From contig CANLHI010000001.1 of assembly GCA_947490845.1 (NCBI GenBank), positions 27,234 through 91,233 of the forward strand: DNA of 64,000 nt, written 5' to 3'. Shown here piece by piece: positions 1 to 64,000 of this stretch. A program made the translations under genes and the position numbers. Within the stretch, counting starts at the first letter, position 1. Every line of letters begins with the position of its first letter. Below the pieces are notes generated by a model. That model was not told the DNA's origin, ran no database searches, and was given only the letters and a program-made list of their open reading frames with translations. The stretch comes from Actinomycetota bacterium. GTDB lineage: Bacteria; Actinomycetota; Actinomycetes; Nanopelagicales; Nanopelagicaceae.

Positions 1-2
1 GA

Positions 3-281
3 GATGAATCAATCTATGCTGGCACAAAGCACGCCCAAGTTGGTTTTGCTGGCGGCCTTGATCGCGAACTTCGCGAAAAGGGTGTGCGCGTAGCACTTGT
101 TTGCCCAGCAGGCACAGATACTCAGTTTGCAATTGAAGCAGGGCGCACAGCCGGTGAGCCAAAACTTGCTAGCTACTTACGTCCTGATGACGTTGCCTTC
201 CAGATCGTTCAAATCATGCGTCAACCACTAACAGTGCGCACACATATTTGGACACTCTGGTCTATGCAGCAACAGTCATAA
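3..281 (+). CDS. Short-chain dehydrogenase/reductase, C-terminal part (5' end outside window)
   Basis: Frame is open from base 3 upstream of the listed ORF; YAGTKHAQVGFAGGLDRELREKGVRVALVCPAGT carries the SDR YxxxK signature. Confidence 0.75.
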   Translation, partial: DESIYAGTKHAQVGFAGGLDRELREKGVRVALVCPAGTDTQFAIEAGRTAGEPKLASYLRPDDVAFQIVQIMRQPLTVRTHIWTLWSMQQQS

Positions 282-292
282 CTCTGACTAAA

Positions 293-1279
293 TTACTTAA
301 GCGAAGCAACGCCCATTTCGCAAGCAATTGATGAGGCAAGCCCATCATTTGCTGTTGCAAGATCTGGGTGACGCACACCTGTCTTAATGGAGCCAACCCA
401 TGCGGTTAGTTCATTGATATATGCCTGCTCGAAACGGCCCATCCAGTTTTCGTAAAGCTTTCCATGCGTGCGTGGTGGCAAATTAAAGTCATATGAGATT
501 GAAAGCCCACCCAGGTTATCGATTTCTAGTGACCCATTTTCCATCAGAGCTTCCATGCGAACTTCATAACCGTAGGTGCTGTTGGCGGCGATATCAATTG
601 TCATCAATACACCTGATTCGGTGTGAGCCAAAACAGTCAGAGGATCTTGCAATTGATCGTTGGCGTATTTGGTGCGCTTCATCGCTACCGTTGACATGGA
701 AACGAATTCTTCGCCCAGCAACCAGCGCGCAATATCAACTTCATGTACTGCAACATTTGTTAGAAGCATGGCAGTGGTTGCAGTTGGAGAACTTACGTTG
801 CGCGAGATGCAACGCAGGTGCAGAACCTTGCCATATTTGCCCGATGCAATTTCTTTCTTCATTTCAATATAGCTCGGATCAAAGCGACGCATAAAACCAA
901 GAGTGATATTCAAGCCTGATGCATTTGCTAAATCAGCAACCTTTTTGGCATCTAGAGATTTTGGAGCAAGGGGCTTTTCGCAGAGAGTGTGCTTGCCGGC
1001 GTTGATGCTTAAAGTTAGATGCTCTGGGTGCAGCCCGTCTGGTGAACAGATAATTACCGCGTCCACGTTGGCATCACTTACAAGTGCTTGAACTGATGAG
1101 TGTTGGTTTATTGCTGTACCTGATTTTGCGGTGAGTTCTTTGGCTAGTGAATCCATCCGAGGTGCGTCTAAATCAAATAGCGCCGTAACAACTGCGCCAT
1201 CCACATGCTCAGTTAGATAACGCGCATGTCCTGCGCCCATGATTCCAACACCGATGATTCCTACACGTAGATCAGACAC
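293..1279 (-). CDS. Gfo/Idh/MocA family oxidoreductase (inositol 2-dehydrogenase-like)
   Basis: N-terminal VGIIGVGIMGAGHARYL Rossmann motif, GKHTLCEKPLAP motif. Confidence 0.85.
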   Translation of the reverse strand: MSDLRVGIIGVGIMGAGHARYLTEHVDGAVVTALFDLDAPRMDSLAKELTAKSGTAINQHSSVQALVSDANVDAVIICSPDGLHPEHLTLSINAGKHTLCEKPLAPKSLDAKKVADLANASGLNITLGFMRRFDPSYIEMKKEIASGKYGKVLHLRCISRNVSSPTATTAMLLTNVAVHEVDIARWLLGEEFVSMSTVAMKRTKYANDQLQDPLTVLAHTESGVLMTIDIAANSTYGYEVRMEALMENGSLEIDNLGGLSISYDFNLPPRTHGKLYENWMGRFEQAYINELTAWVGSIKTGVRHPDLATANDGLASSIACEMGVASLK

Positions 1280-1303
1280 TTTTACTCCCTGTTTGTTTGT
1301 GGT

Positions 1304-2209
1304 TTATAGATTAGCTAAAGCCGGTGCGACAACGTTATGAAGGTAATCAACTGACTGTTTCATGCCTGTAATTGGGCCTTCTCCAAGAGAAGGCATTTCA
1401 CCAGTAATCGCAACATCTTGCTCGATGACATACCAACCCTGGTATCCCGCACTTTCCAGGGCAAGGATGGTCTCCAGAATTGGCACATCGCCTTGTCCAA
1501 GAGGAGTAAACAAACCTTTCTGCACACCTTCCATGATGCTCTGCTGGCGCGCAAGTACTGGCGGAACAGATTTCATATTTACATCTTTTAAATGCACATG
1601 GCCAACACGGCTGGCGTATTTCTTGGCAAATTCGGCTGGATCTTGTCCACCGATTGTCATATGCCCGGTATCTAGACACCACATCACATCAGAGTTATCG
1701 ACCACCAAATCAATATCTTTTTTAGTCTCAATGACGGTTTGTAAGTGTGGGTGAACAACTTGAACAAGCCCGTGATCTTTACAGATCTGATCAACTTCGG
1801 CGAGCATCTTAAAGAACTGTGTAACTTCATCGTTGCTTAACTCTTCAGGGTTTGCCCAATCCCAAGTCTGCACAGGGCAAGAGACAAAATGAGTTGCACC
1901 GATTTCTTGGAATTTCTTACTGCTCTTAATCGCCATTTCGCGAGTAGCTTTTTCTTGCGATTTATCGTGTAATACAACTGGGGTGAATCCACCGATCATT
2001 GACATCTTAAATTCCGCTAATTGATCTTTAAGTTCCGCTGAGTCATCTGAGAAGAATCCAGGTGCACCAAGTTCGGTTGCAGGTAAACCAAGGCCGCTCA
2101 TTTCAGAGAGCACACGCTTGGTGGGCAACATCGCGCCCCAACCCGGAACTTCACAAATTCCCCAAGAGATTGGCGCCGATGCGATGCGTTGTAAGAATGC
2201 AGTGGTCAT
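1304..2209 (-). CDS. Sugar phosphate isomerase/epimerase, IolE/inosose dehydratase-like TIM barrel
   Basis: ASAPISWGICEVPGWG N-terminus, metal-site like VVHPHLQT/CLDTGHM/GHVHLKDV; start trimmed to ATG at 2209 because the longer ORF overlaps aroE. Confidence 0.75.
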   Translation of the reverse strand: MTTAFLQRIASAPISWGICEVPGWGAMLPTKRVLSEMSGLGLPATELGAPGFFSDDSAELKDQLAEFKMSMIGGFTPVVLHDKSQEKATREMAIKSSKKFQEIGATHFVSCPVQTWDWANPEELSNDEVTQFFKMLAEVDQICKDHGLVQVVHPHLQTVIETKKDIDLVVDNSDVMWCLDTGHMTIGGQDPAEFAKKYASRVGHVHLKDVNMKSVPPVLARQQSIMEGVQKGLFTPLGQGDVPILETILALESAGYQGWYVIEQDVAITGEMPSLGEGPITGMKQSVDYLHNVVAPALANL

Positions 2210-2243
2210 TGGCTGATCATAACTTGAGCGGTAAGGTCTGAAC

Positions 2244-3107
2244 ATGACTATGGATATTGGCGGATCTTTCCGGCACGAATTAACTGGCAGCTTTTCACAA
2301 GGTTCGGACTCAAATCCCACCGTTGCGATGGTGGAAGCCTCATATAAGGCCAATAATCTGCACTTTCGCTACGTGAACTGTGAAGTAAACCCAGATCAGT
2401 TAGAAGCGGCTGTAGCGGGCGCCCGGGCGATGAATTGGAAGGGTTTTAACTGTTCTATCCCTCATAAAGTAGAAGTAATTAAGTATTTGGACGGCCTTGG
2501 GGAATCCGCATCGTTAATCGGGGCGGTTAATTGCGCGGTCAACCGCGACGGCAAGTTAATCGGTGAAAATACCGATGGTAAAGGCTTTTTGAAATCATTC
2601 TTGGAGCTAACACCAGCAACCGGTAAGACAATCGTTCTACTTGGCGCTGGCGGTGCGGCGCGAGCAATTGCAGTTGAACTTGCGTTGGCGGGTGCTGCAA
2701 AGTTCTATGTAGTAAACCGCTCTCGCACGCGAGGTGAAGAACTTGCGAAGTTGTTAAATGAAAAGACAAAAGCAAAGGCTGAATTTGTGGAGTGGAATAA
2801 GACCTATTCGGTTCCACTAGATGCCGAAGTGGTAATCAATTCAACTTCAATGGGTATGGTTAATACCGAAGGCAAGCAGGATATTGATTTTGATTCGATT
2901 CGCCCAGGGATGTTGGCCGCAGATGTAATTGTTAATCCACCGCAAACCTATTTCCTGGATGAAGCTGGCAAGCGTGGAGCAACAACTTTGCAAGGCTTAG
3001 GCATGGTGGTTAATCAAGCAGTAATCGGAATTAAGTACTGGACTGGCGCAGACGTTGATGCCAAAGATTTAAACGATGAGCTCTTGCGAGTTTTGGGTCT
3101 TTCTTAA
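2244..3107 (+). CDS. aroE: Shikimate dehydrogenase family protein
   Basis: NCSIPHKVEVIKYLD, GAVNCAVNRDGKLIGENTDGKGF, LLGAGGAARAIAVELA motifs. Confidence 0.85.
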   Translation: MTMDIGGSFRHELTGSFSQGSDSNPTVAMVEASYKANNLHFRYVNCEVNPDQLEAAVAGARAMNWKGFNCSIPHKVEVIKYLDGLGESASLIGAVNCAVNRDGKLIGENTDGKGFLKSFLELTPATGKTIVLLGAGGAARAIAVELALAGAAKFYVVNRSRTRGEELAKLLNEKTKAKAEFVEWNKTYSVPLDAEVVINSTSMGMVNTEGKQDIDFDSIRPGMLAADVIVNPPQTYFLDEAGKRGATTLQGLGMVVNQAVIGIKYWTGADVDAKDLNDELLRVLGLS

Positions 3108-4597
3108 ACTTTAGAAAGATCTGATTCGGCAACCACGCGCAGGGCTTGCGCTGCAATTGTCAGTGCCGGGTTCATTGCAGCAGAAGATGGGAAGAACCCA
3201 CCGTCGATCAAGTAAAGATTGTGATGATCATGGCTGCGGCAATATCCATCGACAACACTGGTGCGCGGGTCTAGGCCAGCCACAGTTGTGCCGCATTGAT
3301 GTGAGTTCATTGAGATATCAAAGGGCTGCCTAAAGATCGCTTGGTAGCCCGTCTTACGTAAGGTTTTCTTTGCTCTACGCAATAGCTCCATATGTGTTTT
3401 CATACCAACTGATTTGCGGGCGATCTTAATTGCCCCATTTTGCGCGATAGTTACCCGGTTTTCTGGGTGCGGCAGATCCTCACTCATCACCACAAATTCA
3501 ACGCTGTGATCAGAGACCAGATTTAGTAACGGCAGCGGAACGTGCTTGGCAAATGATTTCATCATGATGCCCTGAACTTTTCCAATTAATTGAACTGCTC
3601 CCAGTGGATAACCCTTGCCACCATCTAGATACCAATCTGTAAAGGAAAGCGTCTTTTGGAATGTGACATCGTTTTTACGGCGCATATCAATGGCTGCGAT
3701 ATGGCTGTTGTTATGCATCATAAAGTTTCGTCCAACTTGATCTGATGAATTTGCAACACCTGATCTCAGTAACAAGGCTGCGGTATTTACCGAACCAGCT
3801 GAGATAACAAATTTCTTTCCATAAATTTCTAACTGCTCTCCATTGCGAGTTGCCTCCAAATAGCTAACCGACTTGCCATCGGCAGATAAAACAATTCGGT
3901 TTACTTGAACAGATGTTTCTAGAGTCACATTTCCTGTGGCAATGGCTGGATTAAGTGCGTTGACTTCGGCATCACTCTTGGCATCTAACTTGCAGACAAA
4001 ACCATCGCAGGTCTTGCAACGAATACATTTTCCGCCCGGGCCTAAGTCGATTCCCATCGAATTGGAATGTGGATGAACTCCAGCCTTGGTAAGTCTTTTG
4101 CCGAGCTCTTCCACGTATGGCTCATGCTTCATGGCAGGGTATGGAAATGGAGTACTTCGATTGTTGCCGTAAATATTCTGAGCATCACCGTGGACGCGAT
4201 ATAACTCTTCTGCGCCGTAGTAATACGGTTCTAAATCTTCATAGGTAAATGGCCAAGCCGGAGAAATACCTTCTTGGTGCTTGATTACTCCAAAGTCGAA
4301 GCGGCTAAAGCGGGGCAGCGATGCGCCATAAACTTTGCTGTTGCCGCCGACAAAATAATGAACTCCCGGAACGAAAGATTTGCCTTTTTCATCAACCCAT
4401 TTTTCATTTGGTTTGTAGCGGGTCTTCATAAAGATTTCTGAGGGCGACCAGTTTTCGGGTTCACGTGGCATGCGCTCTCCACGCTCTAAAACCATCGTTT
4501 TTATGCCCTTATTGGCCAGAGCGAAGGCGGTAGTTGCTCCACCCATCCCAGAACCAACAATGACCACATCCGATTCAAGGCGAATCGGTGCGGTCAT
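3104..4597 (-). CDS. GMC (glucose-methanol-choline) family FAD oxidoreductase
   Basis: VVIVGSGMGGATTAFALA FAD-binding N-terminus; SMNSHQCGTTVAGLDPRTSVVDGYCRSHDHHNLYLIDGGFFPSSAAMNPALTI C-terminus. Confidence 0.85.
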   Translation of the reverse strand: MTAPIRLESDVVIVGSGMGGATTAFALANKGIKTMVLERGERMPREPENWSPSEIFMKTRYKPNEKWVDEKGKSFVPGVHYFVGGNSKVYGASLPRFSRFDFGVIKHQEGISPAWPFTYEDLEPYYYGAEELYRVHGDAQNIYGNNRSTPFPYPAMKHEPYVEELGKRLTKAGVHPHSNSMGIDLGPGGKCIRCKTCDGFVCKLDAKSDAEVNALNPAIATGNVTLETSVQVNRIVLSADGKSVSYLEATRNGEQLEIYGKKFVISAGSVNTAALLLRSGVANSSDQVGRNFMMHNNSHIAAIDMRRKNDVTFQKTLSFTDWYLDGGKGYPLGAVQLIGKVQGIMMKSFAKHVPLPLLNLVSDHSVEFVVMSEDLPHPENRVTIAQNGAIKIARKSVGMKTHMELLRRAKKTLRKTGYQAIFRQPFDISMNSHQCGTTVAGLDPRTSVVDGYCRSHDHHNLYLIDGGFFPSSAAMNPALTIAAQALRVVAESDLSKV

Positions 4598-4615
4598 TGT
4601 TGTCTGAGCTACTAA

Positions 4616-5410
4616 TTAACGAACTGGAGTAAGTGCTTGGTCTTTCTTATCGACCGTCATCGCACCAGTCATGATTGCAACAACATCGTTCATGGAGTGA
4701 GTCTTTGGAGTAACTACTGCAGCGCGCTTTCCGAGACGTTGAATCTGGATGCGATCTGCAACTTCAAAGACCTGAGGCATGTTGTGTGAAATCAAGATAA
4801 CTGGCATGCCGCGATCGCGCAGTGACTCAATTAGCTTGAGTACTTGACGTGATTCACGAACACCAAGGGCTGCAGTTGGCTCATCCAAGATAATTAACTT
4901 CTGGCCGAAAGCAGCCGCGCGAGCAACTGCTACTGCCTGACGTTGACCACCGGAAAGTGTTTCAACTGCCTGTGAAATATTTTGAATAGTTCCGATGCCA
5001 AGGGCTGAGATATGTTCTTTGGCAGCCTTGCGCATTCCAGAGCTATCGATCATGCGGAAGACTGATCCAAGCGGACCCTTCTTACGCATTTCACGGCCAA
5101 GAAAGAGGTTAGATGCGATATCGAGTGCTGGTGCAACAGCGAGTGACTGATACACAGTTTCGATTCCGGCATGGCGCCCATCGTTAGGTCGCTTAAATGA
5201 CATTTGTTGGCCGTCAAGAATGATCTGACCTTCATCAGGAATTTCAGCTCCTGATAAACATTTAATCATCGTTGATTTACCAGCTCCGTTATCGCCAACT
5301 ACTGCGAGAACTTCACCTGGGAATAGTTCTAGATCTGAGCCATCGAGTGCGACGACGCGACCATAGGATTTAGTTAACCCAACTGCTTGAAGAATTGGTG
5401 ACTTACTCAT
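4616..5410 (-). CDS. Sugar ABC transporter ATP-binding protein
   Basis: Walker A GDNGAGKST, signature LSGGQRQ, Walker B LIILDEPTAAL; start trimmed to MSKSPILQ. Confidence 0.9.
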   Translation of the reverse strand: MSKSPILQAVGLTKSYGRVVALDGSDLELFPGEVLAVVGDNGAGKSTMIKCLSGAEIPDEGQIILDGQQMSFKRPNDGRHAGIETVYQSLAVAPALDIASNLFLGREMRKKGPLGSVFRMIDSSGMRKAAKEHISALGIGTIQNISQAVETLSGGQRQAVAVARAAAFGQKLIILDEPTAALGVRESRQVLKLIESLRDRGMPVILISHNMPQVFEVADRIQIQRLGKRAAVVTPKTHSMNDVVAIMTGAMTVDKKDQALTPVR

Positions 5411-6450
5411 TTGCGTGCCTTTCTGATCCATTGGTCAACAGAGACAGCGAAGATAATTAGAAGACCGATCGCCATGAGCTGGTAGTAGAGATCCACGCCA
5501 GCAAGTGTTAGGCCGTTACGGAAAACACCCACGATTATCGCTCCAATGAGCGAACCGAAGATTGTGCCTCGGCCACCGAATAGAGATGTACCGCCGATAA
5601 CCACTGCCGTGATCGCATCAAGGTTTAGATCGCCACCAGTATTTGGGCTAGCCACAGTTACGCGACCAATAACGATCCAGGCTGCGAGTGCGAAGGTAAG
5701 TCCGGCAACCATGTAAACGCTCATTAGAACGCGGTTAACTGAGATACCCGCCAAGCGTGCTGCATCAATATCATCGCCAACTGCGTATACGTGGCGTCCC
5801 CATGAGGTGTAACGCAAAACGAATGCCAAGACCATATACATAGCGAACATAAATAGCACACCTGTTGTGACTCGGAATGGTCCGAGATTTACATAGTTAC
5901 CAAGAGTTAATAGGAATGGATCCATCTCAATTGAAGGAACAGTTCCCTTTGTCAAGGTAAGAGTGAGGGCAAGGAATACGTTGTAAGTACCCAAGGTCAC
6001 GATAAATGGTGGCAACTTAACCTTTGTAACTAAGAAGCCATTAATTCCGCCACCTAGCATGCCGACAAGTAATCCGATCGGGAATGCTAACCAGATAGCC
6101 AAGCCATTCGGTATACCTTCACCAGGTGTTCCTTGAACTAACTTCGCCATGGTCATTGATGAAAAGACGGCAATAGCGCCACAAGAAAGGTCGATACCAG
6201 CAGTCAAAATAATCAAGGTCTGTCCGGCTGCAACTGCTCCGACGATCGCCACTTGCTGCAAGATAAGTGAGAAGTTAGATGGTGTTAAAAAGTTTTCATT
6301 GAAAAAACTAAAGATTATCGATGCTACAACTAGCACCATTGTTGAGCTCAGCCATGGGTATTTATGGAGAGTTGCTTGAACTTTCTGGCTTAGCGATGCG
6401 CGGTCATTGAACTCCGACGCCGCATCATATGTGGCCGTATCTTGACTCAC
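5407..6450 (-). CDS. Sugar ABC transporter permease (RbsC-like)
   Basis: Polytopic; GAIAVFSSM, GGTSLFGGRGTIFGSLIGAIIVGVFRNGL typical of the BPD_transp_2 family. Confidence 0.9.
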   Translation of the reverse strand: MSQDTATYDAASEFNDRASLSQKVQATLHKYPWLSSTMVLVVASIIFSFFNENFLTPSNFSLILQQVAIVGAVAAGQTLIILTAGIDLSCGAIAVFSSMTMAKLVQGTPGEGIPNGLAIWLAFPIGLLVGMLGGGINGFLVTKVKLPPFIVTLGTYNVFLALTLTLTKGTVPSIEMDPFLLTLGNYVNLGPFRVTTGVLFMFAMYMVLAFVLRYTSWGRHVYAVGDDIDAARLAGISVNRVLMSVYMVAGLTFALAAWIVIGRVTVASPNTGGDLNLDAITAVVIGGTSLFGGRGTIFGSLIGAIIVGVFRNGLTLAGVDLYYQLMAIGLLIIFAVSVDQWIRKARK

Positions 6451-6533
6451 TTGTGGTCCTTTCAGAGTTGCGAACTTTTGATTCTGATAATTTGCTAAAC
6501 ATAGCGGTAATTCAAATTAATTGTCAGTGTGTG

Positions 6534-6571
6534 TTAAAGAGGGCGACTGCCGAAGCAGCCGCCCTCTTTAA
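6534..6571 (-). terminator. Strong stem-loop between substrate-binding protein and permease genes
   Basis: ttaaagagggcgactgc-cgaa-gcagccgccctctttaa; 17-bp stem with one G-U, 4-nt loop. Confidence 0.75.
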
Positions 6572-6606
6572 ACACTCTTCTTTAGTTATTCACTAAAGAG
6601 CTGGGA

Positions 6607-7668
6607 TTAACCCCAAGCGTTTGCTAGACCGTATTCAGTTGTCTCAGATGGAACACCCTCTTGTGGGTCATCAGTAATCAACTTCACGCCGGTGTTGAAG
6701 AAGTCAAGGCCTTCTGAAGTAGTTGGCTTTGTACCGTTCTTCACGATGTCGTGGATAGCTTGGACACCAAGGTCAGCCATCAACAGTGGGTACTGCTGTG
6801 AAGTTGCATTGATGCAACCTGACTTAACAGCGTTGATACCAGCGCCGCCACCGTCAACAGAAACCATTACATCGAGCTTGATACCAGCAGCAGCTGCTGC
6901 AGCACATGCACCGATTGCTGTTGGCTCGTTGATTGTGTAAACAACGTTGATCTTCTTGTTCTTAGCAAGAAGTTGTTCCATACCTGTACGGCCGCCGTCT
7001 TCGTTAGCACCTGTTGCTACGTTTCCAACGATCTCGTAATCGCCACCTGAGTACTTGCCAGTCTTGGCTTCGTCACCCATGACGTTTGGATCCTTAACAT
7101 CAATTCCCATACCTGCAAGGAATCCGTTGTCGCGCATGTAGTCAACAGACACAATGCGGTCATCGAAGATGTCTAGAAGAGCAATAGTTGCCTTCTTGCC
7201 AGCAAGCTTTGCTGCAGTCCACTGACCGATTAAGAGACCAGCTTCGCGGTTATCTGTTGCGAAAGTGATGTCAACGATGTCAGCAGGATCTGGTGCTGTG
7301 TCAAGAGCAATTACGTATAGACCAGCTTCGCGGGCCTTAGTGATTGCTGCGTTAACTTCTGTTGATACTGGAACGATCAAGATACCAGCGTGCTTTGCAG
7401 AGATTGCGTTTTCGATCGCTGTGATCTGACCTGCGTAATCTGACTCATCTACGCCAGATGTAACAGTTAGTTCTACGCCTAGTGTTTCTGCCTTCTCAGT
7501 TGCACCCTTGATCATTGCTACGAAGAATGGGTTTGACTGATCTTTAGTAATTAGTGAAACAGCAACTTTGTCGCTGTCGCCGCCACTTGAACATGCTGAC
7601 AGCACGAGCATTGACGCAGCAGCTAAAGCAACAATTGCTGAAGTGCGGCGTGAGAAAAGCTTTGCCAT
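6607..7668 (-). CDS. Sugar ABC transporter substrate-binding protein (RbsB-like)
   Basis: Lipoprotein signal LVLSACSSGG; KVAVSLITKDQSNPFFVAMIKGATEKAETLG periplasmic-binding motif; aggagg-like RBS upstream. Confidence 0.9.
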   Translation of the reverse strand: MAKLFSRRTSAIVALAAASMLVLSACSSGGDSDKVAVSLITKDQSNPFFVAMIKGATEKAETLGVELTVTSGVDESDYAGQITAIENAISAKHAGILIVPVSTEVNAAITKAREAGLYVIALDTAPDPADIVDITFATDNREAGLLIGQWTAAKLAGKKATIALLDIFDDRIVSVDYMRDNGFLAGMGIDVKDPNVMGDEAKTGKYSGGDYEIVGNVATGANEDGGRTGMEQLLAKNKKINVVYTINEPTAIGACAAAAAAGIKLDVMVSVDGGGAGINAVKSGCINATSQQYPLLMADLGVQAIHDIVKNGTKPTTSEGLDFFNTGVKLITDDPQEGVPSETTEYGLANAWG

Positions 7669-7781
7669 ATGTATTTCCTCCTATAGTTGGGTCAATCGCA
7701 ACCGATACTACATAGGGTCAACCCGCAAAAGAAGGGTTTTTAGGTGAAAAATTGATTGTTACCCAACCGTTACGAGCGTGG

Positions 7782-9563
7782 CTACCCGCGGATTATGGCG
7801 ATTTCAAAGGGGGTCAAAGCAAGGGGTAATCCGCCCAAAACTGGGGTTGTCTCAGCATATGACCACCAGTCCATGATCTGGCCGGCCCTTTCGCATTCGC
7901 TGGCGTGCAAGCTCTGGATCGTTTTGTACCCGGTGAGCACATTGGCTGTGATTTCGATTGCCCAGGGCCGAAGCGATGCGATGACAATCTTCTTAGCCTC
8001 ACGATTTTCAAATGCCACCCAAGAGTTATCTAGCGATGTAGCGATGGTTATTTCATGTGCGTGGTGTGCGCCCAGTGCAGATAAGGCGTGAAATGTTGGC
8101 GTGAACTTAATTGCATCACCATCTGGGTAAATGACCCCGTACTCTCCGAAGAGTTCGTGCCATGTTCCAGAATAAGCACCGGCGCTCGCTAGGGCGAAGA
8201 TCGAACCAAGTGTCCACGCTGCACCTTCAATAGTTCGAATCCGCAAAGCCATTTCAGGATTAGCAAAATTGATTCGCTGATCACGCGCATGACCAGTTTC
8301 GGGATTACCACGCGTTGAAAAAGTGATTGGAGATACCAATACCTGTGGCGCTAGAAATTCTTGTGCAAATTGAATCGACTCTCTTTGGGTGTAGAGCGTC
8401 TTAAAGATTGTTTCAGTATCAGATGAATGAACCGTAGGAACCATGGAATAAGAAACAGATTCACCGAATTGATATTGGTTTTCATGCAAGTCAACCAAAT
8501 ATGCATCAGTTCCTGGAATGAATGAGCTAAGTGATTTATTCTTAGGCAAGTCACCTACTTCAACAATTTCTCGACCTTCGCGTTGAATTAATATTCGAGA
8601 CCCTGCGGGTATTTGTTTATTCAAGTGCTCGATTTCCCGGTGAAGTTTCTCTCCGGAGTGAGAGGAAAGTAAGGCCGCCTCCACCATCAAACCATTCGTT
8701 GAAACGCTATTGATTTTCTGAGCTGTCAAGGATTCTTCATTGACTCGTATGTGGTCTATATCAAGTAAGAAAAGCGCGGTATTTAGCGCATCTAGTGGCA
8801 GCAACGGCTCGGTATTAAACTGCAATCCGATACTCGGCAACGAATCGATCTCTTTCACAACTATCTTTGAACCATCTGGTGCTCGCTTATTTGGGGGATT
8901 GATCTCAAATGTCACACTTTGCGACCAGATGCTTCCGGGGCTTGTGACAAAAGGCTGAGGCTCACTGAGCGAACCGCTATAAATCTTGTAGGTGTTATCT
9001 GTCCAATTGCGTTGATCTTCCGCCTCTAAGACCTTGCCTGTTGAAGTGACTTTGATAGAACGTTGATCAGGTGCCACAAAAAACATTTCATTGGAAGCAG
9101 GAAATAGCCCTTGTGTAATCCCATCCACGACGCGCTGCGGTGAAATAGCGGCAAGCAATTGGTATTCATTGCCTTGAGAATTAACTGTAGATCCCATCCA
9201 GTCCGCGCTGTTTAGACAGAAACAAAGTCCCCAACGATTTACTGAATACTCAGCCAGCCCACGAAGCTCATACGCCACTGTGAATTTATTATCTTTCGAG
9301 ATTGTAATTTCGGTTCGAGCATCAAGTGCGCCTGCAAATAAATCTTTTATAGTGATTACGCAGATATCACCGGTTACCTTTACATCTTCGCTATGTTCAT
9401 CAGGATCAAGAGTTGACCAATCCCAAGGGCGAATTGCGGTGTAGAGAAGATCAATTATTTGCACATCTTTATATCTAATATTTCTAATAGCAGCACGCGC
9501 CAGATCAAAAGCAAAATCCCCGTGCTCAACCCGAGTTGTATCTGGCCAGTAGTTGGTGCTCAT
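7782..9563 (-). CDS. Large enzyme resembling the D-apionate lactonase (ApnL) family
   Basis: 593 aa; EAEDQRNWTDNTYKIYSGSLSEPQPF resembles the EDQRNWTDxxxKxY segment I recall for ApnL-type proteins; start overlaps the SDR stop. Confidence 0.55.
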   Translation of the reverse strand: MSTNYWPDTTRVEHGDFAFDLARAAIRNIRYKDVQIIDLLYTAIRPWDWSTLDPDEHSEDVKVTGDICVITIKDLFAGALDARTEITISKDNKFTVAYELRGLAEYSVNRWGLCFCLNSADWMGSTVNSQGNEYQLLAAISPQRVVDGITQGLFPASNEMFFVAPDQRSIKVTSTGKVLEAEDQRNWTDNTYKIYSGSLSEPQPFVTSPGSIWSQSVTFEINPPNKRAPDGSKIVVKEIDSLPSIGLQFNTEPLLPLDALNTALFLLDIDHIRVNEESLTAQKINSVSTNGLMVEAALLSSHSGEKLHREIEHLNKQIPAGSRILIQREGREIVEVGDLPKNKSLSSFIPGTDAYLVDLHENQYQFGESVSYSMVPTVHSSDTETIFKTLYTQRESIQFAQEFLAPQVLVSPITFSTRGNPETGHARDQRINFANPEMALRIRTIEGAAWTLGSIFALASAGAYSGTWHELFGEYGVIYPDGDAIKFTPTFHALSALGAHHAHEITIATSLDNSWVAFENREAKKIVIASLRPWAIEITANVLTGYKTIQSLHASECERAGQIMDWWSYAETTPVLGGLPLALTPFEIAIIRG

Positions 9564-10276
9564 CGTGCAGTCATTCCGCCATCGACTGCATAAGATGCAC
9601 CCGTTGCAAAAGATGACTCAGTTGAAACCAACCAATTAACAATTCCAACTAAATCTTTAGGATCGCCCATGCGACCAAGTGGTGTGCGACGAATTAAATC
9701 TGGACCCTTTTCTGGGTCATCGGCAATTTTTTGAATAAGCGGCGTCGACATTGTGCCTGGAACAACAACGTTGGAGCGGATGCCTTGTTCCTTGTAATCA
9801 ACTGCAATGATGCGCGAGAGACCCATCATTCCCGCCTTTGATGCACCGTAAGCGGTATAGCCCGCGCCCTCCATAGTCATGCCAGTTGGTGAGCCAATTA
9901 AAATCACTGAGCCGTGGCCAGAGTTAACCAGCGCTGGCATTGCATATTTAACGGATAGAAATGCCCCAGTCATATTTATATCGACAGTTCTCTGCCAAGT
10001 ATCTAGAGAGACATCAGCAATTTTGGAATCTTTACCGACTAGTTGAATACCAGCACAAACAACCAAGGCATCCAACTTCGTAATCTCAGAAAAAACTGAC
10101 TTAACGCTATCTTCATTCGTTAGATCGACTTCCTTATATTCGACGCCTTTATTGGCGGATGCGGTGCGATCTAAGTTGTAAACAGTGGCGCCAGCATCAA
10201 CTAGCCCTGTCATTAAAGCCGAACCAATTCCACCGCTGCCGCCGGTGACGGCAACTTTGTATCCCGATAAGTTCAT
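9560..10276 (-). CDS. Short-chain dehydrogenase/reductase (SDR)
   Basis: VTGGSGGIGSALM, YTAYGASKAGMMGLSR, YAVDGGMTAR. Confidence 0.9.
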   Translation of the reverse strand: MNLSGYKVAVTGGSGGIGSALMTGLVDAGATVYNLDRTASANKGVEYKEVDLTNEDSVKSVFSEITKLDALVVCAGIQLVGKDSKIADVSLDTWQRTVDINMTGAFLSVKYAMPALVNSGHGSVILIGSPTGMTMEGAGYTAYGASKAGMMGLSRIIAVDYKEQGIRSNVVVPGTMSTPLIQKIADDPEKGPDLIRRTPLGRMGDPKDLVGIVNWLVSTESSFATGASYAVDGGMTAR

Positions 10277-11091
10277 GCTTTTAATCCTATCGACGTACGT
10301 AAGAATTTAACGCTTTGTTCAGCCCATTTTTCCTCTAACGCAACAGTTTCCTCATAGCTTGATTGGCGCGGAGTCCAGAGCTCGATTACCGAAGTTATGT
10401 CGCGCATTGAACCACCAACAGCAGCAATCACGCTTTGCACATCAAGACGACCCTGGCCCAGCGCGGTGCCCTGCACGGTAAATCCCATCTGCCCGTTGCT
10501 TCGCACGATTTCAAAATCTTTCATATGAACATTAATTGCTCGAGGCGCAAGTGCAGGAACAACCGTATTTGGCGCTTCGACTGCGCCTAAAGAGTTAACC
10601 GTGTCCAAACAGATTCCGACCCAGTCATCACCAAGTCGATCAATGATTTCATTAAATTGCGCGCAAGTAAGCCGGTCATGATTTTCAATCGCTAACTTGA
10701 TATTCAAATTGCGAAATTGATCTGCAAATGGCGCCAGCAGTAAATTAATTTCATCCATCGTTGGTTCATGATCTTTAGTATCGATAACGATGCGCAAAAT
10801 TGGTGAACCCAAGATCGCAGCGATCTCGAGAAAACGCGCAATATTTGCAGTTGCGATGCCGCGGGTTCCAACCTCTAGGCAGATTCCAAGAGCATCGGCC
10901 GTTGTTCTTAACTTTTCTAACTCATCGTTAGATAAGTGACCAATCGGCAAATTATCGGCAATCTGCAGCACATCTGCTCCATAAGCATGCGCCTTATCTA
11001 GAAGCTCTAAGGCGGTCATAGAAATTGGATGGTCTTTGTCTATGCCGCCAATGGCCCAAGGAAAGGTAAAACTAGAAATTCCTAAACGCAT
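10273..11091 (-). CDS. Sugar phosphate isomerase/epimerase-like TIM barrel (possible 3-oxo-isoapionate decarboxylase-type)
   Basis: MRLGISSFTFPWAIGG, VLQIADNLPIGHLS, LAIENHDRLT, GICLDTVNSLG, NVHMKDFE; substrate inferred only from context. Confidence 0.7.
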   Translation of the reverse strand: MRLGISSFTFPWAIGGIDKDHPISMTALELLDKAHAYGADVLQIADNLPIGHLSNDELEKLRTTADALGICLEVGTRGIATANIARFLEIAAILGSPILRIVIDTKDHEPTMDEINLLLAPFADQFRNLNIKLAIENHDRLTCAQFNEIIDRLGDDWVGICLDTVNSLGAVEAPNTVVPALAPRAINVHMKDFEIVRSNGQMGFTVQGTALGQGRLDVQSVIAAVGGSMRDITSVIELWTPRQSSYEETVALEEKWAEQSVKFLRTSIGLKA

Positions 11092-11095
11092 CGAG

Positions 11096-11941
11096 TTACT
11101 TATCTCCGCCAGTTATTTGTTTAACGCTGGCCAAAACGTTTTCTGGTTTGAATATCGAATCCCAGTCATCGCGAAATAGTGAACCTTGTGCATTCTTAAG
11201 CGCCATTAGCGCTCCATCAGATAACTTCCAATTTAGCTCTTCAAATAAAAGCGCGATACTGATTTGCAAGTGGCCCATGCAGAAATCTTTTGCGGCAGCT
11301 TCAGGAACACCCAGGTCAATTACTTTCTGCAAGCCCTGAGTAATTACTTCTATGCAACCATTAATTAAAGTCTCACTTAGCGCTGGTTCAAGCAAGGCCA
11401 TCTGTTCAACGGTGATGCGGTGGCTTTGACTAATTGGGGCAAACATTTCCGTAGCGATAGTTTCTACTAAATCAGCTTCTTCTTCGGTGCCCCAAGCAAT
11501 TGCAAAAACCAGCGCTTGTGTGGCAAGTCCGCCGCCCCAATAATCGCGACGCGCTGCCGGATCAGTCTCGCCGAGCAAACTAAAAACTGGTGGATGGGTT
11601 GGATGGCAGACAAAACAACTAATGTCCTCGCGCTTTTTTACACGGCTTGCCGCGATAGCTGCAGGATCTAAGAAAAGAATTTTTGTTCCAGGATCTAATT
11701 TCGGCACGACCTCATCTGAAATCTGTCTGACTAAAGCATCGGGAGTTGTAAAGATAACAACATCAGTTCCCTTTAAGGCTTCATCTAGTTCCATAACTGT
11801 CAATCCGGCCTCACGAATTCGTGCTTGACCAGCTTCTGATTTTTCCACGAAGCGAAGTTCATATTTCTTTGTATCTAGAAGTGGCTTGGTAACGCGATTA
11901 CCCATTTTTCCGCCCGCACCCAGAATTGTTACGACAGTCAT
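11096..11941 (-). CDS. Phosphogluconate-dehydrogenase-like NAD-binding protein resembling D-apionate oxidoisomerase (ApnO)
   Basis: TILGAGGKMGNRVTKPL; FVCHPTHPPVFSLLGETDPAARRDYWGGG; VEQMALLEPALSETL segment resembles remembered ApnO proteins. Confidence 0.6.
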   Translation of the reverse strand: MTVVTILGAGGKMGNRVTKPLLDTKKYELRFVEKSEAGQARIREAGLTVMELDEALKGTDVVIFTTPDALVRQISDEVVPKLDPGTKILFLDPAAIAASRVKKREDISCFVCHPTHPPVFSLLGETDPAARRDYWGGGLATQALVFAIAWGTEEEADLVETIATEMFAPISQSHRITVEQMALLEPALSETLINGCIEVITQGLQKVIDLGVPEAAAKDFCMGHLQISIALLFEELNWKLSDGALMALKNAQGSLFRDDWDSIFKPENVLASVKQITGGDK

Positions 11942-12007
11942 CAGATCTCCTTATTAAAGTTTTTTAACTCTAGCAGTAGCAATATCCTCTGCGGTAGGCT
12001 CTGCCCC

Positions 12008-13684
12008 GTGTTAGATAGCGCTGCTAATAAGTATGTAATTGGTGTTGATTACGGAACACTTTCTGGACGCGCGCTATTGGTGCGAGTTTCAGATGGCGCC
12101 GAAATCGCAACAGCGGTCTACGAGTATCCCCACGCAGTAATTGAAGATGTATTGCCCACAACAGGAGCAAAGTTGCCACCCGATTGGGCGCTGCAAGTCC
12201 CATCTGATTATGTTGATGTGTTGAAGATGACAGTTCCTGCAGTACTTAAAGAATCTGGGATTAACCCTGATTCAGTAATTGGTATCACAACCGATTTCAC
12301 TGCTTGCACAGTGTTGCCAGTTAAAGCAGATGGAACGCCCTTATCTGAGCTGGCTGAATTCGCGAATAACCCACATGCTTATGTGAAGTTATGGAAACAT
12401 CATGCAGCGCAGCCTCACGCAGATCGCATCACCGAATTGGCACATGCTCGCAAAGAGCCCTGGATTTCTCGCTACGGCGGCAAAATTTCATCTGAATGGG
12501 AGTTTGCTAAAGCGCTGCAAGTTCTAGAAGATGCGCCAGAAATTTATAGTGCGATGGATAAATGGGTCGAAGCAGCTGACTGGATTATCTGGCAACTCTG
12601 TGGAAACTATGTTCGCAATATTTGTACCGCGGGATATAAAGGTATTTATCAAGATGGAAAATATCCAAGCAAAGAATACTTAGCGGCACTAAATCCTAAA
12701 TTCGAAAATTTCATATCTGAAAAACTTGAACATGAGATTGGCCAACTGGGTGCTGTTGCCGGAAAGTTAACTGCGCAGGCGGCAAAGTGGACAGGCTTGC
12801 CAGAAGGTATCGCCGTCGCGGTTGGAAATGTTGATGCGCACGTAACATCGGCTGCGGCAAATGCGGTTAACCCAGGACAGATGGTTGCAATTATGGGCAC
12901 ATCAACTTGTCACGTAATGGTTTCGGAAAAGTTTGCAGAAGTTCCCGGAATGTGCGGAGTAGTCGATGGTGGAATTATCGATGGCGCACTTGGCTATGAA
13001 GCAGGCCAATCTGGTGTTGGCGATATCTTCGGATGGTTTGCTAACAATTATGCGCCGGCGGATTACACCGCCGCAGCAGCTGCAAAAGGCGTAGATATTC
13101 ATACCTATCTATCTGATTTAGCCAGCACTCAACCAGTCGGGGCGCATGGATTAGTTGCCCTTGATTGGCAAAGTGGCAACCGTTCCACCCTGGTTGATCA
13201 TCAGTTATCTGGATTGATCATGGGGCTAACGCTTTCTACTAAGCCTGAAGAAATTTATCGCGCAATTGTTGAGTCAACTGCTTATGGTGCGCGCAAGATT
13301 GTGCAGACATTTAATGAATCCGGAGTTCCAGTAAAAGAATTCATAGCAGCAGGTGGGCTAATTAAGAATAAATTTGTGATGCAAATTTATGCAGATGTCT
13401 TAAATATGCCAATTACTATTATCAAATCCGCACAAGGCCCGGCGCTTGGTTCAGCAATTCATGCTGCAGTAGCCGCTGGTGCATACAAGGATGTGCAAAG
13501 TGCGGCTGCTGCAATGGGTGGCGTTGCTCAAGATCGTTACCAACCAATTGCAGCAAACGCCAAAGTTTACGATCAGCTATACAAGCACTACAACGACCTA
13601 TACGAATCCTTTGGTCACAACGGCTCAATGCACTCACTTCGTGCAATTCGCGATCATGCACTCACATCTACGGAAGGCAAATAA
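12008..13684 (+). CDS. araB: Ribulokinase (FGGY family)
   Basis: YVIGVDYGTLSGRALLV, GITTDFTACTVLP, GNVDAHVT, ALDWQSGNRS typical of AraB. Confidence 0.9.
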   Translation: MLDSAANKYVIGVDYGTLSGRALLVRVSDGAEIATAVYEYPHAVIEDVLPTTGAKLPPDWALQVPSDYVDVLKMTVPAVLKESGINPDSVIGITTDFTACTVLPVKADGTPLSELAEFANNPHAYVKLWKHHAAQPHADRITELAHARKEPWISRYGGKISSEWEFAKALQVLEDAPEIYSAMDKWVEAADWIIWQLCGNYVRNICTAGYKGIYQDGKYPSKEYLAALNPKFENFISEKLEHEIGQLGAVAGKLTAQAAKWTGLPEGIAVAVGNVDAHVTSAAANAVNPGQMVAIMGTSTCHVMVSEKFAEVPGMCGVVDGGIIDGALGYEAGQSGVGDIFGWFANNYAPADYTAAAAAKGVDIHTYLSDLASTQPVGAHGLVALDWQSGNRSTLVDHQLSGLIMGLTLSTKPEEIYRAIVESTAYGARKIVQTFNESGVPVKEFIAAGGLIKNKFVMQIYADVLNMPITIIKSAQGPALGSAIHAAVAAGAYKDVQSAAAAMGGVAQDRYQPIAANAKVYDQLYKHYNDLYESFGHNGSMHSLRAIRDHALTSTEGK

Positions 13685-14346
13685 TGAGCGGTAAGAAAGA
13701 GTTGCGCCATAAAGTTTGTAAATTAAATATTGACTTGCAGCGTTATGGGTTGGTCGCATGGACTGCGGGCAATGTCTCTGAACGCATGTCAGATGGCGAT
13801 CGCTTCATGATCAAACCAAGTGGTGTGAGCTATGAAGATTTAGAACCATCACAAATGATTATCTGCGATCTTGATGGAAATGTTCTCGAAGGAGATCTTT
13901 CGCCATCGAGTGATACCCACACACATGCTTATATCTACCGCCATATGAAAGAGGTTGGAGGCGTTGTCCATACACATTCAAATTACGCAGCCGCCTGGAG
14001 CGCTATTCACAGCGCTATTCCTTGTGCGCTTACTGCAATGGCAGATGAATTTGGTGGCGAAATTCCACTAGGACCTTTTGCGTTAATTGGTAATGATGCA
14101 ATTGGAAAAGGTGTCGTAGAAACCCTTACAGGGCACCGTTCCTCTGCTGTGATTATGAAAAATCATGGAGTTTTCTCAATCGGTAAAGATGCAACCGCAG
14201 CAGTTAAATCTGCTGTGATGTGCGAAGATGTTGCAAAAACTACTTGGATTGCAAAGACGCTTGGCACCTTGCAATTAATCGACCAAGAGAGCGTTGATAA
14301 GTTACATGACCGATATCAAAATATCTACGGTCAGCGCGGAAAATAG
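13684..14346 (+). CDS. araD: L-ribulose-5-phosphate 4-epimerase / class II aldolase
   Basis: AWTAGNVSERM, KPSGVSYEDL, SSDTHTHAYIYRHM, VVHTHSNYAAAW. Confidence 0.9.
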   Translation: MSGKKELRHKVCKLNIDLQRYGLVAWTAGNVSERMSDGDRFMIKPSGVSYEDLEPSQMIICDLDGNVLEGDLSPSSDTHTHAYIYRHMKEVGGVVHTHSNYAAAWSAIHSAIPCALTAMADEFGGEIPLGPFALIGNDAIGKGVVETLTGHRSSAVIMKNHGVFSIGKDATAAVKSAVMCEDVAKTTWIAKTLGTLQLIDQESVDKLHDRYQNIYGQRGK

Positions 14347-14385
14347 CGGTTTTATTCTTCTTAACTAATGTGGGAAGATTGGCAA

Positions 14386-15153
14386 ATGGCTAACGATGAA
14401 CGTTTAACCCTCTCGGTCGACTGCGGTGGACTGTTCTTAAAGAGCTGCGTTCTCGATGAATCTGGCACCATGCACTCAAAGCCAGGCCGCGTTGAAACTC
14501 CTTACCCACTCTCGCCTGAGCGTTTCATAGAAACCATCAAAGCAATCTCTGATTCATTGCCGCCCACATATCGCGCAACAATCGGTATGCCTGGAATGAT
14601 TCGACATGGCGTTGTTATTTCAACACCTCATTACATGACCAAGAGCGGCCCGCGCACTCGCATTGATCCAGAACTTCAAGAACAATGGAGTGGCTTTGAT
14701 ATGCAAAGCGCTCTTGGCAAGAAGTTAGCAATGCCGACTCGCGTATTAAATGATGCCGAAGTACATGGCGCCGGAATTATTTCTGGTTCGGGTTATGAAG
14801 TTGTAATTACTTTAGGTACCGGACTTGGCTTTGCAATCTTTTATGGTGGATCACTCTCACCTCACATTGAATTTTCACATGCACCCGTTCGTCGCGCCAC
14901 GACATATGACACTTGGATTGGTGAACATGAGCGCCGCCGCTTAGGTAACGCCTTTTGGTCACGCCGAATTCGCGCCATGGTTGATGAACTGCGCCCGGTA
15001 TTTATGTGGGATCGCCTTTACATCGGTGGCGGAAATGCACGCTGTATTCGCCAAGCAGATTTAGATCGCATGGGAGATGAAGTTGTTATCGTTCCAAATG
15101 CTGCAGGTGTTGCCGGTGGCGTGCGCGCTTGGACGCTCGAGCAATATAAGTAA
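14386..15153 (+). CDS. ROK-family sugar kinase (polyphosphate glucokinase-like)
   Basis: LTLSVDCGGLFLKSCVLDESG, GYEVVITLGTGLGFAIFYGG, LYIGGGNAR. Confidence 0.75.
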   Translation: MANDERLTLSVDCGGLFLKSCVLDESGTMHSKPGRVETPYPLSPERFIETIKAISDSLPPTYRATIGMPGMIRHGVVISTPHYMTKSGPRTRIDPELQEQWSGFDMQSALGKKLAMPTRVLNDAEVHGAGIISGSGYEVVITLGTGLGFAIFYGGSLSPHIEFSHAPVRRATTYDTWIGEHERRRLGNAFWSRRIRAMVDELRPVFMWDRLYIGGGNARCIRQADLDRMGDEVVIVPNAAGVAGGVRAWTLEQYK

Positions 15154-15154
15154 G

Positions 15155-16471
15155 TTAACTATTTTTTAGCTGGAAAATTCCGGCGGCAATTCCGGCAAAT
15201 TCTGCAGCCCCTGTGGCCCCCGCCTCTGTTGCATCGGAGACTCTAAAACTTCCATATTGTTTTTCTTTAGCTGCTGCGATCGCTGGATTCTTAATCCAAC
15301 CACCTGCAATCACAACGCTCTGCGCCTTGCCAGTAAATTTCTCAATTAAGGCGACCATTTCAGATGAGTCATCTACTAAATGTTCCACAGTTGCGCGGAA
15401 AAGTGCTGCCGGTGAAACCGCATCATCTAAATTAGTGACAGACAATCCGTGATAATCATTTACAACGCGCATCGCACTTGCACTGGGATCGATCTTTAGG
15501 GCGGCCTCGCCAAGTGCGATTTTCTCTTCACGTGTTGCGACTCCGACTAGTGAGCAAGCACGTTCTAACGTCAGTCCCGTTGGTAGTGCGCCCAGCAAGG
15601 TGTAATGATCGGCAATTACCGAACAACTTAACCCAACATTTGCCGCTGCTAATTCAGCGATGGCATCTCTTGTTAAAGGCGCTTTAAAAGTTCTTAATAA
15701 AGCCTCTGCCGTTCCCATTGAATCAAAGAGTGAGCCTTCATTGATTGCTCCGCAATAGTAGGCGGCAGTGAAATGATCGTGTCCCGCAATTGTAATAACT
15801 GCGCCCTGCAGATTTTCCGGCGCTTGATTATTTACGATTCCGATTGGCTCGCCTGCAACAACGAGTCTTGCTAAATAATCTTTACCGCCGCCTACTAGCG
15901 CAATCGCTTCATCCCAAGGTTTACGTGATTCCACATCAAAGAATCCGGTACGACTAACAAGTGAAAGCTCATTTACGATTTCTGCGCCTAAGGAATATGC
16001 CACCCATTCAGGTGCTGATAGAAAATGCTTTGCCTTCTTTGATTCTGGAAAATTTTTATTTAACCAGAGCGTCTTTGAAATGGATGCGATTTCATTTAAA
16101 AGCGCACCTGCACGTGCTCGAAATTCAAAGTCGCCGAGTTCTTTCAGAATTGGCTCGGTAATTCCGCGGGGATCATGCCAAGCCAATCCAGGGGCAAGTG
16201 GATTGCCTGCGCCATCGATTAGAACGCCAGTTTCGCTAAAGCCGGTAAATCCAATCGCCAAAACTTTTCCGCCAGCCATTTCGGCAGCCTTTGAAGCAAC
16301 TGCAATTACCGTCTTTGCCAGCAACAACATATCAATGTCGCTGAAATTCTTCTCATGTTTCCAAGGTGTTGGTTCGGCATATTCAGCTAATACTTTTAAA
16401 TTTAAATCGGTAGCGACCGCTTTTAAACGGGAGGTACCGATATCGACACCAATCAGAATTTCTTGTGACAT
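15155..16471 (-). CDS. FGGY-family carbohydrate kinase
   Basis: ILIGVDIGTSRLKAVATD, AIGFTGFSETGVLID, GHDHFTAAYYCG. Confidence 0.85.
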   Translation of the reverse strand: MSQEILIGVDIGTSRLKAVATDLNLKVLAEYAEPTPWKHEKNFSDIDMLLLAKTVIAVASKAAEMAGGKVLAIGFTGFSETGVLIDGAGNPLAPGLAWHDPRGITEPILKELGDFEFRARAGALLNEIASISKTLWLNKNFPESKKAKHFLSAPEWVAYSLGAEIVNELSLVSRTGFFDVESRKPWDEAIALVGGGKDYLARLVVAGEPIGIVNNQAPENLQGAVITIAGHDHFTAAYYCGAINEGSLFDSMGTAEALLRTFKAPLTRDAIAELAAANVGLSCSVIADHYTLLGALPTGLTLERACSLVGVATREEKIALGEAALKIDPSASAMRVVNDYHGLSVTNLDDAVSPAALFRATVEHLVDDSSEMVALIEKFTGKAQSVVIAGGWIKNPAIAAAKEKQYGSFRVSDATEAGATGAAEFAGIAAGIFQLKNS

Positions 16472-16473
16472 TT

Positions 16474-17508
16474 TTATTCGGCGTCTCGGGCCAATTCTGC
16501 AAGTGGGGGACGGCAGATGATTGCATTAGGGCCGGTAATTGAAAATGAACCAGCAGAGAATGGAATTACGATCGCATCACCTTTTGTAATTCTCATTGCT
16601 GGCGCTTGGCTAAATGTGATTTCACCATCTCCATCTAAGACCAATGCAACTGCAAAGCCTGCTGGGAAATCTCCGCTTCCAGGCGCTAAGTGAGCACGGA
16701 AATAGCCATCTGATTTCAGCGGCAGAACTGAACGAAGTGATCCACCAGAAAAGGCGGTGTTGGTAATTAGCGAATCAAATTCAGCATCGGTTAGCGGGTC
16801 AAGCTTTAGCGCATCGGTAACAGTTTCAAAACCGAGCCCCAGATGACCGTCTTTAATTCCATCTACTGCAAAACCTTCCCACTCCAGCAGTGCGCTGAGA
16901 TCTGTTGGCTCCTGAAGCTCAAGGACAAATATTCCAGCGTCAATAGCATGTGCAACACCTGCAGGAACAAGGACGGCATCTCCAACTTTTACTTCAATAC
17001 GGCGAAGTGAGGCAAGGAGCGCGGCAGAATCTTGCGCGCGAACTAACTTTAGTAAATCTTCCTTATTTTGTTTAGTTGCAAAACCTAAACCAACTCCGGA
17101 GCCAGCGGGTGCTTCCAAAATAATCCAAGCCTCAGTCTTGCCGTGATCCAGACCTAAATGAGTTTTAGCGAATGCTTTATTCGGATGATAATGAACAGGA
17201 AGGCGCTGATCAGGATCTAGTAACTTAATTAATATTTCAGTGCTAAGTCCAAAATTCTTAACGTGATCTGCACCAAGCCAGTTGTCTGGATCGGCCTTAA
17301 TAGCATCTCGTAACAAAGTCCCATCTTCTAAACGAGAAAGACCTTGTTCGGCTTCACCGAAACGAGTTGTTACTGAGCCAATCCATTCCTCAGGACGCAT
17401 GGGTCCGCCAGGACCATGTCTTAGCGCACCGATGCGATTTCCACCTCGGTAAAAGTGATCAAATTGATTTGAGGGTAGCTTGGCGGGGGTAGTTGAATTA
17501 TGCGACAT
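16474..17508 (-). CDS. Class I mannose-6-phosphate isomerase-like protein
   Basis: PVHYHPNKAFAKTHLGLDHGKTEAWIILEA, VPAGVAHAIDAGIFVLELQEPTDLS. Confidence 0.85.
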   Translation of the reverse strand: MSHNSTTPAKLPSNQFDHFYRGGNRIGALRHGPGGPMRPEEWIGSVTTRFGEAEQGLSRLEDGTLLRDAIKADPDNWLGADHVKNFGLSTEILIKLLDPDQRLPVHYHPNKAFAKTHLGLDHGKTEAWIILEAPAGSGVGLGFATKQNKEDLLKLVRAQDSAALLASLRRIEVKVGDAVLVPAGVAHAIDAGIFVLELQEPTDLSALLEWEGFAVDGIKDGHLGLGFETVTDALKLDPLTDAEFDSLITNTAFSGGSLRSVLPLKSDGYFRAHLAPGSGDFPAGFAVALVLDGDGEITFSQAPAMRITKGDAIVIPFSAGSFSITGPNAIICRPPLAELARDAE

Positions 17509-17563
17509 GGTTCTAGACTACTTGCAGGAACAATATATTTACCACCTAAATTGGAGCCAGTTA

Positions 17564-18394
17564 ATGTCTGATGTATCAATTCGCCTGAAGCGTCTTTTTA
17601 ATAACGGTCGTTGCTTTGACATCGCAGTAGACCACGGCTTCTTTGGCGAGGGCACTTTTCTAGCAGGCATTGAAGATATGAAAGCCGCGGTCGAAACCCT
17701 AATTACGGCAGCTCCTGATGCGATTCAATTAACTTTAGGTCAGGCTAAATTGCTGCAGAACCATCCAAACCCCCACAAACCTTCCCTTGTTATGCGCACG
17801 GATGTGGCAAATGTTTATGGAAAAGTTATTCCTGATCATCTATTTAGTATTTTGCTGGAAGAACCAGTTTTGCAGGCAGTTCGTCTCGATGCCGCAATTG
17901 TTGTAGTAAATCTGCTTGACCTGCCAGGTCGCCCAGAACTTCGCGATGCTTGCATCCGCAACATCATGACTTTGAAAGCGCAGTGCGAACATTACGGAAT
18001 GCCGCTGATGGTAGAGCCGCTTGTGATGAAAGATTCATCAGCAGGTGGATACACATCCGATGGGGAATTAGAAAAAGTTGTGCCATTGGTTCGCCAAGCA
18101 ATTGAACTTGGTGCAGACGTGATTAAGGCTGACCCGACTGATATTGCCTCTGATTATCACCATGTGATTCAAACAGCTGGCTCTGTTCCAGTATTAGTTC
18201 GTGGTGGCGGTCGCGTCACCGATGAAGAACTTCTAAATAGAACTGCTGAAGTTTTAAAACAAGGCGCAGCAGGAATTGTTTATGGAAGAAATATCATCGC
18301 TCATCCAAAACCTGCCAAGATGACGCAAGCGCTAATGGCGATGTTGCATAAGGGCACCTCAGCTGCAGATGCGCTAAAGATTGTTAACTCTTGA
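17564..18394 (+). CDS. Class I aldolase, DhnA/FbaB/LsrF-like
   Basis: FDIAVDHGFFGEG, ELGADVIKADPTD, VPVLVRGGGRV, GAAGIVYGRNII; start trimmed to MSDVSIRL. Confidence 0.8.
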   Translation: MSDVSIRLKRLFNNGRCFDIAVDHGFFGEGTFLAGIEDMKAAVETLITAAPDAIQLTLGQAKLLQNHPNPHKPSLVMRTDVANVYGKVIPDHLFSILLEEPVLQAVRLDAAIVVVNLLDLPGRPELRDACIRNIMTLKAQCEHYGMPLMVEPLVMKDSSAGGYTSDGELEKVVPLVRQAIELGADVIKADPTDIASDYHHVIQTAGSVPVLVRGGGRVTDEELLNRTAEVLKQGAAGIVYGRNIIAHPKPAKMTQALMAMLHKGTSAADALKIVNS

Positions 18395-18395
18395 A

Positions 18396-19532
18396 ATGTC
18401 ATCGCAAAAAATAGTTAAAGTCGGCATTATCGGCGGCGGCTTAATGGGCCGTGAGTTATTGGCACTTGTAGGTCGTTGGGATGCGTTATTAGACCATCCA
18501 GTACGACCTGTAATCACCGCCATTGCAGATACATCAGATTCAGTTCGTGAATTCTTTACCGGCGCTGGGGTCGCTGAGTCATATAACGATTACAAGCAAT
18601 TACTGGCTAGCCCAAATGTGGATGTCGTATACATCGCTGTTCCGCACAATCTGCACGAAGAGATTTACATTGCCACCATTAACTCAGGCAAGGATTTCTT
18701 AGGTGAGAAACCATTTGGAATTGATTTACCGGCTGCTGAAAAAATAGCCACGGCGTTAGTTGGAAAGTCCAACTTTGTGCGCGTATCTAGCGAACTTCCT
18801 TTTTATCCTGGCGCACAAGCTGCTATACGTGAAGTTCAGACCGGCAATCTTGGCGAAATCGTGGAAGTTAGATCCGGTTTGTTGCATTCCTCGGATATTG
18901 ACCGCAAAAAGAAAATTAACTGGAAACGCCAGCGTAAGTTCTGTGGTGATATTGGTGTACTAGGTGATCTCGGAATGCATGCGGCACATATTCCATTGCG
19001 TCTGGGTTACACGCCGACAAAAGTCTTTGCTGTCTTGGATGACATTGTTACGCATCGTGAAAATTCTTCTGGAGAACAAGTTCCTTGTGACACTTTCGAT
19101 AACGCAGTCTTAGCGATGCGCGCTAAAAATCCTGGTAACGATCGAGAATTTCCGATGTATTGGGAGATGAAGCGCATTGCTCCAGGAGAGAGCAACACAT
19201 TCTTCTTTTCAGCTATTGGTATGACTGGTGGTGTTCGATTTAGCACTAAGAACCCTGCGGTTTATCACACCTTCGCACTTCGCAACGGTGAGCAAGTTTG
19301 GTCTGAGATCCAACCTGGCCATGTAACGAACTGGCCAGTGATTACTGGACACATATTTGAATTTGGTTTTCCAGATGCGCTGCTGCAAATGTGGGCGGCA
19401 TATTTGGCAGAACGTGAAGGCAAGCTGGGTGATCGTTTTGGTTGTGCAACCGTTGTTGAAGTAGTTAACTCACATAAAGCATTTGCTGCGGCAATGAAGT
19501 CTCACGAATCTCGCTCAGAAATATCTATCTAG
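18396..19532 (+). CDS. Gfo/Idh/MocA family oxidoreductase
   Basis: VKVGIIGGGLMGRELLAL, SGKDFLGEKPFGIDL; start trimmed to MSSQKIVKVG directly after the aldolase stop. Confidence 0.85.
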   Translation: MSSQKIVKVGIIGGGLMGRELLALVGRWDALLDHPVRPVITAIADTSDSVREFFTGAGVAESYNDYKQLLASPNVDVVYIAVPHNLHEEIYIATINSGKDFLGEKPFGIDLPAAEKIATALVGKSNFVRVSSELPFYPGAQAAIREVQTGNLGEIVEVRSGLLHSSDIDRKKKINWKRQRKFCGDIGVLGDLGMHAAHIPLRLGYTPTKVFAVLDDIVTHRENSSGEQVPCDTFDNAVLAMRAKNPGNDREFPMYWEMKRIAPGESNTFFFSAIGMTGGVRFSTKNPAVYHTFALRNGEQVWSEIQPGHVTNWPVITGHIFEFGFPDALLQMWAAYLAEREGKLGDRFGCATVVEVVNSHKAFAAAMKSHESRSEISI

Positions 19533-19534
19533 CA

Positions 19535-20455
19535 ATGACAAATTTCGAATCTACAAAGATTGCTGTTATTGGCAGCACAATGATGGATCTAACTGTTTAT
19601 GCAGATATTTTGCCAGCGGCAGGAGAAACAAGATTCGGTGAGAGCTTCACAACTGGATTTGGCGGAAAAGGAGCAAATCAAGCAGTGATGGCCGCTCGTA
19701 CTGGCGCCCGCGTAACAATGATTACCGGAATTGGTAAAGATGGTTTTGGAGATGAAAGCCTGCAGAATTTTAAGGATTCACAGATGGATACATCATCTGT
19801 GCTGCGATTTGATACCCACACAGGCGTTGCACATATTTGGGTTGATGGAGAAGGACAAAATCGCATTTCCATCGTGCCCGGAGCTAACTTTGAACTAACC
19901 CCACAAGATGCAATTGAACAGGTCAGTAAATTAAAAGAAGTGACCGTTCTAATCGCGCAATGCGAGATTCCACAAGAGGTAACTTTGGCAGCCTTTCGCA
20001 CTGCGCAGGAGTTGGGAATTACTACAATTCTAAATCCTGCTCCATATCAGCCACTTAGTGATGACTTACTCGATCTGACGGACTGGTTGATTCCGAATGA
20101 AATTGAATTTGCTGAATTAGATAAATCTCATCGCGAACCAAGTTCGGATGAAGTAATTGCATCACTGCGGACGAAAGGCCGCACAATTGTCACATTAGGC
20201 AGCGAAGGCGCAGCGTTGGTTACCAAAGATGGTCATGTGAAGAGATTTGCTGCAAATAAAGTTTTCGCAACAGATACAACGGGAGCCGGTGATTGCTTTA
20301 TCGGTGCCTTCGCCGCAGCTTTAGCATCCGGTGCGACGGAGGAAAGCGCAGTTCAGTTTGGAATTGATTGTGCGACCAAGAGCGTTATGCGCAAAGGTGC
20401 GCAATCTTCATACCCAACTTTAAATGTAATTAATTTCAGCCTGATTTCAAAATAA
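19535..20455 (+). CDS. rbsK: Ribokinase (PfkB family)
   Basis: TGFGGKGANQAVMAARTGA, DTTGAGDCFIGAFAAAL. Confidence 0.9.
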   Translation: MTNFESTKIAVIGSTMMDLTVYADILPAAGETRFGESFTTGFGGKGANQAVMAARTGARVTMITGIGKDGFGDESLQNFKDSQMDTSSVLRFDTHTGVAHIWVDGEGQNRISIVPGANFELTPQDAIEQVSKLKEVTVLIAQCEIPQEVTLAAFRTAQELGITTILNPAPYQPLSDDLLDLTDWLIPNEIEFAELDKSHREPSSDEVIASLRTKGRTIVTLGSEGAALVTKDGHVKRFAANKVFATDTTGAGDCFIGAFAAALASGATEESAVQFGIDCATKSVMRKGAQSSYPTLNVINFSLISK

Positions 20456-20825
20456 CGCTGCTGTAGGGAACCGCATCGCCTGTGTGAATAATTCCTAAAG
20501 CATGACTTACCTTCACTTTGAAATCCTCGTGCGCGATAATCGTGGTTGGTAGGCCGCCATGATGCTTCTTATATTCAGCAACAGTTACCGCATCGACCTT
20601 TGCTTCGAACTCAGCGGCAAGGAACATTCCAGTTAAATCTAAGTGCGGCAAGATCGCATCCAGAACTTGGCAGACTGTTGGAGTTCCCATTACAAGTGCC
20701 AGATCTATAGTTTCGACGCCCGGATAAGTTGGAAAGGGGCCATCCACAATTGCAATCGTATTTACATGGCGAAAGCGCGCCAAGAGTGAAGCAAGGTCGC
20801 CATTAATAATTCCATTTTTTATCAT
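20436..20825 (-). CDS. rbsD: D-ribose pyranase / RbsD-FucU mutarotase family
   Basis: MIKNGIINGDLASLLARFRHVNTIAIVDGPFPTYPGVETIDLALVMGTPT. Confidence 0.85.
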   Translation of the reverse strand: MIKNGIINGDLASLLARFRHVNTIAIVDGPFPTYPGVETIDLALVMGTPTVCQVLDAILPHLDLTGMFLAAEFEAKVDAVTVAEYKKHHGGLPTTIIAHEDFKVKVSHALGIIHTGDAVPYSSVILKSG

Positions 20826-20876
20826 GAAATAATAATTCCCTAGTAATCGCCTTCGCACAAGCGCTAAACTTGAAAA

Positions 20877-21512
20877 GTGCCCGAACAATTAGCCGATCAA
20901 AAAGCCGCCCTCGCGCGGATTCAAGAGCATCTCGAGAAATCCAGCGAAAGAGTCTTGATCGGAATCATCGGCAAACCTGGCGCAGGAAAATCAACCCTTT
21001 CTAAGTTCTTAATGGCAAAACTATCTAAAGAGTTGGTCACGGTTGTGCCAATGGATGGTTATCACCTGAGCAATAAAGTCCTGAAAGATTTAAAACGGTC
21101 TGATCGAAAAGGCGCACCAGATACCTTTGATGTCGCCGGCTTTGTCTCGCTGGTGAAGCGAATTCGCTCGGAACAAACTCAAAATATCTACTATCCGATA
21201 TTTGATCGTGCAATTGAAGAATCAATCGCCGCCCAAGGTGTGGTTACTTCTGCCACCAAGGTAGTCATTATTGAAGGCAACTATTTACTCCATGATGAGG
21301 GCGGTTGGGAAGTAGTTAATGATCTTTTAGATGAAAGCTGGATGGTTGATGTCGATGATGACAAACGAATCTCAAGGTTGATTTCGCGTCATATCGCCTA
21401 CGGCAAAGATCCCGAAGCCGCTAAAGCCTGGGCTAAAGGAACCGATGAGGTAAATGCAAAACTAATCGAACGCGGGCGCGCCCGTGCCGACTTCGTTGTT
21501 GTTATTGATTAA
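20877..21512 (+). CDS. Uridine kinase-like P-loop kinase (nucleoside/sugar kinase)
   Basis: GIIGKPGAGKSTLSKFL Walker A; VPMDGYHLSN; VIIEGNYLL; apparent GTG start. Confidence 0.8.
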   Translation: MPEQLADQKAALARIQEHLEKSSERVLIGIIGKPGAGKSTLSKFLMAKLSKELVTVVPMDGYHLSNKVLKDLKRSDRKGAPDTFDVAGFVSLVKRIRSEQTQNIYYPIFDRAIEESIAAQGVVTSATKVVIIEGNYLLHDEGGWEVVNDLLDESWMVDVDDDKRISRLISRHIAYGKDPEAAKAWAKGTDEVNAKLIERGRARADFVVVID

Positions 21513-22903
21513 CTACGAAGAGCAACTGCAAGTGAACGGAAATCTTCGACCAAGATGTCGATCTCTCTCTGTCCGTGAGCAAGGCTAATCAACCACTGCT
21601 CATCTAACCCCGGAGGCGTAATAATTCCGCGGTTAAGTGACCAGAGCCAAGATAACTCAGCAACTGCAAAATCTGTTGCTTTGTAATCACGATAGTTGCG
21701 AACTGGCGCGATAGACCAAGTAATACAGCCTTTAACACCAAATCCAACAGTATGTGCTGGAAGTTGGAACTCTTCGATAATTTCAGTAATTCGATCGAGT
21801 GCTTGTTGGTTGAACGCTTCTGCTGCAGCCAAAGTTTCTGCTGTGCAAATTTTATCAACCGCTCTGATACCTGCCATCGCAAGTGGATTACCGTTGAAAG
21901 TACCGAAGTGAGCCATCTTGCCGTTTGATACAAAATCCATGTATTGCTTTTTTCCACCGAATGCAGCGAGTGTAAGTCCGCCGCCGATTGATTTAGCAAG
22001 TGTGATCAAATCTGGTTGAACGCCAAGGCGTTGTGCCGCTCCTTGATGTCCTGCTGTAAGTCCCGTTTTAACTTCATCAAATATAAGGATGATTCCGTAT
22101 TCATCGCAGAGTTCGCGAACACGTTCTAGATAGCCAGCATCAGGTAGAACGATGCCGATATTTTCAAGAACTGGTTCGACAATGAAGCAAGAAATAGTTT
22201 TTGAGTGCTTTTCAAATATACGTTCCAACGCATCCGGGTTGTTATATGGAACAACAAAGACGTTTCCAGCAACTAAATTTGCATCTGCAACTGGAGTTGG
22301 CTCCTCAGCATCGCCAGCTTTTTCTAAAGATGGTTTAGCGGAAACTACGAATGGGTCATAGCTACCGTGGTAGCCGCCTTCGACCTTTACGATGTCACTT
22401 TTTCCACTGGCAGATCGGGCAACACGTACGGCATACATTGTTGATTCGGTGCCTGAGTTGGTAAAACGCACCTGATCAATTCCAAAGCGACGACAAATTC
22501 GCTCTGCTGCATCAGTTGAGATTGGAGAAGGTGTAACGAAGAGCATTCCGGTATCTAGCGCCGCTTTTGTTTCTTCTACAACAACTGGATTGAGGTGGCC
22601 GGCGAGCATTGCGCCGAAGCCCATTGAGAGATCCAGAAGCTGGCGTCCGTCTACATCGGTCATCCAAGCGCCTTTGGCCGAGACAATCGAGATCGGATAT
22701 GGATCCCAGTGTTGGAAACTTGAGGTGACGCCAAGTGGCAGTGACTTCATGGAGCGTACGCTCTCGGCCTGTGAACCCTTGGTGTTGCTAGTAAATAGTT
22801 GCCACTCTGAAGCCAGTAAGGAAGCTACTTTTTCAGGAGATATCGGCGTGGATGTTGCTGGTGTTGATCTAAAACTTTCCGCATGATGCGATTGTGTAAT
22901 CAT
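21509..22903 (-). CDS. Class III (PLP) aminotransferase, glutamate-1-semialdehyde aminomutase-like
   Basis: RFTNSGTESTMYAVRVARSASGK, EGGYHGSYDP, ILIFDEVKTGLT, TLAKSIGGGLTLAAFGG. Confidence 0.85.
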   Translation of the reverse strand: MITQSHHAESFRSTPATSTPISPEKVASLLASEWQLFTSNTKGSQAESVRSMKSLPLGVTSSFQHWDPYPISIVSAKGAWMTDVDGRQLLDLSMGFGAMLAGHLNPVVVEETKAALDTGMLFVTPSPISTDAAERICRRFGIDQVRFTNSGTESTMYAVRVARSASGKSDIVKVEGGYHGSYDPFVVSAKPSLEKAGDAEEPTPVADANLVAGNVFVVPYNNPDALERIFEKHSKTISCFIVEPVLENIGIVLPDAGYLERVRELCDEYGIILIFDEVKTGLTAGHQGAAQRLGVQPDLITLAKSIGGGLTLAAFGGKKQYMDFVSNGKMAHFGTFNGNPLAMAGIRAVDKICTAETLAAAEAFNQQALDRITEIIEEFQLPAHTVGFGVKGCITWSIAPVRNYRDYKATDFAVAELSWLWSLNRGIITPPGLDEQWLISLAHGQREIDILVEDFRSLAVALRS

Positions 22904-23075
22904 TTTAAAGCTGTACGGCAAAGGTTTCTGATTTAGAAACTCGTTTGAGAAGTACTCTCCCCGTCATTTCATTCTTTCGAATGTGGGATAAGTATCTCCG
23001 AAGTCAAAAAAAGTTGCAACCCCACCCCACTTTTATGCGAGAACTTCGGGCGTGTCTCCTAAACTTCCGATTGTT

Positions 23076-24491
23076 ATGGAAAAACCAACAATTATTCTTG
23101 CAACAAGTAATGGCGTAGGGATGGGCCATTTAGCGCGCGCATCCGCGATTGCACTTGCCCTAAAAGAATATGCGAATCCTATTATTGTTTCTATGGCCGG
23201 CGGAATTGCAGAAGTTCCAGAATTTATGGGGATTCGTTGCGAATACATACCAGGCCGTGATCGTTTATGGATGTCGCGCGAAAAATGGGACGCTTACCTG
23301 CGTGACAGATTATTGGCGCTAGTTGATGAAACCGGCGCAAAAGTTTTATCTTTTGATGGAGTAGTTCCATACCCAGGTGTTATCGCCGCAAAATTCGGTA
23401 ATCCGAAACTTTCACTAGTCTGGGTTCGCCGCGGCCTATGGCAGAAAAAACCACAACGCTTTGTACTTGGTCTGCAATCGAAGATGATGGATCACATCGT
23501 TGAACCCGGTGACATTGCGCGCAGCTATGACTTTGGGCCAACGGCTATCCGTGAAGATGCGACGCTAACTTCGCCGGTTTCGCTCTATCAAAAAACTGAC
23601 GCCTTCACGCGCGATCAAGCGCGCAAAATTCTGGGGCTAGATCTAAACCGCCCCGCTGTTCTAGTTCAGCTCGGCACAGGCGATAGCGATGTGAACGAGA
23701 AGATGACCGCCGCTCTATCAGGGTTACTTGGGTGGAAAGACTTGCAAGTGATCTTGACCAAGCAACCACTGGATAAAGATGGCAAATCACTGGCACCAGA
23801 TGGCTTGGATATTCGCGTTGTGCGTTACTTCCCCCTAGCCAAAGTGCTGCACGCCTTCGATGCCAGCGTTTGCGCCACCGGCTATAACGGAGTTCACGAG
23901 TTGTTGCCAGCACAAGTGCCAACGGTTTTTGTATCAAATATTCGTGGAACCGATGATCAGGAAGCGCGCGCTAAGTGGTGCCACGATTTTGGATTTGCCC
24001 TGCGCGCTGATCAAGCAGATCTGACAGATGTGAGAGCCAAAGTAAGCCAACTGCAAGATCCTGAAATTCGCGCACGTTTAACAGATAAATGTGGACAATT
24101 GCCCGAGCCAACCGGCGGTGTGGAAATTGCCAAGATTCTTTATGAGCTCGCGATTGCGAAAGAACCGATTAGGCCATCGCGATTTACTTACCTGCATTTA
24201 ACTATTCAAGAACACATTAATCGTGGAATGCGCCATGTTGCATATCTTGGTCTTCGCAGAGCTGGGCTTATTTATCGTGCACTCAATCCGCATATAGTCG
24301 TGCAAGTCACTCGCCAAGAGCCACCGGTTTGGGGCGATCAAAGCACAGCTAAAGATTTACACGCACTAATAAAAGGTGAGCAACGTTTTGAACATTTAAT
24401 TGCTGGAGCGTCTGAAAAATATAAATCTCGTCGTGCGCAAATTGCTGAAGCCGCGTATGGTGAGCATGTAGAGGTGATTAAAAAGAAATGA
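23076..24491 (+). CDS. Glycosyltransferase (GT28/MurG-like C-terminal fold)
   Basis: ILATSNGVGMGHLARASAIALAL and HAFDASVCATGYNGVHELLPAQVPTVFV. Confidence 0.7.
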   Translation: MEKPTIILATSNGVGMGHLARASAIALALKEYANPIIVSMAGGIAEVPEFMGIRCEYIPGRDRLWMSREKWDAYLRDRLLALVDETGAKVLSFDGVVPYPGVIAAKFGNPKLSLVWVRRGLWQKKPQRFVLGLQSKMMDHIVEPGDIARSYDFGPTAIREDATLTSPVSLYQKTDAFTRDQARKILGLDLNRPAVLVQLGTGDSDVNEKMTAALSGLLGWKDLQVILTKQPLDKDGKSLAPDGLDIRVVRYFPLAKVLHAFDASVCATGYNGVHELLPAQVPTVFVSNIRGTDDQEARAKWCHDFGFALRADQADLTDVRAKVSQLQDPEIRARLTDKCGQLPEPTGGVEIAKILYELAIAKEPIRPSRFTYLHLTIQEHINRGMRHVAYLGLRRAGLIYRALNPHIVVQVTRQEPPVWGDQSTAKDLHALIKGEQRFEHLIAGASEKYKSRRAQIAEAAYGEHVEVIKKK

Positions 24492-24817
24492 AAATAAGAA
24501 CTTGGTTTAAGAAGACCCAAATTGGCCGCGTTGTATGGCGTGTGATAATTGGCGCGATTGGCGGGCTAATAACCGTATTTGGCGCGATTGCTTTGGTTGG
24601 TCCCGGCCCTGGAATCTTAATTGTCTTGGCAGGACTCGGAATTTTGGCAACTGAGTTTGCTTGGGCGGCACGCGTAATGGTGCGCACGCGAACCTATGCA
24701 CAAAGAGCTGCCGACCAAGTTGGAATACCTAAGTGGGCGCAGCTCGCTCTGATAGCAGGTGCTGCACTGATGTCGATCGTAATTATTTTGTATTTGTATT
24801 CAACAGGAAAGATTTAA
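24488..24817 (+). CDS. TIGR02611/PGPGW-type small transmembrane protein
   Basis: ALVGPGPGILIVLAGLGILATEFAWA. Confidence 0.75.
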   Translation: MKIRTWFKKTQIGRVVWRVIIGAIGGLITVFGAIALVGPGPGILIVLAGLGILATEFAWAARVMVRTRTYAQRAADQVGIPKWAQLALIAGAALMSIVIILYLYSTGKI

Positions 24818-24844
24818 ATAAGCACTTCGTCTATGCCAGCTGCC

Positions 24845-25642
24845 TTAGAACTGAGAGCGGATATCCCAGAGATCCTTGAATACCGGATTAAATAAAGTGC
24901 TTGCTAAATATTTGACTCCATCAGATCCACCAGTGCCGGCTTTTTGACCAATAGTGCGTTCCACCATTTTCACGTGGCGATAGCGCCATTCCTGTAGGCC
25001 TTCATCGATATCCATCAGCCTTTCGCAGACCATCGCAGATTCTGGATCATTTCGATGCACGGCAAGCAATACTTCAATAACTCGTGGATCTGATTGATAG
25101 TGAGTTGATTTATCGCGCTGCAAAATCTCTGCTGGAATTTTATGTCCGCGCTTACTTAAGTAAGCCAGCGTTGAATCCCAAATCGAATTACGAGATGTAA
25201 TTTCCTTGATCTGCCCTTGCACATCTTTCGGCAAATGCGAAGATATCTTGGAATCACGTCGACCTAGTAGCGCCTCTACCTTTCTAAACTGCGCAGATTG
25301 AAAGCCGCTAGATGATGATAAATATCCACGGAACGCGTTGAATTGCAAAGGTGTCATCGTCTCTAAAATATCAACTTGGGTAACACAGACTTTAAGAATT
25401 GTGCGAATACGACCAAGTAGAGCTAGCGATTTATGGGTATCCCCAGATTCTAAGGACTTACCTGCCGCGTTAAATTCGTGAATTAATTGCTTAAACCAGA
25501 GTTCATAACTTTGGTGGATGATAATAAATAACATTTCATCATGTTCAGGCCCTTCAGATAAGGGCTTTTGAAGATTTAATAGGTCATCAATTGCTAGGTA
25601 AGAGGTGTAGGTGAGAGCTGAATCAAAATCTGATTCACTCAC
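24845..25642 (-). CDS. kynA: Tryptophan 2,3-dioxygenase
   Basis: LTYTSYLAIDDLLNLQKPLSEGPEHDEMLFIIIHQSYELWFKQLIHE and RHVKMVERTIGQKAGTGGSDGVKYL. Confidence 0.95.
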   Translation of the reverse strand: MSESDFDSALTYTSYLAIDDLLNLQKPLSEGPEHDEMLFIIIHQSYELWFKQLIHEFNAAGKSLESGDTHKSLALLGRIRTILKVCVTQVDILETMTPLQFNAFRGYLSSSSGFQSAQFRKVEALLGRRDSKISSHLPKDVQGQIKEITSRNSIWDSTLAYLSKRGHKIPAEILQRDKSTHYQSDPRVIEVLLAVHRNDPESAMVCERLMDIDEGLQEWRYRHVKMVERTIGQKAGTGGSDGVKYLASTLFNPVFKDLWDIRSQF

Positions 25643-26913
25643 GTAACTCTCGAATCAGTTTTCTTAATTTTTTCATATTGACGAGATGAAACCAGATCGC
25701 GAATTCTTGCAAAGCCATCCCAGACTTCAACATAGGAGGTAGGAAGTGGTGCAATTGCCAATCGAATTGAGTTGGGGGTTCGGTAATCTGGAATTACATC
25801 TGCGAATTCGCGAAGTGCTACGCAAATTCGTGCAGCATCCGGATGACCTAGTGAGATATGTCCGCCACGCTCTTGTGGGTTGCGCGAAGTCAATAAAGTG
25901 AATCCCAGATCAGCAAGCCATGCGTCATAGAGCTGAATCATCATCTCGGTGCCAATTGCGGCTTTCTCAGAAATTGCTCCGATTCCAGCTTCTTCGATCA
26001 TGCCAAATGCACTTTTTATACAACGCAATCCAATTAGAGATGGACTGGCGATTTGGAATCCACGAATACCTTCGGCTTTTTCGAAGTTAGGACCCATTGC
26101 AAATTGATCACCTTGAGAGAACCAGCCTTGAATCGGGACTTGAAGTTGCGCCTGTACTTTCTTATTTACATATAACCAGGCAGGAGATCCGGGACCTGAG
26201 TTTCCATATTTATAAGTACAACCAACTGCGATATCTACGCCATTTTTATCGAAATCCATTTCAATGGCTCCCGCGGCATGGCTGGCATCCCACAACATAA
26301 GAGCGCCATGTTTGCGAGTTAAATCCGTTAAAGATTTAATGTCATTGCGCGCACCTGAGCGATATTGAATAACTTCTAAAGTCACCAGTGCAACATCATC
26401 ATTTAAGTAAGGAGTGAGAATCTCTGGAGTAATTCTTTCATTTTCGGCAGAGCCATGAGTTTCGTTATCGATAATTACCAGGTTAAGACCATGTTGTTTC
26501 GCGAGGCCTTCGAGAATGTAGCGATCTGTTGGAAAATTTGCTGCATCGGTAATTATTGTCTTGCGTCCCGGCCGAGCATTTATCGCGGCAAGTGCTAGTT
26601 GGTAGAAATTAACCGATGTTGTGTCACACGCTAGAACTTGTCCAGCAGCAGCTCCAAGTGTTGCGCGACCAATTAGATCTCCAGTTGGCTGAGCTTCATC
26701 GACCCAGTGGCCCCATCCAGTTACTACTTCTGGGCCCCACTCATTTTTCATAAAAGAATTAACGGCATCAATTGTCGAAAGCGGAAGTCGACCTAGTGAA
26801 TTTCCATCTAGATAACAGATATTTGGATCACTAATCACAAATTGTGAGCGAAAACGTGCCAGTGGATCACGAGAATCTAGGTCTAGTGCGAATTGTCGGT
26901 CAGTGGCTTTCAT
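25639..26913 (-). CDS. kynU: Kynureninase
   Basis: YLDGNSLGRLP, LWDASHAAGAIEMDFDKNGVDIAVGCTYKYGNSGPGSPAWLYV, QGWFSQ. Confidence 0.95.
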   Translation of the reverse strand: MKATDRQFALDLDSRDPLARFRSQFVISDPNICYLDGNSLGRLPLSTIDAVNSFMKNEWGPEVVTGWGHWVDEAQPTGDLIGRATLGAAAGQVLACDTTSVNFYQLALAAINARPGRKTIITDAANFPTDRYILEGLAKQHGLNLVIIDNETHGSAENERITPEILTPYLNDDVALVTLEVIQYRSGARNDIKSLTDLTRKHGALMLWDASHAAGAIEMDFDKNGVDIAVGCTYKYGNSGPGSPAWLYVNKKVQAQLQVPIQGWFSQGDQFAMGPNFEKAEGIRGFQIASPSLIGLRCIKSAFGMIEEAGIGAISEKAAIGTEMMIQLYDAWLADLGFTLLTSRNPQERGGHISLGHPDAARICVALREFADVIPDYRTPNSIRLAIAPLPTSYVEVWDGFARIRDLVSSRQYEKIKKTDSRVT

Positions 26914-26937
26914 AGTTGAAAGGTACGCTCTCCCATC

Positions 26938-28707
26938 GTGGCGCGCAATCTTGTAAATATCGAAGAGGTCAGTAAAGCCTTTGATATTAGAGCGCTGCTC
27001 GAAAGAGTTTCTTTAGGTGTTTCTGAGGGCGAACGCATCGGAATAGTTGGTCGCAATGGCTCAGGAAAAAGCACTTTGATGAAAATTATTGCGGCAGTTG
27101 AAAGTCCAGATCAAGGTCGAGTAACAAAATCAAACTCGGTAAAAATTGGTTTACTTTCACAAGTTGATAAAGCAGATCCAAATGCAACTGTCGGTGATGT
27201 TGTGCTTGGCGATAAAGCCAAACACGAGTGGGCTAGCGATGCTGGAATCCGCGAAGTCTTTACTGGTCTATTCGGAGGATTTGATGACCATTTATTTGAG
27301 AGAACTTTTGGAACTTTATCTGGCGGAGAAAAACGTCGCGTCGGATTGGCAAAGTTATTAATCGATGATTTAGATCTGATTCTTCTTGATGAGCCAACTA
27401 ACCATTTAGATGTGGAAGGCGTTGCCTGGCTGGCAAGCCATTTAAATAACCGTAGATCTCTGGCCGTATTGGTGATTACTCACGATCGCTGGTTCTTAGA
27501 TGCTGTTACTGATCGAACCTGGGAAGTCGTTGCCGGCAAAGTGGAAGAGTATGACGGCGGATATTCAGCATTTGTATTGGCAAAAGCAGAACGTGCGCGC
27601 CAAGCCAATGCGATGGATGCCAGACGAAACAATTTAATCCGAAAAGAACTTGCGTGGCTACGAAGAGGTGCGCCAGCACGTACCACCAAACCAAAATTTC
27701 GCGTTGATGCTGCAAATGTTTTAATCGCAGAAGAACCCGCACCGCGTGATCAAGGCGAGCTCTTAAAGTTTGCGCGCAACCGACTTGGAAATACAGTCTA
27801 TGAAGCACATCATCTACAAGTGCGAGCGGGTGATAAAGAGCTGATTGATGATCTTTATTGGAATGTTGGGCCAGGTGACCGCATTGGAATTGTCGGAATC
27901 AATGGCGCCGGTAAAACCACTTTGATGCGTACTTTAGTCGGGGAAATTCAGCCTTTTGCTGGCAAATTAGTTACTGGCGTGACTGTCAAAGCCGCATTTC
28001 TCACACAGCATTTAGATGAATTAAATCCACAGTGGCGAGTTCTTGAGGCAGTTGAAAAAGTTGCAGCGCACATCGAACTCGGAAATGGAAAATCACTTTC
28101 CGCATCTCAACTCTGTGAGCGATTAGGTTTCGATAAAGATTCACAATGGACGCCGGTTGGGGATCTCTCTGGTGGCGAAAAACGCAGATTGCAGTTAACC
28201 CGCCTATTAATGGATTCTCCGAATGTTTTATTGCTAGATGAGCCAACAAATGATTTCGATATCGAAACCCTTACTGAACTTGAAGATCTATTGGATAGCT
28301 ATGGTGGAACTCTGGTTGTGATTTCCCACGATCGCTATTTTCTGGAAAGAGTTTGCGATCGCTTTGTTGGTCTACTGGGAGACAAGGCACTGCGTGATTT
28401 GCCACGTGGTGTGGATCAATATCTTGAGCAAAGGGCCGCTGCAATGCCAGGTGGGGGAGCAGAAGAGAAAAGCAAAACAATTTCATCTGCGGCAGAGCAA
28501 CGCCAATTTAAGAAAGATTTAGCGCGCCTGGAAAGGCAGATCGAGAAAGCAAGGGTGCGGATAACCGAATTGGAGCAGGAGCAGTCGGCAGCCGCTTTTG
28601 ATCCAGCAGAATTATCACGAGTAACAAGAGATCTGGAATCCGCGCGGGTGGAATTTAGCTCTCGCGAGGAAGAATGGCTCGAAGTTACGCTTCTTCTTGA
28701 GCCATAA
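26938..28707 (+). CDS. ABC-F family ATPase (duplicated ATP-binding cassette)
   Basis: Two Walker A (GRNGSGKST, GINGAGKTT) and two LSGGEKRR signatures; no TM segments; C-terminal coiled coil. Confidence 0.9.
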   Translation: MARNLVNIEEVSKAFDIRALLERVSLGVSEGERIGIVGRNGSGKSTLMKIIAAVESPDQGRVTKSNSVKIGLLSQVDKADPNATVGDVVLGDKAKHEWASDAGIREVFTGLFGGFDDHLFERTFGTLSGGEKRRVGLAKLLIDDLDLILLDEPTNHLDVEGVAWLASHLNNRRSLAVLVITHDRWFLDAVTDRTWEVVAGKVEEYDGGYSAFVLAKAERARQANAMDARRNNLIRKELAWLRRGAPARTTKPKFRVDAANVLIAEEPAPRDQGELLKFARNRLGNTVYEAHHLQVRAGDKELIDDLYWNVGPGDRIGIVGINGAGKTTLMRTLVGEIQPFAGKLVTGVTVKAAFLTQHLDELNPQWRVLEAVEKVAAHIELGNGKSLSASQLCERLGFDKDSQWTPVGDLSGGEKRRLQLTRLLMDSPNVLLLDEPTNDFDIETLTELEDLLDSYGGTLVVISHDRYFLERVCDRFVGLLGDKALRDLPRGVDQYLEQRAAAMPGGGAEEKSKTISSAAEQRQFKKDLARLERQIEKARVRITELEQEQSAAAFDPAELSRVTRDLESARVEFSSREEEWLEVTLLLEP

Positions 28708-28721
28708 GATAAAATATTTAC

Positions 28722-29252
28722 ATGAGCAAAATTTCACACGCCGTAGAATCCATTCTCTTCCGAAGCCGCTTTTTATTGGCTCCGCTATACCTTGGTTTAG
28801 TCGGCGCATTGGCGCTTTTGGCTTATCGATTTGTTATTGAGTTTTGGCATTTAGCTGAAAAAACGGCAGATATGTCCGCAAGTGAATTTACCTTGTCACT
28901 GTTAGCGCTCTTGGATCTGACGCTGCTGGCAAACTTAATTTTAATGGTGATCTTTGCTGGATATGAAAACTTTGTTTCCCGAATTGATATTGCAACTGAA
29001 TCTAAAGACCGTCCACACTGGATGGGTACTATCGATTTCAGCGGGCTAAAAATAAAGTTAATCGGTTCATTGGTTGCTATTTCCGTTATTGAACTCCTGA
29101 AAGATTTCATCGAGCTAGCAGGTGAAGCCGAAGTTGGAGAAGGAACTATCTGGCGTATCGCAATCCACCTAACCTTCGTAATTTCTGGTGTCTTATTTGC
29201 ACTGATGGATTGGATTGCAGATAAACGCAAGTTTGACGGCACACATTCTTAG
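28722..29252 (+). CDS. YqhA/UPF0114 family membrane protein
   Basis: ESILFRSRFLLAPLYLGLVGALALL, VISGVLFALMDWIADK. Confidence 0.8.
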   Translation: MSKISHAVESILFRSRFLLAPLYLGLVGALALLAYRFVIEFWHLAEKTADMSASEFTLSLLALLDLTLLANLILMVIFAGYENFVSRIDIATESKDRPHWMGTIDFSGLKIKLIGSLVAISVIELLKDFIELAGEAEVGEGTIWRIAIHLTFVISGVLFALMDWIADKRKFDGTHS

Positions 29253-30223
29253 TGAAGTCATCTGCGCTAAATAAGGGCAATACTCGTTTAGATATTCTCG
29301 CTGCAATCTCGGGTGTAATGATCGCTGTGCAGGCGCGTGCCAATGGTGAACTCTCTTATCGAATGGGAAACCCAATTGAAGCCGCATTAGTATCTTTCGG
29401 TTCCGGGTTAATTATTATTTCCTTAATTTCCATCTTCAGCCCAGCAATTAAAAACGGAGTTAGAAATCTACGTGGTGCCCTTAAGCGTAAAGAAATTCCA
29501 CCTTGGACTCTCTTTGCCGGAATGCTTGGTGGAAGTTTTGTAGCTGTGCAAACTCAGATAGTTCCAATCATTGGTGTTGCAATTTATTCGGTGGCATCAA
29601 TTGCCGGCCAGACCGCAACTTCATTATTAGTAGATCGCATCGGCTTAACTGGTGGTGGAAAGAAGCGCATAACTCTTAGGCGTGTAGCGGCTGCTGGAAT
29701 AACAGTATTAGCAGTACTAATTTCCGTCCTTGATCGCATAGAAGCCAACAACCTTTCAGTCATAGCGGTCTTATTAGGCTGCTTTGCTGGGGCAATTGTG
29801 GGCGTGCAACGAGCGCTAAATGGTCAAATTAACGAAAGCACACAACAAAGCTTTACCACTTCTCTGCTTAATTTCATTATGGGAACTAGTTTTCTAGTAA
29901 TTTTTCTAGCCATCGGCATGTTAATAAATAGAGCCGAGATAGTTTCACTTCCAGCGGGACCATGGTGGATGTATACGGGTGGAACTATCGGAATTATTTA
30001 CATCGCTTTCACTTCAACGATAGTTCAACATTTGGGTGTATTAACTTTCACGCTAATTAGCGTTGGGGGGCAGTTAGTTGGTTCGTTGTTGATTGACTTC
30101 TACTCACCAACTGAAGGTGTGCAGGTAAGCGCCTATTTGGTAACCGGAATTGTTATGACTTATCTTGGCGTTATTGTGGGCGGCGTCGGTAATTTACCAA
30201 AGCTGAAATTAGCGAAGCGCTGA
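29252..30223 (+). CDS. DMT-family transporter (YdcZ/DUF606 duplicated)
   Basis: AISGVMIAVQARANGELSYRMGNPIEAALVSFGSG and second-half GVQRALNGQINESTQQSFTTSLLNFIMGT. Confidence 0.85.
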   Translation: MKSSALNKGNTRLDILAAISGVMIAVQARANGELSYRMGNPIEAALVSFGSGLIIISLISIFSPAIKNGVRNLRGALKRKEIPPWTLFAGMLGGSFVAVQTQIVPIIGVAIYSVASIAGQTATSLLVDRIGLTGGGKKRITLRRVAAAGITVLAVLISVLDRIEANNLSVIAVLLGCFAGAIVGVQRALNGQINESTQQSFTTSLLNFIMGTSFLVIFLAIGMLINRAEIVSLPAGPWWMYTGGTIGIIYIAFTSTIVQHLGVLTFTLISVGGQLVGSLLIDFYSPTEGVQVSAYLVTGIVMTYLGVIVGGVGNLPKLKLAKR

Positions 30224-30773
30224 TAAAGAAGCCCGCAATTGCATATGAGGAACTCTTGACCCAAGGCAGCGTCGCTGCGTAATAACCCGCCAAAGTAATT
30301 CCAACACCCCATAAAAGAGCGCCGAGCGTATTTGCGGATAAGAATTTGTAGTAATTCATCTTGGCAGCGCCAGCAATTGGTGGGACGAAAGTACGAATCC
30401 AAGGGAAGAAGCGCGCCGCAACAACTGCCCACCAACCAGTTTTGTCATAGAAAGCTTCAGCATTAACAATCATTCGTGCAACTCTGGGTGACTTTCTCTT
30501 ATCTAGATAGGGGCGCCCAACAACGCGACCAATCACAAATCCAACTTGATCTCCAAAAAAAGCAGCGAGAAAAATGATTGAAACTAAAATAATAATATTT
30601 ATATTTCCGTGAGCTGCTGCAACTATGCCTGCGCTAAATAGAATCGAATCACCTGGCAAGAAAAAGCCAAAAAGTAAGCCTGTCTCGATAAAAACTATCG
30701 CCCCGATAACTAGATAGAAGATAAATGGGGCAAGCGTTGAAAGTTGGGCATCAAAGGATGCGGCTAACTCCAT
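30171..30773 (-). CDS. DedA family membrane protein
   Basis: FIETGLLFGFFLPGDSILFSAGI, ARFFPWIRTFVPPIAGAAKMNYYKFL. Confidence 0.9.
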   Translation of the reverse strand: MELAASFDAQLSTLAPFIFYLVIGAIVFIETGLLFGFFLPGDSILFSAGIVAAAHGNINIIILVSIIFLAAFFGDQVGFVIGRVVGRPYLDKRKSPRVARMIVNAEAFYDKTGWWAVVAARFFPWIRTFVPPIAGAAKMNYYKFLSANTLGALLWGVGITLAGYYAATLPWVKSSSYAIAGFFISASLISALVNYRRRPQ

Positions 30774-32093
30774 TTAAACGCTCTTTTTAACCGCAGCAGC
30801 CACCTTTGTGACCACTTGTGGGTCAAAAACGCTGGGCACTATGAATGAGGCATTTAGTTGAGATGGTGTAACGCATGATGCGATCGCTTCGGCAGCAGCA
30901 ATTAATAGTTCATCGGTGATCTTATTCGCATTTGCATCCAGTAGACCACGGAAAATACCTGGGAACGCTAAGACATTATTGATCTGATTTGGTTGATCAC
31001 TTCTACCAGTTGCAACAACAGTTGCATACTTGCGTGCGATCACTGGATCAATTTCGGGATCTGGATTAGCCAGTGCAAAAACAATCGAACCCTTCGCCAT
31101 TGCTGCGACGTCATTTTCCGTTAAGACATTTGGAGCACTTACTCCAATGAATACATCTGCGCCCTTCATGGCATCTGAGATATTGCCGGTGAAACCTTCA
31201 GTCACGCAGCCTTTTATATCGAAGGCAATTATGGTCTTGGCTCCACTCTTGGTGAGCAACCTGGCAATTGCTGTTCCTGCGGCCCCGGCACCACTCATTA
31301 CGATTCTTACATCACTCAGCTTCTTATTAACTAAATTTAGAGAATTAGTTAATGCGGCTAGTACGACAATTGCAGTTCCGTGTTGATCATCATGAAAAAC
31401 TGGAATATCCAATAAATCTCGTAAGCGCGCTTCGATTTCAAAGCAGCGTGGCGCAGATATATCTTCTAGGTTTATTCCGCCATAAACGGGGGCGATTAAC
31501 TGAACTGTGCGAACGATTTCATCAACATCTTGAGTGTCTAAACAAACTGGCCAAGCATCAACGTCAGCAAATCGCTTAAATAGCGCGGCCTTACCTTCCA
31601 TAACTGGCAAAGCTGCTGCAGGCCCGATATTTCCCAGACCTAAAACTGCAGAACCATCGGTAACAACTGCGACAGTATTTCGCTTCATCGTTAAACGACG
31701 CACATCCGATGGATCTTCAACGATTGCTTGGCAGATACGCGCAACACCTGGGGTATATGCACGAGAGAGATCATCACGGGTCTTTAGTGGAACCTTTGAT
31801 TGAACTTCGAGTTTCCCACCAAGGTGGAGCAAAAAGGTGCGATCGCTAACTTTGCGAACCGTTAATCCGGGATGCGCAGTGAGCGCCGTTGTGATTTCTT
31901 GTGCGTGATCTGCATCGATCGTGTCACAAGTTACGTCAATTACAACTTTTCCCGATACCGATTCAACGACATCGAGAGCAGTAATAGTTGCACCAGCGTT
32001 TGTAAGTGTGGCAGTGATTAAGGCAACAGGTTGTAGTTCAGGTGATCCTTCAACACGGATTGTGATTCCGTATCCCGGAGAAGTTGATGCCAT
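30774..32093 (-). CDS. NAD-dependent malic enzyme with N-terminal ACT-like domain
   Basis: [72 protein letters not shown]. Confidence 0.92.
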
Positions 32094-32732
32094 TTAAACC
32101 ACACCATAAAGGCGGTCACCAGCATCGCCAAGACCAGGAACGATGTAACCGCGCTCATTTAATTTTTCATCTAAGGCACCAGTTACGAGTGTTATCGGAA
32201 CTCCAGAATTTGCGAAAGCATCTTCCAAAACTTTTACACCCTCTGGCGCAGACAAAATGCAGATCGCAGTAATGTCATCAGCGCCACGTTCGATAAGGAA
32301 GTTAATTGCAGCAACCAACGTGCCACCAGTTGCCAACATTGGATCAAGCACGAAACATTGACGGCCGGCCAAATTCTCTGGCAGGCGATTGGCGTAGGTG
32401 CTGGCCTTTAGAGTCTTTTCATCGCGAACCATTCCGAGAAAACCAACCTCGGCAGTTGGAATCAAACGCGTCATTCCTTCGAGCATGCCAAGCCCGGCTC
32501 GGAGAATAGGAACCACCACCGGACGTGGATCAGAGAGTTTTAACCCCGTGGTTTGAGTTACAGGAGTCTTAATAGAAACTTTTTCAGTTCGGACATCGCG
32601 AGTTGCCTCATAAGCCAGGAGAGTCACTAGCTCTTCCACTAAATGACGAAATGTTGGCGAATCAGTTTTTTCATCGCGCAGAACGGTCAATTTGTGAGTT
32701 ACCAGCGGGTGGTCGGCGACGTGAACTTTCAT
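32094..32732 (-). CDS. upp: Uracil phosphoribosyltransferase
   Basis: [56 protein letters not shown]. Confidence 0.95.
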
Positions 32733-32766
32733 GACTCATACCTTACAGGGGTTTCCAACTAGCCCA

Positions 32767-33261
32767 ATGAGTGGGAATATGTCCGATGTGAGCGATGCAA
32801 TGGTGAACGAGGTAGATATAGCAGTCGCTGCTTGGCACGAAGACGGGCGCTGGAACTTAGCTCTATTGCCTGATGCGCATGATCTACCACACATTATTGA
32901 TCGTCTTAAATCACAGCAAACAAATGGCGGCGCAATCGCACTCTTAGCAATTGATGAAGAATTCTTTATGGTGATTAGAGTCCTTGGTTCACACATCAGT
33001 ATGTTTTTAAGTGATGTAACTTGCGCCATAGATTACGAAGTTGCTGCAGACTTCTTAGAGTTATGTGATCTTGATTCTCCGGAAGAAGAAGATGAACCAC
33101 TTCCAGTCGGACATTTAGATATTTTGGCTGACTTAGGTGTTAATCAGATGGAACTTTCTGCACTCTGTGATGATGCGGAACTTTTCCCTGATGAACAACT
33201 CGAAGCAATCGCTGGTCGCTTAGGATTTGCAGAACAATTCTCAGAACTATTGGAGCTCTGA
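32767..33261 (+). CDS. tRNA adenosine deaminase-associated protein
   Basis: FMVIRVLGSHISMFLSDVTCAIDYEVAADFLEL; immediately upstream of tadA; start uncertain. Confidence 0.8.
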   Translation: MSGNMSDVSDAMVNEVDIAVAAWHEDGRWNLALLPDAHDLPHIIDRLKSQQTNGGAIALLAIDEEFFMVIRVLGSHISMFLSDVTCAIDYEVAADFLELCDLDSPEEEDEPLPVGHLDILADLGVNQMELSALCDDAELFPDEQLEAIAGRLGFAEQFSELLEL

Positions 33262-33290
33262 GAATTTCTAATAAGTCAGCAGAATCGCTT

Positions 33291-33722
33291 ATGGATCAAG
33301 CGATCGAAATTGCACGCCAGGGGATCGCTACCGGAGATGTTCCAGTCGGTGCCATTGTTATAAATAAAGATGGCGAAATAATTGGGCAAGGTTCAAATGA
33401 ACGTGAAGCCAACAACGATCCAACAGCGCACGCCGAAATTGTGGCGATTCGAGGCGCTGCATCCGCTATTCAAAATTCACGACTTGATGGATGCACGCTC
33501 GTAGTCACGCTAGAACCATGCGCGATGTGTGCAGGTGCGATTGCGCAATCACGCATTTCGAATCTGATATTTGGGGCGTGGGATGAAAAAGCGGGCGCGG
33601 TTGGCTCGGTTTGGGACGTTATTCGCGACCCACGCGCACTTCATAAAGTAAATGTGACAGCAGGAATTCGCGAAAGCGAATGCGCAAAGCTGTTAACTGA
33701 CTTCTTTGAAGGTCAGCGTTAA
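33291..33722 (+). CDS. tadA: tRNA-specific adenosine deaminase
   Basis: DPTAHAEIVAIR and LEPCAMCAGAIAQSRI zinc motifs. Confidence 0.9.
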   Translation: MDQAIEIARQGIATGDVPVGAIVINKDGEIIGQGSNEREANNDPTAHAEIVAIRGAASAIQNSRLDGCTLVVTLEPCAMCAGAIAQSRISNLIFGAWDEKAGAVGSVWDVIRDPRALHKVNVTAGIRESECAKLLTDFFEGQR

Positions 33723-36023
33723 TTAAACAAGCAGTTGGTAAGAAGGATTCAAGATAGTAAGTACACCTTCTTCTTCGCCAACCATTCCTTCTGCGCGAAT
33801 TTGAGCGCCAACTTCCAAGCCCGCAATCTCACGTCGACCTAAGAAGTGAAGTGTTACTCCACCAGATTGATCCCACACTTCCACCTGCAAAAGTGGCGCA
33901 GCACCTTTTGCCGCACTCTTTATCGCAGTAACTTGACCTTGCACTTGCGCACGCTGGCGCCATTGAATCTTTCCAATTGGCGTTAAATCTTCGGCGTAAT
34001 GGCTCATCGGTTCCGTTGGTTTGATTACACCTTTGACTGGCTTGAATGCTTCAGGTGATGAAACAGATGCTCTTGTGGCAACAGTCTGTGTTTGCACCGT
34101 TAATTGTGATCCAGAAGTTATGCGATCTACGTCAAAGGGAACAATTGTTGCAACCACGCGTTGCAATTGCGAAATTGGAGCCGCAATTTCTTCAGCCGTC
34201 TGATCGTGTAATAAGCGACCTAAGAAACCCGAATAAGCACGACGTGGCAGCAGGAGAGTTAGTTCAACATCATTTTTCTCTGTCATGCGGATTGCATAAT
34301 CAACAGCAGCATTTGCTAATCGGCGATCTGGACAATCAATTAATTCAAGTGTTACATCATCGAGTGCATCAGATTTTGCCCAGGCATCCTTGATATCTTC
34401 TGCTCTGCGATCATCGATTACAAAGTGAACAGCGCTCAAATTACGAGGTTTCAAGCTTCGCGCATAACGAATTGCGCCAACGGTAGCTAGATCCACGTTA
34501 TCGACCAAAACTGTCACGTTATGGCGAACAATCGTCGTCGCCCGCTCTTGTTCTTGACGGACCAACAAAGCTTCTTGCTCACGTGTGTATTGACGACGCA
34601 AGCGCAAGAAACTTATAACCATAATCGGTGCTGTTACCAGAACCAACCATGCACCTTCAGTAAATTTTACAATCGAGAAAATAATGACGATGGCAAGAGA
34701 GACAGATCCTGCAGCAGCATTAATTACTACCTTTATGCGCCACCCTTTTGCCTTTGTGCGCAAAGAATATTTCGTCATACCAAAACCAGCGAGTGTAAAT
34801 CCAGTAAATACGCCGAGTGCATAGAAGGCAACAAGATGTTCCACCGAACCCGCAGTAATAATTACAAGCAGTAAACCGCCGCCTGCGAGTAAGAGAATTC
34901 CGTTTGAGAACGCTAATCGGTGACCACGCTTAGTTAATTGGCGAGGCAAGTAACCATCATTTGCAACGAAGTTGCAGAGCAGTGGAAATGCACTGTAAGT
35001 AGTGTTTGCACCAGCAAAGAGAATAAGCATTGTTGCTAGCTGAACCATAATAAACATAAAGGTTCCAAAAGCGCCTTCACCTACCGCCGCCTTAGCAATC
35101 TGTGAAATAACAGTCGGTGTTCCCGATTCATATGGCATGGCTTGGATGTGATGTGCAAAATATGAAACTCCGAGAACTAGCATGCCAAGCAAGCAGCTCA
35201 TGATTACCAAGGTGCGTCTAGCGTTAACGTGCTCGGGAGTCTTAAATAGCGCAACACCATCTGAAATTGCTTCTAGGCCAGTGAGGGAAGATCCACCGTT
35301 AGCAAATGCGCGAAGCAGAATAAATATCGCAGCACCCGTCAGCAAACCTTGTTCTTGCCCGAGTTCAACTGCACCCGGAAGATCGGTAGCAAGAGTTGGC
35401 AAAGTTCCTTGAGATAAGCGCCAGAATCCCATTCCGAAAACAATCAACATGCAACCGATAAAGAAGTAAGTTGGAAATGCGAAAGCTTTTCCCGCTTCTT
35501 TTACGCCACGTAGGTTTCCGTAAGTTAAAAGAATAATCACCGCAAAAATCATTGGCATCTTCCATGGTGATAAAGATGGAAAAGTAGAAATGATCGCCGC
35601 AACGCCGGCTGCTGATTGAATCGCAAGCGTGACGATGTAATCAAGTATCAGTGCAACTGCTGCGATCTGTGCGGTTACTGGTCCGAAGTTATCGCGCGAG
35701 ACGATGTATGCGCCACCTGTTTTTGTGTAAACATCAATAACGTTGCGATAAGAAAGTGTGATTAAAACTAAAATTGCCAATACAACTGCAGTCATTGGCA
35801 TCAAGATTGCAAAGGCAGCAAGACCAAATGCTGGCAACAACGCGATCAAAATTTGTTCGCTGCCGTAGGCCGAAGATGAAATACAGTCAGATGAGAGAAT
35901 TCCGAGGGCATAGCGCTTTGATAAACGTTGGTGACCTAATGAGTGCCTATTTAGCGCACCGCCTAGAAATGCTCGCTTGATCTTGTAGCTAAGCGGATCC
36001 TTGAGGTGGGCGCTTTCTTGCAT
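33723..36023 (-). CDS. APC-superfamily permease with C-terminal OB-fold-like extension
   Basis: SSDCISSSAYGSEQILIALLP N-terminal TM bundle; C-terminus IQWRQRAQVQGQVTAIKS...LLQVEVWDQSGGVTLHFLGRREIAGLEVGAQIRAEGMVGEEEGVLTILNPSYQLL; start trimmed to MQESAHLKD, longer ORF to 36122 possible. Confidence 0.85.
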   Translation of the reverse strand: MQESAHLKDPLSYKIKRAFLGGALNRHSLGHQRLSKRYALGILSSDCISSSAYGSEQILIALLPAFGLAAFAILMPMTAVVLAILVLITLSYRNVIDVYTKTGGAYIVSRDNFGPVTAQIAAVALILDYIVTLAIQSAAGVAAIISTFPSLSPWKMPMIFAVIILLTYGNLRGVKEAGKAFAFPTYFFIGCMLIVFGMGFWRLSQGTLPTLATDLPGAVELGQEQGLLTGAAIFILLRAFANGGSSLTGLEAISDGVALFKTPEHVNARRTLVIMSCLLGMLVLGVSYFAHHIQAMPYESGTPTVISQIAKAAVGEGAFGTFMFIMVQLATMLILFAGANTTYSAFPLLCNFVANDGYLPRQLTKRGHRLAFSNGILLLAGGGLLLVIITAGSVEHLVAFYALGVFTGFTLAGFGMTKYSLRTKAKGWRIKVVINAAAGSVSLAIVIIFSIVKFTEGAWLVLVTAPIMVISFLRLRRQYTREQEALLVRQEQERATTIVRHNVTVLVDNVDLATVGAIRYARSLKPRNLSAVHFVIDDRRAEDIKDAWAKSDALDDVTLELIDCPDRRLANAAVDYAIRMTEKNDVELTLLLPRRAYSGFLGRLLHDQTAEEIAAPISQLQRVVATIVPFDVDRITSGSQLTVQTQTVATRASVSSPEAFKPVKGVIKPTEPMSHYAEDLTPIGKIQWRQRAQVQGQVTAIKSAAKGAAPLLQVEVWDQSGGVTLHFLGRREIAGLEVGAQIRAEGMVGEEEGVLTILNPSYQLLV

Positions 36024-36125
36024 TGCAACAGGCTGCGGCGCACCATCTGTCCACGACTTTGGCACACAAACTCCTTCATTCTTAAAGACTGGCGCGTAAA
36101 ACCACTCGGCCAGTATGCTCATCTT

Positions 36126-37544
36126 ATGCGCACTCAGTTATATATAGAGGGTAAATGGATCGATGGAAACGGGACCGTGGATGTAATTGATCCAAGTGAT
36201 GGCTCGGTAATTGCCAAAGTCGCCACCGCCGGAGACGCCGAAGTTGAGGCCGCCCTTGCCGCCGCTGATCGGGCTGCACCTTCCTGGGCTAAAACGGCAC
36301 CGCGTGTTCGCGGAGAAATTCTGCGCAAGGCATTTGAGTTAATGACGCAAGAGGCAGATTATTTAGCCGAATTGATTTCCAAAGAAAATGGAAAGGCGTT
36401 GCCTGATGCAAGAGGCGAAGTTGCCTATGCTGCGGAATTTTTTCGTTGGTTCTCTGAAGAAGCAGTTCGCGTCAGTGGAGATTTCCGAATGGCGCCAAGT
36501 GGTGACAAGCGAATTCTCGTAACCCACCAACCAGTTGGTCTTTCTCTTCTCATTACCCCTTGGAACTTTCCAGCGGGCATGGTCACGCGCAAGATCGGAC
36601 CAGCAATTGCTGCGGGTTGCACCATGATTTTAAAGCCAGCGGGGGAAACCCCACTTACTGCGCTCGCAATCGTGGACATTCTTGATCGCGCCGGAGTTCC
36701 AAAGGGTGTAGTCAATTTAATTCTGCCAACTCCAACCGGCCCTGCAGTTGCCAAGATGCTCCACGATAAGAGAGTTAAGAATATTTCATTCACCGGTTCG
36801 ACCCAAGTTGGTCGCATCATCCTGAAAGAGGCGGCTGACAATATTATTCGCTGCTCAATGGAGCTCGGCGGAAATGCACCATTTTTAGTTATGGATGATG
36901 CCAATATTGATGAAGCAGTAAAAGGTTTGATGCTCGCTAAATTGCGTAATGGTGGCGCAGCCTGCACCGCAGCAAATCGCATTTATGTGCAACGCCCAGT
37001 TGCAAAAGAGTTTACGGAAAAGTTTGTAGCAGCAATGAGCGCATTTGTTATGGGTCGCGGTCGCGATGCCGGTGTTCAGTTAGGTGCAAGCGTTTCGGTT
37101 AAAGAACGAAATAAAATTGCGGAGTTAGTGGATAGCTCAGTTAAGGCTGGCGCCAAATTATTAACTGGCGGCAAGACACCTGATGGTCCCGGAGCCTTTT
37201 ATCCAGCAACAGTTCTGGAAGTAGATAAAAAGGCCGATATTTTAAATCACGAAATCTTCGGCCCGGTTGCCCCAATCGTAATTTTCGATACTGATGCCCA
37301 AGCTATTGAATTGGCTAATGATGCCGAATACGGTCTTATTAGTTATGTCTTTTCGGAAAACTTAAAGCGCGCGATTCAGTTATCTGAAGCAATTGAATCT
37401 GGAATGGTTGCAATCAACCGTGGGCTTATCTCAGATCCGGCTGCACCTTTCGGCGGCGTTAAGCAATCTGGAATTGGTCGCGAAGGCGGCTTTGAAGGTA
37501 TTCACGAATTCCTTGAGACCAAATACATTGGGGTCGAGATTTAA
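36126..37544 (+). CDS. NAD-dependent succinate-semialdehyde dehydrogenase family
   Basis: PWNFPAGMVTRKIGPAIAAGCTMILKPAGETPL, SFTGSTQVGR, MELGGNAPFLV, NGGAACTAANRIYV. Confidence 0.9.
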   Translation: MRTQLYIEGKWIDGNGTVDVIDPSDGSVIAKVATAGDAEVEAALAAADRAAPSWAKTAPRVRGEILRKAFELMTQEADYLAELISKENGKALPDARGEVAYAAEFFRWFSEEAVRVSGDFRMAPSGDKRILVTHQPVGLSLLITPWNFPAGMVTRKIGPAIAAGCTMILKPAGETPLTALAIVDILDRAGVPKGVVNLILPTPTGPAVAKMLHDKRVKNISFTGSTQVGRIILKEAADNIIRCSMELGGNAPFLVMDDANIDEAVKGLMLAKLRNGGAACTAANRIYVQRPVAKEFTEKFVAAMSAFVMGRGRDAGVQLGASVSVKERNKIAELVDSSVKAGAKLLTGGKTPDGPGAFYPATVLEVDKKADILNHEIFGPVAPIVIFDTDAQAIELANDAEYGLISYVFSENLKRAIQLSEAIESGMVAINRGLISDPAAPFGGVKQSGIGREGGFEGIHEFLETKYIGVEI

Positions 37545-37565
37545 CTTTCGCGCTTGATTGAACCT

Positions 37566-37609
37566 GCGGAGGATGAGTCATTTATCCTCTTCAGCCTGGG
37601 TAATTCCCC
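37566..37609 (+). repeat. Copy A of 44-bp intergenic repeat containing a tRNA-Ser 3'-end-like sequence
   Basis: gcggaggatgagtcatttatcctcttcagcctgggtaattcccc; 39/44 identical to copy B by eye. Confidence 0.7.
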
Positions 37610-37726
37610 ATTTACTCTTTCAGCAACTAAGGCGACTGTAACCGCACTACTTGTAGCGATAATTGGTAAGTTTATTGAAAAAACGTCACTGACTTTGACT
37701 TGCGAACGAAATTAGAGAGTATCAGC

Positions 37727-39883
37727 TCATCTACTTTTGTATTGAAAGAATTTATTTGATATCGATTGATTGAAAGAATCCGAAGCTACAAGCGTTGCCG
37801 AAGCAGATTTCTTCTTAACTAAATTTGTAATTTGAATTTGCTCGCCGTCGATTTTTGCAACACAGTTAACGGCAACTATTTGATACTTTATTTTCGGGAG
37901 TTTAGTAAATCTAAAAATATAGTTTCCATTTGTTGACTTGACCAGACTTACTCTTGGCTTGACTAGTAGTGGTGGCGCGGCTGACTTAACTGTGGTTACC
38001 ACTCCCTCCGAAATTTGACCAAAGGCATCGGTAATCTTGATAGTTACATCCACGCTTTGATCAGGATTAAGATCTGAAATTTCAACGTCATCTCCAAGAA
38101 CCAATACATCACCCGCTGAAGCGCTGACATCGTAGTAATATCCATCAGCATTGAGTTCATCGAAAGTAATCTTGACTGAATCCAAATCAGCATCAGTATT
38201 TACTGCAATTGGAAGAATCGGCGGTTTTGGAAGGCTGGTCTTAGCTATGTCAATAAAGCTTATTGACTGTCCATCTGAAGAGCGGCAAGAACCAGATAGT
38301 TTCACTTCCGTTACAGGTTTCACCTTTGAAACGGTGACAGAGCCATCACCTTTCATTCCATTTGAACTCACAGTGCCTGCGTTTGCAGAATATGTACAAG
38401 TGAGATCGTAATCAAGATCATATTTAAATACTATTTGAGAATCTGTAGCAGTCGCATTTTGTAATCCGGGGCGAGTTAAGGTTCCAGGCGCTTGAATAGT
38501 CAAAGTGGCAAGGCTTTGCAGTGGATTTACCATTTTTACTTTAGAGACGGGAGTTGAATTGACTGAACTTGAACCATAGGCATTTGAATAGTCTGTTCTT
38601 CTCTGCTTAGGCTGTGACTGGCAATCTTGATTATCGCTAGAACTTATATCTCTGATAGTTCCTGAACACGAAGTGGCGTAAACCGACAATTGACGCATTA
38701 CATAAACCCCAGGTTCGGAGGTTCTAGTGCTCTTACAGGTCACCGTCACGCCTATCATTTGGTTCACAAACGGCGTAGTTCCGAGATCCTTTACATAACA
38801 CGAAGCCCCGCCTTTGTTGTAGGTCGCTTTATCAGCCCAATTTCCAAATACTTGATTGATATTTGCTCCCTTTCCATCAATATCCATAGTCATATCAAAG
38901 CTATCTCCTGCTTTGATAACAGTTGTTGATACCTTTACATTTGAAATTTCAGGCGCGGCAATGGCAACAGCTGAATCATTCGATACATTTATCTTGATCG
39001 CTGAGATATCAGCTTGTTGTACTGCTCCGGAAGCTGGTTGCCCCCAAGTATTTTGTCCGGGCATGTTCACTATAGAAACTAGGCGATTGAATACTGCAGT
39101 CGAGTTAGTTGGATTTGGATCCGTGCCCCATGGAGTAGATAAATCTATTCCTGCGTATCCGGCAATTTCAACTTTTGAAACAGTCCACGTTCCAGCTGGC
39201 CAATCGGAGCCGACTTCAAAATCAAATGTGCTATCAATTCTTTTTGTATCAGGCCCACTAATACTTGAGTCATACTTAGATAAAAGCTTATAGACCTCAA
39301 TTCCCTCTTGTTGGTTTCGCAAGAAGACCCAAATTGTATTTATTTTTCCAGAGTTGCTAGCAATTACACGAATAGAAATTTTATCTCCAACTTTCCGGTC
39401 GGCCGGAGTTGTCATTTCAATTTTTTCTAACTGAGGTTGCGTAACTGCAGGTGTTAATCCATCAGGCAACACGGTAAAAGAAATTGAATCCAAATTGTCA
39501 GTCCAAGAGGTTTGACTTTGACCATTTGTACAACTCAAGCTCACACCTTGGACCGCGTACTTCCCAGGAGATGCTTCAGCGGTAATCTTCAGTGGAATTT
39601 TAAAAGGCCCTTTTGGGGAAGTTTTGCCCGAAACTTTGCCATTAATTCCGGGAGTATTTGCTATCTGATAGATACCGGTGGGATCGATAAAGGAGACGTA
39701 AATCTGATTAATTGCGCCACTAGTGCAGGCTGCGTCAACATCCCAATAAACAGTCTCTCCTACGCTGTAAGAATTCTTATCAATGCTCACTGAATAAATT
39801 ACATTTCCCGCATGAGATTGAGATGGCGTAATCACCGAAAGAAGTAGACCCAATAGGGACCCCGTGGTGAGATGCTTATTCAC
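37727..39883 (-). CDS. Large secreted protein of unknown function (718 aa, beta-rich)
   Basis: Signal peptide MNKHLTTGSLLGLLLSVITPSQSHA; repeated Ig-like beta-strand segments; apparent GTG start. Confidence 0.75.
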   Translation of the reverse strand: MNKHLTTGSLLGLLLSVITPSQSHAGNVIYSVSIDKNSYSVGETVYWDVDAACTSGAINQIYVSFIDPTGIYQIANTPGINGKVSGKTSPKGPFKIPLKITAEASPGKYAVQGVSLSCTNGQSQTSWTDNLDSISFTVLPDGLTPAVTQPQLEKIEMTTPADRKVGDKISIRVIASNSGKINTIWVFLRNQQEGIEVYKLLSKYDSSISGPDTKRIDSTFDFEVGSDWPAGTWTVSKVEIAGYAGIDLSTPWGTDPNPTNSTAVFNRLVSIVNMPGQNTWGQPASGAVQQADISAIKINVSNDSAVAIAAPEISNVKVSTTVIKAGDSFDMTMDIDGKGANINQVFGNWADKATYNKGGASCYVKDLGTTPFVNQMIGVTVTCKSTRTSEPGVYVMRQLSVYATSCSGTIRDISSSDNQDCQSQPKQRRTDYSNAYGSSSVNSTPVSKVKMVNPLQSLATLTIQAPGTLTRPGLQNATATDSQIVFKYDLDYDLTCTYSANAGTVSSNGMKGDGSVTVSKVKPVTEVKLSGSCRSSDGQSISFIDIAKTSLPKPPILPIAVNTDADLDSVKITFDELNADGYYYDVSASAGDVLVLGDDVEISDLNPDQSVDVTIKITDAFGQISEGVVTTVKSAAPPLLVKPRVSLVKSTNGNYIFRFTKLPKIKYQIVAVNCVAKIDGEQIQITNLVKKKSASATLVASDSFNQSISNKFFQYKSR

Positions 39884-39938
39884 AGCAGAAGTCTACGAGA
39901 TTAAATGAATTTTGAGCAGGGTCAATTTCAATGTGAGC

Positions 39939-39982
39939 GCGGAGGATGAGGGATTTATCCCCTTCAACCCGGGTAATTCCCC
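39939..39982 (+). repeat. Copy B of 44-bp repeat; first 18 bp identical to the tRNA-Ser 3' end
   Basis: gcggaggatgagggatttatccccttcaacccgggtaattcccc. Confidence 0.75.
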
Positions 39983-40113
39983 GTTCTTTAGGTAAACGGG
40001 TCGCAAGTAGCAAGTTAGCACCGTGTTATCTTGCATTCTCCCTCAGTCGGCTAAATTCACCTAGTTGTAACATCCCCCTTTTCGAGTTCCACCCCTGGTG
40101 GTATTTTATTGGG

Positions 40114-41901
40114 ATGAGAAAAATCATCGCCCTCATCCTCATCGGATCACTTTCACTTGTTGGAATTGGATTTGCGCAGGCTGCAAACCCGAAAGCTGGG
40201 ACAAAGTGTGCGACAGCAAATCAAAAGGTGACATATTCTGGAAAAACATTTACCTGCGTTAAAAAGGGTAAATCCCTGGTCTGGGATGCAGGTGTACCTG
40301 TTGCAAAGCCAGCTGCAGGTAAGACAGTCTCTGAAGGTTTTCTCTGCACTGAAGGAAGTGCGCCCGCAAAAGATGCTAAAGGAAACTCTCTCTATTGCAC
40401 TAAAGGTGGAGATGGAAAGAGTTCATGGCGTCCGCGGAGTCAGCAAGGTTCTGGTGGAGGCTCTGGTTCCGGTGGTGGTTCTGGTGGAGGCTCTGGTTCC
40501 GGTGGTGGTTCTGGTGGAGGCTCTGGTTCCGGTGGTGGAGGAAACACTCAGAACGCCGGATTTAAGTTAGGCCAACTCGGTGCAAGTTGCAGTAAGAATG
40601 GTGAAATTGCATGGAATGGATTGATGGCTGCAATTTGTAAGAACGGAAAAGTCAGTTATCTCTTAGCAGCCGATGCACCAAAGACACCTGCAGGTGGTTT
40701 CACATCTCGTCCTGAGTGGTATCCAACACTTGCACAAATTCTCGGTGGACCAGGCGCTACAGAACCAACATGCGCGCCATCCTCAATTTCTTTTACATCT
40801 CCTGTTCTCCCGCTCGACCAATTAGCACCAGCAATTCCTTACGGAATGATGGTTGGTGGACACGTAACACCTATTGACCACGCGTACCTCGGGATCAAAG
40901 CACTCGCTAAGCCGGCTTCACAATTAACAGCTTCAGATTATGTTCCAGTTACCGCACCTGCTGATGGAACTATTACTGAGGTTTCTAATCTCGGTTCTCC
41001 TAATTCATATCGCGTTGTTATTAATCATGGGTGCAATCTTTGGTCTGTCTACATGGTGATGAATAAAGTAACTGGTGTGTTGGCTTCGCTTGCAGCACAG
41101 GCTGCAACATCGGGTTATTTGAAGGCGAATGTAAAAGTTAAAGCTGGTGATGAGTTTGGGCGCCAAGCGGAGACGATGCTTGATTTCAACATATTTGATG
41201 GAACACAGTGGCTACCTGGATTCCAAAACATTCAGTCTTATTTGACGTTGGATACATGGAAGCCATACACGGCTGACTATCTCCCATTCTTTACTCCATC
41301 AATTCGTTCAGCGATGGAAGCCCAGCTACAGAAGACAAGTTCTCCACGTGTTGGAAAAATCGATCACGACATTGCAGGAACTGCATCAGGTAACTGGTTC
41401 TTAGCTGGAACAAACGGATATGCCGGGCGCCTCAATAGCGATTACGAAAATGCAACAGCAATGTTGGGTTCAGGATCTGTTCCAGGAAAAAATGATTACT
41501 CGTGGAGCCACTTAGCAATCGCACCGCATCAAGTAGATACCAAGGCCTGGGTCTTTTCTTCAGGTTGGTGGAAAGATCCAAAGGGTGATGCTGATCAAGC
41601 AGTCCTCGTAGTTGGTCCCGGCCAAGTTGCACCAGATAAACTCACATCAGCGAGTGGCATGGTTGTCTACAAACTTGCACAAATTTCTTACACGCCGCCT
41701 GCAGGAGTTACACCTAACCCACCAGGAAGTATGGCGCCTTGGCCTGTTGGTTACACAGTCGTCACCGGGGATTCGAGTAAAGGAGTCGTTGCACTCCAAG
41801 TTAATGCTGATGGATCTTTGAGTCTTGAGTTAAACACAACGCTCTCCAATCCTGCATCCTTGACGGCATTTACTACTGCAAAGAGAATCTATAACCGATA
41901 G
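40114..41901 (+). CDS. Secreted protein with Gly/Ser linker and M23-peptidase-like C-terminal region
   Basis: Signal MRKIIALILIGSLSLVGIGFAQA; KAGTKCATANQKVTYSGKTFTCVKKGKSLVW domain; (GSGGGSGSGG)3 linker; GGHVTPIDHAYLG...APADGTITEV...RVVINHGCNLWSVYM; start trimmed. Confidence 0.8.
   Translation: MRKIIALILIGSLSLVGIGFAQAANPKAGTKCATANQKVTYSGKTFTCVKKGKSLVWDAGVPVAKPAAGKTVSEGFLCTEGSAPAKDAKGNSLYCTKGGDGKSSWRPRSQQGSGGGSGSGGGSGGGSGSGGGSGGGSGSGGGGNTQNAGFKLGQLGASCSKNGEIAWNGLMAAICKNGKVSYLLAADAPKTPAGGFTSRPEWYPTLAQILGGPGATEPTCAPSSISFTSPVLPLDQLAPAIPYGMMVGGHVTPIDHAYLGIKALAKPASQLTASDYVPVTAPADGTITEVSNLGSPNSYRVVINHGCNLWSVYMVMNKVTGVLASLAAQAATSGYLKANVKVKAGDEFGRQAETMLDFNIFDGTQWLPGFQNIQSYLTLDTWKPYTADYLPFFTPSIRSAMEAQLQKTSSPRVGKIDHDIAGTASGNWFLAGTNGYAGRLNSDYENATAMLGSGSVPGKNDYSWSHLAIAPHQVDTKAWVFSSGWWKDPKGDADQAVLVVGPGQVAPDKLTSASGMVVYKLAQISYTPPAGVTPNPPGSMAPWPVGYTVVTGDSSKGVVALQVNADGSLSLELNTTLSNPASLTAFTTAKRIYNR
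40447..40536 (+). repeat. Three perfect 30-bp tandem repeats coding GSGGGSGSGG
   Basis: ggttctggtggaggctctggttccggtggt x3. Confidence 0.95.
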
Positions 41902-42025
41902 TTCTCGGGGAGTTACCCGTTTCTGAGCGGAGGATGTCCGAGCTTGTGACGTGTAGATAAGGCAGGGGTTCCTCGGGAATAAGCGATTCGGAAATAAGTG
42001 AATCAGTCGAAGCGAGTGAAACGAG

Positions 42026-42110
42026 CGGAGGATGAGGGATTTGAACCCTCGAAAGGTTGCCCTTTACACGCTTTCCAAGCGTGCGCACTCGGCCGCTATG
42101 CGAATCCTCC
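42026..42110 (-). tRNA. tRNA-Ser(GGA)
   Basis: Reverse complement ggaggattcgcatagcggccgagtgcgcacgcttggaaagcgtgtaaagggcaacctttcgagggttcaaatccctcatcctccg; anticodon loop TTGGAAA; long variable arm; T-arm GGTTCAAAT. Confidence 0.95.
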
Positions 42111-42165
42111 TGGCGGGATCGCTCCCGACTGGCTAAGGGTATAGGTGTAATAACTATGCTTACGC

Positions 42166-42258
42166 CAGATCCCTCACGCGGCATTACCGCGCTGAACTCC
42201 CCCAGGGTAGGAATACAGCAAGGGTAGGCGTGCTCTGATGGGTGCGTGAGGGGTCCTT
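42166..42258 (+). ncRNA. ffs: Small bacterial SRP RNA (4.5S-like)
   Basis: Closing helix gatccctcacgc/gcgtgaggggtc; domain IV cccccagggtaGGAAtacAGCAagggta; located tRNA-Ser - here - dnaX as commonly seen in Actinobacteria. Confidence 0.85.
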
Positions 42259-42324
42259 TATATAGTGAAGGTCAGTGTTTTGTAATAGGTTGTAAATATT
42301 GTTGCGCAGAAGAGAGGAGTGAAT

Positions 42325-44064
42325 ATGTCACTCGCGTTGTATAGAAAATATCGTCCATCGGTATTTGCAGATGTGATCGGACAAGAGCACGTCACCGTTC
42401 CGCTTTCTAATGCACTCACTTCTGGAAAAACACACCACGCATATTTATTTAGTGGACCACGTGGTTGCGGAAAAACTTCTAGCGCTCGCATCATGGCGCG
42501 CTCACTTAACTGCGAAAAAGGCCCAACCCCAACTCCTTGTGGCCTTTGCCAATCTTGTAAAGATTTAGTTGCAAATGGACCGGGTTCACTCGATGTTATC
42601 GAACTCGATGCTGCAACACACGGCTTAGTCGATGATGCGCGCGATCTGCGCGATAAAGCGTTCTTTGCACCCGTACAAAGCCGTTACAAAATTTACATAA
42701 TCGATGAAGCCCACCAACTTGGACCAGGAGCCGCCAACGCGCTTTTGAAAGTTGTTGAAGAACCACCTCCCCACGTAATTTTTATCTTCGCTACAACCGA
42801 ACCAGAAAAATTAATCTCAACTATTCGCTCTCGCACACATCACTACCCATTCCGACTTGTTCCGCCAAGCATCTTGGCAGAACACCTGGAAAAGATATGT
42901 AAAGAAGAAGGCGCCACTGTTGCTAAGGGCGTTATTCCTTTGGCGGTGCGCGCAAGTGGTGGATCAGTTCGTGACGCACTTTCCGTGCTTGGACAACTCC
43001 TTGCAGGTGCCGGTTCAGATGGAGTCAACTACGAGATTGCAATTCAGTTACTTGGATTCACTGATGGTGCACTTCTAGATGATGCCGTTGACGCACTTGC
43101 TGCGCGCGATGGTGCAACGTTGTTTAGAACCGTTGACCGAGTTGTCGAATCAGGACACGATCCCCGCAGATTTGCCGGTGATTTCCTAGAGCGTCTGCGC
43201 GATTTAATGATCGTTGACGCACTTGCTGCAACGAACGCCAATTCAATTCTGCGCGAACTTCCCGATGATCAACTCGAACGCATGCGCACACAAGCAGCCA
43301 ACATAGGCGCTGCAAACTTGTCACGTTGCGCCGACATTGCAGCAGAAGGTTTAACGCAAATGCGCGGTGCAACTGCGCCACGATTAATTCTCGAACTCAT
43401 TTGTGGACGCATGTTGTTGCCAGGTGGGGATAACACCGAAGCTGGAATGCTCTCGCGTATCGAACGTTTGGAGCGCGTTGAAAACATAACCACCGTCGCA
43501 ACGCCAGCCCCAGCAAAAGCCACGGCGCCAACACCAACTAAAACGGTTGCAGATCCCGCACCAAAAGCTGCCGCAAAACCAGAGCCAGTTGTTGTGGCTG
43601 AAAAGGAGGCAGTAGTAGAAGAAATTAAAGAAGTACCTCCAAAATCTTCAAAGGCTGCTTCCAGTCAGCCAATAGATATCGCGGGACTGCGTCGCCTGTG
43701 GCCGGATGTGATCGAAAATGTTAAGAAGCGTCGTCGCCTAACGTGGTCGCTCCTTTCAGCCTCTGCACAAATAGTTGCAGTAGATGAGAAGCTCATAACA
43801 ATTGGAATTGTTAATGCCGGCGCTCGTGACTCTTTCGTTCGCTCTGAGTCAGAGGAAATTTTGCGCCAAGCATTTATTGAAATTGTCGGGATCGATCGCA
43901 AGATCGAAGTTGTAGTTGATGCATCTATTGATATAACTTCAACCCCCGAAGCTCGCGCAGTTCGAAAAGATGAAGCGCCTTCAGATAAGAATTTGTTATC
44001 AGGTGCTGCTTTGCTTGCCGCAGAACTTGGTGGCACGGTAATTAAAGAAAAGAATAAGGGTTGA
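42325..44064 (+). CDS. dnaX: DNA polymerase III subunit gamma/tau
   Basis: [48 protein letters not shown] preceded by agagaggag. Confidence 0.95.
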
Positions 44065-44675
44065 TGAGTACTGGCATGTATGAAGGTGCGATCCAAGATC
44101 TCATCGACGCTCTGGGTCGCTTGCCTGGCATTGGACCAAAGAGCGCGCAGCGAATCGCCTTTCACATTCTGCAATCTGATGGCGATGCCGCAATTAATTT
44201 AGTTGATGCAATTCGCACCGTTAAGGAACGCGTTAGATTCTGCGATCAATGTGGCAACGTTTCTGAAGAAACCGAATGTCGCATCTGTCGCGATCCCCGG
44301 CGCGATCCTTCACAAATTTGTGTGGTTGAAGAAAGCAAAGATGTAATCGCAATTGAGCGCACTCGCGAATTCCGCGGCAAGTATCATGTGCTTGGTGGAG
44401 CGATTAGTCCGATCGATGGCATTGGGCCAGATCAACTGCGCATTCGCGAACTAATGGTTCGTTTAGCTGATTCAAATATCACTGAAGTTATTTTGGCCAC
44501 CGACCCCAACCTGGAAGGTGAAGCAACCGCTACTTATTTGGCACGGCTGATTAAGCCACTTGGCATTAACGTTTCCAGGTTGGCCAGCGGGCTGCCGGTT
44601 GGTGGGGACCTTGAATATGCCGATGAAGTTACCTTGGGTCGCGCATTTGAAGGTCGCCGTACCGTAGAAGGCTAA
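44064..44675 (+). CDS. recR: Recombination protein RecR
   Basis: [24 protein letters not shown], zinc finger [20 protein letters not shown] overlap with dnaX. Confidence 0.95.
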
Positions 44676-44767
44676 ACGTCTCACTATATGAACGCTGATT
44701 CATCTCATTAAATGAGATTTCCCATAATTAGGTGGCTCGAAGGTCAAAATTGCTTCACTATTGACCC

Positions 44768-46039
44768 ATGGGGCTAATCGTTCAGAAATACGGCGGATCT
44801 TCGGTGGCCGATGCCGAAGGGATGAAGCGCGTTGCTGCCCGAATCGTTGCGGCCAAGAAAGATGGCAACCAGGTCGTTGTCGTCGTTAGCGCCATGGGTG
44901 ACACCACTGATGAGCTAATAGATCTGGCGAATGCGGTCACCCCGATTCCAGGTGGGCGCGAACTAGATATGTTGCTAACTGCTGGTGAGCGAATTTCTAT
45001 GGCGCTACTTGCAATGGCAATTTCAAATTTAGGCCATGAAGCTCGTTCATTTACCGGTTCGCAAGCTGGAGTGATTACAGATTCAGCTCACGGTCGCGCT
45101 CGCATCATTGATGTGACACCTGGTCGAATTCAAGAAGCGCTCGCCGATGGCGCAATTGCGATCGTTGCTGGCTTCCAAGGAATTTCGCAAGATACAAAGG
45201 ACATAACAACTCTTGGTCGCGGGGGTTCAGATACAACTGCAGTTGCACTAGCTGCCGCACTCGATGCCGATGTCTGTGAAATCTACACAGACGTTGACGG
45301 TGTATTTAGCGCCGATCCTCGTGTTGTTCCAACAGCGCGCAAATTAAAATCTGTCACATATGAAGAAATGTTAGAACTCGCAGCCGCTGGTGCAAAAGTT
45401 CTGCACTTGCGTTGCGTTGAGTATGCCCGTCGTTACAACTTACCTATTCATGTACGTTCATCATTTTCACCAAACGAAGGAACCTGGGTGGTTGAAAACC
45501 ATCCCGAAGGAGGAAACATGGAGCAAGCCATCATCTCGGGAATCGCACACGATAAAACCGAGGCAAAAGTAACTATCGTTGGCGTTCCGGACCGCACTGG
45601 TATCGCAGCCCGCATCTTCGAAGCGATTGCCGATGCCGATATCAACATCGACATGATCGTGCAAAACGTTTCTGCAGCAGCCACTGGGCTTACTGATATT
45701 TCATTTACAGTTCCAAAGGCTGAAGGCGCCAATGCAACTTCTGTATTGAAACGAATTCAAGGTGAAGTCGGTTTTGCCTCTATTCAATACGATGATTCAA
45801 TCGGCAAACTTTCACTTGTTGGTGCTGGAATGCGCTCACATCCTGGTGTGACAGCGACATTCTTCGCTGCCATGGCTGAAGCAGGCTTAAATATTGAAAT
45901 GATTTCAACTTCAGAAATTCGAATCTCAATTATTTGCCGCGAAAGTGACCTAGAAAAGGGCGTTCGCGCAGCGCATACAGCATTTGGATTAGATGCAGAT
46001 CAAGTAGAAGCAGTTGTTTATGGAGGATCGGGACGATGA
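44768..46039 (+). CDS. lysC: Aspartate kinase
   Basis: [19 protein letters not shown], tandem ACT domains at the C-terminus. Confidence 0.95.
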
Positions 46040-47109
46040 CAAAAAAAGCTAAGAGCGAGAAGAAGCTTCCATCTCTTGCAGTAGTCGGTGCAACGGGTGC
46101 GGTCGGCACCGTCATGCTCGATATTTTGAGCAAGCGCAAGAATGTGTACGGCGAGATTCGCTTGATCGCATCTGCGCGTAGCGCTGGCAAGAAGTTGATG
46201 TGCCGTGGTGAAGAGCTAACAGTTGTTGCACTCTCACCTGAGGCATTCGATGGAATTGATATTGCAATGTTTGATGTTCCAGATGAAATCTCTGCCGAAT
46301 GGGCGCCCATTGCGGCCAAGCGCGGCGCAGTCGTTGTCGATAACTCCGGAGCATTTCGTATGGATAAGAAAGTTCCATTGGTTGTGCCAGAAGTAAATCC
46401 AAAAGATATTAAGAAGCGTCCTAAGGGGATTATCTCTAATCCAAACTGCACAACACTTTCGATGATCGTTGCTATGGGAGCACTTGATAAGAAGTTCGGC
46501 CTAAAAGAACTTGTTGTATCTTCCTATCAAGCAGCATCAGGTGCCGGTCAATCCGGAATCGATGCGCTGCACGATCAGATTTCAAAGGTTGCTGGCAAAG
46601 GTTTAGGCGATGTCACCGGTGATCTGCGCACTGTCATTAAGGACCTCGGTCCATTCCCAGCACCCCTTGCAATGAACGTTGTTCCATGGGCGGGTTCACT
46701 TAAAGAGGCGGGCTATTCATCTGAAGAACTAAAGGTTCGCAATGAATCTCGGAAGATTCTTGGTATGCCAAAACTTAAGGTCGCAGTTACTTGTGTTCGT
46801 GTGCCAGTGATTACAACTCATTCACTAACAGTGCATGCAGTGTTTTCAAAGGTGATAACTCGTAAAGCTGCACAATCTGCTCTTAAAAAGGCCGAAGGTG
46901 TTCTCCTATATGACAATCCAGAGAAGAAGGAATTCCCAACTCCGGCCGATGTTGTAGGAACTGATCCAACGTGGGTTGGTCGCGTGCGCCAGTCTTTGGA
47001 TAATCCAAAAGCGATTGATTTATTTGTGTGTGGCGATAACTTGCGCAAGGGTGCAGCGTTAAATACTGCACAAATTGCAGAGCTTGTTGCTGCTGAATTC
47101 ACTCGCTAA
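46036..47109 (+). CDS. asd: Aspartate-semialdehyde dehydrogenase
   Basis: [45 protein letters not shown]. Confidence 0.95.
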
Positions 47110-47141
47110 TTCCGTAACTCCTCGCATGTAGACTCCACTGC

Positions 47142-48074
47142 ATGACAATCGTTGTCGCAGGCGCCACCGGTCTAGCTGGTTCGGCTATTGCCCGCGCCTA
47201 CGAAAAGGCTGGCGAAGAAGTAATTGGCATTAATCGCAGCGTCTGCGATCTATTGGACCGCGAAGCAACGATTGCATTTCTTAAGAAAGCTAAGCCTGCA
47301 ATTGTTGTAGATGCTGCGGCAAAGGTCGGTGGCATAGGCGCCAATAACGCCTTTCCCGTTGAGTTCTTGGCCGATAACGTTCGAATTCAAAGTAATTTAA
47401 TAGAAGCAGCCCATGCTGCAGATGTTGAAAAATTTATATTTCTGGGATCAAGTTGCATCTATCCGCGCAATTGCGCACAGCCAATCAAAGAAGAGTATTT
47501 ACTTACAGGACCGCTTGAAGAAACTAATTCGGCATATGCGATCGCCAAGATCGCGGGTATCGAATTAATCAAATCTTTCCGTAAAGAGTATGGTCGCAAG
47601 TGGATTTCATTGATGCCAACAAATCTTTATGGTCCACGCGATAACTTTGAGCTTCAGGGATCGCATGTTCTGCCAGCATTCATTCGCCGTTTCGTAGAAG
47701 CGAAAGCCGAAGGCCGCGCTAAAGAAACTTTGTGGGGTACTGGCTCACCAATGCGCGAATTTCTTCACGTCGACGATCTTGCAAGTGCAATTGTTCTCGC
47801 AGGTGCAAAATATGATTCACCAATTCATATGAATATCGGCAGTGGCGAAGACCTAACAATTAAAGCTCTAGCCGAACTCGTTGCAGAAGCAGCAGGATTT
47901 AAGGGAGAAATTGCCTGGGATTCAACAAAACCCGATGGAACACCGCGCAAGGTTCTTGATGTTACAAAGGTTAAATCGCTAGGTTGGGAGCCTTCGATCT
48001 CACTTAAAGAAGGAATCACTTCAACCATCGAGTGGTATATCGATGCAACTGCAAAGGGAGTAAGTCGACGATGA
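47142..48074 (+). CDS. fcl: GDP-L-fucose synthase
   Basis: [61 protein letters not shown]. Confidence 0.92.
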
Positions 48075-49051
48075 GTAGAAAAGTTGCTTTTATAACTGGA
48101 GTTACCGGTCAAGACGGTTCATACCTTGCAGAATTCTTGCTCGCTAAGGGTTATGAAGTACACGGACTTATCCGTAGATCATCGACTTTTAATACATCTC
48201 GTATCGACCATATCTATGAGGATCCTCATGCCAAGAACCCAAAGCTCTTCCTGCACTACGGTGATTTAATTGATGGCGTTGGCTTAACCAATTTAATTCG
48301 CGAGATTAAACCGACTGAGGTTTATAACTTGGGCGCTCAGTCACATGTTCAAGTTTCATTCACTATGCCGCAATACACCGGTCAAGTGGACGCGGTTGGC
48401 GTAGTTGGTTTACTTGAGGCGATCCGCTCAGCCGATATTGATACGCGTTTCTATCAAGCTTCAACTTCTGAACTCTATGGTTCAACCCCGCCACCACAGA
48501 ACGAACTTTCTATGTTCCGCCCGCAATCACCATATGCCGCCGCCAAATTGATGGCTTATTGGTGCACAGTTAACTACCGCGATGGTTATGGAATGCATGC
48601 CACAAACGGAATCTTGTTCAACCACGAATCACCACGACGTGGTGAAACTTTCGTAACTCGCAAGATCACACGTGCTGTCGCTGCAATTAAAGCTGGCAAG
48701 CAAGACAAGGTATTTCTTGGAAATCTCACCGCTGTTCGCGACTGGGGATATGCAAAGGAATATGTTGAATCAATGTGGCTGATGCTGCAAGAAGATAAGC
48801 CATCTGATTATGTTGTTGCCACTGGGGTCGGTGCAACAGTGAAAGACTTTGCAGAAGCAGCATTTTCACGCGCTGGTTTAAATTGGCAAGACCATGTTGA
48901 AACCGATAAGAAATACATACGTCCAACTGAAGTTGATGCGCTGATCGGTGATCCATCAAAGGTTGAAAAAGCCTTAGGTTGGAAGGCTAAAACTCACTGG
49001 AAAGAGTTAGCTGAACTTATGGTTGACGCTGATATTGCGGGGCTGAAGTAA
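48071..49051 (+). CDS. gmd: GDP-mannose 4,6-dehydratase
   Basis: [56 protein letters not shown]; start trimmed, ATGA overlap. Confidence 0.95.
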
Positions 49052-49850
49052 GAGTTACCAAACTTACTTCTGGAGGACTAGCAACACGAATTCTGGCAAA
49101 GGGACTCGTTCCCATTCCTGCAGAAACATGTAAGTAAGGCTCACTGCCAAATTTAGTTAAGCCACGTGCCCGCCAAGTTGGTAAATCACAATTCGTTGTT
49201 AGTGCACGTGAACCACCAGGCAGTGGAAATCGAACTTGTCCGCCATGTGTGTGGCCAGCAAAGATTGCATCTAATCCATCTTTAGCCATGCCTTCTAAAA
49301 TTCTTAAGTAAGGCGCATGAGTCACACCGATCGCGATGTCACAAGGCCCAGGTTTACCTGCAACGAGTGAGTAATCATCGAATTCCAAATGCGCGTCATC
49401 AGTGCCACGTGTTTCGATAGTCGTATCGTTAATTTTAATGGTGGCGCGTGAGCGATTGAGATTTATCCATCCTCGAGATTGCAGGCCGCTATCTAGATCA
49501 GGCCATGGCAGATCATCACCATGTTTACGTTTGCCATGATTTGGCAGTAAATATTTAAGTGGGTTCTTTGGCTTAGGTGCGTAATAGTCATTAGAACCAA
49601 AGACAAAGAGGCCGGGCAAATTTAACAATTCATCGAGAGCACCCAGGGCAACGGGAACAGCCTGCATGTGGGCCAGAAAATCACCGGTTGAGATAACTAA
49701 ATCAGGGGCCAGATCGATAAATGATTTGATATCTGAGATCTCGGTTTTGCGAGCAGGGGTTAAATGCAGATCAGAAAAGTGCAGAATCCGAATTGGTGCG
49801 TGGCCAGCGGGCAAGATGGGTATCTGGGCCTGGCGAAGTTGATAACTCAT
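49017..49850 (-). CDS. Metallophosphoesterase (calcineurin-like)
   Basis: [39 protein letters not shown]; start trimmed to avoid overlap with the YqeY gene. Confidence 0.85.
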
Positions 49851-49869
49851 TGCATGAGAAGATACAGCC

Positions 49870-50328
49870 ATGGGACTGAAAGAGACACTTAAGAGCGACT
49901 TAACTGAGGCAATTCGCAGCAGTGACAAGGTTGTATCGGGCACTATCCGCATGGTGCTCACTGCAATCACGACTGAAGAAGTAGCCGGAAAAGAAGCGCG
50001 CACACTTTCCGAAGATGAAATCATTACCGTCTTATCGCGCGAGGCTAAGAAGCGCCGCGAAGCCGCGGAAGAGTTTGCTAAAGGTAATCGCCCTGAAAAG
50101 GCTGCGGAAGAAAAGGCAGAGGGTGAAGTAATCGCTAAATATTTGCCCGCTCAACTTTCTGAAGATGATGTTAAGAAACTTATCGCTGCCGCGATTGCAT
50201 CAACTGGAGCTGCAGGCCCTGCCGATATGGGCAAAGTTATGGGAGCAATTAAGCCGCAGATCGCTGGCAAAGCAGATGGTTCACTCGTTTCAACACTCGT
50301 CAAAGCAGCACTAGCCGGAGGAAACTAA
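49870..50328 (+). CDS. GatB/YqeY domain protein
   Basis: SDLTEAIRSSDKVVSGTIRMVLTAI, YLPAQLSEDDVKKLI. Confidence 0.9.
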   Translation: MGLKETLKSDLTEAIRSSDKVVSGTIRMVLTAITTEEVAGKEARTLSEDEIITVLSREAKKRREAAEEFAKGNRPEKAAEEKAEGEVIAKYLPAQLSEDDVKKLIAAAIASTGAAGPADMGKVMGAIKPQIAGKADGSLVSTLVKAALAGGN

Positions 50329-50480
50329 TGAAATTCGAATATGCCACAGTTCCACTTCTCTCACATGCAACAAAGCAAATTCTTGATACTTGGGGTTCTG
50401 ATGGATGGGAACTCGTCACCGTTATTCCGGCACCGGGCGGGGAACAACTCGTTGCTTACATGAAGCGCGAGGTTAAATAA
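50328..50480 (+). CDS. DUF4177-like 50-aa protein
   Basis: MKFEYATVPLLSHATKQILDTWGSDGWELVTVIPAPGGEQLVAYMKREVK, below the ORF-track length cutoff; coupled to the YqeY stop codon. Confidence 0.8.
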   Translation: MKFEYATVPLLSHATKQILDTWGSDGWELVTVIPAPGGEQLVAYMKREVK

Positions 50481-50482
50481 TT

Positions 50483-50944
50483 ATGTCTGTAGATGTTCGC
50501 GCAAAGTTGGCTGAAAAAGGCTTAACTCTTCCCATTGCTGCAAAGCCAGTTGCTGCCTATGTCCCAGCAACTCGTACTGGAAAAATTGTCTTTACTGCAG
50601 GACAACTTCCGCTAGTGGATGGCGCAATGGCTGATACCGGCAAAGTTGGAGATGCAATTACGCAGGAGCGCGCTAAAGAACTAGCTGAAATATGTGCACT
50701 TAACTGTTTAGCAGCGGTTGAACTCGTTGCTCCAGTTGACTCAATTGTTAAAGTTGTTCGCGTAGTTTGTTATGTAAATGGAGCGCCTGGTTTTACAAGT
50801 CAGCCATTTGTAGCAAACGGAGCCTCTGAACTCTTTATGCATATTTGGGGAGATGCTGGGATTGCCGCACGTAGCGCAATTGGTGTTGCAGAACTTCCTT
50901 TGAACTCACCGGTTGAAATCGAACTAACCGTTGAAGTTGCCTAA
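50483..50944 (+). CDS. RidA family protein
   Basis: GKIVFTAGQLPLVDG, HIWGDAGIAARSAIGVAELPLNSPVEIELTVE. Confidence 0.9.
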   Translation: MSVDVRAKLAEKGLTLPIAAKPVAAYVPATRTGKIVFTAGQLPLVDGAMADTGKVGDAITQERAKELAEICALNCLAAVELVAPVDSIVKVVRVVCYVNGAPGFTSQPFVANGASELFMHIWGDAGIAARSAIGVAELPLNSPVEIELTVEVA

Positions 50945-51628
50945 TTAGCGAGAGCGCTTACCTAAACGCTCGATATCGGTAATTAGTACAGAACGGCCAT
51001 CAAGTTTGAGCCATCCGCGACCTGCAAAATCGGCGAGTGCCTTATTTACTGTCTCACGTGATGCGCCGACTAATTGCGCCAACTCTTCTTGAGTTAAGTC
51101 ATGGTTTACCAACAAGCCTTCGGCGGTTGTCTTTCCGAAGCGATCGCCAAGGTCGATTAGCGCTTTAGCAACACGACCCGGAACATCTGAGAAAACCAAG
51201 TCACCGACCGCTTCATTTGTGCGGCGCAGGCGTTGTGACAAGCGAGTTAAGAGTTGTAGCGAAACTTCTGGGTTTTGCTTAAGCCAAGGGATAACTTTTT
51301 CATGGCTCAGTGAGAGCAATCTGGCATCCGTTACTGCTGTGGCAGTTGAGGTACGTGGACCTGGATCGAAGAGCGAGAGTTCGCCAAACATTTCACCCGG
51401 TCCAAGAATTGAAAGTAAGTTTTCGCGACCATCACCGCTAGATGTTCCAAGCTTTAACTTGCCATCGACGATTACATATAGATGTTCGCCGTCATCGCCC
51501 TCTTTAAAGAGGATTCCACCCTTGGCGATCTTTACCGTGTCCATCGATGAGCGCAATGAGACTGCGGCTTCTTCGTCGAGGGCTGTAAAGAGCGGGGCTC
51601 TGCGTACGACTTCTTCTTCTGGGGTCAC
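50945..51628 (-). CDS. Crp/Fnr family transcriptional regulator
   Basis: cNMP-binding domain GEMFGELSLFDPGPRTSTATA and HTH LTQEELAQLVGASRETVNKAL. Confidence 0.92.
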   Translation of the reverse strand: MTPEEEVVRRAPLFTALDEEAAVSLRSSMDTVKIAKGGILFKEGDDGEHLYVIVDGKLKLGTSSGDGRENLLSILGPGEMFGELSLFDPGPRTSTATAVTDARLLSLSHEKVIPWLKQNPEVSLQLLTRLSQRLRRTNEAVGDLVFSDVPGRVAKALIDLGDRFGKTTAEGLLVNHDLTQEELAQLVGASRETVNKALADFAGRGWLKLDGRSVLITDIERLGKRSR

Positions 51629-51645
51629 ATCGGTAGTTTACTCGC

Positions 51646-52344
51646 ATGGCTTCAGATAGCGAAACTCGCAAGAACGCACGGGCCATTTATCGAGTATTGA
51701 GCAAGAAATATCCCAATGTTCGCTGCGAATTGGATTTTTCAAATCCGCTGGAGTTAACCATTGCCACAGTTTTATCTGCGCAATGTACGGATAAGCGAGT
51801 CAATCAAGTTACACCTGCGCTCTTTAAACGATATAAAAACGTGAGGGCATATGCCAAAGCACCGCTGGCAGACATTGAAGATCTGATTTACACAACTGGA
51901 TTTTTCCGTGCCAAGGCTCGGCATATCCAAGGGTTGGCAATAAAAATTATTGAAGATTTTGAAGGCGAAGTTCCAGATACTTTGCAAGAGTTAATTACTT
52001 TGCCCGGTGTTGGTAGAAAGACTGCCAATGTTGTCCTTGGACATGCATTCGACACTCCGGGAATTACCGTTGATACACATTTCGGTCGGCTTTCACGTCG
52101 CTTTGAATGGACCACCTCGCAAGATCCCGTAAAAGTGGAATTCGAAGTGGGAGAGTTAATACCTCAAAAGGAATGGACTAACTTGTCACAACGCATGATC
52201 TGGCATGGGCGAAGAATTTGTCATTCACGTAAACCAGCCTGTGGAGCGTGCCCACTTGCAAATATTTGTCCATCCTTTGGAATTGGCGAGAGCGATAAGG
52301 TTAAAGCTAAATTATTAGTAAAGAGCGATGAGGATTTCCGATGA
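51646..52344 (+). CDS. nth: Endonuclease III
   Basis: [38 protein letters not shown]-terminal 4Fe-4S cysteines. Confidence 0.95.
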
Positions 52345-52871
52345 AGCGTGCCGCGTTCTTTGTCTTGGCGCTAGCGCTATCGGGTTGTGCGCAAACTCAA
52401 AGTGTTGCCGAAAAAGGCGAAGTAATTTCCTGCGCGAGCGTTCCTAGCGATTCGTCGGTGACGAGTGGAACTCTCGTCGAATGTGTTGATGGCTCTAAAG
52501 GCCTTGCCCTTGAATCCTTACGCGGGCCAATGATTGTTAATGTTTGGGGATCTTGGTGCGCATCGTGTTTGGATGAAATTCCTGATTTTGTTAGTTTTTA
52601 TGCGAAAGCAAAAGGCAAAGTGGCTTTGGTCGGCGTAGCGGTAGAGGAAGCATCTCCTGAAAACTCCAAAAGATTTATCGTAAATAACGGCATAACCTGG
52701 CCGAATTATTATGATCGAGATTCCAAGTCGCGTGGTTATTTTGGAATGGGAGTCCCAGTTACATGGTTCATCTCATCCGATGGAAAAGTGCAGCACAAGA
52801 AAATCGGAATCATTAAATCCGAAGATGAGTTGATAACGCTTACTGAGAAGTATTTAGGGGTAAAGATTTAA
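52341..52871 (+). CDS. TlpA-like thioredoxin-fold lipoprotein
   Basis: Lipobox [25 protein letters not shown]. Confidence 0.9.
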
Positions 52872-53348
52872 TGTTAACCGACCTAATAATTGCTGCCGCC
52901 CTAATTTTTTCAGCGGTATTGGGCTATCGCAGCGGTTTCATCCGCACGATTTTTAAGTTAATCGGGTATGTCGCAGGCGGTGTTCTGGGAATCTATTTCG
53001 CTCTGCAGTTCTCACATGATTGGGCTTTAGATATAAAACGTATCGGTTTTGTAATTATTGCAATTATCGGCGGCGGATTCATTGGATCATTGGCCGGTGG
53101 TGTGCTGGCGAAAGGCTTACGTTCAACCGTAGTGCGTGGACCGCTAGCGTTTTTAGATTCGGCTACTGGAGCCGCACTGGAGATTGTAAGAACCCTAGTT
53201 ATTCTCTATCTAATCGCAACGGTCTTGCTCTGGTCACCATGGAACTCGGTACAGGGGCAAGTCAGTGAAAGTCAGATATTAAGAAAAGTTCAGCCGTATA
53301 TTCCAGGGTTAATTACACAAGCGAATGACTGGGTTAAAGAAGAGTTTC

Positions 53349-53365
<17 letters not shown>
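52871..53365 (+). CDS. CvpA family membrane protein
   Basis: LTDLIIAAALIFSAVLGYRSGFIRTIFKLIGYVAGG. Confidence 0.85.
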
Positions 53366-55319
<1,954 letters not shown>

Positions 55320-55433
55320 AACTCCGCAGATTACTATTCAATATCAACAGGGGGAAGGTTTATTGGCTGTGATGGCGCAGATAAGAGAGATGATCGCCGC
55401 CTTCAGATGGATCTCTATTATCGAAAGGAAATT

Positions 55434-55532
55434 ATGCTCATCACATTTCTCGCTGGATTGCTCAAACTGCTCTCCAACCCTGCTCTGTTGGCTGCCTTGA
55501 TCGCCTTCTTACAGAAATCCCTGCACCCTTAA
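55434..55532 (+). CDS. 32-aa hydrophobic small protein (putative)
   Basis: MLITFLAGLLKLLSNPALLAALIAFLQKSLHP; upstream cgaaaggaaatt resembles an RBS; terminator-like hairpin follows. Confidence 0.45.
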   Translation: MLITFLAGLLKLLSNPALLAALIAFLQKSLHP

Positions 55533-55553
55533 TCGGGTGAAGGTGGCCCTAAA

Positions 55554-55607
55554 GCGGTGGAAATCGCCATGTCTGTGCGCGAGCCTGCATGGCGATTTTT
55601 CATCCGC
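55554..55607 (+). terminator. Rho-independent terminator-like hairpin
   Basis: aaatcgccatg-tctgtgcgcgagcctg-catggcgattttt. Confidence 0.75.
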
Positions 55608-55697
55608 CCACGAAGGTGGTTGGATATGGCGTAAGCCTGAATTCGGCCCAATGAAGCGCTCGGTCAGGGATTACACCCGAGATAATTTGGAGTCATC

Positions 55698-56732
55698 ATG
55701 GCCATCGCAACCCCTGAAATTTATGCAGAAATGCTTGATCGCGCTAAAGCTGGCGCATTCGCATATCCGGCAATTAACGTTTCATCATCACAGACCCTGA
55801 TCGCAGCAATTCGTGGTTTCGCCGAAGCTGAATCAGATGGCATCATTCAATTTTCTTGGGGCGGCGCTGAATACGCATCTGGTTCAACAGTTAAGAACAT
55901 GGTCGATGGCGCAGTTGCGCTCGCTGAGTTCGCACATGTTGTTGCTAAGAACTACAACGTAAATATTGCAATCCATAACGATCACTGCCCAGCAGAAAAG
56001 CTAGATGGATATATGCGTCCGCTTCTTGAAATCGGCGCACAACGCATTAAGAACGGTCAAGGGCCACTCTTTAACTCACATATGTGGGATGGCTCAGCAG
56101 TTGATATGAATGAGAATATGAAGATCGCTGACGAACTTCTTACAAAGTCAGTTGCGGCTCGCACAATTTTGGAAATCGAAATCGGAGTTGTTGGCGGAGA
56201 AGAAGATGGTGTGGAAGCAAAACACGACGCCAAGCTTTACTCAACACCTGAAGATGCGTTGATGACAATCGAAACTCTTGGCCTCGGAGAACGCGGTCGC
56301 TACATGGTCGCTGCAACATTTGGCAACGTCCATGGTGTTTACAAGCCAGGCAACGTCGTATTGCAGCCAAAGATTTTGCAGACGTTGCAGGACGCCGTTG
56401 TTGCTAAAAAGGGTCTTGCTGCAGGCAGCAAGCCAATGGATCTCGTCTTCCACGGTGGTTCTGGTTCACTACTTTCAGAGATTCGTGACTCACTTGATTA
56501 CGGTGTAATTAAGATGAATATCGATACCGATACTCAGTACGCATTTACACGCCCAATCGTTGATCATATGTTTAAGAATTACGATGGCGTACTAAAGATC
56601 GACGGCGAAGTTGGAAATAAGAAGGCTTACGATCCACGTGCGTGGGGTAAGGCTGCAGAAGCAGGAATGGCAGCTCGCGTTGCACATGCTTGCGAAGATC
56701 TTCGCTCAACCGGCACATCACTAAAGAAATAA
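55698..56732 (+). CDS. fbaA: Class II fructose-bisphosphate aldolase
   Basis: AIHNDHCPAEKLDGYMRPLLE, VFHGGSGSLLSEI, GVIKMNIDTDTQYAFTRPI. Confidence 0.95.
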   Translation: MAIATPEIYAEMLDRAKAGAFAYPAINVSSSQTLIAAIRGFAEAESDGIIQFSWGGAEYASGSTVKNMVDGAVALAEFAHVVAKNYNVNIAIHNDHCPAEKLDGYMRPLLEIGAQRIKNGQGPLFNSHMWDGSAVDMNENMKIADELLTKSVAARTILEIEIGVVGGEEDGVEAKHDAKLYSTPEDALMTIETLGLGERGRYMVAATFGNVHGVYKPGNVVLQPKILQTLQDAVVAKKGLAAGSKPMDLVFHGGSGSLLSEIRDSLDYGVIKMNIDTDTQYAFTRPIVDHMFKNYDGVLKIDGEVGNKKAYDPRAWGKAAEAGMAARVAHACEDLRSTGTSLKK

Positions 56733-58052
<1,320 letters not shown>

Positions 58053-58055
58053 TCC

Positions 58056-59300
58056 ATGAAAATCCTCCTAGTCGGAAGTGGCGGTCGTGAACACGCACTT
58101 GCACTAGGACTCCAAGCAGATCCAGCTTGTACTGAACTACATTGCGCACCTGGCAATCCCGGAACTGCGCAAATTGCAACCAACCATTCACTAGATATAA
58201 CAAATAATGAAGCCGTTCTTTCTCTAGCAAAATCATTAAGCGTTGATTTAGTCGTGGTTGGTCCTGAAGTCCCACTTGTAAATGGCGTTGCAGATGTACT
58301 TCGTGCGGCAGGAATTGCCACCTTTGGCCCATCTAAAGCCGCCGCCCAACTTGAAGGATCAAAAGATTTTGCAAAGGGTGTAATGCGAGATGCGGGTGTT
58401 CCAACTGCGCGTAGCTTCACTTGCCAGACTCAACCTGAGATCGAACATGCACTTGATTCTTTTGGTTCTCCCTACGTTGTTAAAGATGATGGACTTGCCG
58501 CTGGCAAGGGTGTAGTCGTTACTGATGATCGCCAAGTTGCTTTAGAGCATGCCATTTCTTGCAAGCGAGTTGTGATTGAAGAATTCTTAAATGGTCCAGA
58601 GATTTCACTCTTTGGAATATCAGATGGACGAAATGTTTTACCTATGGAACCAGCGCAAGATTTTAAGCGTGCTTACGATTTCGATAAAGGACCCAACACT
58701 GGTGGCATGGGTGCATATTCGCCTCTTCCATGGGCACCGGATGACATTGTCGATGAAACTTTTGAAAAAGTCTTGGCGCCAATGATTGCTGAGATGGCAG
58801 CGCGGGGAACACCATTCGTTGGACTTTTATATGCAGGGCTGGCACTTACCGATCACGGAATTCGCGTGATCGAATTTAATGCGCGCTTTGGTGATCCCGA
58901 AACTCAAGTTTTAATTCCTCGACTTAAAACTCCTTTGGCAACACTTTTATATAAGGCAGCAACTGATTCCTTAGATGATGCTGTGCTCGAGTGGCGTGAT
59001 GACAGCGCAGTTACCGTTGTATTGGCTGCTCCCGGCTATCCAGATGCGCCAGAAGTTAACGGCGCAATAACGAATATTCCAAAGATCGCAGGTACTAAAA
59101 TTTTTCATGCCGGAACTTCACAAAGCGGAGAAAACCTACTTTCAACTGGCGGGCGAGTAATAACTGTTACAGGAATTGGCTCGGATCTAACCCAAGCGCG
59201 CGATCTTGCATATCGCGCGATCTCACAGATTGAACTTTCCGGATCTTTCTACCGCAGCGATATTGCGCTCAATGCGTCGGTGGCTGAGAAGGGCAATTAA
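58056..59300 (+). CDS. purD: Phosphoribosylamine-glycine ligase
   Basis: LLVGSGGREHALAL, NTGGMGAYSPLPW, EFNARFGDPETQVLIPRL. Confidence 0.97.
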   Translation: MKILLVGSGGREHALALGLQADPACTELHCAPGNPGTAQIATNHSLDITNNEAVLSLAKSLSVDLVVVGPEVPLVNGVADVLRAAGIATFGPSKAAAQLEGSKDFAKGVMRDAGVPTARSFTCQTQPEIEHALDSFGSPYVVKDDGLAAGKGVVVTDDRQVALEHAISCKRVVIEEFLNGPEISLFGISDGRNVLPMEPAQDFKRAYDFDKGPNTGGMGAYSPLPWAPDDIVDETFEKVLAPMIAEMAARGTPFVGLLYAGLALTDHGIRVIEFNARFGDPETQVLIPRLKTPLATLLYKAATDSLDDAVLEWRDDSAVTVVLAAPGYPDAPEVNGAITNIPKIAGTKIFHAGTSQSGENLLSTGGRVITVTGIGSDLTQARDLAYRAISQIELSGSFYRSDIALNASVAEKGN

Positions 59301-60722
59301 ATGGGGGAGAATAAGCCAGTGAGCGTCCTTGCTGATCGTTATGCATCCAGTGCAATGCGCGCCATCTTCGCACCTGAAGAGAAAATAATTGCAGAACGTC
59401 GCCTCTGGCTGGCAGTGGCCCGCGCACAGAACAAACTTGGCCACGCAATTTCAGATAAGGCAATCTCTGATTACGAAAAAGTAATTAACAAAGTTGATCT
59501 GGCATCAATTGATGCTCGCGAGAAGTTAACTCGCCATGATGTGAAAGCCAGAATTGAAGAATTTAACGCTCTCGAAGGACACAAATTAAGTCATGCCGGC
59601 ATGACTAGCCGTGACTTGACCGAAAATATTGAAGCACTACAGATAAAAAATGGCCTAGCGATCGTGCACGATAAAGTGGTTGCAGTTTTGGCACAGCTTG
59701 GCGAAAAAGCGGCACAATATTCAGACCAAGCGATCGCCGGTCGCTCGCATAATGTGCCCGCACAAATCACAACGCTAGGAAAACGTTTTGCATCCGCTGC
59801 CGAAGAACTGCTTTTTGCATACGAGCGCTTGGTTTCGTTGCAGGATCGCTATCCGATGCGTGGCATCAAAGGTCCAGTTGGAACATCACAAGATTCGATT
59901 GATTTACTTGGTTCATCAAAGGCACATCACAGCCTAGAACTTGAAATTGCAAACGAACTTGGCTTTAACCGAGTTCTAGATTCAACTGGCCAAATTTATC
60001 CGCGATCTTTTGATTACGATGTTGTCACAACGTTGGTTCAGTTAGCGGCAAGCCCGTCATCGCTTGCGACTTCAATTCGTTTGATGGCTGGCGCCGAACT
60101 TGTAACTGAAGGTTTTAAGGCTGGACAAGTTGGCTCATCTGCAATGCCTCATAAGATGAATACGCGTTCTTGCGAACGAATTAATGGCTTAAGCGTTATC
60201 TTGCGCGGTTATGCATCGATGGTTTCAGAACTTGCTGGCGATCAATGGAATGAAGGCGATGTTTCGTGCAGCGTTGTTCGTCGCGTTGCGCTGCCAGATG
60301 CTTTCTATGCCATCGATGGTCTGCTTGAAACCACCCTTACCGTGCTTAGCGAATTTGGCGCTTTCCCTGCAGTAATCGCTGCAGAACTCGATCGTTATCT
60401 ACCTTTCCTGGCGACAACAAAGATTTTGATGGCATCTATCAAGGGTGGCGTTGGCCGCGAAGTTGCGCACGAAGTGATCAAGGAACACGCTGTTAAGGCA
60501 GCGCTTTTAATGCGTGAGGGCAAAGCAAATACTTTGCTTGATGCACTTGCTGCTGATGATCGCTTGCCACTAGATCGCAAGGCGCTAGATGCGCTAATTA
60601 GTCAGCCAATTGAATTTACTGGCGATGCTCGCCAACAAATTGCTCGAGTTGTAGATCGCATCGACGCGATTACTTCCGCGCATCCTGCCGCAGCGCAGTA
60701 CAAACCTCATTCCATCAGGTGA
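59301..60722 (+). CDS. purB: Adenylosuccinate lyase
   Basis: HAGMTSRDLTENIEALQI, GSSAMPHKMNTRSCERI. Confidence 0.95.
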   Translation: MGENKPVSVLADRYASSAMRAIFAPEEKIIAERRLWLAVARAQNKLGHAISDKAISDYEKVINKVDLASIDAREKLTRHDVKARIEEFNALEGHKLSHAGMTSRDLTENIEALQIKNGLAIVHDKVVAVLAQLGEKAAQYSDQAIAGRSHNVPAQITTLGKRFASAAEELLFAYERLVSLQDRYPMRGIKGPVGTSQDSIDLLGSSKAHHSLELEIANELGFNRVLDSTGQIYPRSFDYDVVTTLVQLAASPSSLATSIRLMAGAELVTEGFKAGQVGSSAMPHKMNTRSCERINGLSVILRGYASMVSELAGDQWNEGDVSCSVVRRVALPDAFYAIDGLLETTLTVLSEFGAFPAVIAAELDRYLPFLATTKILMASIKGGVGREVAHEVIKEHAVKAALLMREGKANTLLDALAADDRLPLDRKALDALISQPIEFTGDARQQIARVVDRIDAITSAHPAAAQYKPHSIR

Positions 60723-61600
60723 GCGGCTTCGGCGCAGCTGGCTCTCCGCCAGCACCAAATATTGTCGGTTGGCAACACCTGCGCACAGGAAAAGTTCGAG
60801 ATCTATACACAAACAGCGCAGATGAAATTTTATTAGTCGCATCTGATCGCATATCGGCATTCGATTGGGTGCTACCAACCACAATCCCCAATAAGGGCGC
60901 GATCTTGACCCAACTTTCACTTTTTTGGTTTGAACTTCTCGAAGATATTGTGCCAAACCACATCATTAGCGATGATGTACCAACACAGGTTATTGATCGC
61001 GCCGTGATCGTCAAACCGCTAGATATGTTTGAAATCGAATGTGTGGCACGTGGTTATTTAACTGGCAGCGGACTTAGTGAATACAAAGAAAACCAAGCAG
61101 TCTGTGGAAATTCACTTCCATCGGGCCTAGTCGATGGCTCGCAGTTGCCCGGCAATATATTCACGCCAGCTACCAAGGCCGAAATTGGCGATCACGATGT
61201 AAATATAGATTTAGTAACAGCCGAAAAAATTGTGGGCTCCGATGAAGCGGCTCAACTGCGAGACTTAACGCTCTCTCTCTATGAAACAGCTGCCGACTTT
61301 GCCCGCAGCCGCGGCATCATCTTGGCTGATACTAAATTCGAATTTGGCCGCGATACCAAAGGCGTCATAACCCTGGCAGATGAAGTGCTAACCCCTGATT
61401 CTTCTAGGTTTTGGGAAGCATCGACTTGGAATCCGGGTAGCGCTCAAAGCTCATTTGATAAACAATTCGTTAGAGATTTCTTAACCAATAGCGGCTGGGA
61501 TAAGAAAAGCCCACCACCAGAATTGCCGGCAGAGATCGTAGAAAAAACTGCAGCGCGATATGAAGAAGCGTATTTCCGTATTACAGGTATGAAGTTCTAG
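60719..61600 (+). CDS. purC: SAICAR synthetase
   Basis: GKVRDLYTNSADEILLVASDRISAFDWVLPTTIPNKGAILTQLS. Confidence 0.97.
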   Translation: MSGFGAAGSPPAPNIVGWQHLRTGKVRDLYTNSADEILLVASDRISAFDWVLPTTIPNKGAILTQLSLFWFELLEDIVPNHIISDDVPTQVIDRAVIVKPLDMFEIECVARGYLTGSGLSEYKENQAVCGNSLPSGLVDGSQLPGNIFTPATKAEIGDHDVNIDLVTAEKIVGSDEAAQLRDLTLSLYETAADFARSRGIILADTKFEFGRDTKGVITLADEVLTPDSSRFWEASTWNPGSAQSSFDKQFVRDFLTNSGWDKKSPPPELPAEIVEKTAARYEEAYFRITGMKF

Positions 61601-61627
61601 TTAGAACATAAGTAGAGAGAGAATCAA

Positions 61628-61873
61628 ATGGCAAAGATCGTGGTCGATGTGATGTTAAAGCCCGAAATTCTCGACCCGCAAGGAGTAGCAGTCTCTGCGG
61701 CCTTGCCTCGTCTGGGATTCACCTTTGCAAAAAGTGTGCGCCAGGGAAAGCGTTTCGAAATTGAGATCGATGGAGACCCTACACCTGCTCAGTTAGCCGA
61801 AGTTGCCAAGGCAGCAGAGACATTACTTGCTAATCCAGTTATTGAAACCTTTACCGTCAGAGTTGAGAAGTAA
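61628..61873 (+). CDS. purS: FGAM synthase subunit PurS
   Basis: KIVVDVMLKPEILDPQGVAVSAALPRLGF. Confidence 0.95.
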   Translation: MAKIVVDVMLKPEILDPQGVAVSAALPRLGFTFAKSVRQGKRFEIEIDGDPTPAQLAEVAKAAETLLANPVIETFTVRVEK

Positions 61874-62542
61874 ATGAAAGTTGGCGTTGTAACTTTTCCA
61901 GGAACACTGGATGATCGCGATGCTGCGCGCGCTGTGACACATGCGGGCACGACTGCAATCTCGCTCTGGCACAACGATGCGGATCTAAAAGGTGTTGATG
62001 CAGTTATTTTGCCTGGCGGCTTTTCATATGGAGATTACCTCCGGTGCGGAGCGATCTCACGTTTTGCACCAGTGATGGAAAAGATTATTGACGCTGCCAA
62101 TGATGGAATGCCATTGCTTGGTATTTGCAATGGCTTCCAAGTTTTATGTGAAGCTCACTTGCTGCCAGGTGCGCTAACTCGTAACCATGAATTACATTTC
62201 TTATGCCGTGATCAAAAATTGGAGATCACAAATAATCAAACGGCTTGGACATCTTCTTATTCAGTGGGGCAGGAAATTGTTATTCCCCTAAAAAATGGGG
62301 AAGGTTCTTTTCAATGTGATGATGCCACCCTTGCTGCACTTGAAGGTGAGGGGCGAATAATCGCGCGATATATAGGTGAAAACCCCAATGGATCACGTAA
62401 TAAAATTGCAGGTATTACGAATGAGCGAGGCAATGTGGTTGGGCTAATGCCCCACCCAGAACATGCAATTGACACTTTAACTGGCCCAACTGCTGACGGC
62501 TTGGGTTTCTTTACTTCACTATTGAAAGCCATGGTGAAGTAA
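61874..62542 (+). CDS. purQ: FGAM synthase subunit PurQ
   Basis: [53 protein letters not shown]. Confidence 0.97.
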
Positions 62543-64000
62543 TTGGCCTTAGATACTGTTGTACTTGCCCAAAGAAATCCGGATGCGGTTCAGCCATTTG
62601 CTGAACTTGGGCTAAAGCCAGATGAATATGCGCGCATTAAAGAAATTTTGGGACGGCGTCCAACTTCATCTGAACTCGCTATGTATTCTGTTATGTGGTC
62701 TGAACACTGTTCTTATAAATCATCAAAGGTGCACCTGAAGCAATTTGGAGATAAGGCTGTTAAGACAGATGCTCTTCTGGTTGGCATTGGTGAGAACGCT
62801 GGTGTTGTCGATGTCGGTCAGGGATATGCCGTTACTTTTAAAATTGAATCTCATAACCACCCATCATTTATTGAGCCATATCAAGGTGCAGCAACTGGTG
62901 TTGGCGGAATCGTGCGCGATATTTTGACAATGGGTGCTCGACCTATTGCAGTTATGGATCCATTGCGCTTTGGTCCGGCCGATGCTGCGGATACGCGACG
63001 GGTTTTGCCAGGAATCATCGCCGGCGTTGGTGGATACGGAAACTGTTTAGGGCTACCAAATATTGGTGGCGAAGTTGTCTTTGATGAAACATATATTGGC
63101 AATCCACTAGTTAACGCACTTTGCGTCGGTGTAATGAAACATAGCGATATCAAACTCGCCAAAGCTGCTGGTGCAGGCAATTTAGTTGTCTTATACGGTG
63201 CTAAAACTGGCGGCGATGGAATTGGCGGCGTTTCGGTATTGGCATCTGAAACTTTTGATTCAACCGGTCCAGCTAAACGGCCAGCGGTGCAAGTGGGGGA
63301 TCCATTCGTTGAAAAAGTTCTGATCGAATGCTCACTTGAAATTTTTGCTGAAGATTTAGTCGTAGGCATCCAAGACCTTGGCGGGGCAGGCTTATCTTGC
63401 GCAACGAGTGAATTAGCATCAGGTGGAAGCGGTGGCATGAAGGTCGAACTTGACCGAGTTCCGCTGCGTGATGCCACCTTGTCACCAGAAGAAATTTTGA
63501 TGTCTGAGTCGCAAGAGCGTATGTGTGCCATCGTAGAGCCCAAACACATTGATCGCTTCTTGGAGATCTGTAAAAAATGGGATGTCACGGTCACCGTCAT
63601 TGGTGAAGTAACCGATGGTGAACGACTTGAGATCACCTGGCACGGAGATTTAATTGTGGATGTTCCGCCACGCACCGTGGCACATGATGGACCTGTATAT
63701 AACCGCCCTCTCGCTAAACCCGAATATGTGGATCGTGTAAATGCTGAAAAAGTTATTGTGCCTCGACCAAGCACAGCAGATGAAATTAAATCGACAGTTT
63801 TAAAATTAGCTGCAACACCAAACTTGGCCGATAAGTCTTGGGTCACATCGCAATACGATCGCTATGTACAAGGGAACACAATTCAATCGCAACCAGATGA
63901 TTCGGGAATGGTTCGCATTGATGAAAAAACACATTTGGGCGTTGCAATTGCAACTGATGCCAATGCAAACTGGTCGTACTTAAATCCATATGAAGGCGCG
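62543..64000 (+). CDS. purL: FGAM synthase subunit PurL (3' end outside window)
   Basis: Open frame from TTG at 62543, [47 protein letters not shown]; not in ORF track because no stop occurs in the window. Confidence 0.92.

Follow-up and report, generated by a model that had tools for sequence, protein, structure and literature searches.

The window analysed here, a 64-kb stretch of DNA, carries a tandem array of small cassettes stacked beside a tRNA-Ser(GGA) gene, and this array probably arose by site-specific integration of non-autonomous cassettes at the 3' end of the tRNA, carried out by a tRNA-Ser-specific integrase that would be supplied in trans. The evidence comprises direct repeats of the tRNA end in the window, empty sites in related genomes, a cassette with identical boundaries in two species, a motif that extends beyond the tRNA sequence and occurs in five genera, and a tyrosine recombinase that adjoins a tRNA-Ser with the same 3' end in a few relatives. 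The window belongs to contig C1 of a 1.18-Mb, 79% complete MAG (G000), whose relatives by protein match are Planktophila (acI). In fresh water, Planktophila and its relatives rank among the most abundant bacteria, and their genomes are streamlined.

Organization of the tRNA-Ser locus

The sole tRNA in the window is tRNA-Ser(GGA), located at 42025-42110 on the minus strand (ARAGORN; Rfam RF00005). On the tRNA side, the locus is flanked by a small SRP RNA and dnaX, and on the other side by an aldehyde dehydrogenase gene. The 18-bp 3' end of the tRNA, GCGGAGGATGAGGGATTT, referred to here as the core, occurs three times in the window and always in the same orientation: at 42025 and 39939 with no mismatch, and at 37566 with two mismatches. 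An earlier note on this DNA had described the exact repeat at 39939 and the imperfect one at 37566 in a single orientation, and both the exact search and the shuffles bear this out. Only 0.01 matches are expected per window by chance and none of the shuffles contained three, which rules out a chance origin of the core repeats. The copies at 37566 and 39939 have 47 bp in common at 87% identity, which extends beyond the 18 bp of tRNA, so that about 29 bp of this likeness is not tRNA-derived. A fourth copy, the degenerate and truncated GCGGAGGATG, is found at 41927-41936, 25 bp past the gene for a 595-aa protein and 88 bp ahead of the tRNA; the proximal unit is therefore really 39939-41926 followed by a 98-bp remnant. 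The features of the locus, listed from the dehydrogenase to dnaX, are as follows.

36123-37544, plus: aldehyde dehydrogenase, the conserved flank on the outer side; where the site is empty, only 3-18 bp separate it from tRNA-Ser
37566-39938, plus: outer cassette, apparently older, carrying the 718-aa gene (ORF and repeats)
37566-37612, plus: core copy 3 (37566-37583, two mismatches) and outer arm, hairpin part lost (exact search, comparison)
37727-39883, minus: gene for a 718-aa protein with a signal-like N-terminus (ORF, family searches)
39939-41926, plus: M23-like cassette, core to core in common with contig C17 of genome G060 (comparison with G060)
39939-39985, plus: core copy 2 (39939-39956) and outer arm, or P arm (exact search, motif comparison)
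40114-41901, plus: gene for a 595-aa protein with a signal-like N-terminus (ORF, weak peptidase M23 match)
41907-41918, plus: GGGGAGTTACCC, possible decayed inner arm (sequence)
41927-41936, plus: degenerate core copy GCGGAGGATG, which terminates the M23-like cassette (the G060 cassette ends here at an intact core)
41937-42024, plus: 88-bp remnant ending in GTGAATCAGTCGAAGCGAGTGAAACGA (sequence, left-flank comparison)
42025-42042, plus: core copy 1, the 18-bp tRNA 3' end, putative insertion site (exact search)
42025-42110, minus: tRNA-Ser(GGA), putative integration target (ARAGORN, Rfam RF00005)
42319-44064, plus: dnaX, conserved tRNA-side flank used as anchor (ORF)

Each interval thus holds one large gene, on the minus strand in the outer cassette (718 aa) and on the plus strand in the inner one (595 aa), and no integrase is present within the interval, in agreement with the earlier note on both points. 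The 88-bp remnant probably represents the end of a lost cassette, since several relatives have similar ends next to the core. The short sequence GGGGAGTTACCC is possibly a decayed inner arm, comparable to GGGGAATTACCC beside the integrase-bearing tRNA-Ser at loci L162, L180, and L186. Both cassettes of the window appear to be old: in the outer one, the core is mutated and the hairpin gone, and in the inner one, the proximal core is degenerate.

Variation of the locus in related genomes

The region was retrieved across the genus with dnaX as the anchor, and 34 loci were counted, the window included, in which the interval from the aldehyde dehydrogenase stop codon to tRNA-Ser is uninterrupted. 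Six of them are empty (3-18 bp), among them that of the closest relative, G001 (dnaX 93%). The other 28 are filled with 200-8381 bp of differing genes, two of these filled loci being near-identical, so that events are fewer than loci. The earlier note had named an invariant locus as evidence against its reading; the relatives show both empty sites and many different fillings. About one third of the dnaX contigs stop no more than 500 bp upstream of dnaX. Populations that differ at this locus would produce such breaks, and contig breaks have other causes too.

A second core copy is visible in only part of the filled loci and many have none, which favors a homologous-recombination hotspot, where the genes between the dehydrogenase and dnaX would be swapped via crossovers that fall in the flanks or in tRNA copies, and the tRNA fragments would be relics that do not drive the exchange. 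Replacement islands are a well-known case of homologous exchange at fixed islands (PMC10872708). Against such a hotspot stand a non-tRNA arm conserved across genera and the boundaries of the M23-like cassette, described next, where similarity falls from 88% to 77% precisely at the core, with different neighbors on both sides. Moreover, 18 bp is short for homologous recombination. We consider the hotspot improbable.

A cassette common to two species

In contig C17 of genome G060 (locus L146), the dehydrogenase is followed by a core with the outer motif, the M23-like gene, and a second core that leads into a truncated tRNA-Ser; then come two further genes for secreted proteins and a tRNA-Ser inside which the contig ends. 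In the window as in G060, the M23-like unit is bounded by the same cores, with different neighbors on both sides. The M23-like gene is 87.6% identical between the two, the flanking dehydrogenase 76.7%, and the motif and upstream region, from which 56 bp including the hairpin part are deleted in G060, 88.9%. The earlier note had proposed a comparison across strains for precise gain or loss between repeat copies, and this cassette has such precise boundaries at the repeats. The genome G060 has two dehydrogenase contigs and may mix strains. Outside these two species, M23-like homologs have 77-81% identity, and in five species they occupy a conserved chromosomal place without a core. In genus g14 (G287, locus L197), 353 bp that span the motif, the promoter region, and the beginning of the gene are 86.7% identical to the window; beyond them, the protein differs. 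A second, degenerate motif in L197 stands at the start of another secreted-protein gene.

The outer motif

The 44-bp outer motif consists of the core and its arm, GCGGAGGATGAGGGATTT-ATCCyCTTCAACCyGGGTAATTCCCC, and was found in 26 of 296 family genomes, representing 5 of 17 genera; the reversed motif, used as a control, gave no match in the same 296 genomes. On contigs that are long enough, the copies lie in the region of tRNA-Ser and the dehydrogenase, and several others sit at contig ends where they are unplaceable. The hairpin that adjoins the arm is 94% paired in 25 sequences. Double changes occur in two of seven pairs, those of one pair in six sequences possibly of common descent, and the covariation is a lead. 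A pairing between outer and inner arm types was not significant, with few cassettes keeping a recognizable inner arm.

The motif could serve a family of secreted-protein genes as promoter or RNA element, with arrays formed by tandem gene duplication and not by integration, given that it lies about 175 bp ahead of a secreted-protein gene in the window and in L197 and adjoins a hairpin with some covariation. Such an element is very unlikely: the other motif copy in the window lies beyond the 3' end of an opposite-strand gene, further copies border genes of unrelated families in either orientation, the Rfam search of the motif found no known RNA, and both the tRNA core and the empty sites would be left unexplained. 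A viral carrier of the cassettes was also considered and rejected, as IMG/VR gave no match to the motif, to the inner arm with core, or to the integrase described below, and a phage collection gave no match to the integrase.

The candidate integrase

Most complete Planktophila genomes contain only two tyrosine recombinases, presumably XerC and XerD, and two were found in the incomplete genome of the window, both on other contigs. A dedicated integrase is absent from most complete genomes, as supply of the enzyme in trans would predict. A further tyrosine recombinase is located directly downstream of a tRNA-Ser with the 3' end of the window in G119, in G188, which belongs to another genus, and in G078; it thus occurs in three of 296 genomes and two genera. 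The earlier note had advised a search for a tRNA-Ser-directed integrase elsewhere, and this enzyme is a candidate for it. The enzyme belongs to the phage integrase family and its nearest solved relatives are Xer-type; the G188 copy (L186:663-1805), which is open to a stop codon, shares 84% identity with the G119 copy. In G078, the integrase follows a tRNA-Ser(CGA), itself placed after tRNA-Ser(GGA). The idea of a mobile tRNA-Ser(CGA) cassette is weakened by some related genera in which the two tRNA genes stand side by side near the aldehyde dehydrogenase, and the pair may be ancestral.

In all three genomes, the tRNA 3' end carries TTCTGGGGAATTACCCAnGT, an inverted copy of ACCTGGGTAATTCCCC in the outer motif. 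A core with inverted arms is a usual form of tyrosine-recombinase attachment sites, and on this likeness of sequence we read the outer motif as the outer half of the attachment site of the candidate integrase. The outer motif is also present in G119 and G188, on other contigs. The earlier note had also named, as evidence against its reading, repeats that prove to be ordinary dispersed intergenic sequences unrelated to tRNA-Ser; here, the placeable motif copies lie in the region of tRNA-Ser and the dehydrogenase, and the inverted copy of the arm adjoins a recombinase at a tRNA-Ser with the same 3' end. No contig contains both ends of an integrase-bearing element, and the contigs of G119, G188, and G078 have no overlaps.

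The gene after the G188 integrase matches a TraG/TraD C-terminal domain (PF12696, E=1e-4), hinting at a conjugative parent; this gene did not turn up in a search of 13 further genomes that included G119 and G078. Such a parent, together with the partly decayed cores and arms of the window, would fit units that are what remains of larger integrative or conjugative elements (classical CIMEs) once the integrase and transfer genes had been lost, and that are not mobile as such. Against decay stand the many units that measure only about 1-2 kb, keep their cargo genes open, and have an outer site that is intact, as well as the recurrence of the compact M23-like unit in two species. We regard decayed elements as a possible but less probable origin.

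Proposed mechanism

Under site-specific tandem integration, the 3' end of tRNA-Ser(GGA) would act as the attB of a family of integrative elements. A cassette would consist of one or two genes and an outer recombination site that combines the 18-bp tRNA core with an arm of about 26 bp, and a tyrosine recombinase supplied in trans would insert such small non-autonomous cassettes. Each insertion would keep the tRNA intact and displace older cassettes outward, creating a tandem array, the outermost member of which (718-aa gene, mutated core) would be the one that borders the aldehyde dehydrogenase. We infer that the candidate recombinase is the enzyme at work and that it is supplied in trans, and likewise the insertion order and present-day mobility. 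Att-site integration at tRNA-Ser, as first suggested in the earlier note, gains support from the variable locus in relatives, the boundaries of the M23-like cassette, and the motif arm. Its suggestion of passive cassettes fits the window copies, which carry no integrase, and the two tyrosine recombinases of most complete Planktophila genomes. Counting against integration in trans are the filled loci with a single core, the rarity of the integrase, the lack of a contig with both element ends, the few inner arms, the missing arm-type pairing, and the possible strain mixture in G060.

Cargo genes

The 595-aa protein matches peptidase M23 weakly, at 25.7 bits and thus below the cut-off of 28.7, and no HxH motif was found in it. 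For the 718-aa protein, no family was found, and its nearest match in the genus is a distant relative with 27-28% identity. Both proteins start with a signal-like N-terminus by inspection. A PADLOC search for a defense function gave no match. Since the cargo is mostly secreted, it probably varies the cell surface.

Comparison with known systems

Systems are already known in which cassettes, some of them integrase-less, stand in tandem at a tRNA or tmRNA gene and are marked by direct repeats of its end. Additive tRNA-associated islands have been described in Actinomarinales (PMC7771536), in Methylopumilus as fGI-2 (PMC10872708), and in Alteromonas as fGI1 (PMC4119200). These islands, which like the window belong to streamlined aquatic bacteria, add variable cassettes at a conserved tRNA, and direct repeats of the tRNA end mark them; here, such genes are absent from 6 of the 34 loci and present in 28, and the repeats border the cassettes in the window and in part of the loci of relatives. 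Unlike these islands, the present system has a conserved arm outside the tRNA core that several genera share, a cassette that can be traced from one species to another at exact boundaries, and an identified candidate for the integrase, and these features, along with the cassette size, are new.

The Dehalococcoides ssrA islands are likewise tandem units delimited by 20-bp repeats of the end of an RNA gene, and many have no integration module and are suspected to be cis-mobilizable (PMC3146451). Their target is tmRNA, their enzyme a serine recombinase, and their size larger, whereas the window system involves tRNA-Ser, a tyrosine recombinase, and one- or two-gene units. CIMEs and tandem accretion, in which integrase-less elements with kept attachment sites stack at one target (reviewed in PMC5704250), have been invoked for these ssrA islands (PMC3146451). 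The window units resemble CIMEs in lacking an integrase, in keeping their attachment sites, and in stacking at one target: cores flank the M23-like unit at both ends, and only single genes, without integrase or transfer genes, lie inside. However, CIMEs are defined as decayed ICEs or IMEs, and for the window units such an origin is a possibility at which the TraG/TraD-like gene beside the G188 integrase hints. Tycheposons, found in Prochlorococcus and reported in Methylophilaceae, also combine cargo at a tRNA with a tyrosine recombinase and are described as 4-200 kb long (PMC10872708), whereas window-type units are mostly 1-4 kb and have no recombinase. Tycheposons contain the tyrosine recombinase inside the element; none lies in the window cassettes, and those of G000 are on other contigs.

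Integrons are similar in outline, with one- or two-gene cassettes, one short site each, and a single platform. In contrast to integrons, with their integron integrase and adjacent attI, the platform here is a tRNA gene, no integrase or intI stands beside the window array, and the candidate recombinase matches the integron-integrase model weakly (15.9 against a cut-off of 265). The hairpin beside the arm, 94% paired and with double changes in two of seven pairs, may or may not correspond to the folded attC site of integron cassettes. A wider reading, which we put forward tentatively, is an integron-like gene capture in Nanopelagicales, in which the tRNA-Ser 3' end would be a fixed platform, minimal one- or two-gene cassettes would each carry a conserved hairpin site of about 70 bp, and the tyrosine recombinase would come in trans from a rare mobile element, by which mostly secreted proteins would spread from genus to genus. 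In the literature searched, which leaves most subscription papers outside, there is no description of such tandem tRNA cassettes for Planktophila or Nanopelagicales.

Significance

In these lake bacteria, the tRNA-Ser slot probably serves to exchange mostly secreted proteins, and related species hold other packages or none. A defined slot, together with a candidate enzyme and its defined recombination site, would account for the exchange of single genes without large mobile elements, and a defined recombination site would allow exchangeable genes, mostly secreted, to be found.

Cargo proteins

The 595-aa protein encoded in the window has an N-terminal stretch of about 40 residues (about 23-66) that is matched by cargo proteins of several arrays in relatives. 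This stretch contains cysteine and lies C-terminal to the signal region, and the parts downstream of it differ between the cargo proteins. As read from sequence, it is possibly a surface module common to the cargo of several arrays.

Window gene and arrays with matching cargo
40114-41901, + strand: gene of the 595-aa protein
L166, L189, L190, L193, L167, L073: arrays with cargo matching its N-terminal stretch

In relatives' islands at the tRNA-Ser site, the most frequent cargo is a two-gene module. Its first protein is secreted or membrane-anchored, of about 110-180 aa (21 members at 17 loci), the adjacent partner has 109-190 aa, and tandem cassettes carry differing alleles. Comparison of the module with Pfam and PADLOC gave no family match.

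Examples of the two-gene module, also present in islands of other relatives
L037:15636-16638
L053:13283-15303
L028:15536-16402

Sequences beside the core

The hairpin CCCGTTT/AAACGGG adjoins the outer arm, the ~26-bp non-tRNA stretch beside the 18-bp core; it is 94% paired across the 25 sequences of alignment A1, and two pairs have double changes. In the left flanks of 12 of 96 core copies, some of them related by descent, a DnaA-box-like sequence, TTATCCmCA, is found no more than 80 bp from the core and always in a single orientation; shuffles give an expectation of 0.05.

Elements flanking the core
Alignment A1, columns 42-63; window copy 2, near 39980-40000: hairpin
L026, L037, L051, L165: examples of TTATCCmCA in the left flank

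Other tRNA genes as possible targets

The tRNA-Ser(CGA) gene of the window's genome, whose 3' end is the same as that of tRNA-Ser(GGA), lies on another contig (C2:72173-72232; L199:8150-8233), unlike in some related genera, where the two are neighbors; it is a possible second attachment site. In other Planktophila genomes, tyrosine recombinases are located close to tRNA-Arg, tRNA-Tyr, tRNA-Val, and tRNA-Leu.

Loci with a tyrosine recombinase near these tRNAs
L149, L152, L154, L177, L147, L148

Because the 3' ends of these tRNAs are repeated close by, the sequences indicate that tRNA-targeted islands are more general in Planktophila, extending beyond tRNA-Ser.
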